Shown in pieces: positions 1-37,413 of a DNA stretch of 37,413 nucleotides. The stretch spans positions 1 through 37,413 of the forward strand of contig JAKJDQ010000003.1 of the NCBI GenBank assembly GCA_022705845.1, in the 5' to 3' direction. The notes beneath the pieces were generated by a model that did not search any database, was not told the origin of the DNA, and saw nothing but the letters and a program-made list of their open reading frames with translations. Every line of letters begins with the position of its first letter. Positions within the stretch are counted from its first letter, which is position 1. Source of the stretch: Patescibacteria group bacterium. Its GTDB lineage: Bacteria > Patescibacteriota > Patescibacteriia > Patescibacteriales > Patescibacteriaceae. Both the position numbers and the translations under genes were made by a program.

Positions 1-1
1 T

Positions 2-64
2 CCTGATACTGTTCTAAAAACTACCATGGCTCTGGCTAAGTTTAAACCGCGCAAAAGGGAATAA
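2..64 (+). CDS. 3' end of an unidentified gene (truncated by the window)
   Basis: A reading frame open from the first bases ends in TAA and gives a 20-residue basic C-terminus (…ALAKFKPRKRE). The other two forward frames stop within the first 15 bases. The fragment is too short to assign a family. It lies before the strong promoter of the next gene with no clear terminator between them, so a chance open frame is possible. Confidence 0.3.
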   Translation, partial: PDTVLKTTMALAKFKPRKRE

Positions 65-131
65 CAGCAATTACTTATTAGATTATAAGTGACCATTCTA
101 AAGAAAAAATAAATTATGTTATATATTGCTA

Positions 132-160
132 TTGACAAATAGCATATATTATAGTATAAT
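132..160 (+). promoter_or_regulatory. Consensus sigma-70 type promoter
   Basis: TTGACA at 132-137 and TATAAT at 155-160 are separated by exactly 17 bp, a full match to the housekeeping consensus. It lies 36 bp before the start codon at 196 and should drive that gene strongly. Confidence 0.85.
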
Positions 161-195
161 AACAAACTGTTCTTTAAAATAAAAGGAGGCAAAAA

Positions 196-627
196 ATGCC
201 AAAAAAAGTAAAAAAAATATTAATAGCCCTGGTGACTATACTAATAGTCACCCTAGCAGTGTTAATAGCATCGCCCAAGCAATATTTAATTATTGATGGG
301 CAAAACAACATAGCCTATGGAGGGGCTATCAATACTGTGTTTCATGAGGGGTTAGACAATGTTGACCATGACACTGCCCGTCTAGCTAATGCCTATTTAA
401 AGGACCGGGCGGCGGATTATGTCGTATTGATAAACCCCCCCAGCGTAAGGACTGTACTGGATTTTTATAATCTAGCCAAAGTGCATGGGGCTAGATTAAT
501 TATTGGGGATACCCCCAATGAAAAAGAACTTAAGGCTGAATTGTTTAATTCAACCTTAAGCAATAAAGAAATAAGATTTCAAACCAATCAGGAATGGAAG
601 CCTGATTGGCGAAATTCCTTTTATTAA
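196..627 (+). CDS. Membrane-anchored hypothetical protein
   Basis: 143 residues. A basic N-terminus (MPKKVKKI) is followed by one hydrophobic segment at about residues 8-25, then a soluble domain that should lie outside the membrane. I do not recognise the family. The body (YVVLINPPSVRTVLDFY, GARLIIGDTPNEKEL) looks like an alternating alpha/beta fold, but this is only an impression. The start is well supported: AAAGGAGG stands 7 bases before ATG, one of only two textbook Shine-Dalgarno sequences in the window. With its consensus promoter and its own terminator it forms a single-gene, probably highly expressed unit. A function cannot be given. Confidence 0.75.
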   Translation: MPKKVKKILIALVTILIVTLAVLIASPKQYLIIDGQNNIAYGGAINTVFHEGLDNVDHDTARLANAYLKDRAADYVVLINPPSVRTVLDFYNLAKVHGARLIIGDTPNEKELKAELFNSTLSNKEIRFQTNQEWKPDWRNSFY

Positions 628-648
628 GTATTGTCTTGTTTTATTTTT

Positions 649-681
649 AAAAGGTCGATTAAAACAAATCGGCCTTTTTTC
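649..681 (+). terminator. Intrinsic terminator after the anchored hypothetical protein
   Basis: An 8-bp stem (GGTCGATT paired with AATCGGCC, one G-U pair) with a six-base loop is flanked by an A-run and followed by TTTTTT. It starts about 20 bases after the stop at 627. Confidence 0.8.
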
Positions 682-695
682 TTTATTAAAAAACC

Positions 696-725
696 TCTAT
701 AATAATTAAGATCTATAATAATTAA
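696..725 (+). promoter_or_regulatory. Duplicated -10 region before lgt
   Basis: The 14-mer TCTATAATAATTAA occurs twice (696-709 and 712-725), so TATAAT appears at 698-703 and 714-719. No good -35 is visible for either. This is the likely promoter for lgt, which starts at 753. Confidence 0.45.
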
Positions 726-752
726 AAAATCCGACTTTATTTTTATTTAATT

Positions 753-1541
753 ATGCATTGGCTCAATACCCCGCCCTCAGCTATTATCTTTAGTATTGGC
801 CCAGTAAATTTTTATTGGTACGGCCTTATAATGATTCTGGCTATAGCTTCAGGCTATTGTCTTACCTGGTCATTAGCTAAAAAACATAACTGGAAATCCA
901 GTGACTTATTAGATTTAGCTTTTAATATTATTATTGGTGGACTTATTGGAGCCCGACTTTATCATGTCATTATCCACTGGTATGATTATAGCCATAACTT
1001 AATAGATATTGTTAAAATCTGGGAGGGCGGCCTAGCAATTCATGGAGCCATTATTGGTGGTGGCTTAGCCCTACTGCTTACTTGTCATAAACGACATTGG
1101 CCTACCTGGCAGGTCGCTAGCTGGCTTACGCCTAGTTTGGCGTTGGGACAAGCTATCGGCCGCTGGGGTAATTTTTTTAATCAAGAATTGTTTGGCCCAC
1201 CCACTAATCGACCCTGGGGCGTACCTATTGATGTTGTCTACCGCCCCATAGAATATTCAGCCGCTACCCACTTCCATCCTCTATTTCTTTACGAGTCCAT
1301 AGCTTGTAGCCTATTAGCCCTCATCCTATACTATCTAAATCGTCACACTATCAAAGCACAATATATTGTAGCCACTTATTTAATTGGTTATGGCTTAATC
1401 CGTTTTGTCATAGAATTTTGGCGACAAGACCCCACTCTATACCTTTTAGGCTGGCGCTGGCCACAATGGATAAGTTGCTTCATGATTCTTGGTGGACTAT
1501 GGTTAATTATTTATCCTTTAATCTTGCGCCAAAAACATTAA
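753..1541 (+). CDS. lgt: Prolipoprotein diacylglyceryl transferase
   Basis: 262 residues, typical length for Lgt. This inner-membrane enzyme transfers diacylglycerol from phosphatidylglycerol to the lipobox cysteine of prolipoproteins. Visible signatures are GGLAIHGAIIGGG (region of the essential His), the Lgt signature GRWGNFFNQELFG, HPLFLYES, and IRFVIEFWRQDP near the C-terminus, spread over about seven hydrophobic segments. It gives the lipoprotein encoded at 22151 a modifying enzyme. ATG at 753 has no Shine-Dalgarno sequence, as is usual in this window. It is followed 53 bases later by rpsT on the same strand without a strong terminator, so the two may be co-transcribed. Confidence 0.93.
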   Translation: MHWLNTPPSAIIFSIGPVNFYWYGLIMILAIASGYCLTWSLAKKHNWKSSDLLDLAFNIIIGGLIGARLYHVIIHWYDYSHNLIDIVKIWEGGLAIHGAIIGGGLALLLTCHKRHWPTWQVASWLTPSLALGQAIGRWGNFFNQELFGPPTNRPWGVPIDVVYRPIEYSAATHFHPLFLYESIACSLLALILYYLNRHTIKAQYIVATYLIGYGLIRFVIEFWRQDPTLYLLGWRWPQWISCFMILGGLWLIIYPLILRQKH

Positions 1542-1594
1542 AATGATAATATTAAAAATGTTTTAATCCTTTATTTATCTTATTAACTCTCATT

Positions 1595-1870
1595 ATGCCC
1601 AATTTAAAATCAGCCAAGAAAGAGTTGCGGAAAAGCAAAAGGCGCACTGCCAGCAACGCTGCAACTCGACAAGAGATCAAAAAAATGGTTAAAGGCGGCA
1701 ACCGAGCCATTAGCGCCAAAGATCCTAAGGCCCATGACTTAGTAAGGCAAACTGCCAAAACCCTGGATAAAGCAGCTAAAAAGGGGGTGATTAAAAAAAA
1801 TACTGCTAGTAGAAAAAAATCTCGTCTCCAAAAAAAACTGAATACCGCTGAAAAAGTAACAAAGAAATAA
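1595..1870 (+). CDS. rpsT: 30S ribosomal protein S20
   Basis: 91 residues, highly basic, with the S20 pattern: MPNLKSAKKELRKSKRR at the N-terminus, the helical core (RTASNAATRQEIKKMVK) and KKGVIKKNTASRKKSRLQKK near the end. S20 binds 16S rRNA early in small-subunit assembly. It follows lgt and ends before a strong bidirectional terminator. No Shine-Dalgarno is visible; the start is fixed by the conserved MPN start of the family. Confidence 0.93.
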   Translation: MPNLKSAKKELRKSKRRTASNAATRQEIKKMVKGGNRAISAKDPKAHDLVRQTAKTLDKAAKKGVIKKNTASRKKSRLQKKLNTAEKVTKK

Positions 1871-1893
1871 AGCCTTAAAGAGTAAATTATTCT

Positions 1894-1922
1894 AAAAACA
1901 CTCCATAATCAGGAGTGTTTTT
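1894..1922. terminator. Bidirectional intrinsic terminator between rpsT and the 3D-domain gene
   Basis: Perfect 11-bp stem AAAAACACTCC / GGAGTGTTTTT around a 7-base loop. The A-run on one side and T-run on the other let it terminate both rpsT (+) and the convergent gene ending at 1935 (-). Confidence 0.85.
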
Positions 1923-1934
1923 AGATATGGCAAG

Positions 1935-2504
1935 CTATGGTAGAATTTCAATCTTTGCTGTCTTAACGCCAAACTGTTTAGCTTCTTTATAATCCCGCAT
2001 CCACACATCAATACGATTTTGATGGCGACGGTGCATTCTGTCTCGCACTACAAAAACCTGATCACCAAATAATTCTGGGATTTTAATCTTGGTACCCAAT
2101 GGCAAAAAATTAACTGCCACCGTATCCTCAGTGTTATGTTGGCAAAGATTAAAACCGCTAGCAGTAATACAAGGAGAATTATCACACTGAGCTCTATTAG
2201 AATTATAGGCCGTAATAATATAAGGACCACTCAAGCTGCCAACCGGCTTAATAACTTCTTCTACCTTAATCTCTGATTCTGGCAAGCGAAGTGATAATCT
2301 TGCGCTAGTTAAATCACGTGGCTCTATATTATTAGCTGTTAAATTAAATACTAGCGGCCCATTTTGGCTAGCTGGTTCCATCTCTGACTCAGCTAACACC
2401 ATACCTGGCCACAACAAAAACTCATAGGCTACTACCGCTAATAACAAATAACTAATTTTCCTCTTCTGTTTTTTGCTAAATATCTGACGATGCGAATCAT
2501 CCAT
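1935..2504 (-). CDS. Exported 3D-domain protein (double-psi beta-barrel, cell-wall associated)
   Basis: 189 residues from the ATG at 2504. The frame extends upstream to 2642, but the shorter start puts a basic stretch (KKQKRKISYLLL) and a hydrophobic signal segment ending near MVLAES directly at the N-terminus, which fits an exported protein. The C-terminal half is a 3D domain: YIITAYNSNRAQC, ITASGF, LPLGTKIKIPELFG, VFVVRDRMHRRH and RIDVWMRD, with the conserved aspartates in VVRD and RIDVW. Related domains occur in lytic transglycosylases and Rpf-like wall enzymes, so a cell-wall role is likely but not shown. Two cysteines flank the NSPCITASGFNLC segment. It converges on rpsT across a shared terminator. 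Confidence 0.8.
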   Translation of the reverse strand: MDDSHRQIFSKKQKRKISYLLLAVVAYEFLLWPGMVLAESEMEPASQNGPLVFNLTANNIEPRDLTSARLSLRLPESEIKVEEVIKPVGSLSGPYIITAYNSNRAQCDNSPCITASGFNLCQHNTEDTVAVNFLPLGTKIKIPELFGDQVFVVRDRMHRRHQNRIDVWMRDYKEAKQFGVKTAKIEILP

Positions 2505-2509
2505 AAAAG

Positions 2510-2525
2510 GCTCTTTAATTAGAGC
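2510..2525 (-). promoter_or_regulatory. Small hairpin directly upstream of the 3D-domain start
   Basis: GCTCT / AGAGC with a six-base loop ends five bases before the ATG at 2504. A TTGACA (-35-like) lies at 2592-2597 on the minus strand, inside the longer alternative frame, but no good -10 follows it; this weakly favours the shorter start. Confidence 0.3.
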
Positions 2526-2804
2526 TTTAATAAAAAACAAGCATGGGTAGTATTTAAGGTAATGGGGGACATTAACACAATTACAAAAACTTGTCAACCA
2601 TATATAATCCACCCGCATGGCATTAAATAAGTTCACCCTCATTTTGGATCACAAAGAAAAACAAAATGGGATAAATTGATACAGAGCCTTGCTTTTTCTT
2701 AAAAAGTGTTTTAAGATGTTGTTTGCACCTATCTCAAAACTTTTGGTAAGGGTGGCCAAAAGACTTCAACAAAAAATTAATAATTTTGTTTGAGGTTAAA
2801 TATT

Positions 2805-2825
2805 TATACTAGGTGTTAACCTAGT
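2805..2825 (+). promoter_or_regulatory. -10 element and hairpin at the 5' end of the S1-protein gene
   Basis: TATACT at 2805-2810 is the best -10 candidate. It overlaps an inverted repeat, ACTAGGT at 2808-2814 pairing with CCTAGT and one more base up to 2825, followed by TATTTTTT and the ATG at 2834. No Shine-Dalgarno is present. The repeat could be an operator, a leader hairpin or a weak attenuator. Confidence 0.4.
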
Positions 2826-2833
2826 TATTTTTT

Positions 2834-4066
2834 ATGAGTCAAATAAAAAACGACAAAGAAGAATTTACTAAATTATTAGACCATGATCCGGTCGCTATTC
2901 CTAAAATTGGCGATAATGTTTCGGGGCGTATTATTTCTGCCTCTAAGTCAGAAATAAAAGTAGATATTGGCGGAGTTATGACTGGTGTTATTCGTGGACG
3001 TGAGCTTTATTTTAATACTAACGAGTATGCAAAACTACCAGCCGGCACAGAAATCGAAGCCACGGTGGTCGACCTAGACAATGAAAATGGTGAAGTAGAA
3101 TTATCTTTTCGCCATATTGATGAACAAAAAGCCTGGTCGCTTATCCAAAAAAGTTATAATGACAAGACTAATATTAGGGTCCGTATACTGGATGCTAACC
3201 GAGGTGGATTAATAGTAGCATCTTCTCAACTTACTGGATTTTTGCCGGTATCTCAACTGGCTCCCAATAATTACCCTCGAGTAAGTGGCGGGGACAAAAC
3301 TAAAATTTTAGAAAAACTTAAAACTTTGGTTGGTTCTGAGTTAGAAGTAAAAATTATGGCTATAGATGAAAATGAAAAAAAATTTATTGCTAGTGAGAAA
3401 GATGCCTGGCAAGACAAGCAAAAAGATGTTATTTCTCGTTATAAGGTTGGCAGCACGGTAGAAGGGACTATTACCGCCATTACTGGCTTCGGTATATTTA
3501 TAAATTTTGATAACGACCTGGAAGGTTTAATACATATTAGCGAATTAGCCTGGCAGAGAATTGATGATATTAACGAATTATACAAAATAGGTGATAAAAT
3601 TAAAGCTGAAATTATCTCTATTGATGGCTCAAAAATATTTCTATCTGCTAAAAAATTAATTAATGACCCGTGGCGGGATGTAGCTAAAAAATATAAAATC
3701 GGACAAAAGGTAAGCGGACTGGTCTTAAAGGTGAACCCCTTTGGTTTGTTTGTTGAGCTGGATAAAGACATTCACGGATTAGCTCATGTCAGCCAACTGA
3801 CATTAAAGCCAGGGCAAAAAATTACCGATGTTTATAGCCCTAACTCTAAAGCTGAGTTCACTATTATTTCTCTAGAGCCAGAAAATCATCGTCTAGGATT
3901 AGCTAGCGCCGATAAAAAACCCCAAAAAGCATCATCTTCTGTTAATTTAACTGAGGATAAAAAAACTGATAATCAAGAAACTAAAGATTCAAAAGAGACA
4001 ACAGTCAAAAAAACAACTACCAAAAAACCCGCCCCCAAAAAAACTGTTCCAGCTAAAACAAAATAG
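2834..4066 (+). CDS. rpsA: S1-domain RNA-binding protein (ribosomal protein S1 homologue)
   Basis: 410 residues with four S1 (OB-fold) repeats at about residues 20-90, 105-175, 205-270 and 290-350. The third (VEGTITAITGFGIFINF…LIHISEL) and fourth (VSGLVLKVNPFGLFVEL…LAHVSQL) are closest to the consensus; the second is degenerate. E. coli S1 has six repeats, so this is the shorter form seen in many other bacteria. S1 binds mRNA at the 30S platform and helps recruit messages that lack a Shine-Dalgarno sequence, the usual situation here. After residue 365 comes a low-complexity Lys/Thr/Pro/Ala tail (TTKKPAPKKTVPAKTK), probably disordered. ftsH follows 43 bases downstream. Confidence 0.88.
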   Translation: MSQIKNDKEEFTKLLDHDPVAIPKIGDNVSGRIISASKSEIKVDIGGVMTGVIRGRELYFNTNEYAKLPAGTEIEATVVDLDNENGEVELSFRHIDEQKAWSLIQKSYNDKTNIRVRILDANRGGLIVASSQLTGFLPVSQLAPNNYPRVSGGDKTKILEKLKTLVGSELEVKIMAIDENEKKFIASEKDAWQDKQKDVISRYKVGSTVEGTITAITGFGIFINFDNDLEGLIHISELAWQRIDDINELYKIGDKIKAEIISIDGSKIFLSAKKLINDPWRDVAKKYKIGQKVSGLVLKVNPFGLFVELDKDIHGLAHVSQLTLKPGQKITDVYSPNSKAEFTIISLEPENHRLGLASADKKPQKASSSVNLTEDKKTDNQETKDSKETTVKKTTTKKPAPKKTVPAKTK

Positions 4067-4082
4067 CCATTAGCGGGAAATC

Positions 4083-4106
4083 TTAAAATAATTGTGATTA
4101 TTTTAA
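4083..4106 (+). promoter_or_regulatory. Perfect hairpin just before the ftsH start codon
   Basis: TTAAAATAAT at 4083-4092 and its exact complement at 4097-4106 surround the loop TGTG. The hairpin ends three bases before the ATG at 4110, so it would lie inside the ribosome footprint. It is AT-only and has no terminator-like tail. Confidence 0.45.
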
Positions 4107-4109
4107 ATT

Positions 4110-5933
4110 ATGAAAAATCTATTTAAAAATTTCTTTCTCATTTTAATTATTTTCTTAACTATTAGTTATTTGTTTAGTTTATATTCCACTCAAAATACGC
4201 CAGTAGAAAAAATTGGGTTAGAAAAATTAGTTCAAGAAATTAACAATGAAGAAGTTGCCAGCATTACTGTTAAGGGCGATAATCTTGCCATCGTCTTAAA
4301 AGATAACCGCCAGCAAACTGCCTATAAAGAACCAGGGGAAAGCCTGAGTCAATTACTCCGTAACTACGAGGTAAGTCCAGAAAAAATGACCGCAGTTAAT
4401 GTTAAAATAAAAAATGATTCCACTGCCACTATTATTCTAACCACCATCTTACCTCTCCTTATTCCTATTTTAGTATTTGCTGGCTTGTTTTATTTTATCA
4501 TGCGCTCGGCCCAGGGGATGAATAATCGGGCTTTAAGCTTTGGTCAAACTACTGCTAAAGAAGTAGACCGCCACAAGAACAAAATTACCTTTAAAGACGT
4601 GGGGGGAGTAAAAGAAGCCAAAGAGGAATTACGAGAAGTAGTACAATTTTTGAAACAACCTAAAAAATTTACTGATTTAGGGGCTAAAATCCCCAAGGGC
4701 ATTCTCTTGCTTGGCTCACCAGGCACTGGTAAAACTCTACTGGCTCGAGCTGTAGCCGGAGAGGCTGATGTTCCCTTCTTTAGCCTGTCTGGATCAGAAT
4801 TTGTGGAAATGTTTGTGGGGGTAGGCGCATCAAGGGTCAGAGATTTATTTAAAAAAGCCAAAAAAAGCGCTCCTTGTATTATTTTTATTGATGAAATTGA
4901 CGCCGTTGGTCGCAGGCGTGGTGCCGGCCTAGGAGGTTCTCATGATGAACGTGAACAAACCCTAAATCAAATTCTAGTAGAGATGGACGGCTTTGAAACT
5001 AATACCAATGTTATTGTAATGACTGCCACTAACCGGCCTGATGTTTTAGACCCAGCTCTTTTAAGACCAGGCCGCTTTGATCGACAAGTTGTCTTAGATG
5101 AGCCAGACATTAAAGACCGCTATGATATCTTAAAAATACATGCTGCTAATAAACCCCTAGCTAAAGACGCTAATTTACAATTAGTAGCTCAACGCACCCC
5201 CGGCTTTAGCGGAGCTGATTTAGCTAATGTACTGAACGAGGCAGCCATATTAGCAGCCAAAAAGAATAAAAAAATTATTGATAATGAAGATTTATTAGTA
5301 AGCATTGAAAAGGTAATGCTCGGCCCAGAAAGAAAAAGCCGCCTTTTAAGTGATAAAGAAAAAGAAATTACAGCTTATCACGAAGCTGGACATGCCCTAG
5401 TAACCCATTATTTACCCCATACCGACCCAGTACAAAAAATATCTATAGTCGCTCGAGGACAGGCTGGCGGATATACTTTAAAAATGCCGGAGCAAGATAA
5501 GCATCTCCAAAGTAAACAAGAATTCATTGAAGAAATAGCTGTACTTTTAGGAGGATATTCAACTGAAAACATTATCTATAATGAAGTAACTACTGGCGCG
5601 ACTTCTGATCTTAGACGAGCTACCAGTTTAGCTAGAAGATTAGTAACTGATTATGGTATGAGTGAAAAATTGGGCCCGCGAACTTTTGGTGAAAAAGAAG
5701 AAATGATCTTTCTGGGTCGTGAAATTCATGAACAGCGTGATTATAGCGAAAAGGTAGCCGAAGAAATTGACCAAGAAATTAACAATTTTATTCATCAGGC
5801 CCGCATGATGGCTGAAGAAATAATAAATAATCATCGCCAAGAAGTGGAAGCTTTAGCTCATGAGCTTATAGCCAAAGAAACCATTGAAAAAGATGATTTT
5901 GAAAAAATGGTAGGACCTAAACCGCTTGCTTAA
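4110..5933 (+). CDS. ftsH: ATP-dependent zinc metalloprotease FtsH
   Basis: 607 residues, full length. An N-terminal membrane segment (about 7-25), an extracytoplasmic domain and a second membrane segment (about 107-130) precede the AAA+ module with Walker A GSPGTGKT at 202-209, Walker [12 protein letters not shown], and the second region of homology ending RPGRFDRQV. The zinc-protease motif HEAGH is at 424-428. FtsH is a membrane-bound hexamer that extracts and degrades misfolded or unassembled membrane proteins and some regulators. Its 3' end overlaps the convergent murD by 17 bp, with no room for a terminator. Confidence 0.96.
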
Positions 5934-7242
5934 ATAAATTACCCCTTTCTTTATAATTCTTAAACAAACCAAAACTAGCACAAGCTGGCGACAGTAAGAC
6001 CACATCGCCTGTTTTAGCGTATTCTTTAACTAATCTCATGGCCTCATCCATACTACTGGCTAAAAATATTTGCTCAGGCGGATAACCGACTGACAATAAA
6101 CTATCCTTAAGGCGAGGCGAAGCCTCCCCTTCAAATAAAATTACTGCTTTAACTGATTGGCTACGAATCGTTTTAGCTAAAAAAGTAAAATCATTTCCTT
6201 TGTCTGCGCCACCAGCCAATAAAATAATAGGCTCTCTAAAAGATTTAATGGCTATGATGGTAGAATCTGGGTTAGTAGCAAAACTATCATCATAATAACG
6301 AACACCCCCCTTTTCTCCCACCAATTGTAAGCGATGTTCTAATCCCTGGAAATTAGCCACTGCCTTTTTGGCAATAACTGGCAACACACCCACTATCTCT
6401 GTCGCCGCCCAAGCAGCGGCAATGTTTTCTTGATTATGTTCCCCTATTAATTTGCTGGGCCAAGAAAGCCGTCCAAACCATTTTATCTGCCCAGGACAAT
6501 GCTTCTTGTCTAGCCAAGATGATAATTTTTTATTAATAACTAACCAATCTTCTGGATTTTGATGTAAAAAAATTTGTTCTTTTGCCAACCAATAATCAGC
6601 TAAACTTTTATGATAATTAGGATTCAGTGGGTCAGCCGGGGCTAAATGTTCTTCATAAAGATTAGTAATAACAGCAATGTGCGGGCTATGCCTCAAATCT
6701 TCTAGCTGAAAACTGGATAATTCCAAAACTACCAATGATTTCTCAGTTAATTGATCAAAAAAAGCAAACGGCGGTACGCCAATATTGCCCCCTAAAAAAA
6801 CTGGGTAGTTAGCTAATTTTAAAATATCATAAATTAAACTGGCGGTTGTCCCTTTACCTTTACTGCCCGTAACCCCAATAATGTTCTTAGTAGGGCAAAA
6901 CTTAAAAAATAAATTCATCGGGCTATTTAAAACTCCGCCACTTTGTATGGCTTCTTGAATCTGCGGACAAAATATGGGCCAGCCTGGCGAGCGCCAAAGC
7001 TCGTCATAACCTTTTAAAGATTTATATGATTTACGACCTAACTGCCAATTTATAGATAGACCGCCAGTCAAATGGCTAATTCTTTCCTGCTTATCTTCTA
7101 ACGCTGAGGCTTCGCGCCGATCATAAATAGACAAATTTACAGACACGCCCTTGTTGGCGAGCCACAAAATGAGGGCCTCATTTTCTGCTCCTAGCCCTAA
7201 TACGGCAACTTTCTTATTTGAATACTCCTTCAAATTAACCAT
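5917..7242 (-). CDS. murD: UDP-N-acetylmuramoyl-L-alanine--D-glutamate ligase
   Basis: 441 residues, normal MurD length. The N-terminal Rossmann-like UDP-binding domain (VAVLGLGAENEALILWL), the ATP loop GSKGKGTT at 126-133, LELSSFQLEDL, TNLYEEHL and GEHNQENIAAAWAA are all present. The cytoplasmic enzyme adds D-glutamate to UDP-MurNAc-L-Ala in peptidoglycan precursor synthesis. The start codon lies one base after the polA stop, so the two are almost certainly translated from one message. The 3' end overlaps ftsH. Confidence 0.94.
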   Translation of the reverse strand: MVNLKEYSNKKVAVLGLGAENEALILWLANKGVSVNLSIYDRREASALEDKQERISHLTGGLSINWQLGRKSYKSLKGYDELWRSPGWPIFCPQIQEAIQSGGVLNSPMNLFFKFCPTKNIIGVTGSKGKGTTASLIYDILKLANYPVFLGGNIGVPPFAFFDQLTEKSLVVLELSSFQLEDLRHSPHIAVITNLYEEHLAPADPLNPNYHKSLADYWLAKEQIFLHQNPEDWLVINKKLSSWLDKKHCPGQIKWFGRLSWPSKLIGEHNQENIAAAWAATEIVGVLPVIAKKAVANFQGLEHRLQLVGEKGGVRYYDDSFATNPDSTIIAIKSFREPIILLAGGADKGNDFTFLAKTIRSQSVKAVILFEGEASPRLKDSLLSVGYPPEQIFLASSMDEAMRLVKEYAKTGDVVLLSPACASFGLFKNYKERGNLFKQAV

Positions 7243-7243
7243 A

Positions 7244-9910
7244 TTATAATTCAGCCCAACTATTGCCCACCATAGTACTAACTACCAAAGGAGCAGGTAG
7301 CGCAATTATTTCTGTCATCAGGGGCGGTACGGCGGCAGTAATTTTATCAACTAATTCATCCAGGGCCTCAATTAAAATCTCGTCATGAATCTGTAAGACT
7401 AGTCTAGCTTTAGTCCAGGCAAAATGATCTGCTAACCACTGGTCTACATTAATCATGGCTACTTTCATAATATCGGCAGCCGTACCTTGAACTGGAAAAT
7501 TAATAGCCATCCTCTCAGCCGCCCGTCTCAATACCGGATTAGGACTTAATAAATTTGGTAAATATCGCCGGCGACCCCAAACGGTGGTAACAAACCCATC
7601 TTGACGTGCTTTTGTTAATAATTCATCAATATATTTATGAATCTTGGGGTAAATAACAAAATATTGTTCAATAAAATCTTGAGCCGCTCCATAGCTAAGG
7701 CCGGTCACATTAGCTAACCCGTGAGGTCCCTGACCATATAAAATACCAAAATTAACTGCTTTGGCAGTACGACGTTGTTGCTCGGTAACCTCTTCTAGTG
7801 ATATTCCGTTAATTTTAGCCGCTGTCACAGCGTGAATATCGTGACCAGCTAAAAAATCAGCCACCATATTATCTTCATGGGCTAAGCTGGCTATTACTCT
7901 TAGCTCTATTTGGGAATAATCAAAACTAATTAATTTATAACCCTGATCAGGCACGAAAGCTTGACGTAATTTTTTTCCCATGTCAGTACGAATAGGAATA
8001 TTTTGAAGATTGGGCTCACTGGAAGAAAGACGACCAGTGGCAGTTATCGCCTGATGGAAAGTAGCTCTTAGCCGCCCATCCTCCGGACTAATCAACTTTG
8101 GTAAAGCTAGGGCGTAAGTATTTAATAATTTACTTATCTCTCGGTACTCTAAAAGCAAGGAAATAATAGGATGCTGGTCTTTAATTTTCTGTAGGTTTGC
8201 GGCATCAGTAGAAGGACCGTTTTTTGTTTTGCCTAAACCTTTAGGACTTAAAGAAAGTTTATTGAATAAAACATCCTGCAGCTGTTTGGGTGAATTGATA
8301 TTAAATTTTTCTCCAGCCTGATCATAAATTCTTTGGGATAAATTATTAAGGCTATCTTGCCATTCTTTAGCTAAATTAGTAAGCACTGCTTGATTTATTT
8401 TAATGCCGGCTAGCTCCATCTTAGCTAAAACGGCAATAAGTGGAATTTCAATTTCATTATATACTTTCAATAAAGAAGCCTCGACTAATTGTTTAACTAG
8501 GGCCTCATGGATGGCCATAATCTGTAAAACTCCTAAGGAATAATCCTTGGGATTATCATTGTTTTCTCCCCACTTAAAACCAACCTGGCGGCCAATATCT
8601 TTAAGGCTAACCTGCCGCTCACCAGGATGTAAAAGATAATTAGCTAACAAAGGATCACCGGCCAGCCCCTTTAAAGTAATATCTTGAGTTAAAAAAAATT
8701 TAATAACGTCTTTGGCTTGAAAAATAATTTTCTTTATATCTTTATCTTCTAAAATTGCTCTCCATGGCTCTAAAATTAAACTACTAGCAGATGTAGAAGG
8801 AGTAAATAGCTCACCTTGGACCCCCTTGCCCATGGTTAATTCATAAACCTCATTTTGACCGGCCAACATTAAGCCTGCTAACTGACCACCCTCCAAGACC
8901 GGACAAAGAACTAAAATTTTTCCTGGCCAAGCATGAGCTAAATCAGCTGACTCACGGACATTACTTATTTTAATTACTTTAGACTGATGAATAGTAAAAG
9001 CTGATGGCTGACTTTGAGGATAATGAGATAATTTTTCTAGTCTAGGAATAAGACTATTAAGTTGCCACTTTAAAAAAGCTTGGCGAGCTGAAGTAAAATC
9101 AAAACCACTAAATTTTGCTTCCTTTAAAGAAAATTTAATCGGCACACCAGAATCAATGGCTGCCAATTTTTGGCTTAAATCCAGACTTTCTTGGTTAGCT
9201 AAAATTAACTGACGCCAGCGTGGTTTTATATTAATACTATCGCCAGAGGCCACGGCTGCCTGAATATTATCTAAACTACCAAATAACTGAAGCAGACTAA
9301 CTGCCGTCTTATGACCAATACCTGGCACTCCTTTAATATTATCGCTGGCATCACCGCACAAAGACTTATAATCTACCACCTGCTCTGGTTTAAGACCCAT
9401 AATTCTTTCCACTCCTTCTCTATCTAAAATAACTGTCTGCTGTAAACCTCGTTGTAGCCAATAAACACTAACATGATCATTAACCAGCTGAAAGGCGTCT
9501 TTATCTCCGGTAACGACATAACTATGAATATTCTTGGGCGTATGGCTTACAATTGTTCCAATAATATCATCAGCCTCATAACCAGTTAATTCAATAATGG
9601 GGACATTAATGGCCGTGAGCAATTCCTTAATTATTGGAATCTGACTATATAATTCCTCAGGCTGCTTAATTCTTTTAGACTTATAGTCGACAGATAACTC
9701 ATGACGGAAGGTTGGCTCTGGCCTGTCAAAAGCCACTACTAAATAATCTGGTGATAATTCATTAATAACTTTAAACAAAACACTAAAAAATCCATAAACA
9801 GCGTTGGTCGGCTGTCCATTAAAAGAAAGGTCAGACTGAATAGCATAAAATGATCGATAGGTAACGGCATTTCCATCAACAACTATTAATTTTTTATCTG
9901 TGCCCGACAT
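7244..9910 (-). CDS. polA: DNA polymerase I, proofreading site apparently lost
   Basis: About 888 residues from the ATG at 9910; the frame runs to 9946, but the -10 element lies inside that extension and the family-like N-terminus KKLIVVDGNAVTYRSFYA begins right after 9910. Order: 5'-nuclease domain (residues 1-290; GYEADDIIG, GDKDAFQLV, SDNIKGVPGIGHKTA), a degenerate 3'-5' exonuclease-like domain, and a palm/fingers domain with DYSQIELRVIASLAHE (motif A, near 665), RRTAKAVNFGILYGQG (motif B) and LQIHDEILIE (motif C, near 840). The exonuclease motif that should read D-x-E is ILVLCPVLEGG, so proofreading is probably absent, as in Taq. It fills gaps and removes RNA primers. Confidence 0.95.
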   Translation of the reverse strand: MSGTDKKLIVVDGNAVTYRSFYAIQSDLSFNGQPTNAVYGFFSVLFKVINELSPDYLVVAFDRPEPTFRHELSVDYKSKRIKQPEELYSQIPIIKELLTAINVPIIELTGYEADDIIGTIVSHTPKNIHSYVVTGDKDAFQLVNDHVSVYWLQRGLQQTVILDREGVERIMGLKPEQVVDYKSLCGDASDNIKGVPGIGHKTAVSLLQLFGSLDNIQAAVASGDSINIKPRWRQLILANQESLDLSQKLAAIDSGVPIKFSLKEAKFSGFDFTSARQAFLKWQLNSLIPRLEKLSHYPQSQPSAFTIHQSKVIKISNVRESADLAHAWPGKILVLCPVLEGGQLAGLMLAGQNEVYELTMGKGVQGELFTPSTSASSLILEPWRAILEDKDIKKIIFQAKDVIKFFLTQDITLKGLAGDPLLANYLLHPGERQVSLKDIGRQVGFKWGENNDNPKDYSLGVLQIMAIHEALVKQLVEASLLKVYNEIEIPLIAVLAKMELAGIKINQAVLTNLAKEWQDSLNNLSQRIYDQAGEKFNINSPKQLQDVLFNKLSLSPKGLGKTKNGPSTDAANLQKIKDQHPIISLLLEYREISKLLNTYALALPKLISPEDGRLRATFHQAITATGRLSSSEPNLQNIPIRTDMGKKLRQAFVPDQGYKLISFDYSQIELRVIASLAHEDNMVADFLAGHDIHAVTAAKINGISLEEVTEQQRRTAKAVNFGILYGQGPHGLANVTGLSYGAAQDFIEQYFVIYPKIHKYIDELLTKARQDGFVTTVWGRRRYLPNLLSPNPVLRRAAERMAINFPVQGTAADIMKVAMINVDQWLADHFAWTKARLVLQIHDEILIEALDELVDKITAAVPPLMTEIIALPAPLVVSTMVGNSWAEL

Positions 9911-9916
9911 ATCAAT

Positions 9917-9946
9917 ATTATAATTTATTTCTATTATTTTTAGCAA
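9917..9946 (-). promoter_or_regulatory. polA-murD promoter placing the transcript start at the ATG
   Basis: On the minus strand TTGCTA (9941-9946) and TATAAT (9917-9922) are 18 bp apart. A start about seven bases downstream falls on the A of the ATG at 9910, which predicts a leaderless or nearly leaderless message. Confidence 0.6.
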
Positions 9947-9950
9947 TAAA

Positions 9951-9976
9951 ATATACCCGCTTTAAGGCGGGTATAT
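9951..9976 (-). terminator. Terminator of the infB operon
   Basis: Perfect 10-bp stem ATATACCCGC / GCGGGTATAT with a six-base loop, followed on the minus strand by a short T-rich stretch. It stands six bases after the stop of the last operon gene and just before the polA promoter. Confidence 0.75.
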
Positions 9977-9981
9977 TACAA

Positions 9982-10479
9982 TCATCTTAAAGATTCACTT
10001 ATGGCCGACTTCATATCATCACTCCATTTGTCTTGCCAATCAGCAGGCTGATGATCCCAAAATTGAATTACATAAACCCGACCATCCTTAACCATCTTCT
10101 TTTCAAAATTCTGTTTACCTTCATCATCGTCTTTTAGTTGATTCCAGGCATCTTCTGAATAAACCCTAATAACTATCGGCCTGGCATAACTAGGAACGAT
10201 CTCATAGACATAGGCTGGATCGCTAGTAGGTATGAAAAATCTAATCTCTGTATAATCAGTAGCATTGAATCTTTCTGTCTGATAATAAATAAATTCCGAC
10301 GGCAGGTCTAAACGAAATCCTAAGTCTTCATTTCTATAATGATATAAATTATCTTTACCCAATTCGTCCATATTAGGTTCTGCCTTATTGTTTATAACCC
10401 ACCAAAGTAATACTCCGCCAACAATAATTACTAAAATTAATGGCCAAATCCACTTAGGAAATTGCTTGCTTTTAGGCAT
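9982..10479 (-). CDS. Anchored hypothetical protein with a PsbP-like soluble domain
   Basis: 165 residues. One membrane segment at about 10-30 (IWPLILVIIVGGVLLWWVI) anchors a soluble domain beginning YHYRNEDLGFRLDLPSEF. That opening resembles small PsbP-like or related lipid-linked domains in which 'ENGF-like, F-x-Y-P' segments begin the fold, but the resemblance is weak. It has no lipobox. It is the last gene of the infB operon, 20 bases after the two-helix protein and directly before the terminator. Function unknown. Confidence 0.65.
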   Translation of the reverse strand: MPKSKQFPKWIWPLILVIIVGGVLLWWVINNKAEPNMDELGKDNLYHYRNEDLGFRLDLPSEFIYYQTERFNATDYTEIRFFIPTSDPAYVYEIVPSYARPIVIRVYSEDAWNQLKDDDEGKQNFEKKMVKDGRVYVIQFWDHQPADWQDKWSDDMKSAISESLR

Positions 10480-10499
10480 AACTAAACTGTTTAATTTTA

Positions 10500-10733
10500 T
10501 TATTTTTTACCTTTCCCTATGTCCTTAAAATTTTGTTGAATTTGCCATAACCTATAGGCAGTTGACAAAAAAACATAAGCCATTAGCAAAATTACCATTC
10601 CCATAACCAATTTAGCCATAAAGGTGGTCCAGACAGTTAAAAAACTAAGAATTAATAATAAAATACCGACTACGGTTAAACTAATTACTATCTGTTTAAT
10701 TTTTTTATTAATAACTTTAATAGCGTTTTCCAT
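10500..10733 (-). CDS. Small two-helix membrane protein
   Basis: 77 residues with a basic N-terminus (KVINKKIKQ), two hydrophobic segments at about 15-35 and 39-58, and a basic C-terminus (KDIGKGKK). Both ends should be cytoplasmic by the positive-inside rule. It sits in the infB operon between the DHH phosphoesterase and the anchored hypothetical protein. No family is recognised. Confidence 0.6.
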   Translation of the reverse strand: MENAIKVINKKIKQIVISLTVVGILLLILSFLTVWTTFMAKLVMGMVILLMAYVFLSTAYRLWQIQQNFKDIGKGKK

Positions 10734-10789
10734 ATTTATAAATTAAGTTAGTTAATAGATTAAATTATAACATAATTTGTAAGTACTGA

Positions 10790-11755
10790 CTATAATACCA
10801 CTATTTGGCCATCCTCTCCAGACAAAGAACCGTTAAGGCAAAAACCAGCGGCCTGACGATGGCCACCGCCACCCAAAAAATTAGCTAGCATTGACATGTC
10901 AATATCGGCTAAACGAGATCTAAAACTTCCCTTAATCTGACCGCTTTCCGTTTCTATTAATAGTAAAGTGCCAACAACACCTTGAAGACCGCTAATAAGT
11001 CCAATAAGGCCGCTAAGATCATCAACTCCTAGTCCAAATTCAGATAGCTCGTTGTGTTTTACTATAGCTATAGCCACCAGATACTCATAATTAATTTTTA
11101 GACGGCTCAAAACACGGCCCCATAAATGCATAACCGCTAAATTTTTATTAGTTAAAGTCTGCCCCACAATTTTAGGCACCCTAGCCCCCATTAACATCAT
11201 TTTAGCCGCTATTTTAGTAATCCTATCACTAGTGTTGGAATATATAAAATTACCAGTATCGGTTAATAAACCAGCTAAAATTGATTTAGCTATTTCCACA
11301 TTAATCGGCCAGTTAATGGCTAGTAAAAAATTATAAATTATCTCTACTGTAGCGGCGGCTTCGCTTTCTTTAAACTCTATATCAGCATAATCTTCTTGCC
11401 GTTCATGATGATCAAATTCAATAACTGTTTGATCGGAACGGCGGGTATATAGCCAATCTTTTAATTTACTGCGGCTAGCAGTCGCACAATCTACAATAAT
11501 AATAAGATCAAAGTCGTCAAATTGTTCCTTGGTTATTTTGTTTGTTAATTGGTTAATTCTAGATAAAAATCTAAAGTTTTCATCAGGGGCACTAGCACAA
11601 TAAGCTACTGCCGGTTTATTAATAGCAGCGGCTAATTCTAAAAATATATTAGTTGACCCTAAAGCATCACCATCAGGATTAAAATGAGTAGCTATAAGCC
11701 ATCTTTTAGCCTGGCTCATTAATGACCATGCCTGAATAGCTACTGACTTATCCAT
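10790..11755 (-). CDS. nrnA: DHH/DHHA1 phosphoesterase, NrnA-like (nanoRNase / pAp phosphatase)
   Basis: 321 residues. FNPDGDALGS at 25-34, VDCA near 89, the name-giving DHH at 115-117 (EFDHHERQ), then the C-terminal DHHA1 domain with its glycine-rich substrate loop GGGGHRQAAG. NrnA-type enzymes degrade RNA oligomers of two to five nucleotides and 3'-phosphoadenosine 5'-phosphate in the cytoplasm with manganese. Position immediately after rbfA matches the common infB-rbfA-nrnA order in many bacteria, which supports the name over other DHH enzymes such as RecJ or cyclic-di-AMP phosphodiesterase. Confidence 0.88.
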   Translation of the reverse strand: MDKSVAIQAWSLMSQAKRWLIATHFNPDGDALGSTNIFLELAAAINKPAVAYCASAPDENFRFLSRINQLTNKITKEQFDDFDLIIIVDCATASRSKLKDWLYTRRSDQTVIEFDHHERQEDYADIEFKESEAAATVEIIYNFLLAINWPINVEIAKSILAGLLTDTGNFIYSNTSDRITKIAAKMMLMGARVPKIVGQTLTNKNLAVMHLWGRVLSRLKINYEYLVAIAIVKHNELSEFGLGVDDLSGLIGLISGLQGVVGTLLLIETESGQIKGSFRSRLADIDMSMLANFLGGGGHRQAAGFCLNGSLSGEDGQIVVL

Positions 11756-11761
11756 ATAAAA

Positions 11762-12094
11762 TTAAATTGACAACCCATCAATTAAACGATTAAGATGGTC
11801 GGCCTGTTCGGCTGAATTATCAATTAGCCAAATAATTTTGGGCATACGCGGCAATTGACATCGTTTAGTTAAAAGTTTAGCAATTTCGGCTGATTCTTTT
11901 CTTAACTTCTTTAGAGCTGTACCTCGTAAATTAATTGGCAGCACCGACACTCCAACTTTCATTTCTTGGTAATCACCACCTAAATTAACATAAGTAATAG
12001 ATAATAAACCATCAGGAAATTCAACCAATTTATTAACCACATCGGCTATCTCTTGATGCAGAACAACATTAGTACGTTTTAAATTACGAACCAT
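11762..12094 (-). CDS. rbfA: Ribosome-binding factor A
   Basis: 110 residues, the usual size. The single KH-like domain is recognisable from the N-terminal helix (LHQEIADVVNKLV), the strand LLSITYVNLGGDYQEMKVGVSV and the C-terminal RMPKIIWLIDNSAEQADHLNRLI. RbfA helps mature the 5' end of 16S rRNA on the 30S subunit. It starts three bases after the infB stop and ends six bases before the DHH gene. Confidence 0.9.
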   Translation of the reverse strand: MVRNLKRTNVVLHQEIADVVNKLVEFPDGLLSITYVNLGGDYQEMKVGVSVLPINLRGTALKKLRKESAEIAKLLTKRCQLPRMPKIIWLIDNSAEQADHLNRLIDGLSI

Positions 12095-12097
12095 AAA

Positions 12098-14065
12098 TTA
12101 CACTTTCTTAAAAATCTGTTCTTCACGATAAATCTGTAAAATATCTCCAACATTAAGCACATTCGGACTTTCAATTTGCAAACCACATTCTTGGTTAATG
12201 GCAACATCCTTGACTTCCTGTCGACCGGCCTGAAGTTGAGTTAATTTGCCCTGGCCAATGGTCTCTCCATTTCGTATTATCTCTAATAAGTTATCCCGGC
12301 TAATATTACCTTCTATAACTTTACCCCCAACTATTTGAACCGCCCCGCCTTGTTTAAAAATAGCCAATATTTTAACCTGCCCTAAGTCTATCCGCCTGAT
12401 TTCTGGTTTCATTAAGGCCTGCATATCTTGTCTAACCTTATTTATAAGATCATAAATAATTTGATATCGCTCAATAACCACTTCTTTTTCTCTAGCTAAA
12501 TCTTCAACTTGAGCGCTTACCCCCACATTAAAACCAATAATCCTCGCCTGATTAGCAGCTGCCCTAATAACATCTCCCTCGGTAATATTTCCTAAACCAC
12601 GATAAATAATTCGAACGGCTATTTCTTCATTATTCAACTTTAAAAGAGAGTCCTCAATAGCTTCTCCGCTACCATAAACATCAGTCTTAATTAATAAATT
12701 AATGGCAGTGCCCTGAAAAGAATTATTATCTTGTATTTTAGTAATGGCTTGGTTTTGTTTTTTAGCAACTGTTCTGGTTTTATCTCCACGCTCTATTAGT
12801 TCTACTTTAACCACATCGCCAATTTCTGGCGTAGCCTTAAGACCAATAACTTTCACCGGGGTAGATGGCCCAGCATCTTTAATAGATTGGCCGCGATAAT
12901 TTTTTAAGGCCCTAACCTTACCATAATACTGCTGATTACACATTAAATTATCACCAACCCTTAAAGTGCCATTATGAACTAAGATGGTCGCTACCGGCCC
13001 TTCGCTTTTATCTACGTGAGACTCAATAATAGTTCCTACAGCCTCAGCTAAGGGGTCGGCTAATCGATCTTCGGCATTAATATCAGCTAGCAATAAAATA
13101 GTATCTAATAGCTCGTCTATGCCCTGGCTATATTTAGCCGAAACTAAGCAAATAGTAGTTTTACCACCCCACTCTTCAGGCACAAGTCCGAGTTCATTAG
13201 CTAATTCCTGTTTCACCTTTTCTACATTAGCCTCTGTTTTATCAATTTTATTTATAGCCACGATAAATGGCATTTTATTCTCTTGGATAATACGATAAGC
13301 TTCAATTGTTTGAGGCTTAATGCCATCATCAGCCGCTACCACTAAAATAGCCAAATCGGCTACCCTAGCCCCGCGCTTACGCATGGCGGTAAAGGCTTCA
13401 TGACCCGGCGTATCTACAAAAGTAACAATTCTGTCTTTGCGAGTAATTTGGTAGGCACCAATATGCTGAGTTATACCACCAGCTTCAGTGGCCACTACAT
13501 CTGTAAGGCGAATAGCATCTAATAATTTAGTTTTGCCGTGATCAACATGACCCATTACTACAATAACCGGCGGTCTAACAATTAAATTATTAGAATTAGA
13601 AATTTTTTCTCTCGTCTCTGATAAACTTATTTCATTATTATCTATTACCTGACCAGAAGCAGGTACCACTTCTATTCCTAGTTCACTGCCGATAATAGTT
13701 GCCGTGTCAATATCTATTTTTTCATTAAGTGAGGCAAAGATACCATTTTTCATCAACTCAGCTAAAATATAATTAACTGGCAAACCAAAACTAACAGCCA
13801 AATCTTTAACAGTAATAACTGCCCCTATTTTAGCTACTCGCTTTTCAGCTCGAGCATTGGCCACCACTTCTTCTTGTTGCCGTTCTCGTTCTTCGCGATT
13901 TTTTAATTCACGAGTCAACCGCGGCCACTCTCGAATAATACGCTGAGCTAGATATTGATCTATCTTAATTGCCCTTTGACCAATATCAAAACCAATTTTA
14001 GGTAGAGTATCTTTCAGTTCTTGAGGAGAAACTCTAAGACGACGCGCTAATTCAGTAATATTCAT
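12098..14065 (-). CDS. infB: Translation initiation factor IF-2
   Basis: 655 residues, a short IF-2. It has an N-terminal IF2_N helix (NITELARRLRVSPQELKDTLPK), a charged linker, then the GTPase domain: G1 GHVDHGKT at 172-179, GGITQHIGAYQ (G2), DTPGHEAF (G3), NKID (G4) and SAK (G5), followed by the IF-2 beta-barrel, domain 3 and the fMet-tRNA-binding C-terminal barrel. The long disordered N-terminal region of many IF-2 proteins is largely missing. It is the first gene of a five-gene operon with its own promoter. Confidence 0.95.
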   Translation of the reverse strand: MNITELARRLRVSPQELKDTLPKIGFDIGQRAIKIDQYLAQRIIREWPRLTRELKNREERERQQEEVVANARAEKRVAKIGAVITVKDLAVSFGLPVNYILAELMKNGIFASLNEKIDIDTATIIGSELGIEVVPASGQVIDNNEISLSETREKISNSNNLIVRPPVIVVMGHVDHGKTKLLDAIRLTDVVATEAGGITQHIGAYQITRKDRIVTFVDTPGHEAFTAMRKRGARVADLAILVVAADDGIKPQTIEAYRIIQENKMPFIVAINKIDKTEANVEKVKQELANELGLVPEEWGGKTTICLVSAKYSQGIDELLDTILLLADINAEDRLADPLAEAVGTIIESHVDKSEGPVATILVHNGTLRVGDNLMCNQQYYGKVRALKNYRGQSIKDAGPSTPVKVIGLKATPEIGDVVKVELIERGDKTRTVAKKQNQAITKIQDNNSFQGTAINLLIKTDVYGSGEAIEDSLLKLNNEEIAVRIIYRGLGNITEGDVIRAAANQARIIGFNVGVSAQVEDLAREKEVVIERYQIIYDLINKVRQDMQALMKPEIRRIDLGQVKILAIFKQGGAVQIVGGKVIEGNISRDNLLEIIRNGETIGQGKLTQLQAGRQEVKDVAINQECGLQIESPNVLNVGDILQIYREEQIFKKV

Positions 14066-14126
14066 AAATAAAAATCATACACTGGCTAAACAAAAACCAG
14101 GGTTTAAAATTAAATATTTTGCCCTT

Positions 14127-14155
14127 ATTTTACAATGTTTTTATTAAGAAGTCAA
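14127..14155 (-). promoter_or_regulatory. infB operon promoter
   Basis: Minus-strand TTGACT (14150-14155) and TAAAAT (14127-14132) with a 17-bp spacer, about 60 bases before the infB start and after the terminator of the upstream operon. Confidence 0.7.
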
Positions 14156-14165
14156 CTAATAAAAC

Positions 14166-14195
14166 TATAAAACCCCATAAATATGGGGTTTTATA
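14166..14195 (-). terminator. Terminator of the rpmH-yidC operon
   Basis: A 13-bp stem built on AAAACCCCAT / ATGGGGTTTT with A- and T-runs as the outer part of the stem. It lies 13 bases after the stop of the last gene (14208). Confidence 0.8.
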
Positions 14196-14207
14196 AAAAT
14201 AGTTTTG

Positions 14208-15182
14208 TTATGAGCGGTGAAAAACGTGGCCAATCTTGGCTACAATTTTTTTATTAGATAGTTTGTCTATAAAACTCAGCCACAAACTATATTCCAGAAC
14301 AGTTATTATACCTATAACAACCATGAAACCGGCTATTAATAAAATCTCGGCTACAATAGTTAATAGTGTCTCGCTAAACGATAAATATCGTATTAAGAGT
14401 AAGGATAAAAGTGAATAGGGTATAGCTAACAGACCAATAATAAAAATCCACACTAACGAAACCAAAATATTTATCAAAATAACGATAATAAACATTTCCA
14501 GGCTAGGTAATAAATTCTTGTACAGTGTTTGCCAGGCTTTTTTAGCTGAAGCCACCCAACCACTATTTTTGTCTGACAAAAATAAAAAAAGCCAATACCG
14601 CCCCCACATACCTACCAACCAAATTAATATTAAAAAGAGCAGAATAAAGAAAATATAAACAAAGATACTAGTTATTGGCTGTCTAATAAGATAAGCACCA
14701 GCCATGCTTAAGCTTACTATTACTAAGCCAATAAATAATACTAGTTTTACAAAAATAATAAGACCGGCTGTCGGCCAAAAAGTAGGCCAATTAGTTTTAA
14801 TTTGTTGCCAAAAACTCATCTTAGGCACTGGTAAGGATTTTTTACCTTCAGATTTTATACTGGCCTGTATTTTCTGAACTAATAAAATCTGACTATTAAT
14901 AGCAAAAAACAATAAAGCCACAATAATTACCAAGCCCAACAAACCACTAATAAGCATCAAGGGGTTATGAATGGTAAAACTAACCAACGATAACCCGCCA
15001 TACCAATACTTAGATAGTGAATTTAAAAGTCTAGCCCATCCGCCACCGTCAAGGGCACTTAATAAACTATTATACTGGCCAACATTACTTAACATCGCCG
15101 CAAATAAGCCCATAACCCATAACCAGCGATTATGAATGGTTATCCGCCAAGCTTGTTTAATTATGTCCCAATAATGAATCAT
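14208..15182 (-). CDS. Polytopic membrane protein of unknown function
   Basis: 324 residues with about six hydrophobic segments (for example near 18-36, 73-92, 130-155, 175-200, 240-270, 275-300). The opening YWDIIKQAWRITIHNRWLWVMGLFAAML resembles membrane proteins often grouped with glycerophosphoryl diester phosphodiesterase membrane domains, but no catalytic motif is visible. It follows yidC by eight bases and closes the operon, so it may relate to membrane biogenesis; this is inference from position. Confidence 0.7.
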   Translation of the reverse strand: MIHYWDIIKQAWRITIHNRWLWVMGLFAAMLSNVGQYNSLLSALDGGGWARLLNSLSKYWYGGLSLVSFTIHNPLMLISGLLGLVIIVALLFFAINSQILLVQKIQASIKSEGKKSLPVPKMSFWQQIKTNWPTFWPTAGLIIFVKLVLFIGLVIVSLSMAGAYLIRQPITSIFVYIFFILLFLILIWLVGMWGRYWLFLFLSDKNSGWVASAKKAWQTLYKNLLPSLEMFIIVILINILVSLVWIFIIGLLAIPYSLLSLLLIRYLSFSETLLTIVAEILLIAGFMVVIGIITVLEYSLWLSFIDKLSNKKIVAKIGHVFHRS

Positions 15183-15190
15183 AATTTTAT

Positions 15191-15910
15191 TTAACTTAAT
15201 TTAGAAGATTTTTTAAACCAATAAAGCTGCTGAAAAATACTAAAAATACTAGATAGCAGCCAATACATTGCTAAACCGCTCGGCAACGTCCAACAAATTA
15301 CTACCGTCATCAGGGGCATCATAAACATCATTTGCTTATTCATCATTACCGCGAAATTCTCAGTTTGACTTTTACTGCCTTTCGTCGGCATAGTATAACG
15401 GGCCGAAATCTTAGTCTGTAAAAACTGAGTTAATCCAGTCACGACTGCTAAAATTTTACTTGATTTAGCCAAATCTATTATACCAAAAAATGTAGTTTTT
15501 AACAATTCTGGTCTACTAATAAATGGATAGACTAATGATAGCGACTGATTAGAAAGACCGTCACGAAAAACCATAAACACCGCCCATAATAGCGGCAACT
15601 GAATTAAAAGAGGCAAACAAGAAGAAGCTGGATTGATTTTTTCTTGACGATAAAGATTCATTAAGGCTTGACCTTGTTTTTCCTTGTCGTCCTTATATTT
15701 ATCTTGAATCTCTTTAATTTTTGGCTGCAGACGATTGATGGCTTGCTGTGATTTTAACGACTTCTGAGAAAGAGGCCACAAAATTAACTTAACCAGGATT
15801 GTTAGAGCAATAATAACTATCCCCATGTCATGCCCCGGCAAAATATTATAAAACCAGACTAAAAGATTAAGTACTGGCTGATAAAAAAGAATAGTAAATA
15901 AATGTTTCAT
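15191..15910 (-). CDS. yidC: Membrane protein insertase YidC/Oxa1
   Basis: 239 residues, the short form without the large periplasmic domain. The Oxa1 core is clear: IALTILVKLILWPLSQKS, the cytoplasmic hairpin (INRLQPKIKEIQDKYKDDKEK…LMNLYRQEKINPASSCLPLLIQLP), and C-terminal segments with TLPSGLAMYWLLSSIFSIFQQ. The conserved positive residue of the hydrophilic groove in the first core helix is Lys (TILVKLI) where Arg is usual. No lipobox is seen. YidC inserts and folds membrane proteins with or without SecYEG. The rpmH-rnpA-yidD-yidC order is classical. Confidence 0.94.
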   Translation of the reverse strand: MKHLFTILFYQPVLNLLVWFYNILPGHDMGIVIIALTILVKLILWPLSQKSLKSQQAINRLQPKIKEIQDKYKDDKEKQGQALMNLYRQEKINPASSCLPLLIQLPLLWAVFMVFRDGLSNQSLSLVYPFISRPELLKTTFFGIIDLAKSSKILAVVTGLTQFLQTKISARYTMPTKGSKSQTENFAVMMNKQMMFMMPLMTVVICWTLPSGLAMYWLLSSIFSIFQQLYWFKKSSKLS

Positions 15911-15917
15911 AAAAAAA

Positions 15918-16181
15918 TTAACTGACCGGATCCCAACCGCCAGTTGTCCATGGATGACAACGTAAAAGACGATTAACGGTCATCAAAATTCCTTTAACTA
16001 AGCCATGTTTCTTTAAAGCAATTTTAGCATATTCCGAACAAGTTGGTCGAAAACGACAGCAACCATAAGGAAAATAGTTTCTAAACCAGCCATGATCTGG
16101 CGACAAAGTTTTTTGATAGCCCGAAATAATGGCAATTATTACCCTAATTATGACTTGCTCTAAAGATTTAATAAGTATCAT
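15918..16181 (-). CDS. yidD: YidD-like membrane protein insertion factor
   Basis: 87 residues from the ATG at 16181. This ATG overlaps the rnpA stop as ATGA, a typical coupling arrangement; an in-frame ATG at 16205 would make a longer overlap and is less likely. The family pattern is complete: [32 protein letters not shown] and [16 protein letters not shown]. The conserved cysteines are in [12 protein letters not shown] and LLRCHPW. YidD is a small membrane-associated protein that assists YidC-dependent insertion. Confidence 0.92.
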
Positions 16182-16522
16182 ACTATTAATTTTAGTTTTT
16201 TCCAAGCCTTAATCAGCTCTTGTTGTAAATCATCAAATTTTAAAAGAGAATATGGAGCAATAACCACAATAACTATGTCATAACCTTTAACCATCTTACA
16301 CAAATTCTCTTTCACTATGCTTGCCAAACGACGTTTAATTAAGTTACGTTCCGTAGCCAAACGGCAATAACGACGGCTTACTATAAAACCAAACCGGTTA
16401 TAGTTCAAACCATTAGTCACCACCCTAACACCTATCAATTTACCATAATATTTAGTCTCGGCTGCCTTAAAAAGACGGTTAAAGTCTTTTTTTTTGGTTA
16501 AATGATATTGTTTTTTAAGCAT
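16178..16522 (-). CDS. rnpA: Ribonuclease P protein component
   Basis: 114 residues, basic. [14 protein letters not shown] near the start, [23 protein letters not shown] (the RNR motif and its preceding strand) and [23 protein letters not shown] match RnpA. With the catalytic RNA it trims the 5' leader of pre-tRNAs. The stop is TGA, evidence that UGA is not recoded here. It begins 17 bases after rpmH and overlaps yidD by four bases. Confidence 0.93.
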
Positions 16523-16539
16523 AAAAAACTAACCAAAAA

Positions 16540-16677
16540 TTATTTGGTTAATTTTTGACGCCCCTTATTGCGACGACGGGACAACACATTGCGACCGCTC
16601 TTGGCCATCATTCTTTTTAAAAAACCGTGTTTCTTTTTAGCCCGCAAATTATTAGGCTGATAGGTTCGCTTCGGCAT
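16540..16677 (-). CDS. rpmH: 50S ribosomal protein L34
   Basis: 45 residues, too short for most gene finders but unmistakable: [20 protein letters not shown] followed by [20 protein letters not shown]. It is the first gene of the operon, 48 bases after its -10 element, and lies next to the origin as in many bacteria. Confidence 0.95.
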
Positions 16678-16724
16678 ATTATCAAAAATTAAAAAACTAC
16701 TCTTAGTAATATAGTCTAAAAAAG

Positions 16725-16753
16725 AGCATATCAGCTTATTAGGCCTTGGTCAA
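16725..16753 (-). promoter_or_regulatory. rpmH operon promoter
   Basis: Minus-strand TTGACC (16748-16753) and TATGCT (16725-16730) with a 17-bp spacer. The first DnaA box starts 18 bp away, so DnaA binding could affect it. Confidence 0.65.
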
Positions 16754-16770
16754 TACTTACAGAGATTTTA

Positions 16771-16802
16771 TTATCCACATTTTATCAACAAAGTTATCAA
16801 CT
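16771..16802 (+). other. DnaA-box cluster upstream of dnaA (first half of oriC)
   Basis: Three boxes in the same direction: TTATCCACA at 16771-16779 (perfect), TTATCAACA at 16782-16790 and TTATCAACT at 16794-16802. Regular spacing suggests cooperative DnaA binding, either for origin assembly or for dnaA autoregulation. Confidence 0.8.
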
Positions 16803-16812
16803 TTTCAGTGGG

Positions 16813-16840
16813 TTGCTGAAAAAAATAGGCCTGTTATAAT
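16813..16840 (+). promoter_or_regulatory. dnaA promoter
   Basis: TTGCTG (16813-16818), 16-bp spacer, TATAAT (16835-16840) preceded by TGT (extended -10). It starts 11 bp after the last DnaA box, consistent with autoregulation by DnaA. Confidence 0.7.
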
Positions 16841-16867
16841 AAAATCAAAACTTCTAATCCCCCACCT

Positions 16868-18259
16868 ATGGACCACCCACCCTTAGAACAAATTTGGCAA
16901 GCCATTCTTAGTGAAGCTGAGTTAAACATGTCCAAAGCTAATTTCACTACTTGGTTTAAAAATTCCTTTATCTTTGATTATCAAAATGATATTTTAACTA
17001 TTGGTGTTCCTAATGCCTTTACTCAGGCTTGGTTTGAAAATAAATTTTCTAAAGATATTACTCAAATTTTCTGTAAAGTCACTGGCAACAAACTAAAAGA
17101 GATAAAATATGTTATCAAAACCAAACCTAAAGAAACTCAAAATGCCTATAATTTTCTTGCTCCCGACCCTAATGAACAAAAAAAAGATAAGATTAATAAA
17201 ATTAAACCAACAAAAGATGAGTCGTTATGTCTTGCGGCTGGCCTTAATGCCAAATATACCTTTGAAACCTTTATTGTGGGCAAGCACAATGAGTTAGCTC
17301 ATGCTGCTTGTTGGGCCGCTATTCGCCAGCCAGGAGAAACATATAATCCCCTTTTTATCTATGGAGGAGTTGGGTTAGGTAAAACTCACCTCCTTCAAGC
17401 TATCGGGCATGAAATGCTTCGGTCTAACAAAAAAGTTCTTTATGTTACTTCAGAAAAATTCACCAATGATTATGTTGATGCAGTTTATCATGGTCAAGGT
17501 AATACTTTTAAGAGTGTCTACAGAAATGTGGACTTATTGCTAGTTGATGACATTCAATTTATGGCTGGTAAAGACGGTACTCAGCAAGAATTTTTTTATA
17601 CTTTTGATCAACTCCACCGAGCCAATAAACAAATAGTCATTACCTCTGATCGCTCGCCAAGAAACATGAAAGCCGTAGAGGCTCGTCTTATTACCCGTTT
17701 TGAGTGGGGTATGGTTGCCGATATCGGACAACCAGACCTAGAAACTAGAATAGCAATTTTAAATTCCAAATGCCAACAAAAAAACTTCCCCTTAGACCCA
17801 TCAGTTATTCAATATATTGCTACAAATATAAATAATAATATCCGCGAATTGGAGGGGGCTTTGAATAGAATTATTGGATTTTGCCAATTTCATAATTGTC
17901 AACCGGACTTATCTATTACTAAACAAATATTAAAAGACTTTTTTATTGCAATTCAAGCCAATAATTTATCTACTCCTCAAAAAATATTAGAAGCTGTGGC
18001 TAATTTTTATAATCTCAATTTATCTGAGATTACAGGTAGTAGTCGTAAAAAAGAATTAGTAATTCCTAGACAGATAGCTATGTATTTATTAAGAACTAAA
18101 ATAAATGCCTCTTTCCCGGCTATTGGTCAAGAATTAGGTGGACGAGATCATACCACTGCTATGCATGCTTGTACAAAAATTGAGCAAGAAATACGAAACG
18201 GTTCTAAAATTAGACAAGACATAGAGCAAATAGCTCAGTCAATCACCTCTGTGTATTAA
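16868..18259 (+). CDS. dnaA: Chromosomal replication initiator DnaA
   Basis: 463 residues, four domains. Domain I (1-85; IWQAILSEAELNMSKANFTTWFKN) mediates self-interaction; a lysine-rich linker follows. The AAA+ domain has Walker A GGVGLGKTH at 166-174 and Walker B LLLVDDIQF with Asp 227-228. The C-terminal helix-turn-helix carries the DnaA signature IGQELGGRDHTTAMHACTKI. DnaA-ATP binds the boxes on both sides of the gene and opens the origin. ATG at 16868 has no Shine-Dalgarno; the family-typical N-terminus supports it. Confidence 0.97.
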   Translation: MDHPPLEQIWQAILSEAELNMSKANFTTWFKNSFIFDYQNDILTIGVPNAFTQAWFENKFSKDITQIFCKVTGNKLKEIKYVIKTKPKETQNAYNFLAPDPNEQKKDKINKIKPTKDESLCLAAGLNAKYTFETFIVGKHNELAHAACWAAIRQPGETYNPLFIYGGVGLGKTHLLQAIGHEMLRSNKKVLYVTSEKFTNDYVDAVYHGQGNTFKSVYRNVDLLLVDDIQFMAGKDGTQQEFFYTFDQLHRANKQIVITSDRSPRNMKAVEARLITRFEWGMVADIGQPDLETRIAILNSKCQQKNFPLDPSVIQYIATNINNNIRELEGALNRIIGFCQFHNCQPDLSITKQILKDFFIAIQANNLSTPQKILEAVANFYNLNLSEITGSSRKKELVIPRQIAMYLLRTKINASFPAIGQELGGRDHTTAMHACTKIEQEIRNGSKIRQDIEQIAQSITSVY

Positions 18260-18462
18260 TTGTAAATAAAATGTTTATAACCCCTATTTATCCACAGACT
18301 TTTTAAAATTAATTAATTTTTACACTTTTTATTAACAATAACCCTCAATTTCATCCACAATTACAATAATAATATTTTTAGCTAATATTACTTAGAAAAA
18401 ATAGTTATCAACCTTTACCCAGTTATTATTATTAATAATAATTTATATATAATTAAAATATT
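18260..18462 (+). other. oriC: DnaA boxes and AT-rich unwinding element between dnaA and dnaN
   Basis: Boxes: TTATCCACA at 18288-18296 (perfect), TTATTAACA at 18329-18337 and TCATCCACA at 18351-18359 (near matches), TTATCAACC at 18405-18413. The last box is followed after nine bases by four TTA triplets (18423-18434), the complement of the 3'-AAT-5' DnaA-trio, and then almost pure A/T up to dnaN. This is the order box, short GC-bearing spacer, trios, unwinding element known from Bacillus. Confidence 0.8.
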
Positions 18463-19599
18463 ATGCAATTAACAATTCTCCAAAAAAATTTACATCAGGG
18501 GTTAAATACTATTAGCCATATTGCTGAGAAAAATCTCAGTATTCCTATTTTAAATAATATTTTAATAAAAGCTAAAAATAATATTATTACTTTAGCAGCT
18601 ACTAATCTAGAGATAGGTATAACTAAACAAATTAGAGGTAAAATTATAAAAGAAGGAACAACTACCGTAGATGCTAAAATTTTTAGTGATTATATTGCTC
18701 TTTTACCTAATGAAAAAATTGATATCCAATTAGTAAATAAACAAGATTTAAAAATTAATTGTGAAAAATATAACACTGTCATTAAGGGACAAAACTCTGA
18801 AGATTTTCCAGTAATTCCTCAAATTGATAAAAAAATTAGTCTTACTTTATCAGTCTCCGACCTAAAAATAGCTCTTAACCAACTTCTATTTGCTATTAAT
18901 CCGACCGATAGCCGCTTAGAATTAACTGGTATTCTATTTGATATTAATGATAAAAATATAAACTTAGTATCTACCGATAGCTTTCGTCTAGCTAAAAAGG
19001 AAATTAATTTCTGTTTATGTTCCGGCACTATGGATTCAAATGGTCTAAAAATTATTGTGCCTCTAAAGACCATGCAGGAATTGGCACGAATTATTAATTT
19101 TCCTAATGATGAGCTAACCGAAGATAGTGATCAAATTCAAATACACATTGCTGATAATCAAATTTTATTTGTTTATCAAGGTGTAGAAATGGTGTCTCGT
19201 TTAATTGAAGGACATTATCCTGATTATATTCAAGTTATTCCTACTAACTTTAAAACCGAAATTATTATTGACCGAGGAGAATTTTTAAGAGCTATAAAAA
19301 TGGCTTCAATTTTTAGTGCTAATTCTAACGCCGTTGATTTAACTATTAATACCGATCAGCAACAAATAATAGTTGAGGCTGTATCAGGCCAAATTGGCAG
19401 TCATCAGGCTAAATTAGCCGCCAAAATAAACGGCCAAGATAACTCCATCCGTTTAAATTATCGTTATTTATTAGATTGTCTTAATGTTTTATCAGCTAAT
19501 CAAATATCGTTTAAGATAATTGACGATGTCAGTGCTTGTAAAATAACCTTGCCTGGCAGTGAAGAGTATCAATATATTGTGGTTCCGCTCCGTAAATAG
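18463..19599 (+). CDS. dnaN: DNA polymerase III beta subunit (sliding clamp)
   Basis: 378 residues with the three clamp domains: N-terminal LTILQKNLHQGLNTISHIAEKN…IPILNNILI, central ELTGILFDI…STDSFRLA, and C-terminal …RYLLDCLNVLSANQISFKIID ending in YIVVPLRK (usual clamp ending is near VMPMR). The dimeric ring tethers polymerase to DNA. It follows the unwinding region without a clear separate promoter or Shine-Dalgarno. The stop codon abuts that of the convergent holA with no spacer. Confidence 0.95.
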   Translation: MQLTILQKNLHQGLNTISHIAEKNLSIPILNNILIKAKNNIITLAATNLEIGITKQIRGKIIKEGTTTVDAKIFSDYIALLPNEKIDIQLVNKQDLKINCEKYNTVIKGQNSEDFPVIPQIDKKISLTLSVSDLKIALNQLLFAINPTDSRLELTGILFDINDKNINLVSTDSFRLAKKEINFCLCSGTMDSNGLKIIVPLKTMQELARIINFPNDELTEDSDQIQIHIADNQILFVYQGVEMVSRLIEGHYPDYIQVIPTNFKTEIIIDRGEFLRAIKMASIFSANSNAVDLTINTDQQQIIVEAVSGQIGSHQAKLAAKINGQDNSIRLNYRYLLDCLNVLSANQISFKIIDDVSACKITLPGSEEYQYIVVPLRK

Positions 19600-20631
19600 T
19601 TATTTAGCGTTAGCTATAGTCAGTAAAGAAAAAAGAGCCGTCTCGTTACCATGACTTCTTTTAGTAGACCAATTAAATTTTGTTAAATTATCTAATAGTT
19701 GAAGCAGATTATCCATTTTTAGTATTGAAGCCTGATTAATTAGTTTTTGGCTTACACTTTTTGGTAAATTTAGCGATTTTTCAATTTCTATCGGCGATTG
19801 CCCGGCCTCTAAGCGAGCCTTGATATCTAAAAATTGGAGTATCTGCCGGTTCAGTAGAACTAGACTACTGGCGATATTGTCTTCATTATTAAAAATTTCT
19901 TCAATTAATTTTGTTGCTTGGGATAATTTTTGATTACAAAAGGCCTCTATAAATTCAAATAGATGTTTAGTAGTATTATTTACTAAGAGATTAATATCAT
20001 CTATATCAATGGCTTTTTTATGATCGCTGCCGGCGAGATAATTAGTTAATTTATTAAGTTCATGGTAAATTTGCCAAAAATCGCCGCCAGTTAGCTCTAA
20101 TAATAGTTTTTTAGCAGCCGGGGTCAGCTCTACGTTTTTTTCTTGAATAAGTTGATTTAAGAATTTTTCCCTGTCTAGCCCTGTTAGTTTAGGATAGTAT
20201 TTTGTTAATTGGGCTTTTTGAGTAAGGAGTAAAAATAACTCTTGTTGATTTTTATTAAGTAGCTTGATCCGTTTATTATTGTCAAGGACTGCTGGCTGAT
20301 ATTTCCCTCCCCGATATTTCATTTCCAGATTATAGTCATTAATAAATAAATAGATAGATGGCAATTTGAGTGTATCTCCCTTTTTTAATTCACTGATTAA
20401 TCCATTTTCTACAGCCTGATTTTTACCAGCAAATAAATTATTAAGAGTGATAACCTTAGTGGAGTTAAAAAGAGATTGGTTATTAAGGACATTATTGAGC
20501 TCTAACCAATTTGTTTCGGGCACCTCAAAAGATTGCAGGTTACCAACAATATTAGAATCTAATGTTTTTAATTGTTGTTTATAATCCCGCTGAATTTGAA
20601 AACTTTCTGCGCCATAGCGGAAAAAAATCAT
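19600..20631 (-). CDS. holA: DNA polymerase III delta subunit
   Basis: 343 residues. The N-terminal segment MIFFRYGAESFQIQRDYKQQL, LNNQSLFNSTKVITLNNLF, YYPKLTGLDREKFLNQLIQEK, LLLELTGGDFWQIYHELNKLTNYL and the C-terminal helical SLVLLNRQILQFLDIKARLEAGQ match HolA, the clamp-loader subunit that opens the beta ring. It lacks Walker motifs, as expected. It begins five bases after nusA, so it is co-transcribed with it, and it ends against dnaN, the subunit it loads. Confidence 0.88.
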   Translation of the reverse strand: MIFFRYGAESFQIQRDYKQQLKTLDSNIVGNLQSFEVPETNWLELNNVLNNQSLFNSTKVITLNNLFAGKNQAVENGLISELKKGDTLKLPSIYLFINDYNLEMKYRGGKYQPAVLDNNKRIKLLNKNQQELFLLLTQKAQLTKYYPKLTGLDREKFLNQLIQEKNVELTPAAKKLLLELTGGDFWQIYHELNKLTNYLAGSDHKKAIDIDDINLLVNNTTKHLFEFIEAFCNQKLSQATKLIEEIFNNEDNIASSLVLLNRQILQFLDIKARLEAGQSPIEIEKSLNLPKSVSQKLINQASILKMDNLLQLLDNLTKFNWSTKRSHGNETALFSLLTIANAK

Positions 20632-20636
20632 AAACT

Positions 20637-21989
20637 TTATTTTTTGGTAGTAATTTTTTTAGTTTTTGAGGCAGGAGCGCTAGTCTTTTTTATTGTTTTT
20701 TTAGCTGTCGTTTTGGAAGTTTGCTTTTTAACTTTTTTCTCTGGGGCGGTTTTGGTTTTTTTAGTCTTCTCTTTTTTTGAAACTTCTTGGATTGAAGTCT
20801 CATTATTTTTATCAGCTGCGCTGATAATATCTAAATGCCAGCCGGTTAATCTAGCGGCAAGGCGGACATTTTGACCATCTCGGCCAATAGCTAATGATAA
20901 TTGTTCCGGGTCAACAATAACAACCGCTTGTTTATTTTCATAGTTTAGATTTACTTGTTCAATTTTTGCCGGGGCTAAAGCATTAGCAATAAATTTATTT
21001 GGATCATCACTATACTCAATAATGTCAATCTTTTCCCCGCCAACCTCATTAATTATAGTTTGGATTCGCGAACCTCGTTGACCAACACAAGAACCAATAG
21101 GGTCAACATTCTCACTGTTAGCGGCTACTGCCACCTTAGAACGACTACCAGCTTCTCGGGCAACTGCCTTTAAGTCTACTAGGCCATTAGATATTTCTGG
21201 GATTTCTAGATAGAAGACTTTACTAAGAATTTCATCGGCCGTTCTGGACAGGATAATCTCCGGTCCCCGATTACTCACTCGGACTTCTTCAACAAAGACC
21301 TTGATACGGCTATTGGGACGATAATTTTCGCTAGGTATTTGGTATTGGGGCGGGATAATCCCAACAGTTTTTCCGACATCTACTAAAATATTGTGGCCTT
21401 CACGGCGTTGAACAATTCCGCTGATTACTTCCTTTTCTTTGTCTTTAAAGTCTTCATAAATCATATCACGTTCAGCCTCTCTTAATTTCTGGATAATTAC
21501 TTGCTTAGCAGTTTGAGCGGCCATACGGCCATATTCTGTGTGGGTTGGCAATTCAATAATAATTTCATCGCCCACTTTAATGTCAGGTTTAATTAATTTA
21601 GCCTCACTAAGCTGAATTTCAGTTTTAGGATTAAATTTTTTAATAATTTCCCCATTTTCATCGCGTATTTCTGCCGGCAGCTGGTCTTCATGCGCCATAG
21701 CTAACCCCTTAGTTTCCGGGTCTATAGTTACAGTTGAATCCTGTAAATTTTCTAAGGTTAGCGGGGCATTAAAGGTTGGGAGAGGGACGTCTTCCACCAC
21801 TGTCTTAACATCATAGACCTTAATTTTAGAAAGGTCTTCATTAAATCTGACTTTAATATTTTGATTTTTGTCGCCATAGTCTTTACGATAAGCGGCAGCT
21901 AGGGCTGATTCAATAGCCTCAATAACTGCCTCATAATTGAGGTTTTTTTCCTCGCAGATAAGTTTAATGGCATTCATTAATTCAGACAT
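20637..21989 (-). CDS. nusA: Transcription termination/antitermination factor NusA, with an N-domain insertion and lysine-rich tail
   Basis: 450 residues. The RNA-polymerase-binding N-domain (LNYEAVIEAIESALAAAYRKDYG) is interrupted at about 66-124 by an insertion absent from classical NusA, before VGDEIIIEL and GRMAAQTAKQVIIQKLREAER. S1 domain at about 187-250, KH1 at 265-335 (DPIGSCVGQRGSRIQTIINE), KH2 at 340-390 (LAIGRDGQNVRLAARLTGW). After 400 comes a Lys/Thr/Ala/Pro tail; the acidic repeats of E. coli NusA are missing. NusA modulates pausing and hairpin-dependent termination. Its leader contains a terminator-like hairpin. Confidence 0.94.
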   Translation of the reverse strand: MSELMNAIKLICEEKNLNYEAVIEAIESALAAAYRKDYGDKNQNIKVRFNEDLSKIKVYDVKTVVEDVPLPTFNAPLTLENLQDSTVTIDPETKGLAMAHEDQLPAEIRDENGEIIKKFNPKTEIQLSEAKLIKPDIKVGDEIIIELPTHTEYGRMAAQTAKQVIIQKLREAERDMIYEDFKDKEKEVISGIVQRREGHNILVDVGKTVGIIPPQYQIPSENYRPNSRIKVFVEEVRVSNRGPEIILSRTADEILSKVFYLEIPEISNGLVDLKAVAREAGSRSKVAVAANSENVDPIGSCVGQRGSRIQTIINEVGGEKIDIIEYSDDPNKFIANALAPAKIEQVNLNYENKQAVVIVDPEQLSLAIGRDGQNVRLAARLTGWHLDIISAADKNNETSIQEVSKKEKTKKTKTAPEKKVKKQTSKTTAKKTIKKTSAPASKTKKITTKK

Positions 21990-22007
21990 AGAAAAAAATT
22001 AGCTGAT

Positions 22008-22035
22008 AAAAAAAGCTAGTTTAATCTAAACTAGC
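22008..22035 (-). terminator. Terminator-like hairpin in the nusA leader
   Basis: A 9-bp perfect stem GCTAGTTTA / TAAACTAGC with a three-base loop (22015-22035) is followed on the minus strand by seven T (22014-22008). It lies between the promoter and the nusA ATG at 21989, not after a gene, so it would act as an attenuator or 5' stabiliser. Confidence 0.6.
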
Positions 22036-22043
22036 ATAAACTA

Positions 22044-22071
22044 ATTATCTCAGAAATTATAGCTTTGTCAA
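22044..22071 (-). promoter_or_regulatory. nusA-holA promoter
   Basis: Minus-strand TTGACA (22066-22071) and GATAAT (22044-22049), 16-bp spacer; a second possible -10, TATAAT, is at 22056-22061. The -35 lies in a 19-bp palindrome shared with the divergent promoter. Confidence 0.65.
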
Positions 22072-22082
22072 TTATTGACAAA
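22064..22082. promoter_or_regulatory. Palindrome shared by divergent promoters (possible operator)
   Basis: TTTGTCAAT, one central base, then its exact complement ATTGACAAA. Each arm supplies the TTGACA of one of two divergent promoters (nusA to the left, lipoprotein to the right). Confidence 0.5.
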
Positions 22083-22103
22083 ATTTACTTTATGTGTTAC
22101 TTT
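22075..22103 (+). promoter_or_regulatory. Promoter of the lipoprotein gene
   Basis: TTGACA (22075-22080), 17-bp spacer ending in TGT, then TACTTT (22098-22103). The -10 is weak but has the extended TGN. Confidence 0.5.
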
Positions 22104-22150
22104 ACTATTAAAGTACCTAAAAAATATAAATAAATAAAAGGAGGTGCCCA

Positions 22151-22669
22151 ATGAGACACTCATGCTTTTTCATCGCCCTAGTAGGTATCACTCTGGTCAT
22201 TGCTGCTTGTAGCAGCAATACAGCCAGAGTGGAGGTTGGGTTGGACGCCAACGGTCAACAGATTTTAGCTGTTGACGCGAAAGGCGTCCTACCTGCTGAG
22301 AATTGGATCCAGTTGAGGGGTGACCAAGACTGGATAAGTTTACGGGCCTATTATTTGCAAAAGGCCCGTGAAGCTACCACTCCTGAAGCTAGCCAGGCCT
22401 GGTTAGACTTGGCTAATCAGGTGGCCGGACAAGGGACCACTCTGGCAAGACTAGTGAATGCCAGTGATTATCGGATCGTCGTGTTAGATGGTCCCTTCGC
22501 TGGTATTACTCTGGAGCCCGGTGAAACCAGCCCCACCGAGGTCCGGGTACCTGTGGGAAGTTTGATATTTTCCGTTGCCAATTGGGGTTGTGGGTGTAAT
22601 AATTTACGAACAATTATCGTCCGGCAAATTTCGGCCGGACAAAAAACAGTGGTTATTGTTAACAAATAA
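22151..22669 (+). CDS. Hypothetical lipoprotein, GC-richer than its surroundings
   Basis: 172 residues. Signal peptide with lipobox IAAC; the Cys at about residue 20 would be lipidated through Lgt. The mature part shows no recognised domain: AYYLQKAREATTPEASQAWLDLANQVAG looks helical, and the C-terminal half (SDYRIVVLDGPFAGITLEPGETSPTEV) looks beta-rich, with two Cys in GCGCNNLR. The ribosome site AAAGGAGG before the ATG is textbook, unlike nearly all neighbours. Codon choice is richer in G/C (GGC, CTG, GCC, CGG) than the adjacent genes. Single-gene unit between nusA and the pilin array, with its own promoter and terminator. Possible recent acquisition. Confidence 0.75.
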   Translation: MRHSCFFIALVGITLVIAACSSNTARVEVGLDANGQQILAVDAKGVLPAENWIQLRGDQDWISLRAYYLQKAREATTPEASQAWLDLANQVAGQGTTLARLVNASDYRIVVLDGPFAGITLEPGETSPTEVRVPVGSLIFSVANWGCGCNNLRTIIVRQISAGQKTVVIVNK

Positions 22670-22675
22670 CCACTT

Positions 22676-22705
22676 CCCGCTAGTAATAGCGGGTTTTTAT
22701 TTTTT
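22676..22705 (+). terminator. Terminator of the lipoprotein gene
   Basis: CCCGCTA / TAGCGGG with a four-base loop followed by TTTTTATTTTTT. A second perfect 9-bp hairpin (22648-22674) stands directly before it and contains the stop codon in its right arm. Confidence 0.85.
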
Positions 22706-23120
22706 AAGCTGATCCTTGCCCTCCGCTCTCTCCGCCATTTGGTAAATTTTGGAAGATGAAGTAAGTAATAGCGTAAGCTAAAACAACAATAAGAAGTCCA
22801 ATAGCGGCTCGTTGAATAATGTTTTGCGCTTTTTTAACTTGGGTATCATTACCACCAGCGGTCATCCATAATATGCCGGCATAAATCATTAAGATAACAA
22901 AAATGGTGCCCAACAGACCAAGGACTACTTGTATTATAGTGGCTATATTGTCTAATAATGTATTCTCGTTGGTGTTGACGTCATAACTACCCCTAGCTAC
23001 TGACTCCAGATTGTTCATTACCGAACTTGTTGAGTAAGCTTTAACCGTATGGCCACCAAATAATAGTTGACCGACTATAATTATAGTCCAAACGCTTGTA
23101 GCAAATATTTTTTTAGTCAT
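22704..23120 (-). CDS. Pilin-like protein 6 (TrbC/VirB2-type fold)
   Basis: 138 residues. Signal peptide ending near HTVKA; a short polar segment; then two hydrophobic helices joined by the family loop ILWMTAGGNDTQVKKAQNIIQRAAIGLLIVVLAYAITYFIF (quoted in parts: WMTAGGNDTQVKKAQ, IGLLIVVLAYAITYF). A glycine/serine-rich tail (NGGESGGQGSA) follows. The two-helix architecture with a cleaved signal and a cytoplasmic basic loop matches type IV secretion major pilins. Last gene of the pilin-like array, six bases after the previous one. Confidence 0.75.
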   Translation of the reverse strand: MTKKIFATSVWTIIIVGQLLFGGHTVKAYSTSSVMNNLESVARGSYDVNTNENTLLDNIATIIQVVLGLLGTIFVILMIYAGILWMTAGGNDTQVKKAQNIIQRAAIGLLIVVLAYAITYFIFQNLPNGGESGGQGSA

Positions 23121-23125
23121 ATTTA

Positions 23126-23575
23126 TTATGTAGTTATATAATAATCTCTATATTTTAATGGCACATGCTGGACACGAAAAACGACATTTAAGATAAAATA
23201 TGTAATAGCGTAGGCCAATACCACAATAAAAAGTCCAATAGCTGACCGTTGAATAATGTTTTGCGCTTTTTTAACTTGTTCATCCTTACCGCCAGCAGTC
23301 ATCCACAGAATGCCGCCATAGATTATTAAGATAAAAAAGATGACACCAATTAAGCCATAGACGATATTAACAATATTAGCGACTATAGGGAGAACACTGT
23401 CTTTGGTGGTGTCATAACCAGCAACTTCCCCTGTCATTTTAATTGTATTGTCAGAGAAGGCATCCTCAATACCCCGCGCCGTTATAAAGTGCAGAGGCGT
23501 TATTATGGTCATGATCGTTATAATAATAATGACTACACGTTGATTTATTATTTTAAAGAAATGGGATTTTATCAC
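23126..23575 (-). CDS. Pilin-like protein 5
   Basis: 149 residues from a GTG start that overlaps the TGA stop of the upstream paralogue (GTGA). Signal segment VVIIIITIMTIITPLHF with likely cleavage near ITA. The helix-loop-helix core FFILIIYGGILWMTAGGK / DEQVKKAQNIIQRSAIGLF is nearly identical, also at DNA level, to protein 4; the N-terminal third and the C-terminal tail (FRVQHVPLKYRDYYITT) are unrelated to it. Suggests copying or conversion of the membrane core. Confidence 0.72.
   Translation of the reverse strand: MIKSHFFKIINQRVVIIIITIMTIITPLHFITARGIEDAFSDNTIKMTGEVAGYDTTKDSVLPIVANIVNIVYGLIGVIFFILIIYGGILWMTAGGKDEQVKKAQNIIQRSAIGLFIVVLAYAITYFILNVVFRVQHVPLKYRDYYITT
23203..23375. repeat. Direct repeat, copy 1 (core of pilin-like gene 5)
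   Basis: 173 bp matching 23601-23773 at 169 positions by my count (one mismatch near the middle, three near the promoter-distal end of the + strand reading). Covers the two-helix core. Confidence 0.85.
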
Positions 23576-23958
23576 AAAATTTGTTTAAGAATGAAGTAAG
23601 TAATAGCGTAGGCCAATACCACAATAAAAAGTCCAATAGCTGACCGTTGAATAATGTTTTGCGCTTTTTTAACTTGTTCATCCTTACCGCCAGCAGTCAT
23701 CCACAGAATACCGCCATAGATTATTAAGATAAAAAAGATGACACCAATTAACTCATAAACGATATTAACAATAAGTTGTATTTGGCTCAATAAATCGTTA
23801 TCTCTGGGCCCCATCTCCCATTCAGTTATGGTAACCCCATTTAAAAAAAGTTGTTGTGCTTCTTCATTGTCGGCGTGACAAATAAGGGGGATAGGGATAA
23901 TAGTATAGAGACAAATTATTAAAGAAACAATATTAAGTAAAATTTTCTTACGTTTCAT
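23572..23958 (-). CDS. Pilin-like protein 4
   Basis: 128 residues. Signal peptide IVSLIICLYTIIPIPLI with likely cleavage after CHA; short extracellular part (DNEEAQQLFLNGVTITEWEM); core ELIGVIFFILIIYGG, WMTAGGKDEQVKKAQ, SAIGLFIVVLAYAITYF. It ends right after the second helix (KQIL), with no tail. Stop is TGA and overlaps the next start, implying coupled translation with protein 5. Confidence 0.72.
   Translation of the reverse strand: MKRKKILLNIVSLIICLYTIIPIPLICHADNEEAQQLFLNGVTITEWEMGPRDNDLLSQIQLIVNIVYELIGVIFFILIIYGGILWMTAGGKDEQVKKAQNIIQRSAIGLFIVVLAYAITYFILKQIL
23601..23773. repeat. Direct repeat, copy 2 (core of pilin-like gene 4)
   Basis: Partner of 23203-23375, offset 398 bp, four mismatches in 173 positions. 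Confidence 0.85.
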
Positions 23959-23971
23959 AGTGACGCATAAA

Positions 23972-24370
23972 TCATATCAAGGCTTGCCCTATAAACATTG
24001 TTATGGCATAAGCTGAAAGTACTATAATAAGGCCAATAACTGCCGTTGTAATGGTTTTTTGGGCGTTTTTTAGCTGAGTATCATTACCGCCAGCAGTCAT
24101 CCACAGAATGCCGCCATAGATTATTAAAACAAAAAATAATATCCCTACTAAGGCTAAAACAGAGCCAACTATTTGTCCGGCTCTGGACTGAAGCGTAACC
24201 CCAGTTTTTAAACCAGCCTTCGTGGCTGCGGCATCAAGACCAAAAGATTTATCTTCTTCTGCCCTGGCACTAAGTAGAAAGAAATTACTGTGGATTAATG
24301 TCATTGACAGGATAGGTATTCCTATTAACCACACTATATTCTTTTTAATGGGAACTAATTTTTTAGCCAT
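23972..24370 (-). CDS. Pilin-like protein 3
   Basis: 132 residues. Signal segment IVWLIGIPILSMTLIHSNFF, likely cleaved after ARA; extracellular linker (EEDKSFGLDAAATKAGLKTG); core ILFFVLIIYGGILWMTAGG, NDTQLKNAQKTITTAVIGL, then IVLSAYAITMFIGQALI. First gene after the internal terminator at 24424-24453; TATAAT at 24411-24416 (minus strand) may be a -10 for a separate transcript, but no -35 is convincing. Confidence 0.75.
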   Translation of the reverse strand: MAKKLVPIKKNIVWLIGIPILSMTLIHSNFFLLSARAEEDKSFGLDAAATKAGLKTGVTLQSRAGQIVGSVLALVGILFFVLIIYGGILWMTAGGNDTQLKNAQKTITTAVIGLIIVLSAYAITMFIGQALI

Positions 24371-24423
24371 GTAAGACTATTTAAAAATTTTGTCTCAGCA
24401 TAATTACTATATTATACTGAGGC

Positions 24424-24453
24424 AAAATTTGCCAAAACATTTTGGCAAATTTT
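24424..24453. terminator. Hairpin between the two halves of the pilin-like array
   Basis: A 14-base inverted repeat (AAAATTTGCCAAAA and its complement) around CA. A-run before and T-run after allow termination in either direction; in context it should limit read-through from the 24473-25296 genes into the 22704-24370 genes. Confidence 0.65.
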
Positions 24454-24472
24454 ATTTAATAACAGCTAACTT

Positions 24473-24874
24473 TTAGTCGGGTACCGCCGTAGACGGATTA
24501 GTCGCGCTAATTATAGCATTAATAACGAAGGTGCTTAAAGCGTAAGCCATTAAAACAATTACTAGGCCAATAACTGCCGCGGTCATTATTTTTTTAGCCT
24601 TAGCGATTTTGTCTTCACTGCCAGCTGCCGTCATCCACTGAAAGCCAGCTACAATAATTAGGACGACAGCAATAGTTCCTAAAAAGCCAAGCACTACTTT
24701 GATTACATTAGCCACAACATCGCGAGGATCAGTGTCGGATAGTCCTATATTTGCATAGGAGTTTTGAGTATTACCCCAAACGTCTAAGTTTTGCGCATTG
24801 ACTGTGACTGGGGATAAAGAGATTAAACTTGTTGCCCAGACTAGCGACATAATACCAATTAACCATTTTTTCAT
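24473..24874 (-). CDS. Pilin-like protein 2
   Basis: 133 residues. Clean signal peptide (MKKWLIGIMSLVWATSL…VTVNA, cleavage before QNLDVWG); polar linker with SDTDPRDVVANVIKVVLGF; helices LGTIAVVLIIVAGFQWMTA and GLVIVLMAYALSTFVINAI around a charged loop (GSEDKIAKAKKIM); short tail. Closest to protein 1 in the array (shared DPR and GFLGTIAVVLI), so these two form one subgroup and proteins 3-6 another. Confidence 0.75.
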   Translation of the reverse strand: MKKWLIGIMSLVWATSLISLSPVTVNAQNLDVWGNTQNSYANIGLSDTDPRDVVANVIKVVLGFLGTIAVVLIIVAGFQWMTAAGSEDKIAKAKKIMTAAVIGLVIVLMAYALSTFVINAIISATNPSTAVPD

Positions 24875-24906
24875 AATTTTTTGTTAATTATTAATTATAA
24901 AAATTT

Positions 24907-25296
24907 TTAAATTGCATTGCTTAATGCTTTAGTTATAAACATTGTTAGACCATAAGAAGCCAAAATAATTATTAGACCAATAACTGCCGCGGAGATAATT
25001 TTTTGAGCCTTAGCCACATTATCTGGTTTACCGCCGGCAGTCATCCATATGAAGCCAGCATAGAGTATCAATACTACGGCGATAGTTCCTAAAAATCCTA
25101 ATATAATTTTAATAACATCAACTACTATTTGCCGTGGATCCCTTTCTCTAAAACCAATATTATTAAAAGCGCAAGTAGCTATATTACCTTCTCCCCATAG
25201 ATTAACCTGAGCCTTAACTGGCTGAATAGTTAATAGATTGATTATTAAACATTGAGCTAGTAGAAGGGTGGGTATAAATTTTTTTATTAGGTTCAT
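24907..25296 (-). CDS. Pilin-like protein 1
   Basis: 129 residues. Signal peptide (MNLIKKFIPTLLLAQCL…QPVKA, cleavage before QVNLWG); linker with one Cys (ATCAFNNIGFRERDPRQ); helices FLGTIAVVLILYAGFIWMTA and IGLIIILASYGLTMFI with loop GGKPDNVAKAQKIISAA. First gene of the array, with its own promoter upstream, divergent from the penicillin-binding protein gene. In type IV secretion systems such proteins polymerise into pili; here the machinery genes are not in the window. Confidence 0.75.
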   Translation of the reverse strand: MNLIKKFIPTLLLAQCLIINLLTIQPVKAQVNLWGEGNIATCAFNNIGFRERDPRQIVVDVIKIILGFLGTIAVVLILYAGFIWMTAGGKPDNVAKAQKIISAAVIGLIIILASYGLTMFITKALSNAI

Positions 25297-25336
25297 AAAT
25301 TAACTTTATTGAAATATAAAAAATCAATTCGCCATT

Positions 25337-25366
25337 ATTATAACATAGCCTTATATAAGCTAGCAA
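25337..25366 (-). promoter_or_regulatory. Promoter of the pilin-like array
   Basis: Minus-strand TTGCTA (25361-25366), 18-bp spacer, TATAAT (25337-25342) with TGT before it (extended -10). The same hexamers and spacing occur at the polA promoter. Confidence 0.65.
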
Positions 25367-25408
25367 GGGCTGTGGCCTTCTAGCTACTTTTAATTATATA
25401 TAATTATT

Positions 25409-25417
25409 TGCTATAAT
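25409..25417 (+). promoter_or_regulatory. Extended -10 promoter of the PBP gene
   Basis: TGC followed by TATAAT (25412-25417), 27 bases before the ATG at 25444. No clear -35; an extended -10 can work without one. Confidence 0.5.
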
Positions 25418-25443
25418 TCAATAGACAAAGATTATTTTTTATT

Positions 25444-28335
25444 ATGCCCATACCTAAATTAGTTGTCCGCAAACCCTCTCATACCTATACAGCATATGTT
25501 AATCGGACCGGCCATCGTTCATCTTCAATTGTTAAATCAAGGCAACCCAATACTCGACGGCCGACTCGCCGCCGTCTTAATTGGCCTAAGATTATTAAGT
25601 TTTTTGGGGCGTTGCTCATTTTATTTTTAATGATCAGTGTTTTCGCCTTCTGGTGGTTGTCACGTGATTTGCCATCACCTAATAAATTGCTAGAGAGAGA
25701 GATAGCTCAAAGTACTAAGATCTATGACCGTAAGGGTGAAACTATCCTTTATGAGATTCATGGTGATCAAAAAAGAACACTAGTTAATCTTGATCAAATT
25801 CCTGACCATGTTAAGCAAGCAACGATTGCCATTGAAGACAAGGATTTTTATAACCATGGCGCTTTTAGTTTGTGGGCCATGTTCCGCACTGCTGTCACTA
25901 ATGTTTTGTTCCATCGGCGGGCTGGTGGTTCTACTTTAACTCAGCAATTTGTGAAAAATGCCCTATTAACTTCAGAAAAAACATATACCCGCAAGATTAA
26001 GGAGCTTATTTTGGCCTACCGGATTGAAAAGAAATTTTCTAAAGATGAAATTTTACAGATGTATTTAAATGAAATTCCTTATGGCTCCAATGCTTATGGT
26101 GTTGAAGCCGCTAGTCAGCGTTATTTCGGTAAGAGCATTAGTCAGGTAAATTTAGCTGAGGCGGCAATTTTAGCAGCCCTACCTCAAGCCCCAACCCGTT
26201 ACTCACCCTATGGTCCTAACAGAGACACCCTAATAGCCCGGCAACGTTATATTTTAGATTTAATGGCCGAACAAGGTTATATTAGTAAAGAGGAAGCAGC
26301 TGAAGCTAAAGATTTCCCCTTACAGTTTAAGCCCTTACAAGAAAATGGCAATATTATTGCCCCTCATTTTGTGATGGAAATTAAAGGTCAGCTAGCCGAG
26401 AAATATGGCGAAAAAATGCTAGAACAAGGAGGATTAAAGATTTATTCTACTATTGATTTAGAAAAGCAAAAGATTGCCGAAGAGGCAGTAATGACTCAAG
26501 CTGAAAAAAATGTAAAAAATTTTGGCGCTAATAATGCTGCTTTATTTTCTATTGATGCTAAAACGGGAGATATTCTAGCCATGGTGGGCTCTAGAGATTA
26601 TTTTAATGACGATATTGACGGACAGGTAAATTTAACCTTAAGGCCTCGGCAGCCAGGGTCATCTTTTAAGCCCGTAGTTTACGCTACTGCTTTTATGAAG
26701 GGTTATACGCCGCGGACAGTTTTATTTGATGTCGTAACTAATTTTTCTTTAGATCCAGACAAACCCTATGAGCCACATAATTATAATGGTCAAGAATATG
26801 GCCCAGTTACTATGAAGAAAGCTCTGGCCGGTTCACTCAATATTCCAGCCGTTAAAACTTTATATTTGGCAGGCCTAGACGATGTTTTAGTTATGGCTAA
26901 AAATTTAGGCTATACTACCCTAAACGATAAAAGTCGCTTTGGTTTGTCTTTAGTTTTGGGCGGCGGCGAGGTAAAATTAGCCGAGCATGTAGCCGCTTAT
27001 AGTGCTTTTGCGCGTGATGGAGAGATGGTTAAGCCACGTTATATACTAAAAGTGGAAGATAAAGATGGTAAAATTCTTGAAGAGACTCAGCCGGAACATA
27101 TTAAAGTTTTGGAGCCGCAAATTGCCAGAGAGATAAATGATATTCTTAGTGACAACGATGAACGTATGTATATTTTTGGGGCTAAAAATCATTTAACTCT
27201 TAATGATCGGCCGGCAGCTGTTAAAACTGGCACTACTAATGATTATAAAGATGCATGGACTATTGGTTACACCCCGTCAATTATTACCGGGGTTTGGGTT
27301 GGCAATAATGACAATAAATCAATGAGTAAAGGGGCTGACGGTAGCGTAGTCGCTGCTCCAATCTGGCAAAATTATATGAATCGTATTTTAACTGGCACCC
27401 CGGTAGAAACATTTAAAAAGCCAGAAATTGAAGATACCGGAAAACCTGTTTTAGATGGAGTCATCCCGACCACTACCGTAGTTAAGGTAGATAAAGTCTC
27501 TGGATTATTGGCTACTAGTTCTACACCACCCGATATGATTCGCGAAGACCGTTATTGGCAAGGACATTGTATTCTTTATTATGTTGATCGCGAAAATCCT
27601 CGCGGGCCAGCGCCTACTAACCCTGGAGCTGATCCCCAATTTGCTTCTTGGGAGGCGGGGGTTAAGAGTTGGGCCGAGAGACAGAAACTTAATTTAGCTG
27701 AACCGCCCAAAGACAGCGATAATTTACATATTCCTGAGAATCAACCCGATTTAACAATTATTAGTCCATCACCAGGACAAAATATTAGTAATCATAGTTT
27801 ATTGGTTAATGCTACTGCTATTGCGCCCCGGGGGGTTAAAAGTTTTAATATATATATTAATGGCTTTTTGTTAAAAACTATTAATGGCGATAGTTTAAAT
27901 GAAGTTATCAGTCTTGATTTTTTGCCCAATGGTCAGCACAAAATAGCCCTAGAGGCTTGTGATGATGTTAAAAATTGTACTAAACACGAGCTTACTATTA
28001 TCTTGGAGGGTGGTGATAATATCAATAATTTAACCATGGATTGGCTATCCCCTGGCGATGGTTTGACTTATCGGGCAGCTGATTTTCCTGTGGCCCTTCA
28101 GCTTAAAATTAGTAATTTTAAGCTAGCCCATAAAATTAAAGTATATTACAAAATTAAAGGTTCTTCGCCCCAGCTTATTACTGTCGTCCAGCCGGACGAT
28201 AATGGCCTAGCTAATATTAATTTTCCCCAGCCAGCTGAAGGTAATGGTACTTATGTAATAACAGCAGAGGCAGAATTGTGGACCGGAGAGATCGTTACTA
28301 GTTCCGGACTTACTTTATTGGTGAGAGGATTATAA
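25444..28335 (+). CDS. Class A penicillin-binding protein (transglycosylase-transpeptidase) with C-terminal Ig-like extension
   Basis: 963 residues. Basic cytoplasmic N-terminus (RRPTRRRLNWPK), one membrane segment (about 52-73), then a GT51 glycosyltransferase: IEDKDFYNHGAFS with Glu131, GGSTLTQQFVKN, RKIKELILAYRIEKKFSKDE, LNEIPYGSNAYGVEAAS. The transpeptidase has SSFK at 406-409, SLN at 464-466 and KTGT at 594-597, all intact. After about residue 770 come beta-rich Ig-like segments (PDLTIISPSPGQNI, FNIYINGFLLKTING, LDFLPNGQHKIALEA) and a second similar unit, perhaps wall- or pilus-contacting. It polymerises and crosslinks peptidoglycan outside the membrane. Its 3' end is one base from the convergent ROK gene. 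Confidence 0.94.
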   Translation: MPIPKLVVRKPSHTYTAYVNRTGHRSSSIVKSRQPNTRRPTRRRLNWPKIIKFFGALLILFLMISVFAFWWLSRDLPSPNKLLEREIAQSTKIYDRKGETILYEIHGDQKRTLVNLDQIPDHVKQATIAIEDKDFYNHGAFSLWAMFRTAVTNVLFHRRAGGSTLTQQFVKNALLTSEKTYTRKIKELILAYRIEKKFSKDEILQMYLNEIPYGSNAYGVEAASQRYFGKSISQVNLAEAAILAALPQAPTRYSPYGPNRDTLIARQRYILDLMAEQGYISKEEAAEAKDFPLQFKPLQENGNIIAPHFVMEIKGQLAEKYGEKMLEQGGLKIYSTIDLEKQKIAEEAVMTQAEKNVKNFGANNAALFSIDAKTGDILAMVGSRDYFNDDIDGQVNLTLRPRQPGSSFKPVVYATAFMKGYTPRTVLFDVVTNFSLDPDKPYEPHNYNGQEYGPVTMKKALAGSLNIPAVKTLYLAGLDDVLVMAKNLGYTTLNDKSRFGLSLVLGGGEVKLAEHVAAYSAFARDGEMVKPRYILKVEDKDGKILEETQPEHIKVLEPQIAREINDILSDNDERMYIFGAKNHLTLNDRPAAVKTGTTNDYKDAWTIGYTPSIITGVWVGNNDNKSMSKGADGSVVAAPIWQNYMNRILTGTPVETFKKPEIEDTGKPVLDGVIPTTTVVKVDKVSGLLATSSTPPDMIREDRYWQGHCILYYVDRENPRGPAPTNPGADPQFASWEAGVKSWAERQKLNLAEPPKDSDNLHIPENQPDLTIISPSPGQNISNHSLLVNATAIAPRGVKSFNIYINGFLLKTINGDSLNEVISLDFLPNGQHKIALEACDDVKNCTKHELTIILEGGDNINNLTMDWLSPGDGLTYRAADFPVALQLKISNFKLAHKIKVYYKIKGSSPQLITVVQPDDNGLANINFPQPAEGNGTYVITAEAELWTGEIVTSSGLTLLVRGL

Positions 28336-28336
28336 T

Positions 28337-29179
28337 TTAAATTAATAAACTAGCCCCTATAGCTGCAGCTTTTTGATTTTGTCCGATAATCCATTTAGGC
28401 CTATTAGGGGTTAGGCTTCGTTCGTTTATTATTTGTTTTACTACTGGTAAATAGGTTTTATAGTATCGGCTAACTCCTCCAGTTAAAATTATTACTTCAG
28501 GATTGAGGAGGTTATTGAGATTAACCATAGCTAAACCTAGGATTTTGGCAAATTTTTTTACTTTTTGTTGCGCCTGAGAATCGCCCTCTTGGGCAGCAGT
28601 AAAGAGGCGGCCGGCCGGATGACCCATTATTTTGTGGTAATAATATTCTAAATCAACTTCAGTTTGTTGATCAATAATCATGTGCCCAATTTCACTGCTG
28701 ATACCTAATTCGGGGATAATATTTTTTCCATTTATAGCAATTGCTCCTCCAATGCCAGTACCGAGGGCTAGCACCACAAAAGTTGTGGTTTTTAAGGATT
28801 GGTGGCTCATTAAATAGGCCCGCAGAAAACAATTAACATCATTATCTAATGATATTTTTTTATCAGGAAATTCTTTAGCTAGAAGGTTATTTAAATTTTT
28901 GTTGTTTAATACAGTTAGGTTAGGACAATTTATTATTTGGCCGTTTTTAATTATTCCAGGTATGCCAATTCCAATAGTCTCAGGAACACTTTTTATTTTA
29001 TCGGCCGCCCTAATTAATCGTTTAATTTCTAGATTAATTTGCTCAATTAATACTGGCAGGCTATCTTTCATAATTGGCTGTCGATGGGCAGCATAGACCT
29101 TTCGGCTCTGCTGGTTATATAACAGGCCAAAAATTTTAGACCCTCCAATGTCTAACCCTATGCTTAGTTGTTGTTTCAT
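28337..29179 (-). CDS. ROK-family sugar kinase lacking the zinc motif
   Basis: 280 residues. Phosphate-binding loop IGLDIGGSKIFGLLY, catalytic Asp114 in LDNDVNCF, second ATP loop LALGTGIGGAIAINGKN, and the adenosine region EVIILTGGVSRYY. After the conserved GIS-EIGHMIID the usual cysteine cluster (CxCGxxGCxE) is replaced by QQTEVDLEYYYHKIMG, so the structural zinc site is gone. Family members phosphorylate glucose, N-acetylglucosamine or similar sugars, or act as repressors; no helix-turn-helix is present, so a kinase is likely. Start overlaps the upstream stop as ATGA; last gene of the sugar module. Confidence 0.87.
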   Translation of the reverse strand: MKQQLSIGLDIGGSKIFGLLYNQQSRKVYAAHRQPIMKDSLPVLIEQINLEIKRLIRAADKIKSVPETIGIGIPGIIKNGQIINCPNLTVLNNKNLNNLLAKEFPDKKISLDNDVNCFLRAYLMSHQSLKTTTFVVLALGTGIGGAIAINGKNIIPELGISSEIGHMIIDQQTEVDLEYYYHKIMGHPAGRLFTAAQEGDSQAQQKVKKFAKILGLAMVNLNNLLNPEVIILTGGVSRYYKTYLPVVKQIINERSLTPNRPKWIIGQNQKAAAIGASLLI

Positions 29180-30195
29180 AAAGATTGGCTAAAAAGATTT
29201 TTAATAAATTCCCAATATTCACTATTACCATTTACTTCTTTTTCCCAATACCACCATTCTACCCCCCAAAGATAAAAAGTTTTAAAACCACCTTGGCGGC
29301 TGTATTCTAGGATGTCTTTTAATTTGTCTAAATTCATTGTTCGATCTCTTTCCTCTTTTGGTAAAGTGAAATAAGGCTGACGACCCCATGGCTCAGCCTG
29401 CATTTCAATAACAATGATTTTAGCATTAGTAAATAATTCAGTAATATTAGCCTTTATTCTAAAAAAGTTAGGAGTGAATGGATAGGTTATATAATGTTTG
29501 AGGGTTTTGCTATAGGTATGGCGATAGATTGAGGTGCCCATGATATCGGCTCGTTTGGCAGCGGGAATCCAAACACTTAACTCTCCACTGTCAGTGATGA
29601 TAACTGGTTTTTTAGTATTTTGGCGAGCTAGGGCTATCTCTTTGTCTAAAAGTTTAATATCTAGTTTTGGGCATTCGCCAAAGCCAATTAAAAATGGCTC
29701 ATTTTCTATTTGCCAGGCAATTACCATGGGGTTATTGTCATATCTATTAATAGTTTCTCGGATATAATTAAGTAATTTTGTTTGTTGATTTTCTTTATCC
29801 TGCTGGGCATACCATTCTGGATAGTGACATTCTGGCCAGCGAGGCAAGCGGGCCCCAACGGCTAAAATTATATCTACCCCTCTTTGGCTTGCTTGATCTA
29901 TTTGCCAATCTAATTGGCTAAAATCATATTCTCCTTCATTTTTTTCAATTATTGGCCAATAAGCTATTAATCTTAAATGTTTAACCTTTAGATCATCTAG
30001 CATTTCAATATAAGCATCACGCCAATCTAAGCCCATATCATTTAAAACTAATGGGGAAAAAGTTAAGCCATAGGTAAGTTCTTTTGGCGGGTAGATTGTC
30101 CGTTGGGTTAGTCTAATCCAGAGTAAACTGAGGATTATCAAGCAGGTCAGAATAATAACAAAACGTCGCCAATGTTTCTTGATTTTCTTTATCAT
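29176..30195 (-). CDS. Membrane-anchored (beta/alpha)8 glycoside hydrolase
   Basis: 339 residues. N-terminal anchor (VIILTCLIILSLLWI, about 13-27) with the barrel outside the cell. Clan-A features: LRLIAYWPIIEKNEGEYDFSQLD on strand 2-3, VIAWQIENEP with acid/base Glu166, and IIVIEMQAEPWG with nucleophile candidate Glu264. The pattern resembles GH5/GH42-like beta-glycosidases; the exact family and substrate cannot be fixed by eye. It overlaps both neighbours by four bases (ATGA), so the three genes are translationally coupled. Confidence 0.8.
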   Translation of the reverse strand: MIKKIKKHWRRFVIILTCLIILSLLWIRLTQRTIYPPKELTYGLTFSPLVLNDMGLDWRDAYIEMLDDLKVKHLRLIAYWPIIEKNEGEYDFSQLDWQIDQASQRGVDIILAVGARLPRWPECHYPEWYAQQDKENQQTKLLNYIRETINRYDNNPMVIAWQIENEPFLIGFGECPKLDIKLLDKEIALARQNTKKPVIITDSGELSVWIPAAKRADIMGTSIYRHTYSKTLKHYITYPFTPNFFRIKANITELFTNAKIIVIEMQAEPWGRQPYFTLPKEERDRTMNLDKLKDILEYSRQGGFKTFYLWGVEWWYWEKEVNGNSEYWEFIKNLFSQSL

Positions 30196-31139
30196 AATAA
30201 TAAAAACAGTCCTATATTAATTAAAATAATACCAATTAGTTTATGCCAGATATTATCGCGATTAATTTCTTGTTTAAGTAGCTTGGGATAGTGTTTGCCC
30301 ATAAAGAAGACGATTATTAGTAAAAATAGATATTGTAACCCTTGCAGACTGTTGACTAAAGAAACATCAGCTAATGATATAGCAAAATTAGTCATTACAA
30401 AGGCAATGAAGGCTGCTAACCGGATACCCAAGAATAGCGGCCAACTTTTTACAGTGGCCTGACGTCGCGGGCGATTAAAAATTAGCTTTCTATTTCTGGC
30501 TGGAACTAATAGTAATAAGGCCCCTAGAAAACTACCCAGCCTAGTCCAGATGAATGAATTAGCAAAACCCTGAGAGTCATATATAAATTTTATAAATACA
30601 TAGTAAGTCGCAAAAACAAAAGAAGCCACTAGAGAGTTAAATAAAAGACGGCCAGTACTGCGCATGCTGGCTTTATGGGGTTGGAGAAATTTTTTTATTT
30701 TAATCCACCATTTATGCCAAAGAGTGTCGTGGGGGTTAAAAGAAACAAAACCACTGCCGACAATTAAAATAATAAGGGCTGCCAACTCTTGTGATGTTAA
30801 ATTGTGTCTGCCGATTAAAAAATTTAAAAGCAGGGTAAAAAATGGGATAAAAGAGCCAGCTATTGGTACTACTTTAGTTGTTTCACCTTGATGTAGTGCT
30901 TTATACCAAAAATAGAGGGCGGCCATAAAAATTAAACCAGCCAAAAGATCTAATAATAGCCAGCCAAACGTTGGTATGTGTCGATTAAATATAAAAAGAA
31001 CGCAATTGCCAATACTCCAGATGCCCACATAAAAGGCGTAAGATACCGAAGAATGAACTTTTTGTGACAGGAAATACTTATCGGCCAAGTATACTACTCC
31101 ATTTAAAAGATTAGCTAAAATCGTAATTATTAGCCACAT
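30192..31139 (-). CDS. EamA/DMT-superfamily transporter
   Basis: 315 residues with about ten hydrophobic segments in two related halves; the first starts IITILANLLNGVVYLADKYFL and contains ALYFWYKALHQGETTKVVPIAGSFIP (the EamA end-of-helix pattern, quoted in parts: YKALHQGETTKVVPI), the second ends LIGIILINIGLFLLL. EamA proteins move small metabolites and, in some cases, sugars. Its place between two glycosidases suggests a sugar or disaccharide substrate, which is inference. It starts three bases after the GH1 gene. Confidence 0.82.
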   Translation of the reverse strand: MWLIITILANLLNGVVYLADKYFLSQKVHSSVSYAFYVGIWSIGNCVLFIFNRHIPTFGWLLLDLLAGLIFMAALYFWYKALHQGETTKVVPIAGSFIPFFTLLLNFLIGRHNLTSQELAALIILIVGSGFVSFNPHDTLWHKWWIKIKKFLQPHKASMRSTGRLLFNSLVASFVFATYYVFIKFIYDSQGFANSFIWTRLGSFLGALLLLVPARNRKLIFNRPRRQATVKSWPLFLGIRLAAFIAFVMTNFAISLADVSLVNSLQGLQYLFLLIIVFFMGKHYPKLLKQEINRDNIWHKLIGIILINIGLFLLL

Positions 31140-31142
31140 ATT

Positions 31143-32315
31143 TTATAATCCATTGTTTTTACAAATATTAGCATAAACCTTGCTACTGGGGCGGGGTTGG
31201 CGTTTAAGTGAGGGGTAATCAACGGTATAAAGCCCAAATCGAGGCGTAAAGCCCTTATCCCACTCAAAATTATCCAATAATGACCAATAAAAATATCCTT
31301 TTATATCACAACCATTCTGGATAGCCCGATGGACCATCTTTAAGTGCTCTCTAATAAAATCTGCCCTGTATTGATCTTTGGCGTCAGCTATTCCATTTTC
31401 TAGAATATAAATGGGCAAATTATATTTTTTAGCTGACATTAAAACATCGTATAATCCATAAGGATTTATGGGCCAGCCCAAATCGCTATGTGGTAAGTTA
31501 TCTAAAGAACGTCGTCCTAGACCAATTAGTTTATAAAAATAGTAATTAATACCTAGATAGTCTTGGTAGCCGCTAATTTTTTGAAAAAAATAATCATTTA
31601 TAATGTACTTGGCAATTTTATTTATTTTTTTATTAAACCAATAGTCATTAACTGGTTCAAAATACTGGCTATTATTGGCAATGCCTACTAAGCATTTTTT
31701 ATTGGCTAAATGCAGGCTTTGATAAGCCAAGGAGTGGGCTTGAATTAGATTGTTTACCACCTTTTGCCAGGCGTTTAAATTTCTCTTTTGCGGTGGCCAA
31801 TGACCTCGCCCATAAGCATTCCAGGCGTAAATCATCGGTTCGTTAATAGTGCACCAAATTTCTACCCCAGTAATATTTTGGGCCAGATAGATGACATAAT
31901 TATTAAATATGTGTGGCGCAGCCTGATTTTCCCAGCCGCCGATAGTTGAAAACCATAGTGGATGAGTAAAATGATGAAGAGTAACTACGGGTTTAATTTT
32001 TTGTTTGAGGCATTCATTAATTACTGCTTGGTAGTGCCGTAAGGCTTTAGTATTAAATTGTCCTTGTTTGGGTTCAATCCGGCTCCATTCAATAGAAAAG
32101 CGGTAGGCGTTATTGTTAAGTTTTTTAGCCAGACTGATATCTTTTTTAAAGTAATGATAGGAGCCACAAGCAATACTGGACATAGATCCATCAATTGTTT
32201 TACCCGGTTCCCAGACAGACCAATCATTAAGATTGTTGCCCTCTGTTTGGTGGGCAGAAGTAGCGGTGCCCCAAAGAAATTCTTTAGGAAAATGGTATAA
32301 TATTTGAGAAGTCAT
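31143..32315 (-). CDS. GH1 beta-glycosidase (beta-glucosidase-like)
   Basis: 390 residues, a little shorter than the 440-470 usual for GH1. N-terminal signature FPKEFLWGTATSAHQTEG, YRFSIEWSRIEPKQGQ, TLHHFTHPLW, acid/base TINEP (Glu159), nucleophile ILENG (Glu306), and the C-terminal aglycone site YFYWSLLDNFEWDKGFTPRFGL. No signal peptide, so cytoplasmic: it would split beta-glucosides or beta-galactosides after uptake. The start MTSQILYHFPKEF is the only well-placed ATG. First gene of the module. Confidence 0.92.
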   Translation of the reverse strand: MTSQILYHFPKEFLWGTATSAHQTEGNNLNDWSVWEPGKTIDGSMSSIACGSYHYFKKDISLAKKLNNNAYRFSIEWSRIEPKQGQFNTKALRHYQAVINECLKQKIKPVVTLHHFTHPLWFSTIGGWENQAAPHIFNNYVIYLAQNITGVEIWCTINEPMIYAWNAYGRGHWPPQKRNLNAWQKVVNNLIQAHSLAYQSLHLANKKCLVGIANNSQYFEPVNDYWFNKKINKIAKYIINDYFFQKISGYQDYLGINYYFYKLIGLGRRSLDNLPHSDLGWPINPYGLYDVLMSAKKYNLPIYILENGIADAKDQYRADFIREHLKMVHRAIQNGCDIKGYFYWSLLDNFEWDKGFTPRFGLYTVDYPSLKRQPRPSSKVYANICKNNGL

Positions 32316-32349
32316 GGCATGACCTTATTTATTGACTGATAATAATGGC

Positions 32350-32378
32350 AGTATATCATTTTTTGCATTGGGAGACAA
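32350..32378 (-). promoter_or_regulatory. Promoter of the sugar module
   Basis: Minus-strand TTGTCT (32373-32378), 17-bp spacer, TATACT (32350-32355) preceded by TGA (extended -10). Confidence 0.6.
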
Positions 32379-32385
32379 TAATTTT

Positions 32386-32414
32386 TTGCTGTTCTTAGTG
32401 AATTATAGTATAAT
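32386..32414 (+). promoter_or_regulatory. Promoter of the 32441-33777 genes
   Basis: TTGCTG (32386-32391), 17-bp spacer, TATAAT (32409-32414). The same -35 hexamer as the dnaA promoter. It begins eight bases from the divergent sugar-module promoter. Confidence 0.7.
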
Positions 32415-32440
32415 AATAATAAAGTTTTAATCCATCAATC

Positions 32441-32902
32441 ATGAAATTAAAACATTATCTTTTGATTAATTTAGGGGCCGCAATTGTTTTTTGGTTGCTC
32501 TGGTTTATGGTTCTTTTTAGGGTAGATCCACTATCTACTAATTGGTTGGGGTGGGGACTTTTTTATCTAACTATGTTTGCGGCAGTTTTTAGCACCATGT
32601 CTTTGTTTGGTTTTATTTTGCGGTTTAGCCTCATCCGCCAACAATTAGCTCATCGGGCAGTTATCATTGCTTTTCGGCAGGCAGCCTTAATTGCGATTGG
32701 TGTGGTTGTTATTTTATGGCTTTTGTCTCGGCGGTTGTTCAGTTGGTTTAATTTATTTATTTTAGCTGGCGGATTGGCAATGCTGGAATTTTTTATGTTA
32801 AGTTGCCAACCTCGAGATAATCACCCTTCAGCTCATAAAATTAATAAATATGAGTCAAGACCTAAAGAAATAATTTCCTCCACCTTTAAGGAGGATCATT
32901 AA
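32441..32902 (+). CDS. Four-helix hypothetical membrane protein
   Basis: 153 residues. Hydrophobic segments at about 5-26, 36-63, 78-97 and 102-120, then a polar tail of some 30 residues (RDNHPSAHKINKYESRPK). No motif is recognised. The internal arginines (RFSLIRQQLAHRAVIIAFRQ) lie between helices two and three, on the cytoplasmic side. First of three same-strand genes separated by about ten bases each. Confidence 0.65.
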   Translation: MKLKHYLLINLGAAIVFWLLWFMVLFRVDPLSTNWLGWGLFYLTMFAAVFSTMSLFGFILRFSLIRQQLAHRAVIIAFRQAALIAIGVVVILWLLSRRLFSWFNLFILAGGLAMLEFFMLSCQPRDNHPSAHKINKYESRPKEIISSTFKEDH

Positions 32903-32912
32903 TTTTGACTAT

Positions 32913-33314
32913 ATGTGGAATTTATTAAAGATTTTTCATAAAAAAAATGACCACTTAGCAGGTAACCGTTTTCCTTTAGTGGTAGTTGGCCAAATTATTG
33001 AAATAAAAAAACACCCAGAAGCCGATAAACTAACAATCGTTAAAGTAGATATTGGTGATAAACAATTAGATATAGTATGTGGCGCTAATAATATTGAAGT
33101 TGGTCAATTTGTCCCAGTTGCCCTGGAAGGCGCTCATTTACCATCAGGAGTGGTTATATCTTCTAAGGAAATACGTGGCCAAATATCTAAGGGCATGCTT
33201 TGTTCAGCGCAAGAGTTAGGGTTAGGGGAAGACCATGAGGGGATTATGATTTTAGATAAATCAATAGTAAAACAGCCAGGTCAAAGCCTAGACAGTTATC
33301 TAAATAATAAATAA
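32913..33314 (+). CDS. Free-standing tRNA-binding OB-fold protein, most like the PheT N-terminal domain
   Basis: 133 residues. After a short unrelated N-terminus (MWNLLKIFHKKNDHL) comes an EMAPII/OB fold: LVVVGQIIEIKKHPEADKL, IVCGANNIEVGQFVPVAL, SKEIRGQISKGMLCSAQELG, GLGEDHEGIMIL. The GMLCS-x-ELGL-x-EDH-x-GI block is characteristic of the tRNA-binding domain at the start of phenylalanyl-tRNA synthetase beta rather than of CsaA or the MetG tail. It lacks everything after that domain, so it is not pheT. Likely a tRNA-binding accessory protein; partner unknown. Confidence 0.82.
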   Translation: MWNLLKIFHKKNDHLAGNRFPLVVVGQIIEIKKHPEADKLTIVKVDIGDKQLDIVCGANNIEVGQFVPVALEGAHLPSGVVISSKEIRGQISKGMLCSAQELGLGEDHEGIMILDKSIVKQPGQSLDSYLNNK

Positions 33315-33324
33315 TTTTAATATT

Positions 33325-33777
33325 ATGGAAATATTTTCTACCTCTCATGATTTAGTTAATTTAGCCTTAGTTATTGGCATTATTGCCCTTAGCGCGGCTA
33401 TGGTTTATTTTTTTATTACTGCTGCTGGCTTTATTCGGGAGATGCGTAAAACTATTGATGAATTTAATCGGCAGTTGGCAGTGGTTAGCCAAATTACTGA
33501 CTCCATTAAAAGCAAGCTGTCATTTATGTTTTCTTATTGGTCAGTTCTAGGAAAATTGGTAGATAAGACTATTAATTTATTCCAGAACAAGATATTTAAA
33601 AAGGCAAAAAATAAGATTTCCCATTTTTCTTCAGCCAAAAAGCATGAACCAGGAGAAGAGGATGCTGAGAGAAATGATCTAGATAGCCATATTGAAATTA
33701 AGGTAGAGCCTAAAAGTAAAGTTAAATCTAAGGCAAAAGCTAAAGCTAAAAAATCAAAAATCAAAAAAGATATTTAA
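33325..33777 (+). CDS. Anchored protein with coiled segment and lysine-rich tail
   Basis: 150 residues. One membrane segment (about 12-33, LVNLALVIGIIALSAAMVYF), an amphipathic helical stretch (REMRKTIDEFNRQLAVVSQ), and a C-terminal Lys/Ser/Ala tail (SKAKAKAKKSKIKKDI) that should face the cytoplasm or bind nucleic acid or lipid head groups. It resembles DUF948-type small membrane proteins, not firmly. Its stop overlaps the convergent topA stop in TTAA. Confidence 0.6.
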   Translation: MEIFSTSHDLVNLALVIGIIALSAAMVYFFITAAGFIREMRKTIDEFNRQLAVVSQITDSIKSKLSFMFSYWSVLGKLVDKTINLFQNKIFKKAKNKISHFSSAKKHEPGEEDAERNDLDSHIEIKVEPKSKVKSKAKAKAKKSKIKKDI

Positions 33778-35813
33778 GGTTTATTAGTTTTAGTAGATTG
33801 TTGTTTTTTAGTATATATCTTTTTAATGTTGCGGCACTTAGGAAAGGCGCTGCAGGCGAGAAATGGACCATATCGCCCTATTTTTATGACCATTTTAGCG
33901 CCACATTTGTCGCAGACTTCATTAGCATATTTTTTAGCTAAATGTTGATATTTTTCTGGTAATTCTTGAGGAGTGGATTTTGATTTCATTGATTTAATGT
34001 TGCGGCACTTAGGAAAGGCGCTGCAGGCGAGAAATGGACCATATCGCCCTATTTTTATGACCATTTTAGCGCCACATTTGTCGCAGACTTCATTGGTTGG
34101 CGTTTCTGGCATGATGTCTTTTTTAGATAATTCCTGACTTTTTTCTTCTAAATGTTGGTGGAATGGCCAATAAAAATCAGCAATAATTTTGGACCAAGCT
34201 ACTTCTCCCCTAGCAATATCGTCTAGGCTATTTTCTATACTGGCGGTAAATTGATAGTCCACAATATTAGGAAAATGTTTTACCAATAAATCATTAACTA
34301 TTTTACCAATGGCGGTTGGCTCTAGCCGTTTATAATTATCTCTTATTACATAACCTCGTTTTTCAATGGTCGCAATAATTGGGGCATAGGTAGACGGCCG
34401 GCCAATGCCATATTTTTCTAATTGTTTTACTAGCCCAGCATCACTATATCGAGCCGGTGGTTGAGTGAAGTGTTGGTCAGTTGTTAGTTCTAATAATTTT
34501 AGAGGTTCTTTATCCGTAAGATGGGGTAAAATTTTCTCTTGAGTCTGTTCAGGGTAAATGCTTAAATATCCAGGAAAAGTAATTGTTTGACCGGTAGCTA
34601 AAAACATTGCTGAGTCAGCCTCAATATTTATTGAGAGGTGGTCAATTTGTGCTTCCGCTGCTTGGCTAGCTAGAGCCCGCTGCCAAATAAGTTCATAAAG
34701 TCTAAATTGGCGTGGATCTAAATATTTTTTTACTGATTCTGGTGTTCGATTAGGATTAGTCGGCCGAATAGCCTCATGAGCTTCTTGCGCCCTTTTGTTT
34801 TTATTAATAAATTTACGAGGGGTTTTAGCTATAAATTGTGAACCGAAGTTATTTTGGATAACCGCGCGAGCTTGGTGTATGAATTCGTTGGATAAATCAA
34901 GGGCGTCAGTTCTCATATAAGTTATGAGGCCAACTTGTTCTTCGGGGCCTAAATTGATGCCTTCATATAATTGTTGAGCTAAAACCATAGTTTGTTTAGC
35001 CGAAAAACCTAGCCATCGATTCGCTACTTGTTGCAGGGTTGAGGTTGTGAAGGGGGCGGGCGGTATTTTTATAATTTTTTCCCTGGTGATTTTTTGGACA
35101 TTATAATTTGCCTCTAAGAGTTGTTCCTTAATTTTTTGGGCTTCCTTTTGATTGGTTATTGCTAATTTATCTAAAGTTTTTCCCTGCCATTTTACTAATT
35201 GAGCAGTAAATTTTTCCTTATGAGCCTGTAAGTGGGCGCTAATTGTCCAATATTCTTGTTTAATGAATGCTTCTATTTCCCTTTCTCTTTCAACAATTAA
35301 TCTTACGGCTGCTGACTGTACTCGCCCGGCTGATAAATTTTTAGCGACTTTTTTCCATAAGAAAGGAGATAGTTCATAGCCAACTAATCTATCTAATATC
35401 CTTCTTGCTTGTTGAGCATTGATTAAATTATAATCAAGTTCTCTAGGCGTTTTGAGGGCATTTTTAATGGCTGATTCGGTTATTTCGTGAAATACAATGC
35501 GATTTTTTTGTTTAGCTGGCAGTTTTAATAATTGCTGAAGGTGCCAGGCAATTGCTTCGCCCTCTCGGTCTTCATCAGTAGCTAGAATAACCTCATCAGC
35601 TTTTTTAACTAGGGATTTTAATTTAGCTGCTACTTTTTTAGCTTTAGCTGGTACTTCATACTCCGGCTCAAAGTTATTGTTTATGTCAACGCCAAGTTTT
35701 TTGGTTGGTAGATCACGAACATGCCCAAATGATGATTCAACAATATCAGTTTTAGCTAAAAAATGGCTAATAGTTTTAGCTTTAGTTGGCGATTCAACAA
35801 TAATTAAGCGCAT
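33774..35813 (-). CDS. topA: DNA topoisomerase I with duplicated zinc finger
   Basis: 679 residues. TOPRIM domain starting MRLIIVESPTKAKTI with ATDEDREGEAIAWHL; catalytic Tyr299 in GLITYMRTD; YELSPFLWKKV, AGRVQSAAVRLI and IGRPSTYAPIIATIE further mark type IA enzymes. The C-terminus has two zinc fingers (C-x2-C-x16-C-x5-C) at about 574-607 and 631-664 whose 34 residues and 102 bases are identical. The enzyme relaxes negative supercoils. It is translated 13 bases after yraN. Confidence 0.95.
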   Translation of the reverse strand: MRLIIVESPTKAKTISHFLAKTDIVESSFGHVRDLPTKKLGVDINNNFEPEYEVPAKAKKVAAKLKSLVKKADEVILATDEDREGEAIAWHLQQLLKLPAKQKNRIVFHEITESAIKNALKTPRELDYNLINAQQARRILDRLVGYELSPFLWKKVAKNLSAGRVQSAAVRLIVEREREIEAFIKQEYWTISAHLQAHKEKFTAQLVKWQGKTLDKLAITNQKEAQKIKEQLLEANYNVQKITREKIIKIPPAPFTTSTLQQVANRWLGFSAKQTMVLAQQLYEGINLGPEEQVGLITYMRTDALDLSNEFIHQARAVIQNNFGSQFIAKTPRKFINKNKRAQEAHEAIRPTNPNRTPESVKKYLDPRQFRLYELIWQRALASQAAEAQIDHLSINIEADSAMFLATGQTITFPGYLSIYPEQTQEKILPHLTDKEPLKLLELTTDQHFTQPPARYSDAGLVKQLEKYGIGRPSTYAPIIATIEKRGYVIRDNYKRLEPTAIGKIVNDLLVKHFPNIVDYQFTASIENSLDDIARGEVAWSKIIADFYWPFHQHLEEKSQELSKKDIMPETPTNEVCDKCGAKMVIKIGRYGPFLACSAFPKCRNIKSMKSKSTPQELPEKYQHLAKKYANEVCDKCGAKMVIKIGRYGPFLACSAFPKCRNIKKIYTKKQQSTKTNKP
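33822..33923. repeat. Exact direct repeat in topA, copy 1
   Basis: 102 bp identical to 33993-34094; the period is 171 bp (57 codons), so the frame is kept. Encodes the second (C-terminal) zinc finger. Confidence 0.95.
33993..34094. repeat. Exact direct repeat in topA, copy 2
   Basis: 102 bp identical to 33822-33923, separated by 69 unrelated bases. Encodes the first zinc finger. Confidence 0.95.
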
Positions 35814-35826
35814 ATTGTTATTTGTT

Positions 35827-36258
35827 TTAATTTATTCCACTATACGGAGTTGCTAGTGGCAAGTCAAGTATTGTCTTAGAATTTTTTAAATAGTGTGGAC
35901 TGGGAGTAATTTGCCGGTAGTGTTTAAGTTTAGCCAGTCCTTGGTAGCCATTAATACTAATAACTACAAAATCATAGCGCCATTTATTGATTTTATATTT
36001 TGGCAAAAAATAATTAGCCGCTATTTGTAATTGTTTTTCATGGTAGCCCCCCATTATTTTATTGGTACGGCTAAATTTATTAGTAAGGTATAGCTTTATT
36101 TCTATAAAAACAATAGTGGATTGTTGCTGGGCCACTAGGTCAATTTTTTGATGATGATAGTGCCAATTATTAGCTAAAATTTTATAGTCAGCTTTTTGAA
36201 AATACGCCCAGGCAACCGCTTGGCCAAAATTGGTCCAGGGGTTGTTGTATTGGTTCAT
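35827..36258 (-). CDS. yraN: YraN/UPF0102 nuclease-fold protein
   Basis: 143 residues. The restriction-endonuclease-like core is visible: FGQAVAWAYFQKADYKILANNW, KIDLVAQQQSTIVFIEIKLY (Asp and E-x-K of the PD-(D/E)xK fold) and KQLQIAANYFLPKY…WRYDFVVISI. In the usual family the first motif is GE-x-D; here it is QKIDLVA, with the Asp kept. The role of YraN is not well established; a DNA or recombination-intermediate function is suspected. First gene of yraN-topA; no Shine-Dalgarno. Confidence 0.82.
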   Translation of the reverse strand: MNQYNNPWTNFGQAVAWAYFQKADYKILANNWHYHHQKIDLVAQQQSTIVFIEIKLYLTNKFSRTNKIMGGYHEKQLQIAANYFLPKYKINKWRYDFVVISINGYQGLAKLKHYRQITPSPHYLKNSKTILDLPLATPYSGIN

Positions 36259-36312
36259 GGTTTACAGTGGAGGGATGTTTAGAAGGTAGGTTTATCTGGA
36301 CTTAAATTGAAG

Positions 36313-36332
36313 TAATCCACAAGTTATCCACC
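36313..36332 (+). other. Two DnaA-box-like sequences in tandem
   Basis: TAATCCACA (36313-36321) and TTATCCACC (36324-36332), each one base from the perfect box, 11 bp apart like the oriC boxes. About 18 kb from dnaA. Confidence 0.4.
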
Positions 36333-36364
36333 GCTATGAATTTTAGCTAATGTTAGCCATTAGA

Positions 36365-36428
36365 TAAATATTTTGTCCAGATTTTTATGGACTTTTCCAC
36401 TAAATATTTTGTCCAGATTTTTATGGAC
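36365..36428. repeat. Two 28-bp direct repeats, each a hairpin
   Basis: Identical copies at 36365-36392 and 36401-36428, eight bases apart. Each holds the inverted repeat GTCCA…TGGAC with an eight-base centre; in the second copy the arms extend to TTTTGTCCA / TGGACAAAA. Neither is followed by a T-run typical of a terminator. Confidence 0.85.
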
Positions 36429-36454
36429 AAAAATAAAAGAATTAATTTGAGGGT

Positions 36455-36480
36455 ATCTTTGTTCCACGTGGAGCAAAGAT
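36455..36480. other. parS-like palindrome (ParB-binding candidate)
   Basis: The 16-mer at 36460-36475, TGTTCCACGTGGAGCA, differs from the Bacillus consensus TGTTNCACGTGAAACA at two specified positions and keeps the CACGTG core and one perfect half-site GTTCCAC. It sits in a 26-bp palindrome (36455-36480) with one imperfect pair. Confidence 0.55.
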
Positions 36481-36488
36481 GAGGGTTG

Positions 36489-36562
36489 TGGACCATAAGG
36501 GATTTGAACCCTTGGCCTCTTCCATGCCATGGAAGCGCTCTAGCCAGCTGAGCTAATGGCCC
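36489..36562 (-). tRNA. tRNA-Ala (anticodon GGC)
   Basis: 74 nt, full cloverleaf. Acceptor GGGCCAT / ATGGTCC contains the G3-U70 wobble that identifies alanine tRNA; anticodon stem CTTCC / GGAAG around ATGGCAT; T-arm AAGGG-TTCAAAT-CCCTT; A73. CCA is not encoded. Confidence 0.95.
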
Positions 36563-36578
36563 ATTTATATAATCTCCG

Positions 36579-36650
36579 TGCCCTCACCATGAATCGAACA
36601 TGGATTTAGGGCTTAGGAGTCCCTTGTTCTATCCATTGAACTATGAGGGC
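36579..36650 (-). tRNA. tRNA-Arg (anticodon CCT)
   Basis: 72 nt. Acceptor GCCCTCA / TGAGGGC, D-arm GTTC…GAAC, anticodon loop CTCCTAA, T-arm CCATG-TTCGATT-CATGG, A73. The anticodon stem has an A31-G39 mismatch at the loop side. CCA is not encoded. It precedes tRNA-Ala in the same transcript, 16 bases apart. Confidence 0.93.
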
Positions 36651-36680
36651 CTAATTTTGCCGACAAAGACAAGTATTGGT

Positions 36681-36709
36681 ATTGTAGGGGAAAAATAACT
36701 GTTCGTCAA
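36681..36709 (-). promoter_or_regulatory. Promoter of tRNA-Arg/tRNA-Ala
   Basis: Minus-strand TTGACG (36704-36709), 17-bp spacer, TACAAT (36681-36686), 31 bases before the tRNA-Arg 5' end. Confidence 0.75.
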
Positions 36710-36725
36710 GAATATTTATAAAAAC

Positions 36726-36942
36726 AAAAAGGAAGCCACTGCGGGCCCTTCATTTACATAAAATGTAAAAAATTGAAATGGCCCCGACGGCCTCCTCCTT
36801 GAAATTTTTATAAAAATTTCAAGAGCAAAATTCTTAAACCGGCTTCAAGGAACTTTTGATCTCCTTTATGGTGATCTTGGCCCTTTTATTTTTATTTTTT
36901 ATTTTTTTTGGAGAAGCCAGAGTAAGAAGTAAAAAGAACTAT
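36726..36942 (-). ncRNA. Candidate free-standing structured small RNA (about 215 nt)
   Basis: The stretch has no credible reading frame but its own promoter (36949-36977) and a terminator-like end. From 5' to 3' on the minus strand: a C/T-rich start, CTGGCTTCTCC (36920-36910), a long A-rich run, a GATC…GATC segment, a perfect 26-base palindrome (36798-36823), GGAGGAGGCC (36798-36789), GGGCC…GGCCC enclosing a 7-bp hairpin (TTTACAT / ATGTAAA), and GTGGCTTCC followed by TTTTTGTTTTT. The final arms pair over 8 bp. It lacks the conserved motifs of tmRNA, RNase P RNA, 4.5S RNA and T-box leaders; 6S RNA is not excluded. Confidence 0.55.
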
Positions 36943-36948
36943 AGAGGT

Positions 36949-36977
36949 AGTATAGCACAAAATAAAAAAGTGGTCAA
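36949..36977 (-). promoter_or_regulatory. Promoter of the candidate small RNA
   Basis: Minus-strand TTGACC (36972-36977), 17-bp spacer ending TGC, TATACT (36949-36954). Start expected near 36942. The -35 lies in the right arm of a terminator hairpin. Confidence 0.65.
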
Positions 36978-36990
36978 GACTTCTGACCAC
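36961..36990 (-). terminator. Terminator upstream of the candidate small RNA
   Basis: On the minus strand GTGGTCA / TGACCAC with a seven-base loop is followed by TTTTTTATTTT. It would end the tRNA-Cys transcript. Confidence 0.65.
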
Positions 36991-37100
36991 ATTCCTCTAG
37001 ACTTAATGTTTTATTGAATAAAATGGCTTTTTATTTTTAAATCAGAGATTACTATTTTAGTCTATAATTTTCTAGACTTAATAAAAATAAAAATAATTTT
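36991..37100. other. Non-coding AT-rich stretch between tRNA-Cys and its terminator
   Basis: No reading frame or RNA fold of note. CTCTAGACTTAAT-like sequence occurs twice (about 37007 and 37072), and a 6-bp hairpin (37059-37078) lacks a T-run. Confidence 0.4.
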
Positions 37101-37176
37101 TGGAGGTCACGGTGGGAGTCGAACCCACGAATAACAGTTTTGCAAACTGTTGCCTTAGCCTCTTGGCGACGTGACC
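37101..37176 (-). tRNA. tRNA-Cys (anticodon GCA)
   Basis: Acceptor GGTCACG / CGTGACC, anticodon arm ACAGT-TTGCAAA-ACTGT, T-arm GTGGG-TTCGACT-CCCAC and U73, the cysteine discriminator. Unlike the other two tRNAs, the genome encodes CCA after U73 (37103-37101). Confidence 0.94.
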
Positions 37177-37187
37177 CAATTAAAATT

Positions 37188-37216
37188 AGTCTAACAAAAA
37201 AGATTTAGTCGGGCAA
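37188..37216 (-). promoter_or_regulatory. Promoter of tRNA-Cys
   Basis: Minus-strand TTGCCC (37211-37216), 17-bp spacer, TAGACT (37188-37193), 12 bases before the tRNA 5' end. Confidence 0.55.
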
Positions 37217-37263
37217 GTATGATTATTTTTTGTGTAATTTTGGGCAAGAATTATGGGGTCTGA

Positions 37264-37413
37264 TTGACTGAGGCGCTTAAAAATGCTAGAGTTAGGCTGA
37301 TATTAGGAAATAAACATATTGGTAAGTCTAATATAGGCCGATCAATAAAGGCTTTCTTTGTTGACGGTTCATTATTTTTATTAAATAGTTTGCTTGCAGT
37401 CAAAAAGATAGTC
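37264..37413 (+). other. Right edge: possible start of a gene, strand uncertain
   Basis: A plus-strand frame from TTG at 37264 stays open to the edge (…VRLILGNKHIGKSNIGRSI, then LFLLNSLLAVKKIV). A minus-strand frame is also open from the edge to about 37249 (…RPILDLPICLFPNISLTLAF, ending SVNQTP). Neither has a recognisable domain or ribosome site, and only one can be coding at most. Confidence 0.25.

Follow-up and report, generated by a model that had tools for sequence, protein, structure and literature searches.

What do six similar, consecutive genes near the replication origin of an uncultured, Falkowbacteria-like Patescibacterium encode, and do their products act together? In the window analyzed here, a whole stretch of 37,413 nucleotides, an earlier note had described six genes in a row with one common plan at positions 22704-25366 and had read their products as VirB2/TrbC-type pilin-like proteins. 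The row was confirmed: six minus-strand ORFs encoding proteins of 128-149 aa follow each other at 22704-25296, numbered P1 to P6 in the order of transcription (Table 1). The span given earlier extends beyond the start of P1, on its upstream side, by about 70 nt. The start of P5 overlaps the stop of P4 by 4 nt.

Table 1. Features of the pilin array and its surroundings (positions in the window; bits refer to the profile named).
Feature	Position	Strand	Description
P1	24907..25296	-	type-A T4SS pilin, 129 aa; first gene of the array; PF18895 28.0 bits (cut-off 26.6)
P2	24473..24874	-	type-A T4SS pilin, 133 aa; PF18895 39.0 bits
P3	23972..24370	-	type-B T4SS pilin, 132 aa; PF18895 33.7 bits
P4	23572..23958	-	type-B T4SS pilin, 128 aa; PF18895 41.7 bits
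P5	23126..23575	-	type-B T4SS pilin, 149 aa; GTG start; PF18895 38.7 bits
P6	22704..23120	-	type-B T4SS pilin, 138 aa; PF18895 31.9 bits
P2-P3 intergenic	24371..24472	-	two perfect hairpins side by side, of 14 bp and 11 bp; AU-rich; promoter-like site for P3
P1-PBP intergenic	25297..25443	.	two sigma70-like sites on the minus strand (consensus scan; count not above shuffles)
Class A PBP	25444..28335	+	TIGR02074 535.7 bits (cut-off 508.75); Big_7 PF17957

All six proteins exceed the curated gathering cut-off of the Pfam family T4SS_pilin (PF18895; 28.0-41.7 bits against 26.6), with E-values of 1.3e-10 to 2.3e-6 and at least 55 of the 71 profile positions covered. Because 6/6 pass a curated threshold, the observation of six pilins is far beyond chance, and the pilin-like identity proposed earlier stands. 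PF18895 proteins were found in 41/41 genomes of the order, with 4-19 copies each, and in 186 of 192 genomes sampled across the phylum. In keeping with the earlier description, P1-P6 share a signal peptide, a short variable head, a two-helix hairpin and a WMTA(G/A)G loop; each contains an N-terminal hydrophobic stretch and two more hydrophobic helices, and the inter-helix loop has a net charge of +1 to +2. From these sequence features and from the family we infer a two-helix membrane hairpin whose positive loop lies on the inner side and whose two ends face outward. Pfam TrbC/VirB2 (PF04956) gave no match to P1-P6 at E ≤ 0.1, and a relative on contig C2 scored 24.0 bits, below the cut-off of 27.9. 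P1-P6 reached 24.7-34.4 bits with the NCBIfam pilin-like model (cut-off 40), and P2 is weakly similar to the VirB2 model PRK13857 (18.3 bits, below cut-off). Similarity extends to the Mycoplasma ICE pilin-like protein (NCBIfam NF045849, Mbov_0395 family; E 1.4e-5 to 1.3e-8), but all six array proteins miss the curated cut-off of that model. Type IV (class III) pilin and N-terminal methylation families did not match P1-P6 among the Pfam and NCBIfam results.

Secretion genes are encoded elsewhere in the genome. Contig C40 carries genes for VirB4 (NF045971, 351.3 bits, cut-off 325) and PrgI/VirB3 (PF12666, 38.2 bits, cut-off 27). VirB6- and VirB8-like proteins on the same contig have no family match and are assigned by position and appearance alone. 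TrsD, which along with VirB3/PrgI and VirB4 would characterize an MPF-FATA-like T4SS, is probably encoded there as well, judging by a 225-aa protein with sub-threshold similarity (PF11130, 28.0 against 28.1 bits; NF041427, 30.1 against 200). The array and virB4 lie on different contigs here and were unlinked in 7/7 genomes checked. A pilin set without linked secretion genes, which the earlier note had considered unusual, is therefore not exceptional, and such arrays have been published (PMC12102498, available to us in part). The relaxase family PF03432, the one relaxase family searched, had no match in this genome (95% complete), and the chromosomal T4SS is apparently non-conjugative.

The AF2 model of P2 is a two-helix hairpin (helices 50-82 and 87-125, pLDDT 78). 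Foldseek returned no match to this model at E ≤ 0.001, only helical-hairpin background; the VIA fold search likewise gave helical background, with conjugative pilins no better than others. A profile of the six proteins compared with sequences of solved structures yielded chance helical matches, chiefly to the C5a receptor (best E 0.017). The fold searches speak neither way, and the hairpin model is compatible with pilin packing as well as with its absence. Counting against a T4SS-pilin reading are the separation of the array from virB4, the NCBIfam scores below cut-off, the missing Pfam TrbC/VirB2 match and the lack of family matches for the VirB6- and VirB8-like proteins; the available parts of the literature compared report no filament of any PF18895 protein. 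The proteins could instead assemble into a ring or pore of mixed subunits in the membrane, serving as T4SS base or channel and never as a pilus. This would agree with the helical hairpin of the model and with the general lack of a pilus in Gram-positive T4SSs, as stated in two papers available in part (PMC10633639, PMC12102498); the giant and enzyme fusions described below would also be easier to fit at a fixed base. We nevertheless regard a ring or pore as unlikely, since many paralogues and near-universal retention suit a polymer, and the family name and the weak VirB2 similarity of P2 also argue for a pilin.

P1 and P2 are of type A, and P3 to P6 of type B. Both subgroups, already distinguished in the earlier note, came out again in a tree built from 121 pilin domains, with a support of 0.94 for the type-B node and of only 0.63-0.65 for the type-A nodes, including the one joining P1 and P2 with giant fusion proteins, whose low value is a further point against the favored reading. 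P3 clusters with the genes that open the type-B series in other arrays. Type A occupies the first position or the first two positions in 11/12 arrays and the third position in array L089. Because of this order, the array members look like dedicated subunits rather than interchangeable antigens, and the arrangement suggests that two successive classes of pilin make up this T4SS. The mixed-subunit assembly proposed earlier is plausible given the constant order, and the subunits would then form a heteromer. Locus L138 of genome G005 encodes a 279-aa double pilin; we dropped it as a sign that neighboring subunits act together because misassembly, or a precursor that is cleaved internally, may also account for it.

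The subgroups had been described as split by a terminator. Two strong hairpins (fold z = -5.8) do separate P2 from P3, and the first is kept in Falkowbacteria UBA1359. However, as they are AU-rich and do not appear in the list of the consensus terminator scan, "terminator" is a reading and not a result; judged from sequence, they are probably a terminator, an attenuator or an operator. The promoter-like site for P3 maps to 24435-24406 in a consensus scan whose 16 sites are no excess over shuffled sequences (13.2 ± 3.4).

Across the 15 paralogue pairs, cores are 36-87% identical and heads 8-33%. Pooled dN/dS against UBA1359 is 0.30 for the head and 0.11 for the core, in line with the conserved core and differing ends noted previously. 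The array could be a cassette set for antigenic variation or host range, with one or a few of its alternative pilins used at once and heads swapped by recombination, as has been proposed for Bartonella VirB2 copies (PMC12102498, in the parts available). In favor of this, P4 and its UBA1359 counterpart share 60/66 core residues and 18/58 head residues, the P4 and P5 cores are 91% identical at the nucleotide level within the genome, and synonymous divergence from UBA1359 is mosaic, with a pS of only 0.16 for P5 against 0.51-0.69 in most flanking genes. But the mosaicism is not limited to pilins, because pS is also lowered in the PBP gene (0.38) and in a gene for a 172-aa lipoprotein (0.37). Moreover, head dN/dS never exceeds 1, array positions are largely orthologous between genomes, and the type order is fixed across genera. 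Both dN/dS and positional orthology disfavor antigenic variation, which we consider quite improbable, and they also speak against the selectable surface parts envisaged earlier.

The divergently transcribed neighbor is indeed a class A PBP; of the Ig-like domains ascribed to it, one Pfam Big_7 domain scores above cut-off. A PBP gene neighbors the arrays of several relatives, and in some relatives the two are separated by 3-4 kb of other genes that look glycosyltransferase-like by eye. At 62 of 80 PBP loci the fetched flanks, many of them short, contained no pilin ORF. A functional pairing of PBP and pilins was set aside on these grounds, and the PBP looks like a positional neighbor rather than a proven component of the system.

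Outside the window, the type-A hairpin is the N-terminal module of giant Ig/TIG/fn3 proteins. The giant body was matched in 35/41 genomes of the order, with frames of up to 2593 aa, and class-level matches occur in frames of up to 4681 aa. The array members closest to the pilin module of a giant are P1 (49% identity over 91 aa) and P2 (58%). A type-A motif expression of our own making matched strictly in 18 of 29 giant or large frames and missed near variants. A third set of hairpins is linked to predicted peptidoglycan hydrolases (SLT, M15, C39, NlpC/P60, amidase): 19 of 40 mid-sized fusions in the order carry a hydrolase-type Pfam domain at their C-terminal end. These 40 are what is left of 87 pilin-containing frames of at least 230 aa after three groups were removed: 29 frames classed as giant or large, 10 found at PBP loci of other lineages, and 8 further ones, made up of frames with the pilin at the C-terminus, one double pilin and one frame of 245 aa; the sample is not random because the loci were fetched after their long frames had been listed.

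This broad fusion to adhesin-like and enzyme domains, like the separation of the array from virB4, would also be expected if the PF18895 hairpin were a generic membrane anchor for unrelated surface proteins, independent of any T4SS. Such a role is very improbable: it leaves conserved, ordered arrays of bare hairpins unexplained, and the available parts of two publications report that such pilins cluster together with virB4 in 1135 of 1948 assemblies (PMC12102498) and that, in Southlakia epibionticum, an essential pilin cluster forms part of the T4SS gene cluster (Wang et al., 2023, PMC10633639).

On balance, we favor, with somewhat more confidence than doubt, that the array encodes six VirB2-like pilins of a chromosomal T4SS that form an ordered heteromer, possibly co-assembled with the giants and hydrolases. 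P1-P6 would be exported by Sec, lose the signal peptide and place their hairpin in the membrane, as their sequences and family suggest, and the VirB4/PrgI machine would then draw them into a short pilus or a channel. The operon begins with one or two type-A genes and continues with several of type B, an order that may reflect the make-up of the heteromer. Giants could join the same assembly via their type-A module and carry adhesins outside the cell, and pilin-linked peptidoglycan hydrolases could open the wall as VirB1 does elsewhere. We infer, in sum, a T4SS filament of mixed subunits on which adhesins and wall-cutting enzymes are displayed. A more tentative and rather doubtful extension is that PF18895 is a modular delivery platform, in which an A/B heteromeric filament or base, giant type-A-headed adhesins and tethered hydrolases would stand in for the tip adhesin VirB5 and the wall-opening enzyme VirB1, both mostly absent from these systems, so that a single filament would bind a host cell and cut the own or host wall. 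Co-assembly is directly testable because array pilins and giants have the type-A module in common. The subject bears on host attachment and feeding of Patescibacteria and on the role of their T4SS, with pilin-headed giants and wall-cutting enzymes as candidates for host contact and the missing VirB1 step.

Patescibacterial arrays of 2-11 VirB2-like genes, often near dnaA, have been surveyed before in a study that counted 441 of them across 383 assemblies (Quinonero-Coronel et al., 2025, PMC12102498). According to the parts of that paper available to us, an array has 2-11 pilin genes that follow each other directly or are interrupted by a single non-pilin gene, at E < 0.001 and >50% profile coverage. 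The six genes described here are contiguous, have E-values and coverage within these limits and belong to a genome encoding VirB4; proximity to virB4, frequent but not required in the published arrays, is not seen, virB4 being on a different contig. The published arrays are likewise tandem, divergent, chromosomal PF18895 genes, near dnaA in some classes, and no PF03432 relaxase was found here. In contrast to them, the array in the window is not near virB4 and has two ordered classes, and core identity reaches 87% (P4/P5) against a published maximum of 54%, apparently for whole proteins. Ca. Southlakia epibionticum also has Patescibacterial T4SS pilins, six according to PMC12857230, but these lie inside the T4SS cluster (PMC10633639, in part), unlike the array here. 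Pilin fusions are not described in the available array account of PMC12102498; the array itself is already known in kind, whereas the fusions outside the window would be new. Their closest parallel in design is found in modular type IV pilins, which combine a pilin module with adhesion or peptidase modules for display on filaments (Raynaud et al., 2021, PMC8179133), although those belong to another filament type and the module here is the PF18895 T4SS hairpin.

All six ORFs of the array, which follow one another head to tail along the minus strand and encode proteins of 128-149 aa (P1-P6 in transcription order), belong to the T4SS pilin family: each exceeds the curated Pfam cut-off of 26.6 bits for PF18895 (T4SS_pilin), with scores of 28.0-41.7. 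The cut-off of 40 for NF045849, the NCBIfam mycoplasma ICE pilin-like model, was reached by none of the six, and their scores of 24.7-34.4 indicate a resemblance. P4 and P5 share a four-base overlap (GTGA). In the hydropathy profiles of all six proteins, a signal-like stretch at the N-terminus precedes two strongly hydrophobic helices, which are joined by a loop with a net charge of +1 to +2. The AlphaFold2 model of P2 (mean pLDDT 78) is a hairpin with helices at 50-82 and 87-125, preceded by a poorly predicted head, i.e., the variable N-terminal segment. P1-P6 would be exported by Sec and adopt a hairpin topology. Across the 15 paralogue pairs, identity is 36-87% in the two-helix core and 8-33% in the head. 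In the relative G005, a single frame spans two adjoining array pilins with a signal-like remnant between them; it may represent a precursor, a true fusion or an assembly error.

Coordinates of the array, its surroundings and related genes elsewhere
Feature	Location	Strand	Description
Pilin array	22704-25296	-	six ORFs
P1	24907-25296	-	first in transcription order
P6	22704-23120	-	last in transcription order
P2-P3 gap	24371-24472		two adjoining perfect hairpins
Lipoprotein gene	22151-22669	+	172 aa, predicted
Genes downstream of PBP	28337-32315	-	presumably ROK kinase-, two glycosidase- and EamA transporter-like, by appearance
Secreted protein	1935-2642	-	235 aa; C-terminal stretch presumably a 3D-type cell-wall domain, by appearance
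Giant partner	L016:3599-6187 (own genome, C36)	+	862 aa; signal-like stretch and type-A hairpin, then Big_5
Giant	L016:6197-11962 (own genome, C36)	+	1921 aa; signal-like stretch and type-A hairpin, then Big_5, TIG, fn3
Mid-sized fusions	L019:7618-11180 (own genome, C35)	+	pilin-hairpin fusions of 494 and 398 aa
Double pilin	L138:8940-9779 (G005)	-	279 aa

The array consists of two ordered classes. In a midpoint-rooted FastTree phylogeny of 121 pilin domains (80 columns), P1 and P2 belong to a group (type A) that also takes in the leading genes of other arrays and the pilin modules found on giant fusions; its nodes have weak support (0.63-0.65). P3-P6 form a separate type-B group (support 0.94), within which P4, P5, and P6 make up a genus-level group. 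A motif check of 12 arrays (G000, G001, G003, G004, G005, G006, G009, G012, L057, L060, L080, and L089) restricted type A to the first or the first two positions in 11 of them and placed it third in L089, never later. The two P2-P3 hairpins (z = -5.8 relative to 200 shuffles), the first of which is kept in the Candidatus Falkowbacteria relative UBA1359, are absent from the list of the consensus terminator scan, probably owing to their low G+C content.

Comparison with UBA1359 gave pooled dN/dS values of 0.30 for heads and 0.11 for cores (our own Nei-Gojobori counts, with synonymous sites saturated in the P3 head) and no sign of positive selection. P4 retains 60 of 66 core residues and 18 of 58 head residues, and in the window's own DNA the cores of P4 and P5 are 91% identical. 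The heads evolve faster and seem to be ends particular to each subunit, not cassettes. Synonymous difference from UBA1359 is 0.51-0.57 in dnaA, dnaN, holA, and nusA and 0.56-0.69 in four genes beyond the divergently transcribed class A PBP gene; it is 0.63-0.69 in P1-P3, 0.44 in P4, 0.16 in P5, and 0.39 in P6, and 0.38 and 0.37 in the PBP and a small lipoprotein gene. This mosaic pattern, which extends beyond the pilins, suggests recombination. The predicted lipoprotein gene converging on the array end encodes a product 86% identical in UBA1359, and this product gave no family match above cut-off.

The genome (570,569 bases, 49 contigs, 95% complete) carries the array on a contig of at least 37,413 bases which, judged by gene content, holds the chromosome's origin region. 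Genes named by eye are presumably rnpA-, yidD-, and yidC-like, dnaA at 16868, dnaN at 18463, then holA- and nusA-like. The nearest named record, UBA1359 (DBRV01000003.1), has a PBP 91% identical and an identical six-gene layout. Among the fetched flanks of 80 PBP loci, many of them short, at least six pilin ORFs occur in five (L053, L057, L060, L080, and L089), a single pilin-domain ORF in 12 and none in 62; in one more, a pilin ORF is incomplete at the edge of the contig. Seven main arrays of the family were fetched (G001, G003, G004, G005, G006, G009, and G012); nusA lies within a few kb in six and the PBP in five, and where either is lacking the contig or fetched piece stops first. About 3 kb of other genes, which by eye we take to be glycosyltransferase-like, separate array and PBP in G012, L060, and L080, and G009 has a similar gap. 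We favour reading the proximity of array and PBP as a conserved neighbourhood close to the origin. The single ORFs, of 156-560 aa, lie about 5-8 kb beyond the PBP in other Patescibacteria lineages (L106, L108, L109, L112, L115, L117, L120, L121, L123, L128, L130, and L131).

The earlier note considered the array unusual for its lack of linked secretion genes, a view that did not hold. VirB4 was found in all seven genomes checked, each time distant from the array; in G012, whose genome is a single contig, virB4 sits at 313 kb, far from the array at 848 kb. In our genome, contig C40 encodes a VirB4 ATPase (NF045971, 351.3 bits; cut-off 325) and a PrgI/VirB3 protein (PF12666, 38.2 bits; cut-off 27), adjoined by a TrsD-like protein scoring slightly below the Pfam TraC_F_IV cut-off and far below that of NF041427. 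An 893-aa multi-span and a 210-aa protein on C40 gave no family matches; from their positions we tentatively label them VirB6- and VirB8-like, respectively. C21 encodes a VirD4-like ATPase scoring under the cut-offs of coupling-protein models, and no relaxase (PF03432) was found in the genome.

Type-A modules also occur on much longer proteins. Our genome contains 15 PF18895 places (E<=0.01), 12 of them above cut-off. Two adjoining genes, an arrangement kept across the order, encode proteins headed by such modules; P2 (58% over 95 aa) and P1 (49% over 91 aa) are the window pilins nearest to the module of the 1921-aa giant. A search with this giant matched its body in 35 of the order's 41 genomes, at least 29 of which join pilin module and body in one long frame. 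A tandem partner of 612-908 aa stands beside the giant in 14 of 15 fetched loci, and the fifteenth is at a contig end. At class level, 15 of 38 sampled genomes match (E<=1e-30), with frames up to 4681 aa.

A second fusion class, of 240-517 aa, carries a C-terminal domain behind the hairpin; from recognised sequences we place its genes near rpoC in our genome and UBA1359 and beside a leuS-like gene in G012. Of 40 members of this class, drawn from 17 genomes in the order, 19 (in 13 genomes) have a hydrolase-type Pfam match (E<=0.001; SLT 7, M15/VanY 5, NlpC/P60 3, C39 2, amidase 1, 3D 1). The hydrolase domain exceeds its cut-off in 18 of the 19; the pilin domain does so in seven, and the other 12 rest on our own profile. 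The shorter C35 fusion, ending in an M15/VanY-like peptidase, is our genome's hydrolase case; relatives have SLT, C39, NlpC/P60 or amidase domains.

We propose that VirB4 drives assembly of the array pilins into a putative mixed filament of type-A and type-B subunits that would display the giants. The hydrolase fusions may play the wall-opening role, a hairpin-tethered transglycosylase or peptidase directly substituting for VirB1.

PF18895 occurs in every one of the order's 41 genomes (4-19 places per genome, E<=0.001) and in 186 of 192 sampled across the phylum (E<=1e-5). In the available text of PMC12102498, VirB2-like pilins are reported from 1,948 VirB4-bearing assemblies, 441 arrays of 2-11 pilin genes from 383 assemblies, and T4SS genes close to dnaA in Patescibacteria. 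The T4SS cluster of Southlakia epibionticum contains essential pilin subunits (PMC10633639, accessible portion), six in number (PMC12857230, likewise). The window array is therefore of a kind already published. The openly accessible article texts searched, parts of PMC12102498 and PMC12857230 among them, yielded no description of PF18895 fusions. Their nearest precedent, as far as the accessible part of PMC8179133 goes, is the modular type IV pilin, whose filament is a different one.

Follow-up and report, generated by a model that had tools for sequence, protein, structure and literature searches.

The window, by which we mean the whole 37,413 nt stretch of Patescibacteria DNA analysed here, likely encodes an RNA belonging to a new family of functional, stand-alone RNAs, a judgement which applies to the RNA and not to its binding partner. 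Sequence analysis indicates that the RNA is real and places it on the minus strand (36942→36726, 217 nt). Its assignment to the family is secure, since it is matched by two covariance models (R2 and R3, described below) and shares the synteny and promoter of its relatives. Compared with these, it is a reduced variant and not a typical member. It retains P2 with the enclosed A-rich tract, H2, P4 and the P5 terminator, and has the features seen at the level of the order, a tRNA-Cys upstream on the same strand and an extended −10 of its own, but both kissing hairpins (H1 and H3) and the 5' hairpin are missing. The features of the locus are as follows.

37101–37176 (−): tRNA-Cys(GCA), the upstream neighbour, outside the RNA; conserved synteny
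36949–36977 (−): putative promoter, TTGACC, 17 nt spacer and TG-extended TATACT; 20+ relatives have the same extended −10 (TGnTATAnT) in the corresponding position
36726–36942 (−): predicted non-coding RNA gene, 217 nt, reduced family member; from the fold, the sister-species comparison and matches to R2 and R3
36913–36929 (−): P2, 5' strand CTTCTTACTCTGGCTTC; from the fold, and the family P2 covaries
36884–36909 (−): A-rich unpaired tract within P2, AAAAAAAATAAAAAATAAAAATAAAA; family consensus AAAACAAAAACAAAA
36849–36883 (−): inner hairpin H2, GGGCCAAGATCACC...GGAGATCAAAAGTTCC; compensatory change in the sister species
36831–36846 (−): P2, 3' strand GAAGCCGGTTTAAGAA; from the fold, and the family P2 covaries
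36798–36823 (−): P4, a perfect 26 nt palindrome, equivalent to the CCCTGAG..CTTAGGG helix of relatives
36789–36798 (−): P5, 5' strand GGAGGAGGCC; from the fold and family covariation
36743–36785 (−): inner part of P5, GGGGCCATTTCA...TGAAGGGCCC; from the fold
36726–36739 (−): P5, 3' strand GTGGCTTCC and U-run, forming the predicted intrinsic terminator; from the fold, a terminator scan and covariation

The RNA gene of the window

The promoter-like site (TTGACC-17-TATACT with a TG extension, 36977→36949) scores 10/12. The predicted start of the RNA is near 36942, and the U-run of the terminator-like site at its 3' end is near 36726. Read from 5' to 3' on the minus strand, the promoter and start are followed by CTGGCTTCTCC (36920→36910), the A-rich run, the middle segment (36798→36789), the 3' segment (36739→36731) and the U-run. 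A preliminary description had singled out these three segments together with a 26 nt palindrome (36798–36823) and an A-rich run (36909→36884); all are present, on the minus strand. It had also proposed that the transcript has its own promoter and end signal, which the TG-extended TTGACC-17-TATACT site and the terminator-like 3' end bear out as predictions, and that it is a new stand-alone structured RNA, which is likewise supported, no Rfam family being matched. The fold energy is −66.5 kcal/mol, compared with −45.4 ± 4.2 kcal/mol for shuffled sequences (z = −5.0; 0/200).

The copy in a sister species of the same genus (G001) differs at seven of the 217 positions (3.2%). In the same two species the flanking spacers have diverged by 17.5 and 10.8%, and the neighbouring tRNAs by 1.4–2.7%, so the RNA is conserved in the manner of a functional RNA. 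Indels between the two copies are confined to the A-run, the 5' leader and one loop. In H2, GATC/GATC is replaced by GGTC/GACC in the sister species, a compensatory change from A-U to G-C which, with the overall conservation, argues for selection on the window member. The longest plus-strand candidate for a coding sequence, a small hydrophobic frame across the A-run (ATG, about 46 aa), was rejected on account of frame-shifting indels in the sister species, and no conserved open reading frame was found in the RNA.

Distribution and novelty of the family

A DNA similarity search (BLAST) returned only the same-genus sister copy, the other matches being A-rich or palindrome noise. A covariance model built from the window and sister sequences (R1) gave a divergent match (E = 1.8e-5) in G010, a genome of the same taxonomic family; here too the matching stretch follows tRNA-Cys on the same strand. 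The remaining, weak R1 matches (L054, L055, L057, L061 and L065) look like chance. The draft genome G010 carries two copies of the RNA (C27:4822-4950 and C54:2569-2691) and two tRNA-Cys genes, as either a duplication or a mixed bin would give. The tRNA-Cys neighbourhoods of relatives were gathered and inspected for the RNA. In 20+ genomes of the order, which are deposited under Ca. Falkowbacteria or Patescibacteria group, a conserved RNA of mostly 280–380 nt follows the tRNA on the same strand. Its predicted start is 146–558 nt from tRNA-Cys, and nearly all members of the order have their own promoter with a strong extended −10.

A degenerate pattern from the 3' part of the RNA was scanned over 85,000 species genomes and returned 40 stretches, a few of them cut off at a contig end. 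About 26 are in Patescibacteria-type genomes, with Ca. Falkowbacteria, Parcubacteria group and Patescibacteria group as the specific labels (NCBI taxonomy places Falkowbacteria within the Patescibacteria group), and tRNA-Cys precedes the RNA in those with enough upstream sequence. About a dozen matches, in unrelated bacteria and without promoter, A-tract or tRNA-Cys, were discarded.

Model R2 describes P4–P5 and was built from 21 sequences, none from the taxonomic family of the window. In the window's genome it has a single match, at 36726–36842 (E = 3e-4 genome-wide); R3, a model of the other half of the family structure, matches the window RNA at 36804–36928 with 29.5 bits. R2 matched 83 of the 111 genomes of the order, and 56 of the 71 good ones. 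R2 had no match in several genomes from the taxonomic family to which the window belongs, which could reflect assembly gaps, divergence or loss. Beyond the order the absence of a match is uninformative, the models having been trained on this one order: an even draw of 381 class genomes gave 31 matches, three of them outside the order, and 9 of 380 genomes drawn from the phylum matched under strict filters. Two of the three out-of-order class matches (L194 and L197) show a kissing loop, CCGAC/GUCGG. Eight of the phylum matches look genuine; L203, from the same search, looks like a false match in a protein-coding region. In f150, a family of another class, the RNA was found in 9 of 14 genomes, eight members having loop pairs of the UCUAAC/GUUAGA or UCUAGU/ACUAGA type. 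No tRNA-Cys was found beside the RNA among the out-of-order matches.

Searches of Rfam 15 with the window and 29 family loci, at gathering and lax thresholds, gave only tRNAs and chance-level matches, so that the comparison with known RNA families (6S and others) called for at the outset yielded no match. No description of such a Patescibacteria RNA was found in the open-access literature, subscription papers being largely outside that scope. With no Rfam family and no open-access description, we regard the family as previously uncatalogued. OLE, raiA, ROOL and GOLLD, large structured RNAs of bacteria whose functions are known in part or not at all, stand alone, are hundreds of nucleotides long and combine conserved helices, long-range loop–loop contacts and lineage-wide conservation. 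The new family resembles them in each of these respects but differs in its lack of an Rfam match in the searches made, its taxa, its tRNA-Cys synteny and the placement of the terminator within the last stem.

Conserved structure and covariation

The elements of the family are, in order, a variable 5' hairpin, P2 (which encloses H1, the A-tract and H2), H3, P4 and P5. P2 (consensus YUUUCUACU...GGUAGAAAR) is a long helix closing a junction, inside which the A-tract AAAACAAAAACAAAA is unpaired between H1 and H2. Ten of the eleven invariant columns of the A4 alignment are the A's of this tract. The H2 consensus is GGUAG...CUACC. P4 (CCCUGAG...CUUAGGG) encloses GAUUUUCUUG and GAAAU, and the stem of P5 (GGGGCUCAG...CUGGGCCCC and a U-run) doubles as the terminator.

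The loop hexamer of H1 is complementary to that of H3, which gives a kissing-loop pseudoknot. The pairs include UCUAAC/GUUAGA, GUUCAC/GUGAAC, GUCAAC/GUUGAC, GUUGAU/AUCAAC, AUCGAC/GUCGAU, GCUGAC/GUCAGC, AUCGGC/GCCGAU, GCUAGC/GCUAGC, UUCGAC/GUCGAA and CUCGAC/GUCGAG, among others. With the kissing-pair columns fixed by sequence alignment alone, at least five of the six pairs form in 27 of the 29 sequences, compared with a mean of 13.3 and a maximum of 21 in 20,000 trials with swapped partners. The pseudoknot is typical of the family, not universal, and is absent from the window RNA. Both H1 and H3 are lacking in the window, G001, L070 and L087, and both are also lacking in L089, from another family of the order, the rest of whose RNA is intact; joint loss is what a true contact between H1 and H3 would predict. 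A variant architecture was noted in L088, L092, L128, L134 and L139 (family f8), in which H1 and the A-tract are separated by a large insert; these variants keep the kissing pair GCUGAC/GUCAGC.

The comparative alignment, also proposed earlier as a check, shows covariation of the family helices in both halves of the structure. In the P2–H3 half 89.0% of cells are paired and 25 of 29 pairs have double changes, with a covariation score of 0.524 compared with 0.224 ± 0.015 for shuffles, and 0 of 500 shuffles reach any of the measures. The shuffle control leaves relatedness in play; the slid control keeps relatedness and still falls far short, with 26–43% of cells paired. In the P4–P5 half 96.3% of cells are paired and 15 of 26 pairs show double changes. 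The four central pairs of P2 are near-invariant (21 of 22 sequences).

Alternative explanations and possible function

The preliminary description had the middle segment pairing with either the 5' or the 3' segment, so that two folds would compete. On this basis the RNA might be a cis riboswitch or attenuator controlling read-through into tRNA-Arg/Ala; the three segments do exist, and the energies of their isolated duplexes are similar (−14.9, −14.5 and −13.4 kcal/mol). However, forcing the 5'–middle pairing gives −50.5 instead of −66.5 kcal/mol, a cost of 16 kcal/mol, and its pairing probability is about 2e-10. It is also pre-empted co-transcriptionally, since GAAGCCGG captures the 5' segment in folds of the growing chain before the middle has been transcribed. 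In the family as a whole, the partner of the 5' strand is GGTAGAAA (P2) and that of the middle is the 3' end (P5, where 99.5% of cells are paired in 21 sequences), and the two helices coexist and covary. Energy, co-transcriptional order and comparative pairing thus led us to reject the two-fold switch. The RNA had further been said to stand alone before the tRNA genes. It does stand alone, but its conserved neighbour is the tRNA-Cys on its 5' side and not the Arg/Ala tRNAs, which have their own promoter-like site (TTGACG-17-TACAAT) and in most relatives adjoin a different gene, divergently read and bactofilin-like (recognised by eye, not by search), without this RNA. The flanks as read have tRNA-Arg downstream here and yidC-like, TraR/DksA-like or YchF-like genes elsewhere, and this variation argues against a conserved cis target. 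No riboswitch or T-box aptamer match was obtained at the window RNA (T-box 15.2 bits, cut-off 93). Altogether, cis control of this kind seems very unlikely.

Within the order the RNA adjoins tRNA-Cys on the same strand, as it would if it were a 3' extension of the tRNA-Cys transcript, or a by-product of its processing, with no function of its own. The separate promoter, the start 146 nt or more from the tRNA, the lack of an adjacent tRNA-Cys in the out-of-order matches and the extensive covariation make this reading extremely improbable. A divergent form of one of the known housekeeping RNAs, chiefly a 6S RNA sequestering RNA polymerase, would account for a stand-alone RNA of about 200–380 nt that is likely abundant, the window member being similar in size to 6S RNA, and no match to RF00013 (6S RNA) was found in the window's genome. 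That model also fails to match the RNA itself, the 29 family loci have no Rfam match beyond tRNA and chance, and the single long hairpin with a central promoter-like bubble of 6S RNA was not seen in the predicted folds of the window RNA or its relatives, the family being a multi-helix junction with kissing loops; we consider this identity quite unlikely. Two further stand-alone structured RNAs with pseudoknots, RNase P RNA (RF00010, contig 31) and a true tmRNA (RF00023, contig 39), are elsewhere in the same genome. The window RNA gave no RF00010 match and, by ARAGORN, no tRNA-like domain; it also differs from tmRNA in having no tag frame. Loss of the kissing hairpins and the 5' hairpin might instead mark the RNA of the window lineage as a decaying relic, inactive within an active family. 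This is unlikely given its low divergence relative to the flanking spacers, the compensatory change, the intact promoter and terminator, indels limited to the leader, A-run and one loop, and the same double loss in at least one distant genome (L089). The window member may nevertheless work differently or be decaying, having lost the most conserved tertiary contact.

In our view, a structural or regulatory RNA of a ribonucleoprotein is to be preferred over a cis regulator, and the RNA probably acts in trans within such a particle, either as a constitutive component or as a regulator. Judged by its sequence, it is an independent transcription unit. In the arrangement seen from the family sequences P2 closes a junction holding H1, the single-stranded A-rich tract and H2; H3 follows P2 and pairs through its loop with that of H1, and P4 and then P5, also the intrinsic terminator, complete the RNA. 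The kissing contact probably makes the junction rigid, because it could be lost whole from a lineage that kept the rest, and the window lineage has lost H1 and H3 together. The conserved helices would hold the A-rich tract exposed or docked in a minor groove, where a protein, or a component of the ribosome or RNA polymerase, could bind it. The near-invariance of the A-tract and the central P2 pairs suggests either docking of the tract in the minor groove of P2 or its recognition by a protein; that it is the protein-binding site is possible, though by no means assured. The conservation of the RNA suggests a central role in the cell.

The Patescibacteria form a very large group, for the most part uncultured, whose tiny genomes have lost many pathways. 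That a complex RNA persists in 75% of the draft genomes of one order, and can be traced to other classes of the phylum, points strongly to an unrecognised basic function. We tentatively propose, as a plausible reading, a phylum-wide non-coding RNA of essential type, a new structured class with a kissing-loop core and an A-rich strand for protein binding or docking, serving a global function that other bacteria perform differently or lack, with the window lineage as its natural minimal version. The natural loss of the pseudoknot in the window lineage makes it easy to test which elements are needed, and annotation of the family is straightforward with the covariance models and the kissing-loop rule.

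We also note a replication-origin gene cluster at 15191–19599 of the window, with yidC (−), rnpA (−), dnaA (+) and dnaN (+) and two perfect DnaA boxes (16771 and 18288). A yidC-like gene (recognised by reading) lies directly beside the RNA in several relatives, and the RNA gene may therefore be origin-proximal and of high dosage. Palindromes of the type TTAAGTCCACAnnnnTGTGGACTTAA with the DnaA-box-like TGTGGATAA fill the spacer between tRNA-Cys and the RNA in many genomes (L070, L074, L075, L083, L093 and others), and related copies are present in the window near 36370–36430 and 37050–37085.
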